This document shows, piece by piece, positions 1-64,000 of a stretch of 64,000 nt of DNA; within the stretch, counting starts at the first letter, position 1, and the number at the start of each line of letters is the position of its first letter. Position numbers and translations under genes: made by a program. The notes under the pieces are model-generated. The model was given only the letters and a program-made list of their open reading frames with translations. It was not told the DNA's origin and made no database searches. This DNA comes from Flectonema sp. DT1601 (taxonomy: Eukaryota > Euglenozoa > Diplonemea > Diplonemida > Diplonemidae), in contig OZ025808.1 of the NCBI GenBank assembly GCA_964019425.1, positions 310,001 to 374,000 on the forward strand, written 5' to 3'.

Positions 1-897
1 ATTTGATAAAGGACTGTTTTTACCATCCTTCTTATCGGCGAGGATTTGCCTCTTAGTCCGAACTTCCTGCCGGAGGAGTCGATCTCGTAGCAGCCTGTCA
101 GTGAGGATTGGTTTCACTCCATCAAAAAAAGCTGCTCGCTCCGCCTTTCGTTTTAATTGCACTTGGTACTCTCGTTCCTCTCTGTCAGCAGCTGTTTTAG
201 CTCTGGCTGTACGGCTTGTTTCTCGAATTTCAGCGCTGCGGTCCGCAAGTAAGACTTTCAACTCTTTTTGGTATTCCTCACCACGGCGTTGTCGGAGTTC
301 CCTTTCGGCGCGGACTTCTTCTTGTTTTATGTTGATGAGGTGGTTTTTTGCTTCCTTAGCCTTTTTGCGAGTTTCGAGATGATATTCGCGTTCACGAGCT
401 ACTTGTTGGTTGCGCTGATCGAAAGCCACTTTAATATCACGTCTATCAGCCAAGAACTGTTGTATTCTCCATTCCCTAGCTTGTGAAGTAGTAGCAGCGA
501 CTTCAGTTGTTCGGGTTTCGAGAGCTTTTGTTTTACAGATTTTATTTAAATTCTTCTGACATTGGATATCGACTAGTCGCTTTTGCTCCAACTCAATTTG
601 GTCTACTTTGTCTTTCTGAGAGCGTGCCTTTCCTTTGTGAATCTTCTCAAGTCTGATAATGTTTTTATCGAATTGTTCTTCTCGTAATCTCCTTCTCCGT
701 TCATTCTCTTCTCTTATTGATAAAGGTTTTATAATAGGAGGGGATAATGACCTTTCTTTTACTTTTCTTTCTTTCCATTGTCTCATAACATCATTTCGGT
801 ATGCTGAATGCATTTCTTCACATGAGACCCCAGTACGTCCTAATCCAGTTGTTCCGTGTCCGATAATTCTTTGAGGCTTTCCATCTCTCACTAACAT
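1..897 (-). CDS. Coiled-coil protein, C-terminus beyond the window
   Basis: Reading the minus strand from the ATG at 897, I translate 299 codons without a stop to the left edge, so the gene is partial. The first ~60 residues are mixed (begins MLVRDGKPQRIIGHG); after that the protein is almost wholly charged helix rich in Arg, Glu, Lys and Gln (for example REREYHLETRKKAKEAK), with no membrane segment. This resembles long coiled-coil proteins of cilia and flagella (trichohyalin/plectin-homology type), but no diagnostic motif proves it. Upstream, a T-rich tract ending in AG (around 930) could be a splice acceptor. Plus-strand open frames across this interval are antisense shadows. The coiled-coil nature is well supported; the function is not. 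Confidence 0.72.
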   Translation of the reverse strand, partial: MLVRDGKPQRIIGHGTTGLGRTGVSCEEMHSAYRNDVMRQWKERKVKERSLSPPIIKPLSIREENERRRRLREEQFDKNIIRLEKIHKGKARSQKDKVDQIELEQKRLVDIQCQKNLNKICKTKALETRTTEVAATTSQAREWRIQQFLADRRDIKVAFDQRNQQVAREREYHLETRKKAKEAKNHLINIKQEEVRAERELRQRRGEEYQKELKVLLADRSAEIRETSRTARAKTAADREEREYQVQLKRKAERAAFFDGVKPILTDRLLRDRLLRQEVRTKRQILADKKDGKNSPLSN

Positions 898-2118
898 GTT
901 ATTTTTAATACGAAAAACTATGAAATAAAATGTGATCTTTTTTTTTTTTAAATTTCAATCAACTGAATTACTACAGCATTAATAAACAAACACGATAGGG
1001 GGTTGTATTTCCTTTTTTTTTTTTTTTTTTTTTTGTGTTTCGGTAAAAAAGGGAAAATTGGGAAAAAATATATAAAATATTAATATTCTTGTGTTTCTTT
1101 TTTTTTTTTTTTTTTTTTTAAAAACTTCTTTTTTATTAAAAAAAAACAAATAAAAATAAAAAATAAAACTCAGATTTCATTCAACACCATAAGGGGAACA
1201 CAAGGTATGCCCTCTTATTCTCTATTTTGCTTCAAAACACGAATGGATTTGTTTAAGAACTCCTTTTTTTTTTTCCCATCTTCGCCTTGAAAGAAAATAA
1301 CCACCCAAATATTTTTGGGTGGTAATTCAATACTTTAAGAGCACTGATGAGCTGTTGTTATCTTATCTATATTCAAATCCACTACAATGCGTTGACTCCT
1401 TGCGCGATGAATTCCTACGCGCAAATTATTTAAAATCGGAGCTATATTTCTATAAAGTGAGACGGGGCTGACGACAGGAGCACCACACAAAAAAAAATTC
1501 TGATGTGCTGGAAAGCACAAAATCTAGTTAGGGAAAAAACATTACTTTTACAGGAGATACCTTAAACAGTTGGCCAACCAGGAACAACACGTATGCTACG
1601 ATCCTTACAAATAACAGAAAAGAAATATCTTGCAAGATCGTAACACATGTTTCCTCCCTTACTGTAAAAAATAGTAAAATAGCCAGCTCCTGAAGTCCGC
1701 TCTCCTCCAACACATAATTTGTACAAAAGGAGAGGATTAATTACGGGGTTAAATTGACCTTTCAGCTTTTATTCTTCCTCTTTTTTTCCCCGTAATTGAC
1801 AACTCAGTACAACAAATTTCGATATGACTACAATAAGAAAGGGGGAATGGGATTGAAAGAATTACCAAGTTGATGAAACCAAACAAATCTATATATCTAC
1901 AATAGAATAATAAATAAAACGGATAAAAAAAAAAATAAAAAAAATTGGAAAACTTACTTGCGCAGAACTCAACGCACTAAAGTTACCCGTAATTTTCTAA
2001 TTAATAAATATTGATACAAATAAGATTTAACATTCGACTCCAGCTTCTTATGATATTTCGGGATTACTTCTGCCGACTAGTTTTTATCGTAACAATGCAT
2101 GGCATAATATTAGTTATT
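898..2118. other. Intergenic region between two minus-strand genes
   Basis: AT-rich spacer with long T runs (1013-1034, 1100-1120) and no convincing gene. It should hold the 3' UTR of the downstream-read 1418-aa gene and the 5' leader of the partial coiled-coil gene. A perfect hairpin lies at 1300-1323 (10-bp arms ACCACCCAAA/TTTGGGTGGT, loop TATT). Two ~61-codon frames at 1335-1713 lack any recognisable domain or codon signature and I do not call them. Confidence 0.6.
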
Positions 2119-5100
2119 TTATAATTCACCAGACTCAGAACTAAAATGAACAGAATGAATCGCCTGCAGAGGTGTTTGCGTCTCCGAAAAGCTTTCGTGA
2201 GGTTCAGGTGTACCACTTCCACCATTTGCAGAAGTAACTCTACTGTTCGATAAAGAAGCTGACAATTCATCACTCAGAGGTGGTGTTCTAGAAATTGGTG
2301 ACACAGAAGGAGGAGTGTAGTCGTCAGGTACGGGTGTCATATTGTTAGGACGAAGAGGTGCACTATCTACACCTGGTAAATTCACAAAGGCAACATTATC
2401 TGAAGAACGAACGTTTACAATCGTACCAATCTGATCATTCAACTCACTGTGGATTCTTAAACCTGTTACTTTGACTTTCATCCCAACTCGAGGAGTCCAA
2501 ACAGGAGTACCAGGTTTATCACTTTCAGTTGGTATGACTGGAATACAACACTGAGCATGAATAGGTGTGGCTGTACTAACATCGTGGATCTTAACAAGTG
2601 CAACACGACCTTTGTCGCGTATTGATTTTACGGAACCTTTTGAACCATTTAAATGTCTAAACTGCTTTAGACCATGTATTACTACTTGACCATAACTAAC
2701 AGTTGGCGGAGGTGTTAATATTATTCTAATACCTGACTTACTATTTGATGAGATAGATGATTGACCTGAAGCAACTTTTGATATAATTTCTTCAATCGCT
2801 TTTATGGTGCTGACCTTCCTCCCGCAAACTCTCAGAACTCTCCAATGCTTGTGACCGTTGGTGCCATATGGTTGTGATGTCGCTTTGTCTTGAGCCTCTT
2901 CGAGGGGTTTAATAATCTGAACCCACTTCTCATCGTTTTTATTTTGTTGTTTAAAATATGATTTCAATTTTATAAGTACAGGTATCCTGACTGCTTCTTC
3001 AATAACAGAATACGGTGGTGGTGTGAGCCAGTCCCGCTTACCATCCCATGTCAAGTTTCGAAGTGAAATAGGAGTTCCTGGATAGTTCTTCAAGTCAATT
3101 AGAGCAACACCGTCTGGTCGATAGCCAGAAACAATTCCCTGCTTTCCGTTTAGGATGTGTCGAACCCGCATGTTTTGTATTACGATACGTTGAGATAGAG
3201 GTGGAACACAAAGTAGTTCTCTCAAAGATTCTTCGATATTAGAAGTTATAATATCAGCGATCACAACAGAATCTAAACCCTTTCTAGGATTTACTCTACG
3301 AGTTCTACACAGTGTGCTGTAGTCATTCTCTGAGACTGATATACTACCGAGAGAGCAGAGCATGTTGTTCCATTCCTTCATATTTAGGCAACCATCACCG
3401 ATTGTGTCAAAGCGGGATACGACTGCATCAGCTACAGATTTACTACTGACTTCATTAATTAAAGGATCAGGGAGATCTGATAAATATGAGTTTTGATTAT
3501 CAATTGTTGTATCTGACCTTCTAGAATCTTGAAGCAACAACGACAGTGGCACTGCCTCAGATGCAGGAGACATCGCAATCATCGGTGTTTCTGGTGTTGA
3601 AACAAACCGCGTTGCCACGACTTGAACAGACGATGGGGACTTCGGAAGCACTTCTTCTTCCACGGGTTCTTCGTCCTTCTCAATTACAATTTCTCTAAGA
3701 CACAATTTCTCACATAGTTCGGAAGAAGCGTCTTTGCAGCTTCTCACTAGCGAAAAGATAACCGCTTCGGAATCTGCTAACCCCACCACTTGAAATCTTA
3801 CACAAGTCGGTCCCCTTACAATCGAAAGGACAACCACGTTTTCCGCCGTCAGCGTAGTACCACTTTCAGTTTTGTTGTAAGAATCTGTTACTACTTCTGA
3901 CAACCAATTTTGGTCAAAATTTTCAAAAGGGATTCCGAGAGTCATTCTGACAACCGAAGAAGAGGTATTCTTCGACACGTCAATAAGCTGCTGCAATGCC
4001 TCGACGTTTCCTTTGTTGCTGCGGACGAGGTACTTTAGATGTTGGACGTTTTGATTTGATATTCCAGCAAGAATATCAAGTGTTGACTCTCTCAACGAAA
4101 GGAGTTCAGCGCAGCTTTGACCGAAAGACTCTGCCGTTATGTCCACTCCACTAGCAAGTAATAGAGATACGCAGGATCGGAATTCCGAAACAGACTTTGG
4201 ATTCGGAACTCTAAGAAGGACGTGAAGGGGATTAGAATGATCTTTGTCTAGTCGATTAACACATCCTCTCTTTGATTCCACCGGCAATGCTCCTAACAAA
4301 AGCGAAATCAGTCCTTGTGATGCCTGTGACGCAGCGTAGTGCAGTGCCGTCCAACCGACGCTATTGCCTTCACCATTAACGTTGCCATTTCCTTGATTTA
4401 CAATAATTTTAGTAATGGATAAGTTTCCAGAACGTACAGCCGAGACCAACGGAGTACTGCCATCACCATTTACGGACTTGTATTCTATATCGTAAAAAGC
4501 TGTTCCCTTGTTTTGACTTAAAAGAAAACCTATTCCTTCAGCATTGCCCATTGATATTAGAACGTGGATAACTTCGTTCTTGCATTCGCATTGCGAGAGA
4601 AGCGTTTCAACCAGTTTTTGAGGAGCACTTTTCTTTGCATCTTCTCTCGAGATGGAGTGTGAAATTGAAGAAAAAGCTGAACGCTCTTCGTCGTCAATGT
4701 CACGCCGTCCACGAGATTCCCTCTCCGCCAAGCTATAGGTCAGTTGCCGCAACCGCACATCATTTTTATTTAAAGTCGGAGACTTGCTCGGAGACTTTGA
4801 CAACGTTATCTTGCGACTCCGATGCGGGGTTGCCTTCTTTTTCTTCTCCCGCTGATTCTTACCGTCTGCCAACAGCAGCTGGGCTAGGGTCGGAGAAGCT
4901 TCATTAGAATTGTCATGGGTGCGGGGGCTTCGACGTCCGATAACAAGCAGCCCGTCATTGTCTGATGAAATAGTAGAGCATTCTTCCATATCACCATCGT
5001 CGTCTCCAGTGTGGCGATGGCGCAGCTTGTTATAGGTATTCCACCAGTGATCAGGTGGTAGATCTACTAATTGATGTAAGTTTGGAGATCCATTTGTTAA

Positions 5101-6375
5101 ATACGGTAACTGCCGAAACACTGGCGGAGGAGGACTCATAGTCCCTGTAGAATAGTAACCCGTTGGCTGCATTGGTGCTAGTGGCGATAATAGCGGCCGC
5201 TTTCCCGTTGATGGCGAACGTGAATTCGCATATGGCGACTTCGGGTAATTGTTAATATTCTCTTGATTGTAACTTACAGATGACACGTCGAATGTCCTGG
5301 AAGCACTGGCACTATTATCTTCATCTGTCATGGCACTAGGTACATTGCTATGGTAGTTGAAACCGTCGCCAGGATCCCGTATTAATGATGTTTCTGTTTG
5401 TGTGCCTCCAGATTTTTTTCGATATTCACTGTGATTAGGGATGGGGATGTGAGAACTTTTCTCATGAGTACGCTCTTGGTGAAGAACTAAATTGGGCGGC
5501 GGTTGTGGAGTAGGACAACCCTCCTCCGGTTGAAATCTATAAGGTACACTAACGCATTCTCTGTCTGGTGACCCAGAGGAGGAATGGCTGTGTCCAATCG
5601 AACTTTCAATTAATTTCCGCCTACTAATAGTACTAGTACTCCGTCTTGGAGAGTGTGATACGCAACTTAATGATGGAGTGCCTACAGTTGGCAGCTGGTC
5701 TTCCCATGCCTGCCCCTCAGCCGGATAATTCCATTTACTTTGTCGAGTGGTATTACCATCAGCGCTGGTGTTATTAAAAGTACTGACATCCTGAACTGTG
5801 TTGCTATGGAATCCATTAATCCTTGATGGGCTTTTATCAGAAGAAAATCTTCCAGAAGTGACTTCATTATTGAGTTCTTCTTCATCAAGGTTTGATGGAA
5901 ACACAGGGGTGCCTGTTGGGCTTCGATCTGGAGCAAAATAGCTCTTAGAGGCACCATTATAACGAGGAGATGTAGACATCCCCCTTTCATTGGAGGCCTT
6001 CCAAGGGATAGCCGGAACTTGGGGCGTTCGTCTCCCTGAATAGACTCCACTTTTTGCCGCGCACCATTCGAGCATCGACTTGGAAGCAACGCCAGCACCG
6101 CTTCTGTAATCTGATCGGTCCCTGCGCGGTGAATCTTTGCCATCAGGCTCTGGGACGGTGTTGCTTTTCGATATTACCACACGTGGCTGTAACTGCCCGT
6201 CCGTTCTTTCCTTTCTTTTTTTATTTACTACACCAAGCCCTCGCTTCACTCCTCCATTTAATGTAGTCGATACTGTTAGTGATACTGACCCCTTCGTCTT
6301 CTTCTTCTGCTTCCGCCCAACCGTTACCTTCCCACCTGCCGGTAACATGGGGGTAGACCCCTTCCTCGCAAACAT
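2119..6375 (-). CDS. 1418-aa ankyrin, EF-hand and SH3-like repeat protein
   Basis: One uninterrupted frame of 1418 codons. Residues ~1-580 are low-complexity, rich in Ser/Pro/Arg/Asn, with many SP and RSP sites, and look disordered. Residues ~585-755 contain ankyrin-type repeats (GDGSTPLVSAVRSGN, GWTALHYAASQA, SNPLHVLL). Around 988-1000 is one EF-hand-like loop (DTIGDGCLNMKE); its third position is Ile, so calcium binding is uncertain. The C-terminus has three related SH3/KOW-like segments starting near residues 1063, 1224 and 1291, each of the type 'NG-K/S-G-V-I-x(4)-VALV'. This architecture suggests a signalling or cytoskeletal scaffold; I do not recognise an orthologue. The start is the first ATG after a Y-tract/AG at 6418-6436. 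Large size with an open frame supports a real, expressed gene. Confidence 0.9.
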   Translation of the reverse strand: MFARKGSTPMLPAGGKVTVGRKQKKKTKGSVSLTVSTTLNGGVKRGLGVVNKKRKERTDGQLQPRVVISKSNTVPEPDGKDSPRRDRSDYRSGAGVASKSMLEWCAAKSGVYSGRRTPQVPAIPWKASNERGMSTSPRYNGASKSYFAPDRSPTGTPVFPSNLDEEELNNEVTSGRFSSDKSPSRINGFHSNTVQDVSTFNNTSADGNTTRQSKWNYPAEGQAWEDQLPTVGTPSLSCVSHSPRRSTSTISRRKLIESSIGHSHSSSGSPDRECVSVPYRFQPEEGCPTPQPPPNLVLHQERTHEKSSHIPIPNHSEYRKKSGGTQTETSLIRDPGDGFNYHSNVPSAMTDEDNSASASRTFDVSSVSYNQENINNYPKSPYANSRSPSTGKRPLLSPLAPMQPTGYYSTGTMSPPPPVFRQLPYLTNGSPNLHQLVDLPPDHWWNTYNKLRHRHTGDDDGDMEECSTISSDNDGLLVIGRRSPRTHDNSNEASPTLAQLLLADGKNQREKKKKATPHRSRKITLSKSPSKSPTLNKNDVRLRQLTYSLAERESRGRRDIDDEERSAFSSISHSISREDAKKSAPQKLVETLLSQCECKNEVIHVLISMGNAEGIGFLLSQNKGTAFYDIEYKSVNGDGSTPLVSAVRSGNLSITKIIVNQGNGNVNGEGNSVGWTALHYAASQASQGLISLLLGALPVESKRGCVNRLDKDHSNPLHVLLRVPNPKSVSEFRSCVSLLLASGVDITAESFGQSCAELLSLRESTLDILAGISNQNVQHLKYLVRSNKGNVEALQQLIDVSKNTSSSVVRMTLGIPFENFDQNWLSEVVTDSYNKTESGTTLTAENVVVLSIVRGPTCVRFQVVGLADSEAVIFSLVRSCKDASSELCEKLCLREIVIEKDEEPVEEEVLPKSPSSVQVVATRFVSTPETPMIAMSPASEAVPLSLLLQDSRRSDTTIDNQNSYLSDLPDPLINEVSSKSVADAVVSRFDTIGDGCLNMKEWNNMLCSLGSISVSENDYSTLCRTRRVNPRKGLDSVVIADIITSNIEESLRELLCVPPLSQRIVIQNMRVRHILNGKQGIVSGYRPDGVALIDLKNYPGTPISLRNLTWDGKRDWLTPPPYSVIEEAVRIPVLIKLKSYFKQQNKNDEKWVQIIKPLEEAQDKATSQPYGTNGHKHWRVLRVCGRKVSTIKAIEEIISKVASGQSSISSNSKSGIRIILTPPPTVSYGQVVIHGLKQFRHLNGSKGSVKSIRDKGRVALVKIHDVSTATPIHAQCCIPVIPTESDKPGTPVWTPRVGMKVKVTGLRIHSELNDQIGTIVNVRSSDNVAFVNLPGVDSAPLRPNNMTPVPDDYTPPSVSPISRTPPLSDELSASLSNSRVTSANGGSGTPEPHESFSETQTPLQAIHSVHFSSESGEL

Positions 6376-6417
6376 TTCTTCTCAATTGTAATTGTGAGTA
6401 ATGCCTCGCATCCCCAA

Positions 6418-6436
6418 CTGCATAAAAGAATACTTG
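6418..6436 (-). promoter_or_regulatory. Probable splice-acceptor for the 1418-aa gene
   Basis: On the minus strand a T-rich tract (TATTCTTTTATGC) is followed by AG at 6419-6418, leaving a 42-nt leader before the ATG at 6375. This is the arrangement used for spliced-leader trans-splicing in kinetoplastids; a cis-splice acceptor is the alternative. Confidence 0.4.
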
Positions 6437-6673
6437 AAATTAACTTACAAGAACAACCAGAAATCAAACCGAGACTACGTTTTTTTAGACAGTTTCTTCG
6501 TATAGCACCATATTATGAAAAGATCATACTTAAGAAAACGTAATCAAAATTAATAGTGAGCCAGATACGCTTATTGTCTTCTGTGTCAACTTCGAACTGG
6601 ACTGCGGTAAATTAACATTTTAAATGAAGTATGACAAGCAGCAGCAACACAGAAGATCACCACATAGTGCCGC

Positions 6674-7417
6674 CTACGTTATTTTCTTCTTGAGCATTCC
6701 CTGTAGCAACACCTTAGTGAGCCTGAATCTTCTAGCAATGACAATGGCAGCAAAAAGTTGAAACGGTCTTAATATTTGATTTAAGATAAACACCGCAGAA
6801 AACGAAGCTGCAGCATCTGTAACTGTCCACACCAACGTCAAAGGGACGGCAAGTATACAGGCGGCGTAGATTGAGAGAGGAGCACGAAGAATAAAGTAAA
6901 GTACTATTACCATCTTCCCCTCCGAACGAACTATTTTGAAAGCCCTGGATGGATGACGCATAATCGACAATGAAAGCTGCAGCCAGGTTTCGTTAATAAC
7001 TGTTATCGGATCGCAACAAAGTACAGGGGGGTCACGGTATTTATCTCCAGATGCAAGTACAGCTCCATCCTCTTCAATGCTTTCCACTGTCATATATATA
7101 TCACCGCATCTGATGCGATCGTTTACTTGAATACCAGAAGGGGCTTTCGCAAATGCAATTTTTCTTGTCTCCTTGAAAACACATGAATCAAGCCACCCCT
7201 CCACATGTACAAATGCGTCTCCAGATGCACTAATTTCTGTGACTTTCCCTGTTCGCCAACCTTCCCCAGCATCTCTCACTTTAACCCGGTCGCCTTCTTG
7301 AATTGCTATTTTCTCGCAGTAGCTTCGTGTTTGCCAAACAGGTAAGGGACTTATACATTTTTTGAATATAATTTTATGTGCTGCATGACAGCAGCTGACC
7401 CGCCGTCGGGCTATCAT
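6674..7417 (-). CDS. 247-aa membrane protein, possible mitochondrial targeting
   Basis: The N-terminus (MIARRRVSCCHAAHK) is basic, lacks acidic residues for the first ~35 positions and could target the protein to the mitochondrion. Residues ~38-135 are a soluble domain with two beta-rich segments (EGDRVKVRDAGEGWRTGKV and VNDRIRCGDIYMTV) resembling small SH3/Tudor-like barrels. Residues ~170-225 contain two hydrophobic stretches (VIVLYFILRAPLSIYAACI; the second around ASFSAVFILNQIL) consistent with membrane helices, and the tail is basic (MLKKKIT). I do not recognise the family. It lies 298 bp upstream of the 1418-aa gene on the same strand, consistent with a polycistronic cluster. The start follows a Y-tract/AG only 18 nt upstream. 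Confidence 0.75.
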   Translation of the reverse strand: MIARRRVSCCHAAHKIIFKKCISPLPVWQTRSYCEKIAIQEGDRVKVRDAGEGWRTGKVTEISASGDAFVHVEGWLDSCVFKETRKIAFAKAPSGIQVNDRIRCGDIYMTVESIEEDGAVLASGDKYRDPPVLCCDPITVINETWLQLSLSIMRHPSRAFKIVRSEGKMVIVLYFILRAPLSIYAACILAVPLTLVWTVTDAAASFSAVFILNQILRPFQLFAAIVIARRFRLTKVLLQGMLKKKIT

Positions 7418-7435
7418 TTACTTGGTATCGTACTA

Positions 7436-7452
7436 CTGTAAAAGGAGAAGTT
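7436..7452 (-). promoter_or_regulatory. Probable splice-acceptor for the membrane-protein gene
   Basis: Minus-strand CTTCTCCTTTTAC followed by AG at 7437-7436, 18 nt before the ATG at 7417. A strong pyrimidine tract in the position expected for trans-splicing. Confidence 0.45.
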
Positions 7453-8018
7453 CTCGCAAGAAAGGTTGTTAGGGAAAACGTTCATGGGGATAACTTCCTC
7501 GAGCATCCTATCTGGAGTTTTGAACTTGCACATTTTTTTGTTAAAATAAGCCACTGCGAAAAGAAATAACTCACACAAGATTTCAGTATTTGAATCACTG
7601 TTTGACGACGACGTGCTTCTGACCCGCTTCTTCATAAGTACAGGTCGCGCTGCATTTTCTCATGTTTTCTAACTGAATTCCGGATAACGCTACCATAATT
7701 TATTTAAGGTGGGTGCTCCGCTTGTAGTATGCTGCAGTAGTGTTCATCAAACTAGTAATTTTTGCTAACATACTTTTTTCAAATTTAAGCGAGTGAAACC
7801 TACAAATTACTTGCTTAAATCACTCTGCTGTATTACATTACTCTGGGTTTGGTTTCCAAGGGCTCACGATTAATTCATAATTGAATAACTCGATTCGGTA
7901 CTGTCTGAACTAACTTCTGATCCCTCATCTTGTTTTGAATGTGCAATCTGCTTCAACAGCTCATCGTGTTGGTTTGGATTTTTCAGTTCCATTGCAATCT
8001 TTTCGACGCTATTATATA
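7453..8018. other. Gene-free spacer
   Basis: Short frames on both strands (7414-7635, 7870-8070) show no domain or repeat match. I see no supported gene. The boundary between the host gene cluster and the repeat domain falls here. Confidence 0.4.
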
Positions 8019-8020
8019 TA

Positions 8021-8106
8021 CTGCAAGTGGAAATATTACTGCATGGAAAAAACCGCACTAATTTTTCCACAGTAATTATCCACCGCAGTAATATTTCCGC
8101 TTGCAG
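8021..8106. mobile_element. 86-bp MITE (CTGCAAG family)
   Basis: The ends are inverted repeats: CTGCAAGTGGAAATATTACT at the left and its near-perfect complement (one mismatch, CTTGCAG end) at the right, each bordered by TA (8019-8020 and 8107-8108). The centre contains GGAAAAAACCGCACTAATTT. A longer relative with the same ends and centre lies at 38060-38336. TA duplication and short size suggest a non-autonomous Tc1/mariner-type element. Confidence 0.7.
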
Positions 8107-8339
8107 TATTGCGTTTTCAAAATAAATATTGCAAGTTAAGAATCATGACGAAATATCGGGAGGCTCTGCAGGACAGGAACTCGTTGTCACTCTCTTGCAC
8201 TCTTTTCTTTTAACAATGGTCTCTTTATGTTATGAGAAGTGTTTGCAAAAGTACAAATTACAAACAGGTTTGTCTTGCTTTCTTTTTCGTCACCTGTTTG
8301 TGCAAAGAAGGAGAGACTCGAAATGATGTGATCGAAGTC

Positions 8340-8440
8340 CGAAGCGATGTCCTTGTATGTGTTTTGCAACATCTTTGTTTGCAGGGAAAGGCCCTGGCCA
8401 AAAGCCTTGCCTGTTAATTCCCCCCAAAAAATAACACATG
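8340..8440 (+). repeat. Diverged relative of the B-repeat head
   Basis: The stretch 'GCAGGGAAAGGCCCTGGCCA' followed by AAAGCC parallels the B-repeat end 'CAGGGAGGGCCTTAGCCAAA'. The upstream part (CTTGTATGTGTTTTGCA) also parallels B. It appears to be an old, isolated member of the B family. Confidence 0.4.
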
Positions 8441-8574
8441 ATTCTGTTGCTCAAGGCTTCTGCTATGTGTAGCCGCTTTTTTTTTCTTAAGTTGCTTCTG
8501 TATCTAACCCTTGTCCTAGTCATGACCCAAAACTGACAAGACTCTATCTCTGATAACAATCGCTGCTCTGAGCA

Positions 8575-8835
8575 GTTTTTTAGTTTAGCTTCTCTTCCTC
8601 ATCGGTCATAACTGACCGATTGTTTTTTAAGTTTATCAGTTTTTAGTAGTCACAGCTGATTAGTAATCTTAACTTATCTTCATTGGTCACAGCTGATCAA
8701 TATTTCTATCTGTTAAGCAGTTTATCTTTTTTTTAGCGGTCACAGCTGATCGATAATTCTAACTGTTAAGCTCAGGTTACTTTTTAAGCATCTCCTCTTT
8801 CAGTCAGCCTGACTAAGACCTTAAAATTGATGCTT
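8575..8835. repeat. Four diverged hairpin repeats, ~60-bp spacing
   Basis: Successive inverted repeats: ATCGGTCATAACTGACCGAT, then three variants of GGTCACAGCTGATC, separated by T-rich spacers and AGTTTATC-like words, ending with CAGTCAGCCTGACTAAGACC. The design (GATC-type stem, T-rich spacer, AGTTTA word) matches the abundant A units but is strongly diverged. Confidence 0.45.
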
Positions 8836-9270
8836 GCTTACTGTAATTTTCATATTCCGCTACTTTGCATTCTTTTCTTTTCTTTATTAAGAGCGGGAAG
8901 ATTCCGAAGCATGGCTACAGGCTAGAAAAACACAGAAACGTTCAGAGCCACATAAGAGACTTTGACAACTACAGCTCAACTTCTTTGGGGTAGTGGGTGG
9001 AATGAATAAATGGTTTCTTTTAGTCGCAGTATTAAACCTGAAAATACTTTTATTTTGGTCGTTCACCTTTTTTATTATTTCAAACACGCAGTTTCTACTT
9101 CTTTTTTTAAGTAATCATTTCATCACTATCTTAAAGGACTTTAAATCTATTGGGAAGTTTTTCTATAAATGTTGGGCCTCATGGGTAGGCTTTCTATTAT
9201 TCTTCATCTTCGTCTTGCTTGTCAGGACATCGGTTTTCACGGCACTTCAAACTCCAGTCACTCGAAAATT
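8836..9270. other. Unassigned AT-rich sequence
   Basis: A plus-strand 94-codon frame (8993-9277) is very rich in Phe/Leu/Ile, as expected from T-rich DNA, and I do not call it a gene. No repeat copy elsewhere in the window was recognised. Confidence 0.3.
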
Positions 9271-9271
9271 G

Positions 9272-10310
9272 GTTTAGATGTCTTAGGTGTTAATAGGGGG
9301 TTCCTCTTAGCATTTTTCTTTGTTCCCACCTTATGAAGAAAAAAAATAGAAGTCATAATGGTGCTTCCCTCTGGAAGGGTTGTAAGCCATGGTGTCCAAC
9401 TAAACTAAAGGGCAAGTCTGGGATAATCCCTGCCAGAGGGGCGAGTATTCTACCATGGTTGAAATACCTTGGCAACTGATCTTCAATTTTATGTTGCTTG
9501 TTAGCTGCTGGTGTATTTTGATCATGTGTTGATACTTGCATTTATTTATTTGTAATCTTTTACTACAATCATTCTTGTCTATATCTTTTCTTTTTATTCT
9601 CTATCTGCTCTGGTCTGTTACTTCATTCGTCTCGTTTAACTTCAGTTATATCTATTTTACTTTTCAATGTTTCCCATCTGCTTTTTATTTTCTATCAGTT
9701 CTGGTCTGTCTTTACTTTAACTTAGTAATAAATTAGTTTCTGATTTACATTAAAGGGAAGATTCCAAAGCATAGGATCGAACAGCCTAAGGCTAGTGAAC
9801 GACCTGATTGGTAGGTGCCCCTAAAACCCCTGGGCAGCAAGAAGGAAAGCAGTTTAGTACTTCTGGGTGTTTGGCATCACCCCCCATAGTGAGCAAGTAC
9901 AACAGGTAGCATTGGTAGTCTGTTGATCCTGAGTGATCCTAGCTACAGTTTTGTTTTTCTTTCTTTTTTTTTTTAGAAGAAGATCAGGACATCCAAGCAC
10001 TGCTGGATAGTTGCTGAAAGCGGGGCCTGCCTGTGGCATTATAATAACAGGCTAAGTCATTTGTAGTTTATAGTTTACCTTTGATTTTATAACTTCACGC
10101 AGGTACTATGAACGATGAGAGATCCAGTGGGATCACTCAGGGTCTAGTAGAGACCACCAATGTTGTGCGTTGATAGGCAAGGTGATCAACCTTGACATTC
10201 TTTCTTTTCTCTCCTGTTGTGACAAAAACAAAATACACATACAGCTTACAGGTACTCACATCTGATGTGATGTACTTGTATGTGTTGTGCAGGAAATAGA
10301 AATTTCCCGG
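9272..10310 (-). repeat. B repeat, near full length, oldest copy
   Basis: Matches the 1085-bp units at 17.6-20.8 kb from 'TTAGATGTCTTAGGTG' through the CCTGGGCAGCAAGAAGG block to the CTCTCCTGTTGTGACAAA block, but with substitutions. It carries the same two short minus-strand frames (62 and 61 codons). Of about seven base differences in the 62-codon frame against the younger copies, at least five change amino acids, so the frame shows no sign of protein-level constraint. Confidence 0.75.
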
Positions 10311-10382
10311 TCCTGGTCAAGACGCTAAACTGATTGTTTGTTTTTTTTTTTAAATAAATAATAAAAGAATATTTAAAAAAAA

Positions 10383-10415
<33 letters not shown>

Positions 10416-10490
10416 CAACATCATCATTGTTTTTTTATCGATCGACTATGTCGATTAATTCCTATTTTCCGTCCTGATCGAGACGCTAAA
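10311..10490 (+). repeat. Single A-type unit with an ATA microsatellite
   Basis: Contains GTCCTGGTCAAGACGCTAAA, then a polyA/ATA run (about ten ATA at 10387-10414), then ATCGATCGACTATGTCGATT and another GTCCTGATCGAGACG end. This is a lone pair of A units outside the large arrays. Confidence 0.7.
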
Positions 10491-10492
10491 CT

Positions 10493-10672
10493 TTTTTAAC
10501 AGGCCCAAAGGGCGACAATGACAGATGCTGACCAAGGAATAATATTCAAATGAATTTTCGTTTCAAAGAAACGAACAGAAGTAAGAGAGAGGCAGAAAAA
10601 AAAATACAATATGAAGAGGAAATAATCAAACATGAAAAAAAAAAAAAATAAAATAAATAATTGTTATATGAC
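10493..10672 (+). mobile_element. C retroposon, truncated copy
   Basis: Starts within C at AACAGGCCCAAAGGGCGACA and runs through the hairpin TTCGTTTCAAAGAAACGAA to the ATGAAGAGGAAATAATCAAA block, then ends in an A-rich stretch. It lacks the C head (GTGGGAAGTAACGGACTGGG). Confidence 0.7.
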
Positions 10673-10679
10673 ATAGATG

Positions 10680-10919
10680 GAAGTGCCCTCCAAATTTGGA
10701 GGGCGCCTGGTGAAAATCAGCCACAAAAATTTGAAGGGCCAAAATAGGGCGCTGGAGGGCGCTTTTTTAATTAAATTTAATATAATGCCAAGCTCATTTT
10801 GACGCACCCCTGCCCTCAGCGAGGGTCGAATAGCACCTTATTTGACTTTTCTCCGGTTCGCCCGATCAAATGCGTCTTTGGGATATCAGTTTACTTGCCA
10901 CCAGTAAACTTCTTTTTTT
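10680..10919. repeat. Short palindromes in unique sequence
   Basis: A perfect 20-bp palindrome GCCCTCCAAATTTGGAGGGC lies at 10685-10704, followed by the related words GAAGGGCC and GGGCGCTGGAGGGCGC. The rest to 10919 is unassigned and only moderately AT-rich. Confidence 0.5.
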
Positions 10920-11848
10920 CTCACAAAAATTTTCAAAAACAGCCAGCTCCACAGAAAAAGTTTTAAAAAACAGCCACAAAGTTTGAAAAACAGTCAACTC
11001 CACAAACAAAGTTTTTAAAAAACTGCCAGCTCCACACACAAAGTTTTTAAAACACAGCCAGGACACAAAGTTTCGAAAAACCGCCAGTTCCACACAATTT
11101 TTTTCAAAAACAGCAAGCTCCACAAAAAGTTTTTAAAAACCGCCAGCTCCACACACAAAGTTTTAAAAAACCACCAGCCCCACACACAAAGTTTTTAACC
11201 AACTGCCAGCTCCACAGAAAAATTTTTAAAAAACAGCCAGCTCCACACACAAAGTTTTAAAAAACTGCCAGCTCCACACACAAAGTTTTCAAAAAACAGC
11301 CAGCACACAAAGTTTTTAAAAACTGCAAGCTCCACACAAAGTTTTTAAAAACCGCTAGCTCCACACAAATTTTTTGAAAAACAGCCAGTTCAACAGAAAA
11401 GTTTTTAAAAAACTGCCAGCTCCACACAAAGTTTTTAAAAACCGCTAGCTCCACACAAATTTTTTGAAAAACAGCCAGTTCCCAAAAAAGTTTTTGAAAA
11501 CTGCCAGCTCCACACAAAGTTTTTAACCAACTGCCAGCTCCACACAAAGTTTTAAAAACCTGCCATCTCTACCCACAAAGCTTTTAAAAAACTGCCAGCT
11601 CCACACACAAAGTTTTCAAAAAACAGCCAGCACACAAAGTTTTTAAAAACTGCAAGCTCCACACAAAGTTTTTAAAAAACTGCCAGCTCCACACAAAGTT
11701 TTTAAAAACCGCTAGCTCCACACAAATTTTTTAAAAAACAGCCAGTTCCAAAAAAAGTTTTTGAAAACTGCCTGCTCCACACACAAAGTTTTTAACCAAC
11801 TGCCAGCTCCACACAAAGTTTTAAAAAACAGCCATCTCTACCCACAAT
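10920..11848. repeat. Minisatellite, ~29-36 bp unit
   Basis: About 28 imperfect copies of a unit of the form CCAGCTCCACACAAAGTTTT plus an A-run and CTG. Unit length varies with A-run length and with ACAC duplications. On the minus strand it reads as repeats of ELAVF/LKTLCV, which accounts for the short open frames there; they are not genes. It is bounded on the right by a C retroposon. Confidence 0.9.
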
Positions 11849-12039
11849 TTCGATAGAGTGGGAAGTAACGGACTGGGAGCTTTTGGCTCCTGCCCTATTC
11901 CCGATGTAAACTTTCTTTTTATTTTTTTTTTTTTTTAACAGGCCCAAAGGGCGACAATGACGGTTGCTGACCAAGGAATAATATTCAAATGAATTTTCGT
12001 TTCAAAGAAACGAACAGAATTAAGAGAGAGGCAGAGAAG

Positions 12040-12079
<40 letters not shown>

Positions 12080-12235
12080 GAAGAGGAAGTAATCAAACAT
12101 GAAAAAAAAAATAAAATAAAATATAAATAAAAAACGTTGTATGAAAAAGGAAAAAAAAGAAAAAAAGACCAGAAAAGGAAAGAGAAAATGAAAAGGTATA
12201 ATATTATTGTGGGGATATAGAAATAGCATAGAAAT

Positions 12236-12268
<33 letters not shown>

Positions 12269-12300
12269 CTTTTTTCGCCGAAGCGAAGATGCCGGGAAGA
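11849..12300 (+). mobile_element. C retroposon, with atypical 3' end
   Basis: Begins ATTTCGATAGAGTGGGAAGT and contains the C head hairpin GGGAGCTTTTGGCTCC, the block AACAGGCCCAAAGGGCGACA and the tail TATAATATTATTGTGGGGAT. After the tail it diverges (GAAATAGCATAGAAATGC, then a ~27-nt T run), unlike copies linked to A arrays. Confidence 0.85.
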
Positions 12301-12419
12301 AACCACATGCTAGTACAGTTCTTTTACTTTTCTTTGTCTGCTGGAATTCTATCTGAGAAAACCGGTAGTCTTTAAAATTGTAAGCCAAGTACAATTTTAT
12401 TGTTTCCCATCTACTTTTT

Positions 12420-12975
12420 ATTTTCTATTAGTTCTGGTCAGAAACTCCTGGGCAGCAAGAAGGAAAGCAGTTTAGTACTTCTGGGTGTTTGGCATCACCC
12501 CCCATAGTGAGCAAGTACAACAGGTAGCATTGGTAGTCTGTTGATCCTGAGTGATCCCAGCTACAGTTTTGTTTTTCTTTCTTTTTTTTAGAAGAAGATC
12601 AGGACATCCTAGCACTGCTGGATAGTTGCTGAATGCAGGGCCTGCCTGTGGCATTATAATAACAGGCTAAGTCATTTGTAGTTCATAGTTTACCTTTGAT
12701 TTTATAACTTCACATAGGTACTATGAACGATGAGAGATCCAGTGGGATCACTCAGGGTCTAGTAGAGACCACCAATGTTGTGCGTTGATAGGCAAGGTGA
12801 CCAACCTTGACATTCTTTCTTTTCTCTCCTGTTGTGACAAACACAAAATACACACACAGCTTACAGTGTGTTCTTTGTGTATGTTTTCTTCAGGTGTGAG
12901 TAGTTTTTTTGTTCTTGCTCTTCAGGGAGGGCCTTAGCCAAAAGCTAACAGTCCAAATCTCACCTGGTAAACTCA
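12420..12975 (-). repeat. B repeat, partial copy
   Basis: Near-identical to the B units at 17.7-20.4 kb from TAGTTCTGGTCAGAAACTCC to AAATCTCACCTGGTAAACTC. The 1085-bp unit is truncated on its left side. The sequence 12300-12419 to its left is a mix of unassigned bases and a fragment of B-type GTTTCCCATCTACTTTTTAT. Confidence 0.85.
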
Positions 12976-13228
12976 ACTCTTGCCTCCTGACGGGTATATT
13001 GTGGGTAGTTCGAAAACGTTGCGCTCCAAAATATAACAAGACTCTACTCCACCCGTGTCAGGCGCATCTCTTGTCTTAGCCCTAGCATGCTACGTTGGAA
13101 CATTGTCACCAGCCCGGTGGACCAAGTTGTAATTATTGCCCCTGGTTTACTCATCACTCTTCCGTGTGACCTTTTTTTTATTATTTAAAAAAAGGAAACA
13201 ATCAGTTTAGCGTCTCGATCAGGACGGA
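12976..13228. other. Unassigned 200 bp followed by an A-unit fragment
   Basis: 12976-13175 is non-repetitive in this window and has no coding signal that I can support. 13176-13228 is an A-type piece (TTATTATTTAAAAAAAGGAA then CAGTTTAGCGTCTCGATCAG) that ends abruptly where a LINE fragment begins. Confidence 0.5.
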
Positions 13229-13717
13229 ATGCTTGAACGGATAATTTACGACAGGCTGATGTATTGGTTGACGTCAAATAATGCCTTGTCCTCCATTCAG
13301 GCAGGTTTCAGAAGGGGTAGGAATACTTGCGAGCAAATCTCACTGCTGGTCAATGCGCTTCATGGTGCGAGAAAAAGTGGTAAGAGTTCAATTCTACTCT
13401 CTTTCGACTTCACTGAGGCATTTGATAGGATAAATCATGTTAAACTGATTGCTAAAATGGTGACGATGGGGATTCCTTCACCATTCATCGGATGGGTTGC
13501 TGACTTTCTGACGCGAAGGAAAGCAAAGGTTAGTGTCAATGGCAATCTGAGCGCATACAGAACTGTGACGAAAGGTGTTCCGCAAGGGTCGATTGTTGGA
13601 CCTCTCCTTTATCTGATATATGTCGACGACCTGGCTAAGAAACTTGAGAAGACTGGATGTGTTTCAGCACTCTACGCAGACGACACAGCTTGTGTGGTTT
13701 CGAATAAGGATTTTAAA
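13229..13717 (+). mobile_element. LINE reverse-transcriptase fragment (ingi/jockey-like)
   Basis: The plus-strand translation reads as the RT of a non-LTR retrotransposon: QAGFRRGRNTCEQ (RT block 2), SFDFTEAFDRINHVKL (block A with catalytic Asp), GVPQGSIVGPLLYLIYVDDL (block B) and ALYADDTACVV (block C, YADD). About 160 residues remain; the endonuclease, the upstream RT fingers and everything beyond the thumb are missing. Both ends are abrupt: the left abuts an A-unit piece, the right abuts an unrelated minus-strand retroelement relic. The open frame continues into that relic only by chance. The block-2 wording is typical of the jockey/CR1/ingi branch. The fragment cannot be mobile. Confidence 0.85.
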
Positions 13718-15733
13718 GTAACTTACCGCATTGGCAACCGAGTCAATTCGAAATACTGCCCATCGTCCGATCTAAAACCAAATAACTTGCGAGCATCATG
13801 AGGAATCTCGACCTGATAAAAACCAGTTCTGAAATCCCTTCCGCTTGCACAATCAAATAGAACTGAGTCGAGGTATTCTGAGATGTGTCCCAAGGGCACA
13901 TCAGCAATGTAACCATCATCAACCAGACGCTCGTTAGACTGCTTCGTCCAAAGAATAAACCTCTGACGTAATCCTGTTGCTTTCTGTTCAATTACAGTGA
14001 ACGGAACATTTTCAACTAAACCAGGCTTCGATGTCTTCTGTGCGATCCCATTCTCCACCAGTAAATCTGCATGAGTACGAGAAAATGAACTCTCCGGTCT
14101 AACCGTCTTTGAAAAATTCAGCACATGATCGAGTTCAGTATGGAAATCAAGTGTAGGAGCATGAGAAACAAGCGAATCAGTGGATCTGGTATTGTGGCAA
14201 ACTTTATGTGGAAAAAATGTTAAATCCCATACAAACTCAAATCTTTTCAGTCGCTTTTGCGACATTCTTTCCTTTACAAACGAAATTAACATGGGTTCAA
14301 TTTTGGTTACATGCAGGGGGGAATTCTTCTCCTCTAATGATCTTGGTAATACCGACCTCTTCGGTCGCCTACAAATATTGTGCTTTCTTACAACAATACT
14401 GTTATCTCGTCCGTCCTTAACGCTCGAGCCATACACATCGGATCTCCTCCATACCGGATCGTCACCCCTGAGAACGGATCGTTCTTCGATGAATGCTTTA
14501 GTAGCCTTCCCATCACCACCTCGTCGACCCTTCTTCCAGTTGACATGATACCCATGATATGAGAAATCGCGCCCCTCTTTATTGAATGCGCCGAATATTT
14601 TCCCATTACTGCATCCCTTCTCCACAACGCATCCAATCCCCTTGTTGAAACCTTTGTGGGCTATCTCTGGAGTCAAAAAGCCTTTTATCACTACCCATCT
14701 CGATGGTTTGAAAGGATCTTCCCTCCGTCCCTTCGGAACATCCCACCAATCCACAATTATTTCCTCCACAGAAATGAAAACGAAATTTCTTCTCCCCAGC
14801 TTCCATACCTCCCCCCATCTCGCCGCCGATTTCCATGCGATCAGTAAGCCCGTCTTCAGCTGAACATCTTGCTTCATTGCCCACGCAATCAAAACAGAAC
14901 GATTTATCGGTTCCGCCTGCTCCAACGGCACCGCAGCGCCGTCTGCCCTTAGCGCCGCCGCTAGCTGCTTCAATGTCTCGTTCTCCAATCCCATCCTCTT
15001 CAGCATGCCTGAGAACGCCTTTGCGTAGGCCAACATTCCTTGCTTCGATACCTTTGTCGCTGTCACAAACAACGCAACTGTATCCTGATTTACAGGGACA
15101 TCGTTTCTCTCCACCCAAATTAGCAGACGGTCCCACAAGCACTGTCGACTTCTCATTGTGCTTTGCGCCCAGATCTTCCCGGCGATTTGTTCCATCACCA
15201 TTAACGAGTCGGTCAAATCCGACGTGTACTCTCTGTTCCGTACCCGCTGAATCTTCCTTACTTGATCCTCGATCTGGTTTTTCATAAGGCTTCCAATCAA
15301 TGTGGAAACCTCTGCTCCTTCCGACTGCATGAGATTCTCCCTTATCTCCCAAATCCGTTCCGGAATAAGGGTCGACCCTTCTGACACCGACTTTCCTAGG
15401 GAAACCTTTCCTGAACCTTTGATACCATGGAAATTCTGAAAACTTGCTGGACCAACGCGGACTAAACACCGCTTTACTTGCTCGGGGCTGGCCTCGGTTC
15501 ACTTTTGACCTTTGCCAGCCCCCCCAACGTTTCCCGAAAATCCCTTTGAATAACTGCTCTTAAATTTATTCTGCGGATTCCAACTTCCTCTCCCCTTATC
15601 CCCTTTCCCATTCCACTCGTTCTTCAGCTTTTTCTCTGCATCTAACTCGGCTAGCTTCACTGCTTTATCAAACGTCTTTCCAGACTTCACTAAGCGCTCG
15701 ATATCATCTGAGCTTATTCGTGAGTGAGCAAGT
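13718..15733 (-). mobile_element. Relic of a tyrosine-recombinase (DIRS/VIPER/TATE-like) retroelement
   Basis: On the minus strand, in order: a short basic Gly/Lys/Asn-rich end that resembles the C-terminus of a gag-like protein, a tyrosine recombinase domain, and the beginning of a reverse transcriptase. This order (recombinase before RT) is that of kinetoplastid VIPER/TATE elements rather than classic DIRS, which supports the organism inference. It is truncated at both ends, one side by the LINE fragment and the other by a B repeat, and is broken at least two or three times within. No terminal repeats remain. GC content is much higher than in the surrounding arrays. It is a fossil of moderate age. 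Confidence 0.75.
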
Positions 15734-16200
15734 ACAACAGGTAGCATTGGTAGTCTGTTGATCCTGAGTGATCCCAGCTACAGTTTTGTTTTTCTTTCTT
15801 TTTTTTAGAAGAAGATCAGGACATCCTAGCACTGCTGGATAGTTGCTGAATGCAGGGCCTGCCTGTGGCATTATAATAACAGGCTAAGTCATTTGTAGTT
15901 CATAGTTTACCTTTGATTTTATAACTTCACATAGGTACTATGAACGATGAGAGATCCAGTGGGATCACTCAGGGTCTAGTAGAGACCACCAATGTTGTGC
16001 GTTGATAGGCAAGGTGACCAACCTTGACATTCTTTCTTTTCTCTCCTGTTGTGACAAACACAAAATACACACACAGCTTGCAGTGTGTTCTTTGTGTATG
16101 TTTTCTTCAGGTGTGAGTAGTTTTTTTGTTCTTGCTCTTCAGGGAGGGCCTTAGCCAAAAGCTAACAGTCCAAATCTCACCTGGAAATTCAACTCAGTCT
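15722..16200 (-). repeat. B repeat, partial copy
   Basis: Begins mid-unit at GTGAGCAAGTACAACAGGTA directly against the retroelement relic and runs to TCACCTGGAAATTCAACTCA. Apart from a handful of bases it is identical to the 17.7-20.8 kb units. Confidence 0.85.
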
Positions 16201-16365
16201 TTGTCAGTTTTGGCATCAAACTTGTAATGGTTTAATCATTACAGGTTATTTACTGAAATATTTGTTCTAAAAGTTGCTAAGTATTTCTCACTTAGAAATT
16301 TTTTATTTTTTTTATTTTCAGCTTAATTAGCTACAAATTGTTTCAAAAGGATTAAAAAAAAAAAA
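16201..16365. repeat. F-type CTAAGTG hairpin segment
   Basis: Contains GCTAAGTATTTCTCACTTAG, a variant of the F hairpin, and matches (inverted) the segment at 29340-29500. The remainder is AT-rich. Confidence 0.6.
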
Positions 16366-16489
16366 AAAAAAAAAAAGAATAAACAATGTTATCATTGTTT
16401 TTTATCGATCGACTATGTCGATCACTTTCTATTTTCCGTCCTGGTCAAGACGCTAAACTGATTGTTTTTTCTTTAAAAAATAATTAAAA

Positions 16490-16524
<35 letters not shown>

Positions 16525-16921
16525 ATAAACAATATTATCATTGTTTTTTTATCGATCGACTATGTCGATCACTTTCAATTTTCCGTCCTGGTCAGGACGC
16601 TAAACTGATTGTTTTTTCTTTAAAAATAAATAAAAAGAATAAAAAAAAAAAAAAAAAAAAAGGAATAAACAATGTTATCATTGTTTTTTTTTTATCGATC
16701 GACTATGTCGATTACTTTCTATTTTCCGTCCTGGTCAAGACGCTAAACTGATTGTTTTTTCTTTAAAATAATTAAAAGGATTTAAAAAAAAAAAAAAAAA
16801 AAAAAAGAATAAACAATGTTATCATTGTTTTTTTTCTATCGATCGACTATGTCGATTAATTTCTATTTTCCGTCCTGATCGAGACGCTAAACTGATTGTT
16901 TCCTTTTTTTAAATAATAAAT

Positions 16922-16953
<32 letters not shown>

Positions 16954-16954
16954 A
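16366..16954 (+). repeat. A-unit array, plus orientation, ~4 units
   Basis: Each unit holds AACAATGTTATCATTGTT (palindrome), ATCGATCGACTATGTCGATC (stem GATCGAC, loop TAT), GTCCTGGTCAAGACG (third stem) and CTAAACTGATTGTT, joined by T runs and polyA of about 20 nt. The last unit is the variant with GTCCTGATCGAGACG that always adjoins a C retroposon. Confidence 0.9.
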
Positions 16955-17347
16955 TCTCCCTGCTATCCTCATATCCCCACAATAATATTATACCTTTTCA
17001 TTTTCTCTTTCCTTTTCTGGTCTTTTTTTTTTCTTTTTTTCCTTTTTCATACAACGTTTTTTATTTATATTTTATTTTTTTTTTTTTTTTTTCATGTTTG
17101 ATTATTTCCTCTTCATATTTTTTTTCTATTCTTTCTTTTTTTTTTTTTTTTTTTTTTCTCTACCTCTCTCTTAATTCTGTTCGTTTCTTTGAAACGAAAA
17201 TTCATTTGAATATTATTCCTTGGTCAGCAACCATCATTGTCGCCCTTTGGGCCTGTTAAAAAAAAAAAAAAATAAAAAGAAAGTTTACATCGGGAATAGG
17301 GCAGGAGCCAAAAGCTCCCAGTCCGTTACTTCCCACTTTATCGAAAT
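16955..17347 (-). mobile_element. C retroposon, minus orientation
   Basis: Starts with AGCATCTCCCTGCTATCCTC and ends CCCACTTTATCGAAATT, the reverse of the C head. Directly joined on its left to an A array. Confidence 0.85.
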
Positions 17348-17640
17348 TCTACTAAGTGTTTCTCACTTAGATTTTTTTTTTGCTTTTCAGCTCCTTAAAA
17401 GCTGCTAAGTGTTTCTGCTAAGTGTTTCTCACTTAGAATTTTATTGTTATGTTCGTTTTCTATCCCCTCTTCTATACGTTTCTTCATTTTTTTACATTAA
17501 TAATTACATTTTGTTCAAAAAGAAAAAAAAAGAAAAAAGATTTCATATTAGAAACTAGGAAACTAGGTTAACACTTAGTTAAAATTAAGACCGGTTAGTC
17601 AGTTTAAGGTCTTGTCTAGGACCAACATTCTTGTTTAACT
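17348..17640. repeat. F hairpins and GACCGGTTAGTC segment
   Basis: Two or three copies of CTAAGTGTTTCTCACTTAG (7-bp stem), then AT-rich DNA with ACTAGGTTAACACTTAG and the hairpin-like AAGACCGGTTAGTCAGTTTA followed by AGGTCTTG. The latter block recurs at 25.2, 42.9 and 60.8 kb as part of H. Confidence 0.6.
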
Positions 17641-20600
17641 TCAGTTATATTCATTTTACTTTTTATTGTTTCCCATCTGTTTTTATTTTCTATTAGTTCT
17701 GGTCAGAAACCCCTGGGCAGCAAGAAGGAAAGCAGTTTAGTACTTCTGGGTGTTTGGCATCACCCCCCATAGTGAGCAAGTACAACAGGTAGCATTGGTA
17801 GTCTGTTGATCCTGAGTGATCCCAGCTACAGTTTTGTTTTTCTTTCTTTTTTTTAGAAGAAGATCAGGACATCCTAGCACTGCTGGATAGTTGCTGAATG
17901 CAGGGCCTGCCTGTGGCATTATAATAACAGGCTAAGTCATTTGTAGTTCATAGTTTACCTTTGATTTTATAACTTCACATAGGTACTATGAACGATGAGA
18001 GATCCAGTGGGATCACTCAGGGTCTAGTAGAGACCACCAATGTTGTGCGTTGATAGGCAAGGTGACCAACCTTGACATTCTTTCTTTTCTCTCCTGTTGT
18101 GACAAACACAAAATACACACACAGCTTACAGTGTGTTCTTTGTGTATGTTTTCTTCAGGTGTGAGTAGTTTTTTTGTTCTTGCTCTTCAGGGAGGGCCTT
18201 AGCCAAAAGCTAACAGTCCAAATCTCACCTGGTAAACTCAACTCACCCTTTTGTTCAAAAAAAGCGATGAGAAATTACTCTCATTCATGCTAAGATGCAC
18301 TCTGAACTTTGATTTTTTGATCTGAGTGTGAGGGAATGACCTGTTAGTGCATTGGGCATAAGCTGGGCTGCAGTTTAGATGTCTTAGGTGTTAATAGGGG
18401 GTTCCTCTTAGCATTTTTTCTTTGTTACCACCTTATGATTTTCTTGAAGAAAAAAAATAGAAGTCATAATGGTGCTTCCCTCTGGAAGGGTTGTAAGCCA
18501 TGGTGTCCAACTAAATTAAAGGACAAGTCTGGGATAATCCCTGCCAGAGGGGCGAGTATTCTACCATGGTTGAAATACTCTGGCAACTGATCTTCAATTT
18601 TATGTTGTTTGTTAGCTGCTGGTGTATCTTGATTATGTGTTGATACTTGCATTTTTTTATTTGTAATCTTCTATTACAATTCTCTTTCTGTTCTGGTCTG
18701 TTACCTCATTTGTCTTGTTTAACTTCAGTTATATCCATTTTACTTTTTATTGTTTCCCATCTACTTTTTATTTTCTATTAGTTCTGGTCAGAAACTCCTG
18801 GGCAGCAAGAAGGAAAGCAGTTTAGTACTTCTGGGTGTTTGGCATCACCCCCCATAGTGAGCAAGTACAACAGGTAGCATTGGTAGTCTGTTGATCCTGA
18901 GTGATCCCAGCTACAGTTTTGTTTTTCTTTCTTTTTTTTAGAAGAAGATCAGGACATCCTAGCACTGCTGGATAGTTGCTGAATGCAGGGCCTGCCTGTG
19001 GCATTATAATAACAGGCTAAGTCATTTGTAGTTCATAGTTTACCTTTGATTTTATAACTTCACATAGGTACTATGAACGATGAGAGATCCAGTGGGATCA
19101 CTCAGGGTCTAGTAGAGACCACCAATGTTGTGCGTTGATAGGCAAGGTGACCAACCTTGACATTCTTTCTTTTCTCTCCTGTTGTGACAAACACAAAATA
19201 CACACACAGCTTACAGTGTGTTCTTTGTGTATGTTTTCTTCAGGTGTGAGTAGTTTTTTTGTTCTTGCTCTTCAGGGAGGGCCTTAGCCAAAAGCTAACA
19301 GTCCAAATCTCACCTGGTAAACTCAACTCACCCTTTTGTTCAAAAAAAGCGATGAGAAATTACTCTCATTCATGCTAAGATGCACTCTGAACTTTGATTT
19401 TTTGATCTGAGTGTGAGGGAATGACCTGTTAGTGCATTGGGCATAAGCTGGGCTGCAGTTTAGATGTCTTAGGTGTTAATAGGGGGTTCCTCTTAGCATT
19501 TTTTCTTTGTTACCACCTTATGATTTTCTTGAAGAAAAAAAATAGAAGTCATAATGGTGCTTCCCTCTGGAAGGGTTGTAAGCCATGGTGTCCAACTAAA
19601 TTAAAGGACAAGTCTGGGATAATCCCTGCCAGAGGGGCGAGTATTCTACCATGGTTGAAATACTCTGGCAACTGATCTTCAATTTTATGTTGTTTGTTAG
19701 CTGCTGGTGTATCTTGATTATGTGTTGATACTTGCATTTTTTTATTTGTAATCTTCTATTACAATTCTCTTTCTGTTCTGGTCTGTTACCTCATTTGTCT
19801 TGTTTAACTTCAGTTATATCCATTTTACTTTTTATTGTTTCCCATCTACTTTTTATTTTCTATTAGTTCTGGTCAGAAACTCCTGGGCAGCAAGAAGGAA
19901 AGCAGTTTAGTACTTCTGGGTGTTTGGCATCACCCCCCATAGTGAGCAAGTACAACAGGTAGCATTGGTAGTCTGTTGATCCTGAGTGATCCCAGCTACA
20001 GTTTTGTTTTTCTTTCTTTTTTTTAGAAGAAGATCAGGACATCCTAGCACTGCTGGATAGTTGCTGAATGCAGGGCCTGCCTGTGGCATTATAATAACAG
20101 GCTAAGTCATTTGTAGTTCATAGTTTACCTTTGATTTTATAACTTCACATAGGTACTATGAACGATGAGAGATCCAGTGGGATCACTCAGGGTCTAGTAG
20201 AGACCACCAATGTTGTGCGTTGATAGGCAAGGTGACCAACCTTGACATTCTTTCTTTTCTCTCCTGTTGTGACAAACACAAAATACACACACAGCTTACA
20301 GTGTGTTCTTTGTGTATGTTTTCTTCAGGTGTGAGTAGTTTTTTTGTTCTTGCTCTTCAGGGAGGGCCTTAGCCAAAAGCTAACAGTCCAAATCTCACCT
20401 GGTAAACTCAACTCACCCTTTTGTTCAAAAAAAGCGATGAGAAATTACTCTCATTCATGCTAAGATGCACTCTGAACTTTGATTTTTTGATCTGAGTGTG
20501 AGGGAATGACCTGTTAGTGCATTGGGCATAAGCTGGGCTGCAGTTTAGATGTCTTAGGTGTTAATAGGGGGTTCCTCTTAGCATTTTTCTTTGTTACCAC

Positions 20601-20845
20601 CTTATGATTTTCTTGAAGAAAAAAAATAGAAGTCATAATGGTGCTTCCCTCTGGAAGGGTTGTAAGCCATGGTGTCCAACTAAATTAAAGGACAAGTCTG
20701 GGATAATCCCTGCCAGAGGGGCGAGTATTCTACCATGGTTGAAATACTCTGGCAACTGATCTTCAATTTTATGTTGTTTGTTAGCTGCTGGTGTATCTTG
20801 ATTATGTGTTGATACTTGCATTTTTTTATTTGTAATCTTCTATTC
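17641..20845 (-). repeat. Tandem B repeats, 1085-bp period, about three units
   Basis: Corresponding landmarks recur at 17737, 18822 and 19907 (1085 bp apart) and at 18464, 19549 and 20633 (1085 and 1084). The units are almost identical, so the array is recent. Each unit reads, on the minus strand: head GAGTTGAGTTTACCAGGTGA, hairpin TTAGCTTTTGGCTAA, the block ending in a 60-codon frame, and a 62-codon frame. Neither frame matches a known family, and substitution patterns argue against coding. The B head resembles that of C (same GGACT..AGCTTTTGGCT core). Confidence 0.92.
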
Positions 20846-20850
20846 CGCTT

Positions 20851-20882
<32 letters not shown>

Positions 20883-21711
20883 CTTCTTTCTTTTCTTCAA
20901 ATATAAAAAAAAAATTAAAAAATATAAAAGATGAAACAATGTTATCATTGTTTTTTTTATCGATCGACTATGTCGATTACTTCCAGTTTTCCGTCCTGGT
21001 CAAGACGCTAAACTGATTGTTTTTTTTTTTTTTAAAAAATTAATAAAAAGAATATAAAAAAAAAAAAAAAAAGAATAAACAATGTTATCACTGTTTTTTT
21101 TTATCGTTCGACTTTGTCGACTAATTTCTATTTTCCGTTTCTTTTCTTTAAAGAATAAATAAAAAGAATTTAAAATAAAAAAAAAGAATAAACAATGTTA
21201 TCATTGTTTTTTTATCGATCGACTATGTCGATTACTTTCTATTTTCCGTCCTGGTCAAGACGCTAAACTGATTGTTTTTTTTTTCAAAATTAATAAAAAA
21301 GAATATAAAAAAAAAAAAAAAAAAAAAGAATAAACAATGTTATCATTGTTTTTTTTTATTGTTCGACTTTGTTGACTAATTTCTATTTTCCGTTTTTTTT
21401 CTTTAAAAAATAAATAAAAAGAATTTAAAATAAAAAAAAAGAATAAACAATGTTATCATTGTTTTTTTTATCGATCGACTATGTCGATCACTTTCTATTT
21501 TCCGTCCTGGTCAAGACGCTAAACTGATTGTTTTTTTTTCAAAATTAATAAAAAAGAATATAAAAAAAAAAAAAAAAGAATAAACAATGTTATCATTGTT
21601 TTTTTTTTATCGTTCGACTTTGTCGACTAATTTCTATTTTCCGTTTCTTTTCTTTAAAGAATAAATAAAAAGAATTTAAAATAAAAAAAAAGAATAAACA
21701 ATGTTATGAAT
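20846..21711 (+). repeat. A-unit array, alternating long and short units
   Basis: Long units (GATCGACTATGTCGAT plus GTCCTGGTCAAGACG) alternate with short units (GTTCGACTTTGTCGACTAAT, then CCGTTTCTTTTC, lacking the third stem). The array is cut at AACAATGTTAT by the C copy beginning at 21712. Confidence 0.9.
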
Positions 21712-22097
21712 TTCGATTAAGTGGGAAGTAACGGACTGGGAGCTTTTGGCTCCTGCCCTATTCCCGATGTAAACTTTCTTTTTATTTTTTTTATTTTTTA
21801 ACAGGCCCAAAGGGCGACAATGATGGTTGCTGACCAAGGAATAATATTCAAATGAATTTTCGTTTCAAAGAAACGAACAGAATTAAGAGAGAGGTAGAGA
21901 AAAAAAAAAAAAGAAAAAAAAAGAAAGAATAGAAAAAAAATATGAAGAGGAAATAATCAAACATGAAAAAAAAAAAAAAAAAAATAAAAAATAAATAAAA
22001 AACGTTGTATGAAAAAGGAAAAAAAGAAAAAAAAAGACCAGAAAAGGAAATGAAAAGGTATAATATTATTGTGGGGATATGAGGATAGCAGGGAGAT

Positions 22098-22130
<33 letters not shown>
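21712..22130 (+). mobile_element. C retroposon
   Basis: Head GAATTTCGATTAAGTGGGAA, hairpin GGGAGCTTTTGGCTCC, tail TATTGTGGGGATATGAGGAT and AGCAGGGAGATGCTC, then a T run. It separates a plus-oriented A array on the left from a minus-oriented one on the right. Confidence 0.88.
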
Positions 22131-22135
<5 letters not shown>

Positions 22136-23467
22136 TTATTATTTAAAAAAAGGAAACAATCAGTTTAGCGTCTCGATCAGGACGGAAAATAGAAATTAAT
22201 CGACATAGTCGATCGATAGAAAAAAAACAATGATAACATTGTTTAATCTTTTTTTTTTTTTTTTTTTTTTTTAAAATCCTTTTAATTATTTTAAAGAAAA
22301 AACAATCAGTTTAGCGTCTTGACCAGGACGGAAAATAGAAAGTAATCGACATAGTCGATCGATAAAAAAAAAAACAATGATAACATTGTTTATTCCTTTT
22401 TTTTTTTTTTTTTTTTTTATTCTTTTTATTTATTTATAAAGAAAAAACAATCAGTTTAGCGTCTTGACCAGGACGGAAAATTGAAAGTGATAGACATAGT
22501 CGATCGATAAAAAAACAATGATAACATTGTTTATTTTTTTTTTTTTTTTTTTTTTTTTTAACCTTTTAATTATTTTTTAAAGAAAAAACAATCAGTTTAG
22601 CGTCTTGACCAGGACGGAAAATAGAAAGTGATCGACATAGTCGATCGATAAAAAAACAATGATAACATTGTTTATTCTTTTTTTTTTTTTTTTTTTTAAA
22701 TTCTTTTTATTTATTTTTAAAGAAAAAAAACGGAAAATAAAAATTAGTCGACAAAGTCGAACGATAAAAAAAAAACAATGATAACATTGTTTATTCCTTT
22801 TTTTTTTTTTTTTTTTTTTATTCTTTTTATTTATTTATAAAGAAAAAACAATCAGTTTAGCGTCTTGACCAGGACGGAAAATAGAAAGTGATCGACATAG
22901 TCGATCGATAAAAAAACAATGATAACATTGTTTATTCTTTTTTTTTTTTTTTTTTTTTTAAATTCTTTTTATTTATTTTTAAAGAAAAAAAACGGAAAAT
23001 AAAAATTAGTCGACAAAGTCGAACGATAAAAAAAAAACAATGATAACATTGTTTATTCTTTTTTTTTTTGTTTTTTTTTTATATTCTTTTTTATTAATTT
23101 TGAAAAAAAAAACAATCAGTTTAGCGTCTTGACCAGGACGGAAAATAGAAAGTGATCGACATAGTCGATCGATAAAAAAAAAACAATGATAACATTGTTT
23201 ATTCTTTTTTTTTTTTTTTTTTTTTTTTTAAATCCTTTTTTTTTTTTTTAAAGAAAAAACAATCAGTTTAGCGTCCTGACCAGGACGGAAAATAGAAAGT
23301 AATCGACATAGTCGATCGATAAAAAAACAATGATAACATTGTTTATTCTTTTTTTTTTTTTTTTTTTTTAAATTCTTTTTATTTATTTTTTAAGAAAAAA
23401 AAACGGAAAATAGAAATTAGTCGACAAAGTCGAACGATAAAAAAAACAATGATAACATTGTTTATTC
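22131..23467 (-). repeat. A-unit array, minus orientation, ~9 units
   Basis: Reverse-complement A units (CAATCAGTTTAGCGTCTTGA, ATCGACATAGTCGATCGAT, AACAATGATAACATTGTT). The first unit is the C-linked variant TAGCGTCTCGATCAGGACGG. Long and short units alternate in the right half. Confidence 0.9.
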
Positions 23468-24235
23468 TTGAGTTGAATTTCCAGGTGAGATTTGGACTGT
23501 TAGCTTTTGGCTAAGGCCCTCCCTGAAGAGCAAGAACAAAAAAACTACTCACACCTGAAGAAAACATACACAAAGAACACACTGTAAGCTGTGTGTGTAT
23601 TTTGTGTTTGTCACAACAGGAGAGAAAAGAAAGAATGTCAAGGTTGGTCACCTTGCCTATCAACGCACAACATTGGTGGTCTCTACTAGACCCTGAGTGA
23701 TCCCACTGGATCTCTCATCGTTCATAGTACCTATGTGAAGTTATAAAATCAAAGGTAAACTATGAACTACAAATGACTTAGCCTGTTATTATAATGCCAC
23801 AGGCAGGCCCTGCATTCAGCAACTATCCAGCAGTGCTTGGATGTCCTGATCTTCTTCTAAAAAAAAAAAGAAAGAAAAACAAAACTGTAGCTAGGATCAC
23901 TCAGGATCAACAGACTACCAATGCTACCTGTTGTACTTGCTCACTATGGGGGGTGATGCCAAACACCCAGAAGTACTAAACTGCTTTCCTTCTTGCTGCC
24001 CAGGAGTTTCTGACCAGAACTAATAGAAAATAAAAAGTAGATGGGAAACAATAAAAAGTAAAATGGATATAACTGAAGTTAAACAAGACAAATGAAGTAA
24101 CAGACCAGAACAGAAAGAGAATTGTAATAGAAGATTACAAATAAAAAAATGCAAGTATCAACACATAATCAACTAATAGAAAATAAAAAGTAGATGGGAA
24201 ACAATAAAAAGTAAAATGGATATAACTGAATTATT
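23468..24235 (+). repeat. B repeat, opposite orientation
   Basis: Begins GAGTTGAATTTCCAGGTGAG and runs to AGTATCAACACATAATCAAC, then repeats a short internal piece (TAGATGGGAAACAATAAAAA) before the A array resumes. Contains the 61-codon frame on the plus strand. Confidence 0.88.
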
Positions 24236-24689
24236 ATTTTTTTTTTTTTATATTCTTTTTTATTAATTTTGAAAAAAAAAAAAAAACAATCAGTTTAGCG
24301 TCTTGACCAGGACGGAAAATAGAAAGTAATCGACATAGTCGATCGATAAAAAAACAATGATAACATTGTTTATTCTTTTTTTTTTTATTTTAAATTCTTT
24401 TTATTTATTTTTAAGAAAAAAAAACGGAAAATAGAAATTAGTCGACAAAGTCGAACGATAAAAAAACAATGATAACATTGTTTATTCTTTTTTTTATTTT
24501 TTTTTTTTTATATTCTTTTTTATTAATTTTGAAAAAAAAAAAAAAAACAATCAGTTTAGCGTCTTGACCAGGACGGAAAATAGAAAGTAATCGACATAGT
24601 CGATCGATAAAAATACAATGATAACATTGTTTAATCTTTTATAATTTTTTATTTTTTTTTTTGTTTTAAAAAAAAAAAAAAAACAAGCG
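24236..24689 (-). repeat. A-unit array, minus orientation
   Basis: Three long units and one short unit, ending in TTTAATCTTTTATAATTTTT, the same end found at 60.2 kb. Confidence 0.88.
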
Positions 24690-25253
24690 GAATTGATCAT
24701 AATGGGTGGTAGGGGTTGTTATAACTTCGTTTGAAAATTCTTCTTTTTTGATTTCTTTTTTTTTTTTTCTTTTTACAGGAGTTAAGGTCACTTTCAGGAG
24801 ACAACACATTAACAAGAGCAGCAAGCAGAGTTGACACTATCAATTCAAATTTGAAATACCGGGAATTAATTTACAAGGAGGTATCTCAAGTGACTTGGTA
24901 TCTCTAGCGTGTCGGTATCTCTGGAGTGCTGGTATCTCGTATGTGCGTTGGTATCTCATGAGTGATGGTATCTCTTGTGCATTAGAGAAACGAAAAAGAA
25001 TGTCATGACCATGACGGAAGAATTGAGGAATTGAGTTAACATGTTCAATTTAACTTATTTAAACTTTTTTTTTTTTTTAACAGACCGTAACTATTTGAAA
25101 ATAAAATGTAGATGGGAAACAGTGAAAAGTAAAATGGATGATAAAATTAAATGAGTATTAAAAGGAAATTGAAAAGGAAAAGAGAAACTAGGTTAACACT
25201 TATTTAAAATTAAGACCGGTTAGTCAGTTTAAGGTCTTGACTAGGACCAACAA
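24690..25253 (+). repeat. H repeat with six GGTATCTC motifs
   Basis: Starts ACAAGCGGAATTGATCATAA. In the middle GGTATCTC occurs six times at 17-19 bp spacing (24880-24985). Ends with AAGACCGGTTAGTCAGTTTA and AAGGTCTTGACTAGGACCAA. Copies: 60256-60870 (same orientation) and 42850-43435 (inverted). No coding capacity recognised. Confidence 0.8.
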
Positions 25254-25685
25254 AGAATTTCGATTAAGTGGGAAGTAACGGACTGGGAGCTTTTGGCTCC
25301 TGCCCTATTCCCGATGTAAACTTTCTTTTTATTTTATTTTTTTTTTAACAGGCCCAAAGGGCGACAATGATGGTTGCTGACCAAGGAATAATATTCAAAT
25401 GAATTTTCGTTTCAAAGAAACGAACAGAATTAAGAGAGAGGTAGAGAAAAAAAAAAAAAAAAAAAAGAAAGAATAGAAAAAAAATATGAAGAGGAAATAA
25501 TCAAACATGAAAAAAAAAAAAAAAAAATAAAATATAAATAAAAAACGTTGTATGAAAAAGGAAAAAAAGAAAAAAAAAGACCAGAAAAGGAAAGAGAAAA
25601 TGAAAAGGTATAATATTATTGTGGGGATATGAGGATAGCAGGGAGATGCTCTTTTTTTTTTTTTTTTTTTTTTTTTCTTTTTTTA
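25254..25685 (+). mobile_element. C retroposon
   Basis: Head GAATTTCGATTAAGTGGGAA to tail GCAGGGAGATGCTC, nearly identical to the copy at 21712, followed by an A array in minus orientation. Confidence 0.88.
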
Positions 25686-27438
25686 TTATTTAAAAAAAGG
25701 AAACAATCAGTTTAGCGTCTCGATCAGGACGGAAAATAGAAATTAATCGACATAGTCGATCGATAGAAAAAAAACAATGATAACATTGTTTATTCTTTTT
25801 TTTTTTTTTTTTTTTTAAATCCTTTTAATTATTTTAAAGAAAAAACAATCAGTTTAGCGTCTTGACCAGGACGGAAAATAGAAAGTAATCGACATAGTCG
25901 ATCGATAAAAAAAAAACAATGATAACATTGTTTATTCCTTTTTTTTTTTTTTTTTTTTTTTATTCTTTTTATTTATTTTTAAAGAAAAAACAATCAGTTT
26001 AGCGTCCTGACCAGGACGGAAAATTGAAAGTGATCGACATAGTCGATCGATAAAAAAACAATGATAACATTGTTTATTCTTTTTTTTTTTTTTTTTTAAC
26101 CTTTTAATTATTTTTTAAAGAAAAAACAATCAGTTTAGCGTCTTGACCAGGACGGAAAATAGAAAGTGATCGACATAGTCGATCGATAAAAAACAATGAT
26201 AACATTGTTTATTCTTTTTTTTTTTTTTTTTTTTAAATCCTTTTAATTATTTTAAAGAAAAAACAATCAGTTTAGCGTCTTGACCAGGACGGAAAATTGA
26301 AAGTGATCGACATAGTCGATCGATGAAAAAACAATGATAACATTGTTTATTCTTTTTTTTTTTTTTTTTTAACCTTTTAATTATTTTTTAAAGAAAAAAC
26401 AATCAGTTTAGCGTCTTGACCAGGACGGAAAATAGAAAGTGATCGACATAGTCGATCGATAAAAAACAATGATAACATTGTTTATTCTTTTTTTTTTTTT
26501 TTTTGTAAATTCTTTTTATTTATTTTTAAAGAAAAAAAACGGAAAATAAAAATTAGTCGACAAAGTCGAACGATAAAAAAAAAACAATGATAACATTGTT
26601 TATTCTTTTTTTTTTTTGTTTTTTTTTATATTCTTTTTTATTAATTTTGAAAAAAAAACAATCAGTTTAGCGTCTTGACCAGGACGGAAAATAGAAAGTA
26701 ATCGACATAGTCGATCGATAAAAAAAAACAATGATAACATTGTTTACTCTTTTTTTTTTTTTTTTTTTTTAAATTCTTTTTATTTATTTTTTAAAAAGAA
26801 AAAAAACGGAAAATAGAAATTAGTCAACAAAGTCGAACGATAAAAAAAAAAAAACACTGATAACATTGTTTATTCTTTTTTTTTTATTTTTTTTTGTATT
26901 CTTTTTTATTAATTTTGAAAAAAAACAATCAGTTTAGCGTCTTGACCAGGACGGAAAATAGAAAGTGATCGACATAGTCGATCGATAAAATAAAAACAAT
27001 GATAACATTGTTTATTCCTTTTTTTTTTTTTTTTTTAATCTTTTTATTTATTTTTAAAGAAAAAACAATCAGTTTAGCGTCCTGACCAGGACGGGAAATA
27101 GAAAGTGATCGACATAGTCGATCGATAAAAAAACAATGATAACATTGTTCATTCTTTTTTTTTTTTTTTTTTTTTTTATTCTTTTTATTTATTTTTTAAA
27201 GAAAAAACAATCAGTTTAGCGTCTTGACCAGGACGGAAAATAGAAATTAGTCGACAAAGTCGATCGATAAAAAAACAATGATAACATTGTTTATTCTTTT
27301 TTTTTTTTTTTTTTTTTATTTTTTTTTTTATTTATTTTTTAAGAAAAAAAACGGAAAATAGAAATTAGTCGACAAAGTCGAACGATAAAAAAACAATGAT
27401 AACATTGTTTATTCTTTTTTTTATTTTTTTTTTTTATA
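25686..27438 (-). repeat. A-unit array, minus orientation, ~12-13 units
   Basis: Uninterrupted series of long and short A units. It ends at a TA dinucleotide (27437-27438) where a long-TIR transposon has inserted; the array sequence resumes at 30893. Confidence 0.92.
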
Positions 27439-27617
27439 TGAGGACATGTCAAAAGTCTGGTACCGTTTTGGTCAACGGTAAACTGTGGGCATGTACAACT
27501 CAATCGAGACCCAACCCCGTCTGAAACATGCCCCAAAAAATTCAATTCCGGGTGTGGGATCTCACTTTACTCGTAATACTTGTAAAAAAAAAAAAAAATC
27601 CTGCATTTTTTGCTTGT

Positions 27618-28110
27618 GGCTTACAGAGAAACCCAAATATTACATATGCAGCCTTGCCAAAAGTATCATCCCCCAAATCTATATTCTAATATTTCATTAT
27701 AAAAATAAATGGAATTATCGGTAAAAATAATACTTTTAACGTGAAAATTATTATTAGTTTTTAGCACCACGTTCTACACTTTTTGCACTTCCTTTGGACG
27801 TAGTCACATTCTGATCGAAAGCCCTGAGTAGAACCCTCGGAAGAGTAACCATCAGTTTTGAGTTGATTTGTTTGCGTCAAAAAAAAGTCAATTTGTCGAG
27901 TCTCATTGTGCAACTTGAAATGCATAGTTATACCCAAACTGTACTTCTCCTGCTGCTAATAATGTGATGATGACTCTTGTGGTAAGGAGTCTTCTCCTTA
28001 GGTACCTGTGGCAAGGTACTGAAGGAGAAGACTCCTTATAATCAAGTTTTATAATTAAATCATCTCCGTATCAGAAGTGTTTTCTGAATAGACTGCATTC
28101 TGTCTCTTAA
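27618..28110. other. Transposon interior, unassigned
   Basis: Non-repetitive in this window, no recognisable gene. A hairpin-forming pair GGAGTCTTCTCCTTAGGTAC / GAAGGAGAAGACTCC lies at ~27988-28040. Confidence 0.4.
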
Positions 28111-29215
28111 ACGGAGTTGAATTTCCAGGTGAGATTTGGACTGTTAGCTTTTGGCTAAGGCCCTCCCTGAAGAGCAAGAACAAAAAAACTACTCACACCT
28201 GAAGAAAACATACACAAAGAACACACTGTAAGCTGTGTGTGTATTTTGTGTTTGTCACAACAGGAGAGAAAAGAAAGAATGTCAAGGTTGGTCACCTTGC
28301 CTATCAACGCACAACATTGGTGGTCTCTACTAGACCCTGAGTGATCCCACTGGATCTCTCATCGTTCATAGTACCCTGTGTGAAGTTATAAAATCAAAGG
28401 TAAACTATGAACTACAAATGACTTAGCCTGTTATTATAATGCCACAGGCAGGCCCTGCATTCAGCAACTATCCAGCAGTGCTTGGATGTCCTGATCTTCT
28501 TCTAAAAAAAAGAAAGAAAAACAAAACTGTAGCTGGGATCACTCAGGATCAACAGACTACCAATGCTACCTGTTGTACTTGCTCACTATGGGGGGTGATG
28601 CCAAACACCCAGAAGTACTTAACTACTTTCCTTCTTGCTGCCCAGGAGTTTCTGACCAGAACTAATAGAAAATAAAAAGTAGATGGGAAATAATAAAAAG
28701 TAAAATGGATATAACTGAAGTTAAACAAGACAAATGAGGTAACAGACCAGAACAGATAGAGAATAAAAATAAAAGATATAGGCAAGAATGATTGTAGTGA
28801 AAGATTACAAATAAAAAAAATGCAAGTATCAACACATGATCAAGATACACCAGCAGCTAACAAACAACATAAAATTGAAGATCAGTTGCCAGAGTATTTC
28901 AACCATGGTAGAATACTCGCCCCTCTGGCAGGGATTATCCCAGACTTGTCCTTTAATTTAGTTGGACACCATGGCTTACAACCCTTCCAGAGGGAAGCAC
29001 CATTATGACTTCTATTTTTTTTCTTCAAGAAAATCATAAGGTGGGAACAAAGAAAAAATGCTAAGAGGAACCCCCTATTAACACCTAAGACATCTAAACT
29101 GCAGCCCAGCCTATGCCCAATGCACTAACAGGTCATTCCCTCACACTCAGATCAAAAAATCAAAGTTCAGAGTGCATCTTAGCGTGAATGAGAGAATTTC
29201 CTCCCGCTTATTTTG
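28111..29215 (+). repeat. B repeat, full length, inside the transposon
   Basis: Full 1.1-kb unit from GAGTTGAATTTCCAGGTGAG to the TCAAAGTTCAGAGTGCATCT end. Both short frames are present on the plus strand (28439-28675 and 28820-29008). Confidence 0.9.
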
Positions 29216-29501
29216 AACAAAAGGGATAGGAGAAGGGATAGAAAACGAACATAAAAATAAAATTCTAAGTGAGAAACACTTAGCAGAAACACTTAGCAGC
29301 TTTTAAGGAGCTGAAAAGCAAAAAAAAAATCTAAGTGAGAAACACTTAGTAGAAACAATTTGTAGCTAATTAAGCTGAAAATAAAAAAATAAAAAATTTC
29401 TAAGTGAGAAATACTTAGCAACTTTTAGAACAAATATTTCAGTAAATAACCTGTAATGATTAAACCATTACAAGTTTGATGCCAAAACTGACAAGGACTG
29501 A
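29216..29501. repeat. F hairpin cluster
   Basis: Three to four copies of CTAAGTGAGAAACACTTAG or a variant, the reverse of the segment at 17348-17460 and 16201-16365. Confidence 0.65.
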
Positions 29502-29812
29502 GTTGAATTTCCAGGTGAGATTTGGACTGTTAGCTTTTGGCTAAGGCCCTCCCTGAAGAGCAAGAACAAAAAAACTACTCACACCTGAAGAAAACATACA
29601 CAAAGAACACACTGTAAGCTGTGTGTGTATTTTGTGTTTGTCACAACAGGAGAGAAAAGAAAGAATGTCAAGGTTGGTCACCTTGCCTATCAACGCACAA
29701 CATTGGTGGTCTCTACTAGACCCTGAGTGATCCCACTGGATCTCTCATCGTTCATAGTACCCTGTGTGAAGTTATAAAATCAAAGGTAAACTATGAACTA
29801 CAATCTTCTACA
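29502..29812 (+). repeat. B repeat, truncated
   Basis: First ~310 bp of B, from GAGTTGAATTTCCAGGTGAG to AAACTATGAACTACAA, then an abrupt switch to unassigned DNA. Confidence 0.85.
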
Positions 29813-30711
29813 TGATAATGAACCTCAACAAGTCTGTTGTATCATTATAATGAGATAGCAGCTGGTCGTACACCAGCTGCTATGACTGGTAAGCCACCCT
29901 TACTGGACACTATTGTCAGCGCACTGGCATGTGCAGCATTCCAAACGGTTAATGAACAGTTACTGAGTAACCATTCTGTCACTCAACACTTGCTAAGTAG
30001 TTTTGACAGTTTCTTTCTAATTGTCTGTCCACACGGCAGTAGGAGCAGACATCAGTTCACAGCGCAAGGTGATGGTATTCATTCCCACGCATACGATGGT
30101 ATGTAGATTCTGATATCAGATTTCGAATACTGCTGACTTTATAGATAGATTTAAATGTCCCCCAAGGACACCCTGCAACGTAACAGTGTCACCTCGTTGA
30201 CTTTTTGATACCATTGAAGTCGGGCGAGGCTGCCTTGAGCTCGTTCTCACTTGACTGCACAACTTCAGGAAGATCTTCATTGGTTCTTATACTTATGGGC
30301 ACGTGGATTCTAGCATCCCAGGCCTTTCTGCCTATTTTTAGCCCAGCTTCCTCTAGAAAGCTTAACTTCCATCCTATTCTTCTAGACACTTCTCGCCTGT
30401 CACCCGTTTCCATGCTCACAATTGTTTCATTTACTACTGAAAGGACAATTGACACCATTCCACAGCACTGCTATTCCCACAACCCTCAGGGGCATAGCAG
30501 TAACATCACCACCCCCAGAAAGGCATTCTAGCAGTTTTGCATGTTTACCTTCCAAGGTTTTTGAACTCCCATTGGACTCTTTCCTGTCACTCCACTTCGG
30601 AGGGTCTCCCATCTTGTCAATCAGTAATTGCAGTTGCTCAATTATCGCTTTTGTGGTCATATTTTGCTTTTGTTATGCTTGGGGCTCTCTGTAACAGCTT
30701 TGTTACCGGCT
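29813..30711. other. Unassigned 0.9 kb, possible old retroelement relic
   Basis: Higher GC than the arrays. Short frames on both strands, none with a recognisable domain. A ~60-bp stretch near 30140-30200 resembles, with many differences, part of the minus-strand tyrosine-recombinase retroelement relic at 13.7-15.7 kb, in the same orientation. This may be a second, much older and broken copy, but the match is weak. Confidence 0.25.
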
Positions 30712-30892
30712 ACAAGCAAAAAATGCAGGAATTTTTTTTTTTTTTACAAGTATTACGAGTAAAGTGAGATCCCACACCCGGAATTGAATTTTTTGGGGCA
30801 TGTTTCAGACAGGGTTGGGTCTCGATTGAGTTGTACATGCCCGCAGTTTACCGTTGACCAAAACGGTACCAGACTTTTGACATCCACTCATA

Positions 30893-31213
30893 TTCTTTTT
30901 TATTAATTTTGAAAAAAAAAAAAACAATCAGTTTAGCGTCTTGACCAGGACGGAGAATAGAAAGTGATCGACATAGTCGATCGATAAAAAAACAATGATA
31001 ACATTGTTTATTCTTTTTTTTTTTTCTTTTTTTTATTTTTTTTTTTATTTATTTTTTAAGAAAAAAAACGGAAAATAGAAATTAGTCGACAAAGTCGAAC
31101 GATAAAAAAACAATGATAACATTGTTTATTCTTTTTTTTATTTTTTTTTTTATATTCTTTTTTATTAATTTTGAAAAAAAAAAAAACAATCAGTTTAGCG
31201 TCTTGACCAGGAC
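30893..31213 (-). repeat. A-unit array resuming after the transposon
   Basis: Continues the unit interrupted at 27438 (TTCTTTTTTATTAATTTTGA) for two units and ends at ACCAGGACGG where a C copy begins. Confidence 0.88.
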
Positions 31214-31650
31214 GGATTTCGATAAAGTGGGAAGTAACGGACTGGGAGCTTTTGGCTCCTGCCCTATTCCCGATGTAAACTTTCTTTTTATTTTTATTTT
31301 TTTTTAACAGGCCCAAAGGGCGACAATGATGGTTGCTGACCAAGGAATAATATTCAAATGAATTTTCGTTTCAAAGAAACGAACAGAATTAAGAGAGAGG
31401 CAGAGGAAAAAAAAAAAAAAAGAAAGAAAAGAAAAGAAAAAAAAAATGAAGAGGAAATAATCAAACATGAAAAAAAAAAAAAAAAAATATATATATATAA
31501 ATAAAAAACGTTGTATGAAAAAGGAAAAAAAAGAAAAAAAAAAGACCAGAAAAGGAAAGAGAAAATGAAAAGGTATAATATTATTGTGGGGATATGAGGG
31601 ATAGCAGGGAGATGCTCTTTTTTTTTTTTTTTTTTTTTTTCTTATTTATT
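31214..31650 (+). mobile_element. C retroposon
   Basis: Head ATTTCGATAAAGTGGGAAGT to tail GAGATGCTC and a T run. An (AT)n stretch at ~31487-31500 replaces part of the usual A run. Confidence 0.88.
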
Positions 31651-33324
31651 ATTTAAAAAAAGGAAACAATCAGTTTAGCGTCTCGATCAGGACGGAAAAT
31701 AGAAATTAATCGACATAGTTGATCGATAGAAAAAAAAACAATGATAACATTGTTTATTCATTTTTTTTTTTTTTTTTTTTTTTTAAATCTTTTTAATTAT
31801 TTTAAAGAAAAAACAATCAGTTTAGCGTCTTGACCAGGACGGAAAATAGTAAGTAATCGACATAGTCGATCGATAAAAAAAAAACAATGATAACATTGTT
31901 TATTCCTTTTTTTTTTTTTTTATTCTTTTTATTTATTTTTAAAGAAAAAACAATCAGTTTAGCGTCCTGACCAGGACGGAAAATAGAAAGTAATCGACAT
32001 AGTCGATCGATAAAAAAAAACAATGATAACATTGTTTATTCTTTTTTTTTTTTTTTTTTTTTAATTCTTTTTATTTATTTTTTAAAAAGAAAAAAAATGG
32101 AAAATAGAAATTAGTCAACAAAGTCGAACGATAAAAAAAACACAATGATAACATTGTTTATTCTTTTTTTTTTTATTTTTTTATATTCTTTTTTATTAAT
32201 TTTGAAAAAAAAAACAATCAGTTTAGCGTCTTGACCAGGACGGAAAATAGAAAGTAATCGACATAGTCGATCGATAAAAAAAACAATGATAACATTGTTT
32301 ATTCTTTTTTTTTTTTATTTTAAATTCTTTTTATTTATTTTTTAAAGAAAAAAAACGGAAAATAGAAATTAGTCGACAAAGTCGAACGATAAAAAAAAAC
32401 AATGATAACATTGTTTATTCTTTTTTTTGTATTTTTTTATATTCTTTTTTATTAATTTTGAAAAAAAAACAATCAGTTTAGCGTCTTGACCAGGACGGAA
32501 AATAGAAAGTAATCGACATAGTCGATCGATAAAAAAAACAATGATAACATTGTTTATTCTTTTTTTTTTTTTTTTTTTAAATTCTTTTTATTAATTTTTT
32601 AAAGAAAAAAAACGGAAAATAGAAATTAGTCAACAAAGTCGAACGATAAAAAAAAACAATGATAACATTGTTTAATCTTTTTTTTTTTTTTTTTTTTTTA
32701 AATTCTTTTTATTTATTTTTTAAGAAAAAAAAAAGGGAAAATAGAAATTAGTCGACAAAGTCGAACGATAAAAAAACAATGATAACATTGTTTAATCTTT
32801 TTTTTTTTTTTTTTTTTTTAAATTCTTTTTATTTATTTTTTAAGAAAAAAAAAAGGGAAAATAGAAATTAGTCGACAAAGTCGAACGATAAAAAAACAAT
32901 GATAACATTGTTTATTTTTTTTTTTTTTATTTTTTTTATTTTGAAAAAAAAACAATCAGTTTAGCGTCTTGACCAGGACGGAAAATAGAAAGTAATCGAC
33001 ATAGTCGATCGATAAAAAAAAACAATGATAACATTGCTTATTCTTTTTTTTTTTTTTTTTTTTTTAAATTCTTTTTATTTATTTTTTAAGAAAAAAAAAA
33101 GGGAAAATAGAAATTAGTCGACAAAGTCGAACGATAAAAAAACAATGATAACATTGTTTATTTTTTTTTTTTTTATTTTTTTTATTTTGAAAAAAAAACA
33201 ATCAGTTTAGCGTCTTGACCAGGACGGAAAATAGAAAGTAATCGACATAGTCGATCGATAAAAAAAAACAATGATAACATTGCTTATTCTTTTTTTTTAT
33301 TTTAAATTCTTTTTATTTATTTTT
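31651..33324 (-). repeat. A-unit array, minus orientation, ~12-13 units
   Basis: Begins with the C-linked variant unit. Later units alternate long and short forms; two adjacent short units (32700-32900) are near-identical, as are two ~190-bp long-short pairs (32905-33300), showing local homogenisation. Interrupted at 33324 by a TIR element. Confidence 0.9.
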
Positions 33325-33432
33325 GGGAAAACCCCTAATTCCACAAAAATAGTTTGCGAAATCGCCAACTCATCACAAAAATTTTAACCGCTCGAAACAA
33401 CCCAACATGACGGGAAAAAGTTCAGAACTTTC

Positions 33433-33507
33433 GGAGCTCCGGTGGTTTATTGGTTATGACCGCCGAATCATGACCCGGAGGTCTCGGGTTCGAACCCCGT
33501 GACATCC
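33433..33507 (+). ncRNA. tRNA-like Pol III module
   Basis: Contains a perfect A box (TGGTTTATTGG) and B box (GGTTCGAACCC) at tRNA spacing, a D-arm-like segment, and a T run (TTTTTT) immediately after, as a Pol III terminator. The acceptor and anticodon stems pair poorly, so it is a tRNA-derived promoter or relic rather than a working tRNA. TCATGA in the anticodon region hints at a CAT (Met-type) origin, which is weak evidence. Confidence 0.45.
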
Positions 33508-33839
33508 TTTTTTCTCTTTTTCGTAATGACGGAAAATGTGACCAAAACATAGTCAAAGGGCGGATTGATCACCCACTGGTCGAGTTGAGACATATTCCCG
33601 TTGCAATAAATCACCAAGACCCCTCCCGTGTGATCGATCACTTTAAAATGTTACTGTGCAGTTCACCAGTGAGACTAAGACCTCCAACCAAAATTCACCA
33701 GACTTCAAGCAGCATTCCAAATTAGGTAATTTTTGTCAGACACATTCGAACCATCGAGAACAGAAATTCTCACGTTAGTAAAAGCTTGACCTTTAGAAAT
33801 GTGGCTTAACGATCCTCATCATCGATTTAGGTTCGTGAC

Positions 33840-34154
33840 TTAGAAGCCTTCGTCAATGTGGCCCTCCTCCCAGCCAAACTCCCCACCTGACTGGTGTCTC
33901 CAAACGAGGGGTCGAGCCGAAGCCCGTTTGTCGCTGGAATCGGAAAAGCTACGAGTTTCGAAATCCGAAAGGACCCTATCCTCCGAAGAGGCAGCTGCCG
34001 TTCCCCCATCATTGGATAAGTAAAGCGACGATAAGAGTAGTGGTATTTCATTGTTGGTAAACCTCCCACCTATAACTACACCCCCCATGTCACTGCACAA
34101 AGTCAGACTAGAGTCAAACTCAACAGGGTCTTCTTTCCCCGCTGACAGTTTCAA
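33840..34154 (-). CDS. 104-codon frame inside the MULE-like element, doubtful
   Basis: Balanced amino-acid composition, Ser/Asp/Gly-rich (DMGGVVIGGRFTNNEIPLLL), and GC content higher than the flanks. An overlapping 80-codon frame (33827-34069) on the same strand competes. No known domain. It may be a captured fragment of a host gene, as in Pack-MULEs, or chance. Confidence 0.2.
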   Translation of the reverse strand: MKLSAGKEDPVEFDSSLTLCSDMGGVVIGGRFTNNEIPLLLSSLYLSNDGGTAAASSEDRVLSDFETRSFSDSSDKRASARPLVWRHQSGGEFGWEEGHIDEGF

Positions 34155-34242
34155 GTCCGTTCCCTTGACTGCTGTTTCGCCAGATAGTAGGTAGGGACAG
34201 AAGGAATCTCATTAGTCCATTCATGCGCGTCTTTAATTAGAA

Positions 34243-34274
<32 letters not shown>

Positions 34275-34370
34275 CAGTTGCAAATTTGTTTTTTCAGGTT
34301 GGACTTTGTACGGAACAGGCGGGCTTTTATTAGCGGCTCCCCCCCCAGGGTTGGGGGGGGGGGGGGGGGG

Positions 34371-34407
34371 GGCTTGCGTCCCGCCAAGAATTTGGCGGAC
34401 GCAAGCC
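34371..34407. repeat. GCTTGCG palindrome
   Basis: GGCTTGCGTC..GCCAA pairs with TTGGC..GACGCAAGCC around a short loop, next to a long G run. The same palindrome occurs three times at 41.6-42.1 kb. Confidence 0.75.
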
Positions 34408-34427
34408 ACCCTTGCACTCTTCCCAGC

Positions 34428-34502
34428 TTGGTAGGCTAAAAAACAAAAAACCCGCCACAAGCCAAATTTTTGGGTCAAGTTCGAGTCCTGGTGGACAACT
34501 TT
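34428..34502 (+). ncRNA. Second tRNA-like relic in the MULE-like element
   Basis: CCCAGCTTGGTAGGCT resembles a D-arm, and GTTCGAGTCC matches the B box (AGTTCGAGTCC against GGTTCGANNCC). A T run follows within ten bases. The anticodon arm is A-rich and degenerate. A relic only. Confidence 0.35.
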
Positions 34503-34568
34503 TTTTTGTAGGGAGTTGGCGATTTCGCAAACTATTTTTGTTGAATTAGAGGTTTTCCCTTTATTTTT

Positions 34569-35055
34569 TAAAGAAAAAAAAAACGGAAAATAGAAATTAG
34601 TCGACAAAGTCGAACGATAAAAAAAAACAATGATAACATTGTTTAATCTTTTTTTTGTATTTTTTTATATTCTTTTTTATTAATTTTGAAAAAAAAAAAC
34701 AATCAGTTTAGCGTCTTGACCAGGACGGAAAATAGAAAGTGATCGACATAGTCGATCGATAAAAAAACAATGATAACATTGTTTATTCTTTTTTTTTTTT
34801 ATTTTAAATTCTTTTTATTTATTTTTTAAAGAAAAAAAACGGAAAATAGAAATTAGTCGACAAAGTCGAACGATAAAAAAAAACAATGATAACATTGTTT
34901 ATTCTTTTTTTTGTATTTTTTTTAATATTCTTTTTTATTAATTTTGAAAAAAAAAACAATCAGTTTAGCGTCTTGACCAGGACGGAAAATAGAAAGTGAT
35001 CGACATAAGTCGATCGATAAAAAAACAATGATAACATTGTTTATTCTTTTTTTTA
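34569..35055 (-). repeat. A-unit array resuming after the MULE-like element
   Basis: Continues the interrupted unit, then alternates short and long units, with one odd insertion (CGACATAAGTCGATCGAT). Confidence 0.88.
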
Positions 35056-35604
35056 TTTTATTTAAGAAAGAAAAAAAATTAACGATCAAGCTGAGCTGAT
35101 CTTGTTTTTATTACAAATAGGGGAGCGGGAGGGATGGAAGGAATAGAGGAAAAAAAAAAGAAAAGGTTGATCAATTGGATCTGATCGTCGAGAAGAAGAA
35201 ATTATTTTAAAGGTTGATCGGTATAGCCGATCGTTGAGAAAAATAAACAGATATAAATACAATCAGTTTAAATTAAAAAAAGAAAAAAAGATTAACGATC
35301 AAGCTGAGCTGATCTTGTTTTTATTTAAAATTAGGGGAGCGGGAGGGATGGAAGGAATAAAGGAAAAAAAAAAAAAAAAAAAGGTCGATCAATTGGATCT
35401 GATCGTCGAGAAGAAGAAAACAATTATTTATAAAAAAAAAAAAAAAAAATGGTCGGTATAGCCGATCGTTGAGAAAAGAACAGATATAAATACAATCGGT
35501 TTTGGTGATCGACGAGTGGAGCGATCACTTGACAAGAAGGAAAAAGAAAGGACCGATTAATTGGGGCTTTGATTGTATTCCCAAGGCATGTTTTTTTTTT
35601 TTTT
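35056..35604. repeat. D repeats, two units plus tail
   Basis: Unit landmarks: TTAACGATCAAGCTGAGCTG, TAGGGGAGCGGGAGGGATGG, TTGATCAATTGGATCTGATC, GATCGGTATAGCCGATC and AAATACAATCAGTTTAAATT. Ends with GTGATCGACGAGTGGAGCGA and CCAAGGCATG plus a T run. The same units, two more of them, lie at 60871-61825. Confidence 0.85.
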
Positions 35605-36890
35605 TTAGAATAAGAAATTTGGGAGAGGAATAGGGGCAGTGAACTTTTGATTCAGGCCCTTCCCATCGAACAGGACGAAGACTTCTAAAACCTGAGATGA
35701 ACCAATTGAGTTGAAACAAACAAATAACAGAGACGCAACACATACCGGAACATCATCGCAAGCAATGCTTCGGACCTCCGTCGACCTTCGTTCTTCCGGC
35801 GGCAAAGGGAAACAAGAAAGAACGGGCAATGAGACAAACCTGTTAGTTGGTGTTGTGTTGTTGTTAAAAACAAAAACATAAACGCCAGGAAGTTCGACAA
35901 CGAAGACATCGACATCGATCGCTGCTCTGCAGATGTCCGGCGGGTGTTTGTCTACACTGTGTTTATTGTTTGTTTTTTTCCCAAGGTTCAACCCTGGGAA
36001 GAGAAGTAAAAAATTCCGTCAGTGTTGGCCTTCCTGTTCGAAGGTGCGCACCAATGACGATAAATAGAGTGGGGGGGAGAAAACCTTTGATCCAACTGGA
36101 TCCCTTCACGAGCTGACATTGCCATGTGAAGTTAAATATTCTGGCGATGCCAGCTCAGGCGACTTAGCCTGCTTTTTTCTTTAAATAAAAAAAATAAAAA
36201 GATACCAACAGGTGGGGTGATGGGTTGCGCCACTGCAATCCAGTCACAAAAAGAAACAAAGGTAATCTCCAGGGTTCTCGACCCTTGGCTCTCCCTGCGC
36301 AAGCATCGCATGGAGGGTGACGCTAAGCACCCGGGGGGTACGAAACAAACTTTCCCCCTGCTGTCCTGTTTGAAATAAAAAAAAAAAAAAAAAAAAACAA
36401 AGGGATAGAAGTAAACAGAATACATTACACCTCAACAGGTGACGCTAAACACCCAGGGGATACAAACCAAACTTTCCCCCTGTTGCCCTGTTTGAAATAA
36501 ATTAAAAAAAGAACAAGAAAACAGAATACAATACTCAGCAATCAGACTCGTTCACTCGCTTCGCCAGAGCCGTTCGAGCCGATGCTCATGTAAAGTTACC
36601 TGTTTTCTTTTAACAAATTAAATAAACTAAAATAAAAATAAAGTATACAAACCAAACTTTCCCTGGAATACAATACCTAACAATCAGTGCGTTCACTGGC
36701 CTTAGGGCTGTTCGGACTTATGCTTTGGACTGTTCCCTTGCAGAAAAAAAAAGTAAAATAAACCAACTTTGGGACATTAGAAAAGCATAAAATAAAAGTT
36801 GCTACAACCAAAAGACAACTGCAAAAAATAAGGTTTTTGTAGGGGAGCTACAATGTAGCAATAATGTCACACAGTCATGTGGCAAGCTGA
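35605..36890. repeat. First copy of a 1281-bp tandem duplication (B-related)
   Basis: Starts AATAAGAAATTTGGGAGAGG. Matches the sequence 1281 bp downstream almost base for base. Its organisation parallels B: a head with AGTGAACTTTTGATTCAGGC, CCAACTGGATCCCTTCACGA (B: CCCACTGGATCTCTCATCGT), GCGACTTAGCCTGC, and GGGTGACGCTAAGCACCC (B: GGGTGATGCCAAACACCC). It is therefore a diverged B subfamily. The short frames of B are not conserved in it, which argues that B is non-coding. Confidence 0.8.
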
Positions 36891-37960
36891 ATAAGAAATT
36901 TGGGAGAGGAATAGGGGCAGTGAACTTTTGATTCAGGCCCTTCCCATCGAACAGGACGAAGACTTCTAAAACCTGAGATGAACCAATTGAGTTGAAACAA
37001 ACAAATAACAGAGACGCAACACATACCGGAACATCATCGCAAGCAATGCTTCGGACCTCCGTCGACCTTCGTTCTTCCGGCGGCAAAGGGAAACAAGAAA
37101 GAACGGGCAATGAGACAAACCTGTTAGTTGGTGTTGTGTTGTTGTTAAAAACAAAAACATAAACGCCAGGAAGTTCGACAACGAAGACATCGACATCGAT
37201 CGCTGCTCTGCAGATGTCCGGCGGGTGTTTGTCTACACTGTGTTTATTGTTTGTTTTTTTCCCAAGGTTCAACCCTGGGAAGAGAAGTAAAAAATTCCGT
37301 CAGTGTTGGCCTTCCTGTTCGAAGGTGCGCACCAATGACGATAAATAGAGTGGGGGGGAGAAAACCTTTGATCCAACTGGATCCCTTCACGAGCTGACAT
37401 TGCCATGTGAAGTTAAATATTCTGGCGATGCCAGCTCAGGCGACTTAGCCTGCTTTTTTCTTTAAATAAAAAAAATAAAAAGATACCAACAGGTGGGGTG
37501 ATGGGTTGCGCCACTGCAATCCAGTCACAAAAAGAAACAAAGGTAATCTCCAGGGTTCTCGACCCTTGGCTCTCCCTGCGCAAGCATCGCATGGAGGGTG
37601 ACGCTAAGCACCCGGGGGGTACGAAACAAACTTTCCCCCTGCTGTCCTGTTTGAAATAAAAAAAAAAAAAAAAAAAAACAAAGGGATAGAAGTAAACAGA
37701 ATACATTACACCTCAACAGGTGACGCTAAACACCCAGGGGATACAAACCAAACTTTCCCCCTGTTGCCCTGTTTGAAATAAATTAAAAAAAGAACAAGAA
37801 AACAGAATACAATACTCAGCAATCAGACTCGTTCACTCGCTTCGCCAGAGCCGTTCGAGCCGATGCTCATGTAAAGTTACCTGTTTTCTTTTAACAAATT
37901 AAATAAACTAAAATAAAAATAAAGTATACAAACCAAACTTTCCCTGGAATACATTATTCA
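36891..37960. repeat. Second copy of the 1281-bp duplication, truncated
   Basis: Starts AATAAGAAATTTGGGAGAGG like the first copy and matches it to TTTCCCTGGAATACA, then switches to the sequence of 61.8 kb. A 156-codon minus-strand frame spans the junction between copies; I regard it as chance. Confidence 0.85.
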
Positions 37961-38059
37961 TTTACATTATTATTATTTTTTTTTTTTTTTTAAATTAATA
38001 ATCACATTTTGTTCAAAAATATTTCATATTAGAGTAAAAGAAAAAGAAAAAAAGAAATA

Positions 38060-38336
38060 CTGCAACTGGAAATATTACTGCGCGGAAAAAACCGCACTAA
38101 TTTCCAAATCTGCAAAAAACCGCACTAATTTTTCCACGCAGTAATATTTCCACCGCACTAATATTTCTGCTCAGAAGTGATTTTTTCTCCAGCTGCATTT
38201 TTCTGCTGGTGCCTTACACAGCAAAAAAGCAACCAATTTTTTTTCTACCACCAAGTGGAAAAAACCGCACTAATTTTTCCGCGCAGTAATATTTCCCCGC
38301 AGTAATTATTCAGCGCAGTAATATTTCCAGTTGCAG
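38060..38336. mobile_element. 277-bp MITE with preserved empty site elsewhere
   Basis: Perfect inverted ends (CTGCAACTGGAAATATTACT) with TA on both sides (38058-38059, 38337-38338). Internal repeats of GGAAAAAACCGCACTAATTT and GCAGTAATATTTCC. The duplicated locus reads GAAATAAGAG at 61928-61937, exactly the expected empty site with one TA. Same family as 8021-8106. Confidence 0.88.
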
Positions 38337-38615
38337 TAAGAGAAAAAAAAAAAAAAAAACCATTTCTGGCCCCCTCACCACTCATAGAGGATGAGGAGGC
38401 CAGTAAGGCGACACTCAAATCTATGCAAAGCCTTGGGAACTTGGATTGGGGTTTAGACCATTTATAATTAACAATTAACAATTAACCTGATTAACGTTAT
38501 GATCTGACGGACATAAACATATCGATAAAATAATACAAACAAAAACGAACAATAAATAATAAATAAGCTAAAAAACTAAATAAACAAAGTGATGTGAAAG
38601 TAAGGAAAAAGAGAA

Positions 38616-38714
38616 TTACAAGGGGGTGGAGTCACCGTGAACGTCATCAGCAGAACATCTCCTTCGATTGTAACGATATCTTGATGGAGGGGTTCGTTTT
38701 TTCAGAGTTGAACG
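38616..38714 (-). pseudogene. 3' tail of the coiled-coil gene, duplicated
   Basis: Thirty-three codons plus stop, identical in frame to the last codons of the gene at 62214-63893. It joins an A array at 38715. There is no upstream coding sequence, so it cannot express the protein. Confidence 0.85.
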
Positions 38715-39106
38715 TTTTTTTATCATTGTTTTTTTATCGATCGACAATGTTATCATTGTTTTTTTATCGATCGACTATGTCGATCACTTTCTATTTTCCG
38801 TCCTGGTCAAGACGCTAAACTGATTGTTTTTTTTTCAAAATTAATAAAAAAGAATATAAAAAAAAAAAAAAAAAAAAAAAAGAATAAACAATGTTATCAT
38901 TGTTTTTTTTATTGTTCGACTTTGTTGACTAATTTCTATTTTCCGTTTTTTTTCTTTAAAAAATAAATAAAAAGAATTTAAAATAAAAAAAAAGAATAAA
39001 CAATGTTATCATTGTTTTTTTATCGATCGACTATGTCGATTACTTTCTATTTTCCGTCCTGGTCAAGACGCTAAACTGATTGTTTTTTCTTTAAAAAAAA
39101 AAAAAG

Positions 39107-39142
<36 letters not shown>

Positions 39143-39869
39143 ATAAACAATGTTATCATTGTTTTTTTTTTATCGATCGACTATGTCGATCACTTTCTAT
39201 TTTCCGTCCTGGTCAAGACGCTAAACTGATTGTTTTTTTTTCAAAATTAATAAAAAAGAATATAAAAAAAAAAAAAAAAAAAAGAATAAACAATGTTATC
39301 ATTGTTTTTTTTTTATCGTTCGACTTTGTCGACTAATTTCTATTTTCCGTTTCTTTTCTTTAAAGAATAAATAAAAAGAATTTAAAATAAAAAAAAAGAA
39401 TAAACAATGTTCTCATTGTTTTTTTATCGATCGACTATGTCGATCACTTTCTATTTTCCGTCCTGGTCAAGACGCTAAACTGATTGTTTTTTTTTCAAAA
39501 TTAATAAAAAAGAATATTAAAAAAAATACAAAAAAAGAATAAACAATGTTATCATTGTTTTTTTTTATCGTTCGACTTTGTCGACTAATTTCTATTTTCC
39601 GTTTTTTTTCTTTAAAAAATAAATAAAAAGAATTTAAAATAAAAAAAAGAATAAACAATGTTATCATTGTTTTTTTTTTATCGATCGACTTTGTCGATTA
39701 CTTTCTATTTTCCGTCCTGGTCAAGACGCTAAACTGATTGTTTTTTTTTTTCAAAATTAATAAAAAAGAATATAAAAAAAAAAAAAAAAAAGGAAAAACA
39801 ATGTTATCATTGTTTTTTTTTATCGTTCGACTTTGTCGACTAATTTCTATTTTCCGTTTTTTTTCTTTA
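38715..39869 (+). repeat. A-unit array, plus orientation, ~8 units
   Basis: Alternating long and short units. The last unit is split by a C retroposon: its TTCCGTTTTTTTTCTTTA (39852-39869) is duplicated at 40267-40284. Confidence 0.9.
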
Positions 39870-40043
39870 TTTTTCTCATATCCCCACAATAATATTATAC
39901 CTTTTCATTTTCTCTTTCCTTTTCTGGTCTTTTTTTTTTTCTTCTTTTTTTTCCTTTTTCATACAACGTTTTTTATTTATATTTTATTTTTTTTTTTATT
40001 TTTTTCATGTTTGATTATTTCCTCTTCATATTTTTTTTTTTTT

Positions 40044-40077
<34 letters not shown>

Positions 40078-40266
40078 TCTGCCTCTCTCTTAATTCTGTT
40101 CGTTTCTTTGAAACGAAAATTCATTTGAATATTATTCCTTGGTCAGCAACAGTCATTGTCGCCCTCTGGGCCTGTTAAAAAAAAAAAAAATAAAAAGAAA
40201 GTTTACATCGGGAATAGGGCAGGAGCCAAAAGCTCCCAGTCCGTTACTTCCCACTCTATCGAATTC
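39870..40266 (-). mobile_element. C retroposon with 18-bp target-site duplication
   Basis: A clean single insertion. TTCCGTTTTTTTTCTTTA flanks both sides. In sense orientation it starts GAATTCGATAGAGTGGGAAG and ends GGGGATATGAGAAAAA, so it has a short A-tail. The 397-bp size, A-tail and variable-length duplication indicate LINE-driven retroposition. No tRNA-type promoter boxes are visible; internal T runs argue against Pol III. This copy lacks the AGATGCTC extension that links other copies to A arrays. Confidence 0.88.
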
Positions 40267-40697
40267 TTCCGTTTTTTTTCTTTAAAAAATAAATAAAAAG
40301 AATTTAAAATAAAAAAAAAGAATAAACAATGTTATCATTGTTTTTTTATCGATCGACTATGTCGATCACTTTCTATTTTCCGTCCTGGTCAAGACGCTAA
40401 ACTGATTGTTTTTTTTTTCAAAATTAATAAAAAAGAATATTAAAAAAAATACAAAAAAAAAAGAATAAACAATTTTATCATTGTTTTTTTTTATCGATCG
40501 ACTATGTCGATTACTTTCTATTTTCCGTCCTGGTCAAGACGCTAAACTGATTGTTTTTTTTTCAAAATAAAAAAAATATTAAAAAAAAAAAATAAAAAAA
40601 AAGAATAAACAATGTTATCATTGTTTTTTTTATCGTTCGACTTTGTTGACTAATTTCTATTTTCCGTTTTTTTTTTCTTTAAAAAATAAATAAAAAG

Positions 40698-40732
<35 letters not shown>

Positions 40733-41317
40733 TAAACAATGTTATCATTGTTTTTTTATCGATCGACTATGTCGATCACTTTCTATTTGCCGTCCTGATC
40801 ACTTTCTATTTGCCGTCCGGTCAAGACGCTAAACTGATTGTTTTTTTTTTCAAAATTAATAAAAAAGAATATAAAAAAATACAAAAAAAAGAATAAACAA
40901 TGTTATCATTGTTTTTTTAATCGATCGACTATGTCGATTACTTTCTATTTTCCGTCCTGGTCAAGACGCTAAACTGATTGTTTTTTTTTCAAAATAAAAA
41001 AAAATATTAAAAAAAAAAAATAAAAAAAAAGAATAAACAATGTTATCATTGTTTTTTTTTATCGTTCGACTTTGTTGACTAATTTCTATTTTCCGTTTTT
41101 TTTTCTTTAAAAAATAAATAAAAAGAATTTAAAAAAAAAAAAAAAAAAAATGAGTAAACAATGTTATCATTGTTTTTTTTATCGATCGACTATGTCGATT
41201 ACTTCCTATTTTCCGTCCTGGTCAAGACGCTAAACTGATTGTTTTTTTTTCAAAATAAAAAAAAATATTAAAAAAAAAAAATAAAAAAAAAGAATAAACA
41301 ATGTTATCATTGTTTTT
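40267..41317 (+). repeat. A-unit array, plus orientation
   Basis: Continues after the C insertion with ~7 units. One unit contains a duplicated CACTTTCTATTTGCCGTCC. Ends at ATCATTGTTTTTT against a composite repeat. Confidence 0.88.
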
Positions 41318-41441
41318 TGGGCAAACTAGTGTTTACTACACAAATAGTTTCAGAACTAACCATTCATTACAAAATCCAAAATGGCTGGGGGACCCAAAAA
41401 CTGTATATGGGATGCATCGAGACCCGCACCTGTCTTTAAGA

Positions 41442-41512
41442 GCGGATGTGGTTCAGCGGAGGGAGCACTGACTTTGGATACCCGACGCCCAGGCTCAATC
41501 CCGACCAACGTC
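41442..41512 (+). ncRNA. tRNA-like module (Gln/Pro-type relic)
   Basis: GTTC/GAGC form a 4-bp D-stem around AGCGGAGG. An A box (TGGTTCAGCGG) and a degenerate B box (GGCTCAATCCC) are present, and a T run follows at once. The CTTTGGA loop could present TTG (Gln) or TGG (Pro). Acceptor, anticodon and T stems pair poorly, so this is a tRNA-derived relic. Confidence 0.45.
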
Positions 41513-41575
41513 ATTTTTTTTTCACCGGATTTTTTCACCCAGAATAGGTATTAAGCTGGGGTATAGTGCAAGGGA

Positions 41576-42066
41576 GGGGCTTGCGTTCCGCCAAGAACTT
41601 GGCGGAACGCAAGCCCCCCCCCAACCCCCCCCAACCCCCCCCATAGTCACTGTATCCTTAACAGATGTTAAACCATCGCTATGTTACGCGATACAAAACA
41701 GTTGTATTTTACAAATTCAAACATTCACCCCCCCAAGGGGGGGGAGCCACTAATAAAAGCCAACCTCTCCCGTACAAAGTCTGCCTGTCCTGTACAAAGT
41801 CCAACCTCAAAAAACAAATTTGCTACTAATGGATATTAAGCTGGGAAGAGTGCAAGGGGGGGCTTGCGTTCCGCCAAGTTCTTGGCGGAACGCAAGCCCC
41901 CCCCCCAACCCCCCCCAAGGGGGGGGAGCCACTAATAAAAGCCAACCTCCCCTGTACAAAGTCCAACCTGAAAAAACAAGTTTGCTACTAATGGATGTTA
42001 AGCTGGGGAAGAGTGCAAGGGGGGCTTGCGTTCCGCCATGAACTTGGCGGAACGCAAGCCCCCCCC
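41576..42066. repeat. Three long GCTTGCG palindromes
   Basis: Perfect or near-perfect hairpins at 41576-41617 (20-bp arms, AA loop), 41856-41903 (23-bp arms, TT loop) and 42019-42066 (slightly imperfect). All have the arm GGCTTGCGTTCCGCCAAG extended by G/C runs. Confidence 0.9.
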
Positions 42067-42135
42067 CCCAACCCCCCCCAAGGGGGGGGAGCCACTAATA
42101 AAAGCCAACCTCCCCGTACAAAGTCCAACCTGAAA

Positions 42136-42769
42136 AAAAAATCCTTTTTTTTTTTTTTTTATATTTTAATAAAAGAAACAAAAGTAACTACACTCCAGTC
42201 CTGCAAACTGGAGTGCTTCAGTCTAAATAATTGATTGACTTACTTCTACACCATACTGATGATGAGAGAATAGAGGTAAGAGGTATATGGATTACTCTCG
42301 AAACCTAATAGTTACTTTAAAAGGCTAAGTTAAGCATCACCATAGTCACTGTATCCTTAACAGATGTTAAACCATCGCTATGTTACGCGATACAAAACAG
42401 TTGTATTTTACAAATTCAAACATTCAACCCCCCATAACTCTATACCCAGATTTTAGCGTCAGCAAGAATCCGTTGTGAGTAGAGTACAGTGGTAAGATAC
42501 GTAAGCAATCTTACTACAGGTGCAATGCACTTAGGACGTGTATCCACATTACGGCTTCGTCAATGATGAATACAATACGCCCAGATGCACAACTAATTTT
42601 GTATAAACTTAGCCAACACACAGAAATTAAAATGATAGTACCTCTAATCGGAATGACAAACTTATTCTTCTTCTTTGCAAAAACGGGTGAGTCGCACCAC
42701 CGTGCTCAGAAGAAGATGGAGCTAGGGCCCACCAGGGGCTAGTGCTGAAGAGAATAAGATTGTCATTCC
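42136..42769. other. Unassigned spacer with a 90-bp direct repeat
   Basis: 42341-42431 repeats 41642-41734 (starts CATAGTCACTGTATCCTTAA, ends AAATTCAAACATTCA). A hairpin CACTCCAGTCCTGCAAACTG plus GAGTG lies near 42190-42213. No gene recognised. Confidence 0.5.
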
Positions 42770-42849
42770 CTCCCGCTCCCCTTATTTTAATAAAAACAAG
42801 ATCAGCTCAGCTTGATCGTTATTTATTTATTTATTTATTTATTTTTTTT
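42770..42849. repeat. D fragment, inverted
   Basis: CTCCCGCTCCCCTTATTTTA through AAGATCAGCTCAGCTTGATC is the reverse of the D start. It is followed by a TTTA microsatellite. It mirrors the D units beginning at 60871. Confidence 0.7.
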
Positions 42850-43435
42850 TTGTTGGTCCTAGTCAAGACCTTAAACTGACTAATCGGTCTTAACTTTAAC
42901 TAAGTGAATGAACCCTTTCCGTTTTCCTTTTCCCTTTATTACTCTCTATCTGGTCTGTTATGTCTTAAATCTCATTTAATTTTATCTTTCATTTTAATTT
43001 TCACTGTTTCCCATCTACATTTTATTTTCAAATAGTTCCGGTCTGTCTTTAATTTTAAATAAAACTGATCATGTTAACTCAATATTTTTTTTTATGTGCA
43101 AGAGATACCAACACGCAAGAGATACCAACGCACATACGAGATACCAGCACTTCCGAGATACCGACACAAAAGAGATACCAAGACACTTAAGATACCAGCA
43201 AGGACAGTGAGAGGTAGAATGAACTCTCCTCCTTGTGTCCGATCCTGATTATTTTTTGTTGAATTGGTAGTGTTACCTCAGTTTGCTACTCTCGTATCTG
43301 TGTTGTGTTAACTCATGTAAGTGATCTTAACTCCTGTTAAATAAAAAAAAAATTTCAAAAAAAAAGAAATTAAAAAAGAAGAATTTTCAAATGAAGTTAT
43401 ATCAACCCCTGCCACCCATTATGATCAATTCCGCT
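42850..43435 (-). repeat. H repeat, inverted copy
   Basis: Reverse of 24690-25253 and 60256-60870: GTTGGTCCTAGTCAAGACCT at the left, six GAGATACC-type motifs at ~43090-43200, and TTATGATCAATTCCGCTTGT at the right. More diverged in the GATACC region than the other two. Confidence 0.8.
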
Positions 43436-45282
43436 TGTTTTTTTTTTTTTTTTTCTTCTTTCTTTTCTTCAAATATAAAAAAAAAATTAAAAAATATAAA
43501 AGATGAAACAATGTTATCATTGTTTTTTTTATCGATCGACTATGTCGATTACTTCCAGTTTTCCGTCCTGGTCAAGACGCTAAACTGATTGTTTTTTTTT
43601 TTCAAAATTAATAAAAAAGAATATAAAAAAAAAAAAAAAAAAAAGAATAAACAATGTTATCATTGTTTTTTTATCGTTCGACTTTGTCGACTAATTTCTA
43701 TTTTCCGTTTCTTTTCTTTAAAGAATAAATAAAAAGAATTTAAAATAAAAAAAAAGAATAAACAATGTTATCATTGTTTTTTTATCGATCGACTATGTCG
43801 ATTACTTTCTATTTTCCGTCCTGGTCAAGACGCTAAACTGATTGTTTTTTTTTTTCAAAATTAATAAAAAAGAATATAAAAAAAAAAAAAAAAAAAAAAG
43901 AATAAACAATGTTATCATTGTTTTTTTTTATTGTTCGACTTTGTTGACTAATTTCTATTTTCCGTTTCTTTTCTTTAAAAAATAAATAAAAAGAATTTAA
44001 AATAAAAAAAAAGAATAAACAATGTTATCATTGTTTTTTTATCGATCGACTATGTCGATTACTTTCTATTTTCCGTCCTGGTCAAGACGCTAAACTGATT
44101 GTTTTTTTTTTCAAAATTAACAAAAAAGAATATAAAAAAAAAAAAAAAAAAAAGAATAAACAATGTTATCATTGTTTTTTTTTTATTGTTCGACTTTGTT
44201 GACTAATTTCTATTTTCCGTTTTTTTTTCTTTAAAAAATAAATAAAAAGAATTTAAAATAAAAAAAAAGAATAAACAATGTTATCATTGTTTTTTTTTTA
44301 TCGTTCGACTTTGTCGACTAATTTCTATTTTCCGTTTCTTTTCTTTAAAGAATAAATAAAAAGAATTTAAAATAAAAAAAAAGAATAAACAATGTTATCA
44401 TTGTTTTTTTATCGATCGACTATGTCGATCACTTTCTATTTTCCGTCCTGGTCAAGACGCTAAACTGATTGTTTTTTTTTCAAAATTAATAAAAAAGAAT
44501 ATAAAAAAAAAAAAAAAAAAAAGAATAAACAATGTTATCATTGTTTTTTTTTTATCGTTCGACTTTGTCGACTAATTTCTATTTTCCGTTTCTTTTCTTT
44601 AAAGAATAAATAAAAAGAATTTAAAATAAAAAAAAAAGAATAAACAATGTTATCATTGTTTTTTTTTATCGATCGACTATGTCGATCACTTTCTATTTTC
44701 CGTCCTGGTCAAGACGCTAAACTGATTGTTTTTTTTTTTTCAAAATTAATAAAAAAGAATATAAAAAAATACAAAAAAAAGAATAAACAATGTTATCATT
44801 GTTTTTTTATCGTTCGACTTTGTCGACTAATTTCTATTTTCCGTTTTTTTTTTTTTTTTTTTTCTTTAAAAAATAAATAAAAAGAATTTAAAATAAAAAA
44901 AAGAACAAACAATGTTATCATTGTTTTTTTATCGATCGACTATGTCGATCACTTTCTATTTTCCGTCCTGGTCAAGACGCTAAACTGATTGTTTTTTTTT
45001 TCAAAATTAATAAAAAAGAATATTAAAAAAAATACAAAAAAAAAAGAATAAACAATGTTATCATTGTTTTTTTTTATCGATCGACTAGGTCGATTACTTT
45101 CTATTTTCCGTCCTGGTCAAGACGCTAAACTGATTGTTTTTTTTTTTTCAAAATAAAAAAAAATATTAAAAAAAAAAAAAAAAAAAAAAAGAATAAACAA
45201 TGTTATCATTGTTTTTTTTATCGTTCGACTTTGTTGACTAATTTCTATTTTCCGTTTTTTTCTTTAAAAAATAAATAAAAAG

Positions 45283-45315
<33 letters not shown>

Positions 45316-46354
45316 ATAAACAATGTTATCATTGTTTTTTTATCGATCGACTATGTCGATCACTTTCTATTTTCCGTCCTGGTCAAGACGCTAAACTGAT
45401 TGTTTTTTTTCTTCAAAATTAATAAAAAAGAATATAAAAAAATACAAAAAAAAGAATAAACAATGTTATCATTGTTTTTTTTTATCGTTCGACTTTGTTG
45501 ACTAATTTCTATTTTCCGTTTTTTTTTTTTTTTTCTTTAAAAAATAAATAAAAAGAATTTAAAAAAAAAAAAAAAAAAAAAAAAAGAATAAACAATGTTA
45601 TCATTGTTTTTTTATCGATCGACTATGTCGATCACTTTCTATTTTCCGTCCTGGTCAAGACGCTAAACTGATTGTTTTTTTTTCAAAATAAAAAAAAATA
45701 TTAAAAAAAAAAAAAATTAAAAAAAAGAATAAACAATGTTATCATTGTTTTTTTTTATCGTTCGACTTTGTCGACTAATTTCTATTTTCCGTTTTTTTCT
45801 TTAAAAAATAAATAAAAAGAATTTAAAATAAAAAAAAAAAAGAATAAACAATGTTATCATTGTTTTTTTTATCGATCGACTATGTCGATTACTTTCTATT
45901 TTCCGTCCTGGTCAAGACGCTAAACTGATTGTTTTTTTTTCAAAATTAATAAAAAAGAATATAAAAAAAATAAAAAAAAAAAGAATAAACAATGTTATCA
46001 TTGTTTTTTTTTTATCGTTCGACTTTGTTGACTAATTTCTATTTTCCATTTTTTTTCTTTTTAAAAATAAATAAAAAGAATTAAAATATAAAAAAAAAAA
46101 AGAATAAACAATGTTATCATTGTTTTTTTTTATCGATCGACTATGTCGATTACTTTCTATTTTCCGTCCTGGTCAGGACGATAAACTGATTGTTTTTTCT
46201 TTAAAAATAAATAAAAAGAATAAAAAAAAAAAAAAAAGGAATAAACAATGTTATCATTGTTTTTTTTTTATCGATCGACTATGTCGATTACTTACTATTT
46301 TCCGTCCTGGTCAAGACGCTAAACTGAATGTTTTTTCTTTAAAATAATTAAAAA

Positions 46355-46390
<36 letters not shown>

Positions 46391-46529
46391 AATAAACAAT
46401 GTTATCATTGTTTTTTTTTCTATCGATCAACTATGTCGATTAATTTCTATTTTCCGTCCTGATCGAGACGCTAAACTGATTGTTTCCTTTTTTTAAATAA
46501 TAAATAAGAAAAAAAAAAAAAAAAAAAAA
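43436..46529 (+). repeat. Longest A-unit array, ~22 units, plus orientation
   Basis: Alternating long (three stems) and short (two stems) units for most of its length; the last three are all long, ending with the C-linked variant GTCCTGATCGAGACG. Unit lengths differ mainly in polyA/T runs. Confidence 0.92.
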
Positions 46530-46710
46530 AAGAGCATCTCCCTGCTATCCCCCATATCCCCACAATAATATTATACCTTCTCATTTTCTCTTTCCTTTTC
46601 TGGTCTTTTTTTTTTCTTTTTTTTCCTTTTTCATACAACGTTTTTTATTTATATATATATTTTTTTTTTTTTTTTTCATGTTTGATTATTTCCTCTTCAT
46701 TTTTTTTTTC

Positions 46711-46743
<33 letters not shown>

Positions 46744-46937
46744 TTCTCTGCCTCTCTCTTAATTCTGTTCGTTTCTTTGAAACGAAAATTCATTTGAATA
46801 TTATTCCTTGGTCAGCAACCATCATTGTCGCCCTTTGGGCCTGTTAAAAAAAAATAAAAATAAAAAGAAAGTTTACATCGGGAATAGGGCAGGAGCCAAA
46901 AGCTCCCAGTCCGTTACTTCCCACTTTATCGAAATTC
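46530..46937 (-). mobile_element. C retroposon, minus orientation
   Basis: From AGAGCATCTCCCTGCTATCC to CCCACTTTATCGAAATTCAG. Ends in the common TTTATCGAAAT form, unlike the three copies around the Penelope-like element. Confidence 0.88.
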
Positions 46938-47399
46938 AGCTATTTTCCGTCCTAGTCAAGACGCTAAACTGATTGTTTTTTTTTCAAAATTAATAAAAAA
47001 GAATAAAAAAAAACAAAAAAAAAAAGAATAAACAATGTTATCATTGTTTTTTTTTTATCGTTCGACTTTGTCGACTAATTTTTATTTTCCGTTTTTTTTT
47101 CTTTAAAAATAAATAAAAAGAATTTAAAAAAAAAAAAAAAAAAAAGAATAAACAATGTTATCATTGTTTTTTTATCGATCGACTATGTCGATCACTTTCT
47201 ATTTTCCGTCCTGGTCAAGACGCTAAACTGATTGTTTTTTCTTTAAAATAATAAAAAGGATAAAAAAAAAAGAAAAAAAAAAAAAGAATAAACAATGTTA
47301 TCATTGTTTTTTATCGATCGACTATGTCGATCACTTTCTATTTTCCGTCCTGGTCAAGACGCTAAACTGATTGTTTTTTCTTTAAAAAATAATTAAAAG

Positions 47400-47435
<36 letters not shown>

Positions 47436-47974
47436 ATAAACAATGTTATCATTGTTTTTTTATCGATCGACTATGTCGATCACTTTCAATTTTCCGTCCT
47501 GGTCAGGACGCTAAACTGATTGTTTTTTCTTTAAAAATAAATAAAAAGAATAAAAAAAAAAAAAAAAAAAAAAGGAATAAACAATGTTATCATTGTTTTT
47601 TTTTTATCGATCGACTATGTCGATTACTTTCTATTTTCCGCCCTGGTCAAGACGCTAAACTGATTGTTTTTTCTTTAAAATAATTAAAAGGATTTAAAAA
47701 AAAAAAAAAAAAAAAAAAGAATAAACAATGTTATCATTGTTTTTTTTCTATCGATCGACTATGTCGATCACTTTCAATTTTCCGTCCTGGTCAGGACGCT
47801 AAACTGATTGTTTTTTCTTTAAAAATAAATAAAAAGAATAAAAAAAAAAAAAAAAAAAAAGGAATAAACAATGTTATCATTGTTTTTTTTCTATCGATCA
47901 ACTATGTCGATTAATTTCTATTTTCCGTCCTGATCGAGACGCTAAACTGATTGTTTCCTTTTTTTAAATAATAA

Positions 47975-48004
<30 letters not shown>
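46938..48004 (+). repeat. A array, duplicate of 54299-55219
   Basis: Begins CTATTTTCCGTCCTAGTCAA, a CTAG variant shared only with 54299. Matches that array unit for unit, with one extra long unit near 47750-47875. Confidence 0.9.
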
Positions 48005-48010
<6 letters not shown>

Positions 48011-48402
48011 ATCTCCCTGCTATCCTCATATCCCCACAATAATATTATACCTTTTCATTTTCTCTTTCCTTTTCTGGTCTTTTTTTTTTTCTTTTTTTCC
48101 TTTTTCATACAACGTTTTTTATTTTTATTTTTTTTTTTTTTTTCATGTTTGATTATTTCCTCTTCATATTTTTTTTCTATTCTTTCTTTTTTTTTTTTTT
48201 TTTTTTTCTCTACCTCTCTCTTAATTCTGTTCGTTTCTTTGAAACGAAAATTCATTTGAATATTATTCCTTGGTCAGCAACCATCATTGTCGCCCTTTGG
48301 GCCTGTTAAAAAAAAAAAAAAAATAAAAAGAAAGTTTACATCGGGAATAGGGCAGGAGCCAAAAGCTCCCAGTCCGTTACTTCCCACCTTTTCGAAATTC
48401 AT
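48005..48402 (-). mobile_element. C retroposon, TTTTCGAAAT subtype
   Basis: Ends CCCACCTTTTCGAAAT. This end is shared only with the copies at 55220 and 56776. Directly borders the 5' region of the Penelope-like element. Confidence 0.88.
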
Positions 48403-51400
48403 TCCGTTAGTTGTACTTCCAAACTACTGATCCAGTCCAGAAAAATGAAAACAGAAGGAAACAAATTAAGAAAGTGTTTAGTGTATGTAGCCCCCTTAGG
48501 CTTGCAATTACAAGGGTACAGCTCAAATTCGATTTCATAATCCAAATACGATAGCTTTAGAATATACCAACCAACAAGTTAGACTACATTAGCTTGGATT
48601 CTTTAGTAGGTGCCGAGGCCATGTAATGACCAATACAAACAATTCAAAATCATAATTAATTTAATTCTATGAAAATAAATCTAAACCAAAACGTTACGTA
48701 ATAAAACACGCGACACCCTTGCGTCGAGTACAAAACGCAGGTATATTAAAAGGACAATTAAAGACAACACCGAGTTATATTTATCCATTGGAGAACCTAA
48801 CGTTAGAATTCAAAACTCCCGTTAATATACCAAAAAATCTGAATGCGGTGTATGCGCCTTGCCAGCAGGATGATCTCCACCATGCATTCAACAAAAGGGG
48901 TAATGATAGCAGCTGGTCATTATGTATTTCATACCGTTAGTCTTAGGCAACATCTTCAATGTAATTGGGGATTATTCTTAGACGCCCAACCAAAAGAAAG
49001 CCTCCGTGCAACACGGTTCGTTGTAACAAAACTCATACTAAAAATAATAACAAGGATTACGGCTCCCGCTCTTCCCTCCCTAATATGGACAACTCAAAGA
49101 AAGAATTAAATGAAAAGAAAAACCGTGCATGGCACAAAGACTGGATCAGTACAAAGAGTAACGATTATAGCTATGATTACAGCTATAAGTCGGATAGAGA
49201 AAGGAACAAGGATAGAATTCCGACATGGTTCACGCAGTGGCTCAAAACAATCCATACGGATTTTCGTGAAAATAATAACAAATATAAAAGCACAAAACAT
49301 GTTGAGTCAAAAACAAGCATGAAGGTTGTACCGCATGGTAAGAAAAAACGTTATATTCCTCAGAAGAAAGTAACACACGTGATTCCCCAAAAGAAGGTGA
49401 CACAGATAATTCCTCAGAAGAAGGTGACACATTTCATCCCTCAGAAGAAGGTTACACCAAGAGTGGTCACGCACAAAAACAACCAACAAGGTTCAAAGAA
49501 ACACAATGGTAAGAAAGCGGATAGACAACCTCGATCGGATATGAAAAAGATAAAAAATATACAACAAAGTAAGGTATATTTGGGGACCAAGCAAAAAAGA
49601 GCAAACACGGTTTACATTACAAACCAAACTAAAAAAGTTAGTAATTCATCCAAACCGAATCATATACAGCATGTTAAAAAAGCTCAAAAGCAGAGTAAGA
49701 AAGGTAAGACAAATCAAAAACACTCAGCAAAGAAAGATAGCAACAAAACAGATGGCTATCAAACAGTCCCAGCGTCCAAAAAGAATAGAAAACCCGAAAC
49801 TGTTACGCACAGCGTTAATACGGGCTTTCACAGTGCGATTTTCAATCGTTATGAAGTTATCGCACGTGGCGCACAGCGATCGAAAAACCACGAAGAAGAC
49901 AGAACAAAGGCGTTAAACATCTTTGAGATAACACATAAAAAAAGCCTAGAGATTGGCCGTAAACACAGAAGGATAAAAGATCCACTGAAGTTAAACTCAA
50001 ACGAAACTGGAGTTATTTACGCACTCGTGGATGAAAAGGGTTCGGCTAGATATGTCGGCCAAACTTCTAATACAGCTGCAAAAAGAGAATTAGGTCATTG
50101 GTATTCACGTCATTTGAAAAAAACGACCATTGCTAAATTAATCAAAAAGAGAGGTAGCCCTCTATTTGCAGCAGCATTAGAAAAAGTTAACATCGGTGAC
50201 AGCCTAGTCAAAGAAGTGTTTCATACGGCAGCACACGCAGCTGAAGCATTTTGGATTAGACATTTAAATCCACAGGCAAATATGTTTCGCATGGCTAGTA
50301 AGGCTTATATCGGTAAACCGCTGTCAAAGAGAGACCAAGAAAAAGAACGCAGGGTTCATGAAACACGGGAACCTGCAATTCCGAGAAGATGGTACCACTT
50401 GGAAGGTGATTTAATTATAATCGAGACCAGACAAGGGAAATACATTGGAATTCGAAAACAAATCCAAAGTATGATCTCGGATGGTAAAGTCAACGAAGAC
50501 AAAATTGCCACTTGGACAATCAACAGGACACGAAGGATTCTAACATGGATTTTTGATCACATTGATGCACCACATCAAGAAATTGAAATTGTCAAAAAAA
50601 TAATTCTGGCACTTCGAGATAGACTTTCTGATAAAAAGAAAGACAAAGAAGCGGTGAGAATTTCCAAACTGGGATCCACCTGGTTGAAGATACGGTACGT
50701 TCATCCGATAATTGAACAGCTGGATCTCAAAAGGATATTCACATGTAGGCAAGCGCTCCTCCTCGCAAAAAACTACGCGGATACACTTCCTACAATGAAA
50801 GTGTCAAAGAATCTAACGACAAAGTTAGAAGATTTACTTTGCGACAGAGCCACCGATAGCTCTACTATTGAACCAGAACCGAAATTATGCGACTCCTCAA
50901 CTTGTAAATGTCACAATTTCATCAAAAAGGAATTCAGGGAACGTGAGAAACATGTCATCACACATTCTTCAAAATTGGATATATCAACAAGACTGAAGAC
51001 CCTGTTATCAAGGGGAGCGAAGTATCGGTTATGTGAAGATCCAAAGACAATCACAGAAGAAGTAATGAATGCTATTGACGAATACATCGGTCACTACTTC
51101 CCAGACAAAAAGTTTATTCCACTGTGTAACTTTTTAAAGAACGCCACAAAAAAACAGATTGGGAAATTACCCCAAGTAGATGTCATAGACGAATTTCAAC
51201 AAGTGAGAAAGGAGGTCACAGAATTACGTAAACATCTTGTCTTTACTAACATTGATAAGACAACACACGATCTGGCAGTATGCTGTAAGGCCTACTACAC
51301 CTTCAAATTGAGTGAACAAGTCAATAATAATGTTGTATACTCGAAGATACAAGATGATCAAAAAGAACCGATCTTGGAAAATATCAAAGAGATCAACAAG

Positions 51401-54298
51401 AAATATAAGTTTAGACACACAGAGAACCTGTCATATCTTTATGGCAATCCAAAGATGCACAAGGAACCTCCGAAGTTTAGATTTATAGCCGGTACCTCGA
51501 ACAAAACGATGGATATTAAATATGTTAACTCTAGAAAATCACCGGCACCGTATACGGCAACCACAGACATGTCAATAGAACTTTCTGGTATCCTGAAAGC
51601 ATTTATGTCACTGGTTAAGAAAGTCGAAAAAGATAAATATGATGCGACTAATATTAGAAAATACTTCATCGTTGACAATGTTGATGAAGTTGCAGAATAC
51701 ATCAAAAGCAACTATTCATCCCTCCAACAAAAGAGAGTTAGTACGTTTGACTTCTCGGATATGTATACAAACTTACCACATGAGAGAATTAAAAACGTTA
51801 TCAACTCACTGATTAATGAATACATGGATGATAATATGATGGTCAGAGATAAAAGAAGCGGCACCGGTAAAAACTTCTATCTCGCGAATGAATACGAAGA
51901 AGACGTGCAAGTTGCTTATGGAAAGGATGAAATGAAGGATTTATTAAATCTGATACTTGCGAACTCGTATGTTAAAAACGGAGAGCATATGTTAAGGCAA
52001 TGTCATGGTATTCCGATGGGTTCACAATGCTCGCCTCATATCGCTAACTTATACTGTTTTGGTATAGAAAAGAATTGGGTAAATAACATTATATCCAATA
52101 ATGGGATGAGTGCTGCTGTTGATAATAAAGTCATATTTAGATATATTGATGATTTTCTCATCTTCAGTAAAGACGAACCTAGTCCACCGCCGACTGAAGA
52201 ATATCAAATGTCATACACAGATACATCAATGGGTCGTAATGATGTGGTATTTCTGGGTATGAGAATTAGGTTCGAAGAACGACCAAGGGGACACCCTTTC
52301 GTACGGCTATCTATATGGGACAAAGAAAATCTCTTTAATTTTAGGCCCATCAAATACACAAGTTCTGCATCCAATGCTCCAAAGAGCCTCGGTCCTGGCA
52401 TATTAAAAGGTGCATTATACAGAGCTGCAACGAATATTAATAATGATTTCGATCTGTATTTGGAAATAGAAAAAGTAATCTACAGATTACGCAGCCGAGG
52501 CTATTCCAAAAACAGTCTGTTCCCACAGTTCAAAGACTTTGTTCTGGGAACATACTGGGACTTTCCAAAACAAAGGGATAGCTTACACCATCATTTTTTC
52601 GAAACTAACCGAAGATATGATAACGGAAAATCAGTCACAGCTGAAAAAGAAACAATTCAACAGCATTACAAGGTTATTGGTAGAGATGATATCTACAACC
52701 TCCTTCTTGACAAAGGTATTCCATATGCTAAGCTGAAGAGGAGTGACAACACCATGGTTACTACATTCAAAATAGCCAGCCAAACGATAATTAAAAATGT
52801 TGCTGGATGTGAAAAATGTAAAGCAAATGTCAACGAAAATACCGAGACGCTGATGAACGAACTGAGTATTAAATACCGCGTTGGTATCTTTAAAACAAAT
52901 AAATTCTACAATGAATTTAAGAAGATAATTCCAATCAACGTGAGTATCTTATCTTATGATAAGGGCAAGACAACACGTGAGGTAATCAACAGAGACGATG
53001 AACATGATTGCCACATGTTGATCGGATGTACACAAGGTGGGTACTACTTTCCAATTACGGAAATGTACAATGACACTGACATCCAAAACTTGTTCTTCAA
53101 AGATAGTACAAAAGAATCTACGCCAAAAAAGATAGATACAGGAGCGGATTCAGTCAAAAAATCTGAAGCAGATCCACAAGAGTCCACTACAATGAATACA
53201 AACGGAGATGAGGAATGTTGGGATATTAATAATATTGACAATAAATTTCCGACTTCCCTACACTGCAAACCAGCAGAAGGCTTACAGAGTGGTGAATGTG
53301 GATGGGCAACCATTAACTTTATGGCTGACCATCTTAAAATGGTGAGAGTGAAAATATCACAAATGTTCAAGATACAAGATCAACTAGCTATACAAGAAAA
53401 GAAGTGTTTAAACAATATAGAAATGTTCAAATATGATGCAAATGGATGGTTCCATCAACTGGTCTTATATGAAACAATTAGAATTCACTTCTCACTCAAA
53501 ACTACGCACATTACAACACGTGAAACCCTAGATACGGTTCTAGATGAAGTATTGAAACAAAATTTAAAACGTATACCATTTCTTATAATCTCGCAACGAA
53601 CACCATTTACACATTATATACTCTTCATTGGAGAGGAAATGGAATACAAAGGTTTTGATATTATCAAATCTACAGACAGTTGTGCTGAAATAGAAAACGT
53701 AGTTAAAAGATTCCCACTGGATAAATTCGAATATCATGCTGTGATGCATTCGTCTGAAGATATCCCTCCTGTTGATTTCGAATCATTTATTCTTCCTGTA
53801 AAAACACATCAAAAAAGTTCAACTACCAAAGTCACAAATGAACAGAATGACGATGTACAAATGGAAGATAATAATAATGCAAATATAGTGACTCAAGACG
53901 ACGATGTTACAAAGCTACAAGAAATGATTTCGATACTTGAACACGACAAACCGATGGCAGGAAAACAGAAACCGAACGACACCCAAGTCATAGACAAGGA
54001 TAATACGGTACAACTGGTTCCAATCCAAAAGACAGCTTCCAATGAAACTAAAAAAGCCACAGTGTCAACAAAAACAGTCCATGAGCCGGAAACTATCAAA
54101 AACACAAAGACCACAGCTTCAGCCAAAACAAAGCAAGAGCCGAAGACTAACACAAAGACCACAGCCTCAACAAAACCGAAGATTATTACTAACGATAAAA
54201 AGGCGACAACGTTAACAAAGATAGTTCATGAACCGAAGATTATCACAAAGAATAAAGAAGTCATAGCTCAAGGAATGAATAATATTGTCAATACGGTT
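48403..54298 (+). mobile_element. Penelope-like element, GIY-YIG before RT
   Basis: About 5.9 kb of unique sequence between a C copy and an A array. 48403-49084 is a leader with only short frames (48719-48940, 48843-49109). The rest is one long ORF. A GIY-YIG nuclease N-terminal to the RT is the arrangement described for the Naiad/Chlamys branch of Penelope-like elements; classic Penelope has it at the C-terminus. Both sides carry near-duplicate A-array+C modules in direct orientation (46938-48402 and 54299-55622), reminiscent of the flanking repeats of Penelope elements. I found no hammerhead-type core. The intact ORF indicates a young insertion. Confidence 0.82.
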
Positions 54299-54331
54299 CT
54301 ATTTTCCGTCCTAGTCAAGACGCTAAACTGA
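49085..54331 (+). CDS. GIY-YIG / reverse transcriptase / Josephin-like polyprotein
   Basis: The open frame extends from 48965; I take the first ATG (49085), giving ~1748 residues. Positions below count from 48965. Residues ~130-165: four IPQKKVT repeats in a Lys-rich region. 349-440: GIY-YIG nuclease (GVIY 349, YVGQT 363, R374, E427, N435). 642-650: CDSSTCKCH, a candidate Zn site. ~825-1110: RT with PKMHK..KFRFIAG, FDFSDMYTNLP (D929), GIPMGSQCSP (1015), YIDD (1060-1063) and VFLGMRI. 1282-1285: CEKC. ~1440-1580: cysteine-protease-like segment, C1445, H1550, D1565. The tail is Lys/Thr-rich low complexity. The last ~10 residues (from ~54299) are read from the A array, so the native C-terminus is probably cut. 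RT and GIY-YIG assignments are firm; the protease is inferred from pattern. Confidence 0.88.
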   Translation: MDNSKKELNEKKNRAWHKDWISTKSNDYSYDYSYKSDRERNKDRIPTWFTQWLKTIHTDFRENNNKYKSTKHVESKTSMKVVPHGKKKRYIPQKKVTHVIPQKKVTQIIPQKKVTHFIPQKKVTPRVVTHKNNQQGSKKHNGKKADRQPRSDMKKIKNIQQSKVYLGTKQKRANTVYITNQTKKVSNSSKPNHIQHVKKAQKQSKKGKTNQKHSAKKDSNKTDGYQTVPASKKNRKPETVTHSVNTGFHSAIFNRYEVIARGAQRSKNHEEDRTKALNIFEITHKKSLEIGRKHRRIKDPLKLNSNETGVIYALVDEKGSARYVGQTSNTAAKRELGHWYSRHLKKTTIAKLIKKRGSPLFAAALEKVNIGDSLVKEVFHTAAHAAEAFWIRHLNPQANMFRMASKAYIGKPLSKRDQEKERRVHETREPAIPRRWYHLEGDLIIIETRQGKYIGIRKQIQSMISDGKVNEDKIATWTINRTRRILTWIFDHIDAPHQEIEIVKKIILALRDRLSDKKKDKEAVRISKLGSTWLKIRYVHPIIEQLDLKRIFTCRQALLLAKNYADTLPTMKVSKNLTTKLEDLLCDRATDSSTIEPEPKLCDSSTCKCHNFIKKEFREREKHVITHSSKLDISTRLKTLLSRGAKYRLCEDPKTITEEVMNAIDEYIGHYFPDKKFIPLCNFLKNATKKQIGKLPQVDVIDEFQQVRKEVTELRKHLVFTNIDKTTHDLAVCCKAYYTFKLSEQVNNNVVYSKIQDDQKEPILENIKEINKKYKFRHTENLSYLYGNPKMHKEPPKFRFIAGTSNKTMDIKYVNSRKSPAPYTATTDMSIELSGILKAFMSLVKKVEKDKYDATNIRKYFIVDNVDEVAEYIKSNYSSLQQKRVSTFDFSDMYTNLPHERIKNVINSLINEYMDDNMMVRDKRSGTGKNFYLANEYEEDVQVAYGKDEMKDLLNLILANSYVKNGEHMLRQCHGIPMGSQCSPHIANLYCFGIEKNWVNNIISNNGMSAAVDNKVIFRYIDDFLIFSKDEPSPPPTEEYQMSYTDTSMGRNDVVFLGMRIRFEERPRGHPFVRLSIWDKENLFNFRPIKYTSSASNAPKSLGPGILKGALYRAATNINNDFDLYLEIEKVIYRLRSRGYSKNSLFPQFKDFVLGTYWDFPKQRDSLHHHFFETNRRYDNGKSVTAEKETIQQHYKVIGRDDIYNLLLDKGIPYAKLKRSDNTMVTTFKIASQTIIKNVAGCEKCKANVNENTETLMNELSIKYRVGIFKTNKFYNEFKKIIPINVSILSYDKGKTTREVINRDDEHDCHMLIGCTQGGYYFPITEMYNDTDIQNLFFKDSTKESTPKKIDTGADSVKKSEADPQESTTMNTNGDEECWDINNIDNKFPTSLHCKPAEGLQSGECGWATINFMADHLKMVRVKISQMFKIQDQLAIQEKKCLNNIEMFKYDANGWFHQLVLYETIRIHFSLKTTHITTRETLDTVLDEVLKQNLKRIPFLIISQRTPFTHYILFIGEEMEYKGFDIIKSTDSCAEIENVVKRFPLDKFEYHAVMHSSEDIPPVDFESFILPVKTHQKSSTTKVTNEQNDDVQMEDNNNANIVTQDDDVTKLQEMISILEHDKPMAGKQKPNDTQVIDKDNTVQLVPIQKTASNETKKATVSTKTVHEPETIKNTKTTASAKTKQEPKTNTKTTASTKPKIITNDKKATTLTKIVHEPKIITKNKEVIAQGMNNIVNTVLFSVLVKTLN

Positions 54332-54614
54332 TTGTTTTTTTTTCAAAATTAATAAAAAAGAATAAAAAAAAACAAAAAAAAAAGAATAAACAATGTTATC
54401 ATTGTTTTTTTTTTATCGTTCGACTTTGTCGACTAATTTTTATTTTCCGTTTTTTTTTCTTTAAAAATAAATAAAAAGAATTTAAAAAAAAAAAAAAAAA
54501 AGAATAAACAATGTTATCATTGTTTTTTTATCGATCGACTATGTCGATCACTTTCTATTTTCCGTCCTGGTCAAGACGCTAAACTGATTGTTTTTCTTTA
54601 AAATAATAAAAAGG

Positions 54615-54646
<32 letters not shown>

Positions 54647-54759
54647 AATAAACAATGTTATCATTGTTTTTTATCGATCGACTATGTCGATCACTTTCTA
54701 TTTTCCGTCCTGGTCAAGACGCTAAACTGATTGTTTTTTCTTTAAAAAATAATTAAAAG

Positions 54760-54792
<33 letters not shown>

Positions 54793-55189
54793 AATAAACA
54801 ATGTTATCATTGTTTTTTTATCGATCGACTATGTCGATCACTTTCAATTTTCCGTCCTGGTCAGGACGCTAAACTGATTGTTTTTTCTTTAAAAATAAAT
54901 AAAAAGAATAAAAAAAAAAAAAAAAAAAAAGGAATAAACAATGTTATCATTGTTTTTTTTTTATCGATCGACTATGTCGATTACTTTCTATTTTCCGCCC
55001 TGGTCAAGACGCTAAACTGATTGTTTTTTCTTTAAAATAATTAAAAGGATTTAAAAAAAAAAAAAAAAAAAAAAAAGAATAAACAATGTTATCATTGTTT
55101 TTTTTCTATCGATCGACTATGTCGATTAATTTCTATTTTCCGTCCTGATCGAGACGCTAAACTGATTGTTTCCCTTTTTTAAATAATAA

Positions 55190-55219
<30 letters not shown>
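54299..55219 (+). repeat. A array, duplicate of 46938-48004
   Basis: CTATTTTCCGTCCTAGTCAA start, six units, C-linked variant last. Forms the right-hand direct repeat around the Penelope-like element. Confidence 0.9.
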
Positions 55220-55225
<6 letters not shown>

Positions 55226-55622
55226 ATCTCCCTGCTATCCTCATATCCCCACAATAATATTATACCTTTTCATTTTCTCTTTCCTTTTCTGGTCTTTTTT
55301 TTTTCTTTTTTTCCTTTTTCATACAACGTTTTTTATTTATATTTTTTTTTTTTTTTTTTTTTCATGTTTGATTATTTCCTCTTCATATTTTTTTTCTATT
55401 CTTTCTTTTTTTTTTTTTTTTTTTTTTTTTTCTCTACCTCTCTCTTAATTCTGTTCGTTTCTTTGAAACGAAAATTCATTTGAATATTATTCCTTGGTCA
55501 GCAACCATCATTGTCGCCCTTTGGGCCTGTTAAAAAAAAAAAAAAAATAAAAAGAAAGTTTACATCGGGAATAGGGCAGGAGCCAAAAGCTCCCAGTCCG
55601 TTACTTCCCACCTTTTCGAAAT
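55220..55622 (-). mobile_element. C retroposon, TTTTCGAAAT subtype
   Basis: Near-identical to 48005-48402. Its outer end adjoins the leader of the zinc-finger ORF. Confidence 0.88.
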
Positions 55623-55667
55623 CCAAGGAAATACTTTCCACAACTAAGTACATCAGATCGGATTAAG

Positions 55668-56891
55668 ATGATGGACACAATGTTAAATATGAAATACACC
55701 AATAGAGGTACTCATATTATAAAAACCGAACCAGCATGGAACTTTGAAATTAAAAAGCTAGATACGGATGTACTAATGCTATCCCCGGTGAGAGATACAC
55801 AATTGTTATCTCCGGAAAAAGTAAGTTCGAAACCATGCATTATTCCAACTGTTCCAAACATGACAAAATGTCATACACCACTTTATGACTCACCTGCGGA
55901 TATTACATACCAAACCATGACAATATCACCACCGGATACCCATGTTGGGGCAAATCAAATTAAAGCCATCTCACCACCGGATTTCAATACCCCGGAACAT
56001 CGTTATGCATTTATGGATACACCAATGTTGACTAACGCCACGGCACCTAAGACAGAAGTGAAACATCCTGTAAAATACAACATTAGGACTCCTACTTTAA
56101 AGAAAGTAGCCCAAGAGCCTAAAACATGTTGGAACGGTCATAATCGAGAGTTGATTCGTAATCTCTCGATGGAAAGACAGGATAATAAGATAGTTACAAC
56201 ATACTATCTCACTCCACCTAGAACAACAACACCTGTAATAGTTGCAACTAATGCTACCACACCTGTAACAATTACACGTATGAACAAAGAGGAAGCTATA
56301 CACACGGTAACAAGAGCCAATACAATAACGATACTGAATGAGCGGGCAAAACCCACGGATCTCGGCAATACGAAACGCAGCAAGAAAATCAAGAAGATCT
56401 CTCGTAAGAAAGTTAAAAAAGGCAAGAATGATAAAAAGTTGATCAAGATCACTGACACTTCTAAAACACAGAAACCGACAACAATAACTTGCACGACAGA
56501 TCAAATAATCAATGCGATTAAAACCACTACGAAAAATGATACCTGCGCCAACACATCTGATAATGGCAATACGGATGAGACATCAAAGAAGAACAAGAAC
56601 TCATGCATTACGCCACCTATCACACCGCCACAAAGATCTATAGAACCGACATATGTAGACACAGATAATATCAAGAGAATATGTCGATACTGTGGGAAGA
56701 CTAAAAAATCGATTATTCATCATTTAACCAAATGTTCATTGTTCAAAGCTTCAAAGGACTATCCGACTTATATGAATTTCGAAAAGGTGGGAAGTAACGG
56801 ACTGGGAGCTTTTGGCTCCTGCCCTATTCCCGATGTAAACTTTCTTTTTATTTTTTTTTTTTTTTTTAACAGGCCCAAAGGGCGACAATGA
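55668..56891 (+). CDS. Unknown Thr/Lys/Pro-rich protein with a CCHC finger, C-terminus replaced
   Basis: Starts at tandem ATGs (55668, 55671). About 370 native residues, rich in Thr, Lys, Asn and Pro with recurring SPPD and TPP words, a very basic stretch near residues 237-262 (KRSKKIKKISRKKVKKGKND), and C339-x2-C342-x8-H351-x4-C356 near the end. From ~56776 the frame runs into a C retroposon, so the final ~38 residues are repeat-derived and the true end is lost. Composition and basic, Thr/Lys-rich style match the Penelope-like ORF 1.3 kb upstream, and both are bordered by the same C subtype. It may be a companion nucleic-acid-binding protein of that element; no family match is recognised. 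Confidence 0.6.
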   Translation: MMDTMLNMKYTNRGTHIIKTEPAWNFEIKKLDTDVLMLSPVRDTQLLSPEKVSSKPCIIPTVPNMTKCHTPLYDSPADITYQTMTISPPDTHVGANQIKAISPPDFNTPEHRYAFMDTPMLTNATAPKTEVKHPVKYNIRTPTLKKVAQEPKTCWNGHNRELIRNLSMERQDNKIVTTYYLTPPRTTTPVIVATNATTPVTITRMNKEEAIHTVTRANTITILNERAKPTDLGNTKRSKKIKKISRKKVKKGKNDKKLIKITDTSKTQKPTTITCTTDQIINAIKTTTKNDTCANTSDNGNTDETSKKNKNSCITPPITPPQRSIEPTYVDTDNIKRICRYCGKTKKSIIHHLTKCSLFKASKDYPTYMNFEKVGSNGLGAFGSCPIPDVNFLFIFFFFFNRPKGRQ

Positions 56892-57168
56892 TGGTTGCTG
56901 ACCAAGGAATAATATTCAAATGAATTTTCGTTTCAAAGAAACGAACAGAATTAAGAGAGAGGTAGAGAAAAAAAAAAAAAAAAAAAAAAAAGAAAGAATA
57001 GAAAAAAAATATGAAGAGGAAATAATCAAACATGAAAAAAAAAAAAAAAAAATATAAATAAAAAACGTTGTATGAAAAAGGAAAAAAAGAAAAAAAAAAG
57101 ACCAGAAAAGGAAAGAGAAAATGAAAAGGTATAATATTATTGTGGGGATATGAGGATAGCAGGGAGAT

Positions 57169-57205
<37 letters not shown>
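56776..57205 (+). mobile_element. C retroposon, TTTTCGAAAT subtype, plus orientation
   Basis: AATTTCGAAAAGGTGGGAAG head, full length to GCAGGGAGATGCTC and a T run. It is in inverted orientation to the copy at 55220, so the zinc-finger ORF sits between inverted C copies. Confidence 0.88.
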
Positions 57206-57207
<2 letters not shown>

Positions 57208-57749
57208 TTATTATTTAAAAAAGGGAAACAATCAGTTTAGCGTCTCGATCAGGACGGAAAATAGAAATTAATCGACATAGTCGATCGATAGAAAAAAAAC
57301 AATGATAACATTGTTTATTCCTTTTTTTTTTTTTTTTTTTTTTATTCTGTTTATTTATTTTTAAAGAAAAAACAATCAGTTTAGCGTCCTGACCAGGACG
57401 GAAAATTGAAAGTGATCGACATAGTCGATCGATAGAAAAAAAACAATGATAACATTGTTTATTCTTTTTTTTTTTTTTTTTTTTTTTTTAAATCCTTTTA
57501 ATTATTTTAAAGAAAAAACAATCAGTTTAGCGTCTTGACCAGGGCGGAAAATAGAAAGTAATCGACATAGTCGATCGATAAAAAAAAAACAATGATAACA
57601 TTGTTTATTCCTTTTTTTTTTTTTTTTTTTTTATTCTTTTTATTTATTTTTAAAGAAAAAACAATCAGTTTAGCGTCCTGACCAGGACGGAAAATTGAAA
57701 GTGATCGACATAGTCGATCGATAAAAAAACAATGATAACATTGTTTATT

Positions 57750-57782
<33 letters not shown>

Positions 57783-57894
57783 CTTTTAATTATTTTTTAA
57801 AGAAAAAACAATCAGTTTAGCGTCTTGACCAGGACGGAAAATAGAAAGTGATCGACATAGTCGATCGATAAAAAACAATGATAACATTGTTTAT

Positions 57895-57929
<35 letters not shown>

Positions 57930-58557
57930 CCTTTTTATTATTTTAAAGAAAAACAATCAGTTTAGCGTCTTGACCAGGACGGAAAATAGAAAGTGATCGA
58001 CATAGTCGATCGATAAAAAAACAATGATAACATTGTTTATTCTTTTTTTTTTTTTTTTTTAAATTCTTTTTATTTATTTTTAAAGAAAAAAAAACGGAAA
58101 ATAAAAATTAGTCGACAAAGTCGAACGATAAAAAAAAAACAATGATAACATTGTTTATTCTTTTTTTTTTGTTTTTTTTTATTCTTTTTTATTAATTTTG
58201 AAAAAAAAACAATCAGTTTAGCGTCTTGACTAGGACGGAAAATAGAAAGTAATCGACATAGTCGATCGATAAAAAAAAACAATGATAACATTGTTTACTC
58301 TTTTTTTTTTCTTTTTTTAAATTCTTTTTATTTTAAAAAGAAAAAAAACGGAAAATAGAAATTAGTCGACAAAGTCGAACGATAAAAAAAAAACAATGAT
58401 AACATTGTTTATTCTTTTTTTTTATTTTTTTTTTTTATATTCTTTTTTATTAATTTTGAAAAAAAAACAATCAGTTTAGCGTCTTGACCAGGACGGAAAA
58501 TAGAAAGTGATCGACATAGTCGATCGATAAAAAAAAAACAATGATAACATTGTTTAT

Positions 58558-58593
<36 letters not shown>

Positions 58594-58964
58594 CTTTTTT
58601 TTTTTTTAAAGAAAAAACAATCAGTTTAGCGTCTTGACCAGGACGGAAAATAGAAAGTAATCGACATAGTCGATCGATAAAAAAAACAATGATAACATTG
58701 TTTATTGTTTTTTTTTTTTTTTAAATCTTTTTATTTATTTTTTAAAAAGAAAAGAAAAAAACGGAAAATAGAAATTAGTCAACAACGTCGAACGATAAAA
58801 AAAAAACAATGATAACATTGTTTATTCTTTTTTTTTTATTTTTTTTTGTATTCTTTTTTATTAATTTTGAAAAAAAACAATCAGTTTTGCGTCTTGACCA
58901 GGACGGAAAATAGAAAGTGATCGACATAGTCGATCGATAAAAAAACAATGATAACATTGTTTAT

Positions 58965-59002
<38 letters not shown>

Positions 59003-59116
59003 CTTTTTATTATTTTTAAAGAAAAAACAATCAGTTTAGCGTCTTGACCAGGACGAAAAATAGAAAGTGATCGACATAGTCGATCGATAAAATAAAACAA
59101 TGATAACATTGTTTAT

Positions 59117-59149
<33 letters not shown>

Positions 59150-60255
59150 CTTCTTTTTATTTTTTAAAGAAAAAACAATCAGTTTAGCGTCTTGACCAGG
59201 ACGGAAAATAGAAAGTAATCGACATAGTCGATCGATAAAATAAAAACAATGATAACATTGTTTATTCCTTTTTTTTTTTTTTTTATTCTTTTTATTTATT
59301 TTTAAAGAAAAAACAATCAGTTTAGCGTCCTGACCAGGACGGGAAATAGAAAGTGATCGACATAGTCGATCGATAAAAAAACAATGATAACATTGTTTAT
59401 TCTTTTTTTTTTTTTTTTTTTTTTTTTTAATTCTTTTTATTTATTTTTTAAAGAAAAAACAATCAGTTTAGCGTCCTGACCAGGACGGAAAATAGAAAGT
59501 AATCGACATAGTCGATCGATAAAAAAAAACAATGATAACATTGTTTAATCTTTTTTTTTTTTTTTTTTTTTTATTCTTTTTATTTATTTAGAAAAAACAA
59601 TCAGTTTAGCGTCTTGACCAGGACGGAAAATAGAAATTAGTCGACAAAGTCGATCGATAAAAAAACAATGATAACATTGTTTATTCTTTTTTTTTTTTTT
59701 TTTTTTAAATTCTTTTTATTTATTTTTAAAGAAAAAAAAAAACGGAAAATAGAAATTAGTCGACAAAGTCGAACGATAAAAAAACAATGATAACATTGTT
59801 TATTCTTTTTTTTATTTTTTTTTTTTTTTATTCTTTTTTATTAATTTTGAAAAAAAAAAAACAATCAGTTTAGCGTCTTGACCAGGACGGAAAATAGAAA
59901 GTAATCGACATAGTCGATCGATAAAAAAACAATGATAACATTGTTTATTCTTTTTTTTTTTTTTTTTTTTTTAAATTCTTTTTATTTATTTTTTAAGAAG
60001 AAAAACGGAAAATAGAAATTAGTCGACAAAGTCGAACGATAAAAAAACAATGATAACATTGTTTATTCTTTTTTTTATTTTTTTTTTTATATTCTTTTTT
60101 ATTAATTTTGAAAAAAAAAAAAAAAAACAATCAGTTTAGCGTCTTGACCAGGACGGAAAATAGAAAGTAATCGACATAGTCGATCGATAAAAATACAATG
60201 ATAACATTGTTTAATCTTTTATAATTTTTTATTTTTTTTTTTGTTTTAAAAAAAA
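57206..60255 (-). repeat. A-unit array, minus orientation, ~20-22 units
   Basis: First unit is the C-linked variant, then long units, then alternating long and short. Ends TTTAATCTTTTATAATTTTT. The order mirrors 43436-46529 and parallels 25686-27438 plus 24236-24689. Confidence 0.92.
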
Positions 60256-60870
60256 AGAAAAAAAACAAGCGGAATTGATCATAATGGGTGGTAGGGGTTG
60301 TTATAACTTCGTTTGAAAATTCTTCTTTTTTGATTTCTTTTTTTTTTTCTTTTTACAGGAGTTAAGATCACTTTCAGGAGACAACACATTAACAAGAGCA
60401 GCAAGCAGAGTTGACACTATCAATTCAAATTTGAAATACCGGGAATTAATTTACAAGGAGGTATCTCAAGTGACTTGGTATCTCTAGCGTGTCGGTATCT
60501 CTGGAGTGCTGGTATCTCGTATGTGCGTTGGTATCTCATGAGTGATGGTATCTCTTGTGCATTAGAGAAACGAAAAAGAATGTCATGACCATGACGGAAG
60601 AATTGAGGAATTGAGTTAACATGTTCAATTTAACTTATTTAAACTTTTTTTTTTTTTTTAACAGACCGTAACTATTTGAAAATAAAATGTAGATGGGAAA
60701 CAGTGAAAAGTAAAATGGATGATAAAATTAAATGAGAAATATGACATAACAGACCAGATAGAGAGTATTAAAAGGAAATTGAAAAGGAAAAGAGAAACTA
60801 GGTTAACACTTATTTAAAATTAAGACCGGTTAGTCAGTTTAAGGTCTTGACTAGGACCAACAAAAAAGAA
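60256..60870 (+). repeat. H repeat, full copy
   Basis: Same as 24690-25253 with ~40 extra bases (AGAAATATGACATAACAGAC region) absent there. Six GGTATCTC motifs at 60455-60560. Confidence 0.85.
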
Positions 60871-61825
60871 AGAAAAAAAAATTAACGATCAAGCTGAGCT
60901 GATCTTGTTTTTATTACAAATAGGGGAGCGGGAGGGATGGGAGGAATAGAGGAAAAAAAAAGAAAAGGTTGATCAATTGGATCTGATCGTCGAGAAGAAG
61001 AAATTATTTTAAAGGTTGATCGGTATAGCCGATCGTTGAGAAAAATAAACAGATATAAATACAATCAGTTTAAATTAAAAAAAGAAAAAAAGATTAACGA
61101 TCAAGCTGAGCTGATCTTGTTTTTATTACAAATAGGGGAGCGGGAGGGATGGAAGGAATAGAGGAAAAAAAAAGAAAAGGTTGATCAATTGGATCTGATC
61201 GTCGAGAAGAAGAAATTATTTTAAAGGTTGATCGGTATAGCCGATCGTTGAGAAAAATAAACAGATATAAATACAATCAGTTTAAATTAAAAAAAGAAAA
61301 AAAAGATTAACGATCAAGCTGAGCTGCTCTTGTTTTTATTACAAATAGGGGAGCGGGAGGGATGGAAGGAATAGAGGAAAAAAAAAGAAAAGGTTGATCA
61401 ATTGGATCTGATCGTCGAGAAGAAGAAATTATTTTAAAGGTTGATCGGTATAGCCGATCGTCGAGAAAAATAAACAGATATAAATACAATCAGTTTAAAT
61501 TAAAAAAAGAAAAAAAGATTAACGATCAAGCTGAGCTGATCCTGTTTTTATTTAAAATTAGGGGAGCGGGAGGGATGGAAGGAATAAAGGAAAAAAAAAA
61601 AAAAAAAAAGGTCGATCAATTGGATCTGATCGTCGAGAAGAAGAAAACAATTATTTATAAAAAAAAATGGTCGGTATAGCCGATCGTTGAGAAAAGAACA
61701 GATATAAATACAATCGGTTTTGGTGATCGACGAGTGGAGCGATCACTTGACAAGAAGGAAAAAGAAAGGACCGATTAATTGGGGCTTTGATTGTATTCCC
61801 AAGGCATGTTTTTTTTTTTTTTTTT
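60871..61825. repeat. D tandem repeat, 212-213 bp period, four units
   Basis: Unit starts near 60882, 61094, 61307 and 61513. Each unit holds AACGATCAAGCTGAGCTGAT, GATCAATTGGATCTGATC and GATCGGTATAGCCGATC. The last unit is the diverged form also found at 35.3 kb. Minus-strand 60-codon frames repeat with the unit and are not genes. Confidence 0.9.
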
Positions 61826-62213
61826 TTATTATTCATTTACATTATTATTTTTTTTTTTTTTTTTTAAATTAATAATCACATTTTGTTCAAAAATATTTCA
61901 TATTAGAGTAAAAGAAAAAGAAAAAAAGAAATAAGAGAAAAAAAAAAAAAAAAAAAACCATTGCTGGCCCCCTCACCACTCATAGAGGATGAGGAGGCCA
62001 GTAAGGCGTCACTCAAATCTATGCCAAGCCTTGGGAACTTGGATTGGGGTTTAGACCATTTATAATTAACAATTAACAATTAACCTGATTAACGTTATGA
62101 TCTGACGGACATAAACATATCGATAAAATAATACAAACAAAAACGAACAATAAATAATAAATAAGCTAAAAAACTAAATAAACAAAGTGATGTGAAAGTA
62201 AGGAAAAAGAGAA
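61826..62213. other. 3' flank of the coiled-coil gene
   Basis: AT-rich, with a long T run and (AATTAAC)n-like ATTAACAATTAACAATTAAC at ~62062-62081. Source of, or sister to, the duplicate at 37961-38714. Contains the empty MITE site at 61932-61933. Confidence 0.65.
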
Positions 62214-63893
62214 TTACAAGGGGGTGGAGTCACCGTGAACGTCATCAGCAGAACATCTCCTTCGATTGTAACGATATCTTGATGGAGGGGTTCGTTTTTT
62301 CAGAGTTGAACGCTCAGACTTTCTCGGCGGAGTTTCATTTTCCTCATGTTCTTCTGTGTCTGGCGGACTCAAACCTTCTGCCCATGAAGCTAATTGGAAC
62401 TTCAGGGCCGCAATTTGAGACCGTGCCAAGGCGAGTTGAGCATTTAAATCGCTCGCCAGTCCCGTTAACATCATGGATTGCTCAAGCTGCTCTGCGTGAG
62501 TTGTACACCGTTGGTGATTCAGCTCCGAGAGGCGAAGTTGGGCATCCAGAAGTTGTTCTGAGAGCTCTGCCGCTTTCTCGTTTGTTTCGAGAGAGTCATC
62601 TACTGCTCGACAGTAATTCTCGAGTAAGTCAATCCTACCCTCGGACCATTGTCTCGCAATAGGTGTATTCTCTTTAACGGAGATAACGTGACTCTCTTGT
62701 CGTAAAATCTTGGTCGGCGTGCGGTCGAGAGCTTCACTCTGCGGCATTGTCGGAGGAATTGAGGCTAGAGGACAAAGAGGGGTGATATAATTAAGGGTAG
62801 GGATAAGGGGTTTAATAAGAGGAGTAAAAAGACTACTCGTAGTTGTAAAGAGCGAGAGGTAGTTCTTTGCTATCTTCATCATAGCAACAGATTCATACAG
62901 AACGGGGGTTCGGGGGGAAACTTGTTGACTAAAGTGGGTCATACGGGGACGCGCGGCACGCAAACTCTCGACCTCCTGTTGAGTATAGAAAAGTCTTATT
63001 TTACTTTCTCTTTCCTCATTACATTTGGTCTCCAATTCGTTCGACAGAAGAACAAACCTTTGATGGTAATTAAAGAGCGCCATTTCCGATAGGTCTGCTC
63101 TCTGAGTCAGATTTGCGAGCTCACGTTTCCTGTAATCTTCCACTAAGTCATATTGTCGAACTAGTGCAGAAAGAGAAGTCTTCGATTCATCGCGTTCTGC
63201 TGTTAACCGTTGAATTACTCCTTCCAGAAGTTCATATTCTTTTCTATCTTTTTCAATAATTAAAACAGGGGGCGCAGGAGGAAGTGAGGATGGATCCTGG
63301 TTGGTAGCTTTGATCTCAACAGGTAATCCATTTAGTAACTGCTTGTCTTTCTCGAGGGAGGCTGACATCGCATTAAAGTAAAATAAAAATAGAACATAAA
63401 AAATTCGTTCTTTCATTTGCTCTAATTCGTTTTCTAAAATCTGGCATTTCAAGGAAAGTTTCAGCCTTAATTTTCCTTCTTTTTTTTTGTACAAGGGGGT
63501 TTGAGAACCCATGTCAGATTGAGTTCTTATCACTATAGCGAAATCAGCAGGAAGTGTTTGCGATCCCGTTGACATGAGTTCAGGTGGGGGAGTCTGGAAA
63601 GAGATGGAAGAAATAGAAGAGAATGACAAGGAGAGTCCAGTGAGCTCATCCTCATCTAACAAAACAGAAGGGGCCGGGGAGGAAGAACCATTGGCAATAA
63701 GTAGAATTGAAAGAGCCGATGCGTAACAAGTTTGCCAGATAAAACATTTCTCAAGCCACGATCTTTCAATGGTGAGCTTTTCGATCGTTTTCAGTTTTGT
63801 TACTTTGTGGATTTTGACTTCTTCCACAGGGAAGATTTCTTTACCATCTTTTATAAAACTTGCAGTGGCAGGTTCTTCTTTAATGCTGCGCAT
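62214..63893 (-). CDS. 559-aa coiled-coil protein
   Basis: Open frame of 559 codons. Residues ~150-195 (KLRLKLSLKCQILENELEQM), ~215-315 (KDRKEYELLEGVIQRLTAER; Glu/Leu/Arg heptads) and ~415-505 (DSLETNEKAAELSEQLLDAQ) are likely coiled coils. Between them ~320-400 is Ser/Thr/Pro-rich, and the C-terminus is basic (KKRTPPSRYRYNRRRCSADD). A hydrophobic patch at ~165-178 (IFYVLFLFYFNAM) is short. No catalytic motif; a cytoskeletal or centrosomal/basal-body role is plausible but unproven. A Y-tract/AG at 63930-63945 precedes the ATG by 36 nt. The last 33 codons are duplicated at 38616-38714. Plus-strand frames here are antisense shadows. Confidence 0.85.
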   Translation of the reverse strand: MRSIKEEPATASFIKDGKEIFPVEEVKIHKVTKLKTIEKLTIERSWLEKCFIWQTCYASALSILLIANGSSSPAPSVLLDEDELTGLSLSFSSISSISFQTPPPELMSTGSQTLPADFAIVIRTQSDMGSQTPLYKKKEGKLRLKLSLKCQILENELEQMKERIFYVLFLFYFNAMSASLEKDKQLLNGLPVEIKATNQDPSSLPPAPPVLIIEKDRKEYELLEGVIQRLTAERDESKTSLSALVRQYDLVEDYRKRELANLTQRADLSEMALFNYHQRFVLLSNELETKCNEERESKIRLFYTQQEVESLRAARPRMTHFSQQVSPRTPVLYESVAMMKIAKNYLSLFTTTSSLFTPLIKPLIPTLNYITPLCPLASIPPTMPQSEALDRTPTKILRQESHVISVKENTPIARQWSEGRIDLLENYCRAVDDSLETNEKAAELSEQLLDAQLRLSELNHQRCTTHAEQLEQSMMLTGLASDLNAQLALARSQIAALKFQLASWAEGLSPPDTEEHEENETPPRKSERSTLKKRTPPSRYRYNRRRCSADDVHGDSTPL

Positions 63894-63929
63894 TAGTGGT
63901 CTTGAATGCCACGTGGGGAGGTTCCTCGT

Positions 63930-63945
63930 CTGGAACAGAACATAT
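63930..63945 (-). promoter_or_regulatory. Probable splice-acceptor for the coiled-coil gene
   Basis: Minus-strand ATGTTCTGTTCC followed by AG at 63931-63930, 36 nt before the ATG at 63893. Same layout as the other host genes. Confidence 0.4.
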
Positions 63946-64000
63946 GAGCACTGTCTGGCGATTCTGGTGCATTCACAAAATAAAGCTTTTGTTGGTGCTA

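Follow-up and report, generated by a model that had tools for sequence, protein, structure and literature searches.

Ubiquitin-based host control of retrotransposons is known, and among the Penelope-like elements (PLEs) those of the Naiad/Chlamys type carry an N-terminal GIY-YIG domain. On the enzyme side the closest described proteins are the PF02099 Josephins, such as ataxin-3, ataxin-3-like and JOSD2, together with the Josephins PcJOS, BpJOS and PaJOS (PDB 9fn4, 9f5t, 9g7g), which are bacterial proteins with no retroelement; according to the PDB entry titles BpJOS and PaJOS are clippases, the former being a ubiquitin C-terminal clippase. In PMC6431247 the PLEs are characterized by a reverse transcriptase (RT) with GIY-YIG, the Terminons by other accessory genes, and the Helentrons by OTU-like cysteine proteases. 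The Helentrons therefore also represent mobile elements with a cysteine protease, but both the protease family and the element class differ from those considered here. Another paper, PMC13010821, deals with retrocopies of the ataxin-3 gene. In the literature searched, covered partially through titles and abstract openings, no Josephin domain was found described for any mobile element, Penelope-like elements and other retroelements included, nor was an element whose RT is covalently joined to a deubiquitinase-like domain; two Penelope papers contain the word 'josephin' once each, presumably as part of an institute name. The initial annotation likewise knew of no such domain in a PLE.

The window analysed here, a stretch of 64,000 nucleotides of Flectonema sp. 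DT1601 (C29:310001-374000), contains an element which resembles the Naiad/Chlamys type in having GIY-YIG before the RT but differs from it by an additional, predicted papain-like domain at the C-terminus, by tandem repeats on the 3' side and by a second ORF (Table 1). With a probability of about 50% this additional domain is a Josephin-type papain-like cysteine protease with a preserved Cys-His-Asp triad, which would remove ubiquitin from the element's own RT or RNP in cis.

Organization of the element and its subfamilies

Table 1. Features of the element in the window (positions in the window; aa numbering of the 1788-aa ORF)
Feature	Position	Strand	Remarks
Single ORF, 1788 aa	48965..54331	+	One open frame: N-terminal part, GIY-YIG, RT, linker, Josephin-like domain, low-complexity tail
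GIY-YIG endonuclease-like piece (121 aa), N-terminal to RT	50012..50374	+	Pfam PF01541, E=0.0017, 19 bits, below the curated cut-off of 22.6
Reverse transcriptase core, aa 877-1071	51593..52177	+	Pfam PF00078, E=6.1e-9
Josephin-like domain as modelled, aa 1419-1612	53219..53800	+	AlphaFold2 and PDB fold matches
E1438 (C-7)	53276..53278	+	Glu in 7/7 A3 rows, Gln in P0013; candidate oxyanion position
Q1441	53285..53287	+	Gln of the initial annotation; not conserved
C1445, predicted nucleophile	53297..53299	+	Residue 2 of model helix 26-39
H1550, predicted catalytic His	53612..53614	+	Immediately precedes model strand 133-138
D1565, predicted third catalytic residue	53657..53659	+	End of model strand 143-147
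Tandem repeats, units ~118-145 bp	54335..55223	+	Directly 3' of the ORF; similar array upstream at 46976-48008
Second ORF, 407 aa	55668..56891	+	C..C..H..C motif (by eye); no Pfam match at E≤10

The presence of a GIY-YIG endonuclease and an RT in one ORF agrees with a Penelope-like element, the GIY-YIG match being below the cut-off; GIY-YIG does not appear at E≤1 in the Pfam scan of the entire 1788-aa ORF. A phmmer search of the window RT against the PDB gave no matches at E≤1, and the hammerhead ribozyme is not among the five Rfam matches at E≤1 for window positions 45000-60000. The ORF is flanked by AT-rich tandem-repeat arrays (44140-46532, 46976-48008 and 54335-55223, with an inverted one at 57175-60247), in which the units measure ~115-150 bp and multiples of this length, and the final codons of the ORF extend into one repeat copy. 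A counterpart of the second ORF, with the C-Y-C-x-K-T-K-K-S-I-I-x-H region, is located downstream of the RT-domain ORF in copy L059, which belongs to another subfamily. Elsewhere in the window the RT-like fragment at 13229-13801 and the overlapping ORF on the opposite strand at 13723-15387, which had no Pfam match at E≤0.01, are apparently remains of other mobile elements, as judged by eye from the translations.

In the 89.5-Mb assembly (92 contigs) the full ORF gave at least 29 matches (26 scored of 741 candidates), some of them pieces of one copy, and in 12 of the 29 listed a single stop-free match extends over query residues 877-1581, which include both the RT core and the triad. For a diverged version of the domain situated beside L023 (P0003), where 150 of the 208 candidates were scored, at least 152 matches were obtained at E≤0.001, and many of these are fragments or contain stops. 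For comparison of the family an alignment, designated A3, was composed of seven rows hand-picked for diversity: the window, P0003, and pieces of P0002, P0005, L065, L062 and L066. Their identity to the window row is 23-54%, P0003 having 23%; the alignment contains neither near-identical loci nor L060, L061 and L067-L069, which are decayed copies.

The domain is fused to an RT in several diverged subfamilies. The RT stands upstream of it in at least five of the seven A3 versions, namely the window, the P0002/L011 type, the L065/L003 type and two compact subfamilies. In the latter, represented by L070 (1380 aa) and L071 (start outside the stretch analysed), GIY-YIG, RT and the domain were recognized by eye in one frame, and the L070 RT is 38% identical to the window RT over 317 codons. 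In P0005 (610 aa, L071 type) RVT_1 was not found by Pfam at E≤10, and no RT is in view in L062. Among 5.8 billion proteins P0002 and P0005 were found, one each, and the A3 profile gave ten matches at E≤1, eight of which are by eye copies of the known element types. The other two clearly differ from the element types described here: P0013, a metagenomic protein from a 1032-bp JGI contig which possesses all three catalytic residues, and P0015, an N-terminal piece from an 807-kb ENA contig.

Predicted fold of the C-terminal domain

The initial annotation proposed a Josephin-like domain downstream of the RT, and fold prediction compared with known families supports this reading. The AlphaFold2 model of aa 1419-1612 had pLDDT 78.1 and pTM 0.79, with pLDDT <50 for the final 12 residues. 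In a Foldseek search of this model against the PDB the top nine matches were all Josephins, and in VIA-align five Josephin entries held the first places among the best 50 matches listed, where OTU and C48 entries did not occur; this ranking comes from one of two models, the one with pLDDT 78.1. According to these predictions a Josephin-like fold is very probable.

The profile comparison points in the same direction, being weak when taken alone. In hhalign eight family rows aligned with three Josephins with a probability of 1.7% and a score of 20.0, which was reached by none of 100 column-shuffled Josephin alignments (maximum 19.3, mean 13.0). This alignment pairs the Cys, GWF and His of the family with C14, GFF and H119 of ataxin-3, and the proposed likeness of the intervening helix to that of Josephin is borne out here, the NGWF helix being paired with the SGFF helix of ataxin-3, again with a weak score. 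A gap-free extension past the end of the hhalign alignment would put D1565 on N134. VIA-align begins by placing residue 16 of the model on residue 5 of 3o65, 1yzb and 2dos, and this offset would put E1438 on Q9. From this alignment end point it can be proposed that the oxyanion place may be taken by the C-7 residue, which is Glu in the A3 rows and Gln in P0013.

At the level of sequence searches the domain is distant from the described Josephins. The PF02099 profile had no match at E≤10 in any of the seven A3 rows, and because of this the domain is classed as Josephin-like and not as a PF02099 member. Nothing significant was obtained in Pfam and NCBIfam scans of the C-terminal region of the window ORF, and the A3 profile and P0013 each had no matches in the PDB at E≤10. 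The Josephin family search gave no match in the genome and equally none in control genomes, and is therefore uninformative. In BFVD the domain had no match at E≤0.001; the entry third in rank, at 2.9e-3, is an Orpheovirus Josephin. In viral contigs searched with A3 four stretches fitted a pattern, of which none was confirmed. The Longin matches were rejected; the one in P0003 (E 0.00076) spans 29 residues inside the domain and scores 19.8 bits, where the cut-off is 26.2.

Compared with ataxin-3, ataxin-3-like and JOSD2, the element domain shares the predicted fold, the C-H-(N/D) order, the spacing of 15 from His to the third residue and the G-(W/F)-F helix in register; the third residue is Asn in ataxin-3 and Asp in JOSD2, as here. 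It differs from the PF02099 Josephins in the absence of a profile match and of a conserved Gln at C-4, in a signature of its own and in the fusion to an RT.

Conservation of the putative active site

A recount on the ORF confirmed Q1441, C1445, H1550 and D1565 of the initial annotation, with a C-H spacing of 105 and an H-D spacing of 15. The equal spacing in ataxin-3 (Q9, C14, H119, N134) is correct as well, as verified with a sequence that is the same as that of PDB 1yzb, but within the family the C-H value of 105 occurs in only three of the seven A3 rows, the others having 104 (a broken copy with its pieces put end to end), 97, 97 and 95. Since the C-H spacing of the family varies, and JOSD2 has 101, the precise agreement with ataxin-3 is in part a coincidence, and the 105-residue spacing was dropped as evidence in itself. 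The H-D spacing is more uniform, being 15 in six of seven A3 rows and in P0013, and 16 in the remaining row. A functional role of Q1441, four residues before the Cys, was discarded, because the seven A3 rows have Q, N, L, I, R, I and S at C-4 and P0013 has V.

The Cys, His and Asp columns are invariant in the seven rows of A3, and all three residues are also kept in P0013, which goes beyond chance; their order with the family spacing, as in a Josephin, is found in 7/7 A3 rows and in P0013. Other invariant columns of A3 include H, EG, GECGWA, NF, GWF and a later His, which give the family signature H..EG..GECGWA..NF, GWF, H, D, a handle for detecting the domain elsewhere. At 65 loci, counted where the alignment covers the site, the aligned residue was Cys in 59/59, His in 61/62 and Asp in 61/62; eight duplicates or related fetches were left out of this count, a few overlaps remain, and near-identical loci and decayed copies were included where readable. 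The exceptions occur in two decayed copies, L067 and L060. Because a locus that has lost the site is not counted, these figures lean towards conservation. A loose motif search with the nucleophile position left free found Cys in 63 of 63 occurrences, overlapping loci being counted twice and one occurrence having a stop just before it.

In the comparison of L070 with L071 by NG86 the domain had dN 0.294 and dS 2.43, and the RT dN 0.187 and dS 3.20; for the remaining pairs a ratio was obtained with the window-L011 RT alone (0.05), dS being saturated in the rest. The domain is faster-evolving than the RT, yet constrained.

Proposed function, alternatives and possible origin

As the triad is intact and conserved, an enzymatic role is favoured over one in binding alone; the domain is probably a catalytically active cysteine (iso)peptidase. 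Its assignment to a branch of the papain-like peptidases has been weighed against other families. A position nearer to peptidase C39 or another branch, with the Josephin ranking as an effect of thin alignments, appears improbable. The C39 profile matched in two of seven A3 rows (best E 0.034), the L062 piece reached 12.6 bits where the cut-off is 22, and the C39 domains of HlyB, ComA and PCAT1, which belong to bacterial ABC transporters, had a structural score below the Josephins on the pLDDT 78.1 model. In Ulp1/C48 peptidases the catalytic order is His-Asp-Gln-Cys, and membership in this group was rejected by the conserved Cys-His-Asp order.

As to the substrate, deubiquitination of the element's own protein or RNP is considered likelier than polyprotein processing, and this in turn likelier than an action on host proteins. 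Josephins have ubiquitin as their substrate, and here the domain is bound to an RT. The domain would hydrolyse the isopeptide bond after ubiquitin and, in the simplest account, would act in cis on the RT or RNP of the element, taking off ubiquitin attached by the host, so that the element protein could last until reverse transcription at the target. A deubiquitinase with this protective role is a reasonable proposal, its chances lying slightly under one half. The same fold could also cut the polyprotein in cis and free the RT from its N- or C-terminal parts, like the proteases of viruses and LTR elements. This is compatible with the position of the domain within one long multidomain ORF and with a GG segment (GCT or GRT..GG, at aa 1354 of the window ORF) which is conserved between RT and domain in the window, L011, L003, L006 and L014; however, the segment is absent from both compact-subfamily proteins, L070 and L071, the cleavage site is putative, and PLEs are described in PMC6431247 as RT and GIY-YIG without a protease. 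Processing is considered rather unlikely. The solved Josephins in the match lists are ubiquitin enzymes by title, and the abundance and diversity of the element in the genome are compatible with a host-element contest, as might be expected if the domain acted in trans on ubiquitin or a ubiquitin-like modifier of host proteins, for example blunting defence or opening target chromatin. Nevertheless, the covalent fusion to the RT favours action in cis, and the trans role has a low probability.

If the domain is active, it can be used to test directly whether Penelope-type retrotransposition is limited by ubiquitin, and it extends the Josephin-like enzymes to mobile elements. As regards its origin, it is tentatively suggested, at less than even odds, that a Penelope-like lineage captured a Josephin-type deubiquitinase, perhaps host-derived, and that the enzyme, fused to the RT, was retained during deep divergence and strips ubiquitin from the retrotransposition machinery; if this is true, the retrotransposon carries its own built-in antidote against proteasomal control.

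A lone version of the domain was found at C66:154715-155188 on the minus strand, within an open frame of 185 aa, and the closest match to it in the rest of the genome shows 30% identity. When the nine longest frames in the surrounding 5 kb (L072, C66:152600-157600) were inspected by eye, no RT was recognized. An ORF without a significant Pfam match ends just upstream of this domain, and a 64-base GT..AG stretch, a putative intron, would join both in frame. The lone version could be a host donor or a domesticated copy. In a further copy of the domain (L073, C22:697900-698520) the part before CGWA, including H..EG, is replaced by other sequence, and this copy is truncated or rearranged.
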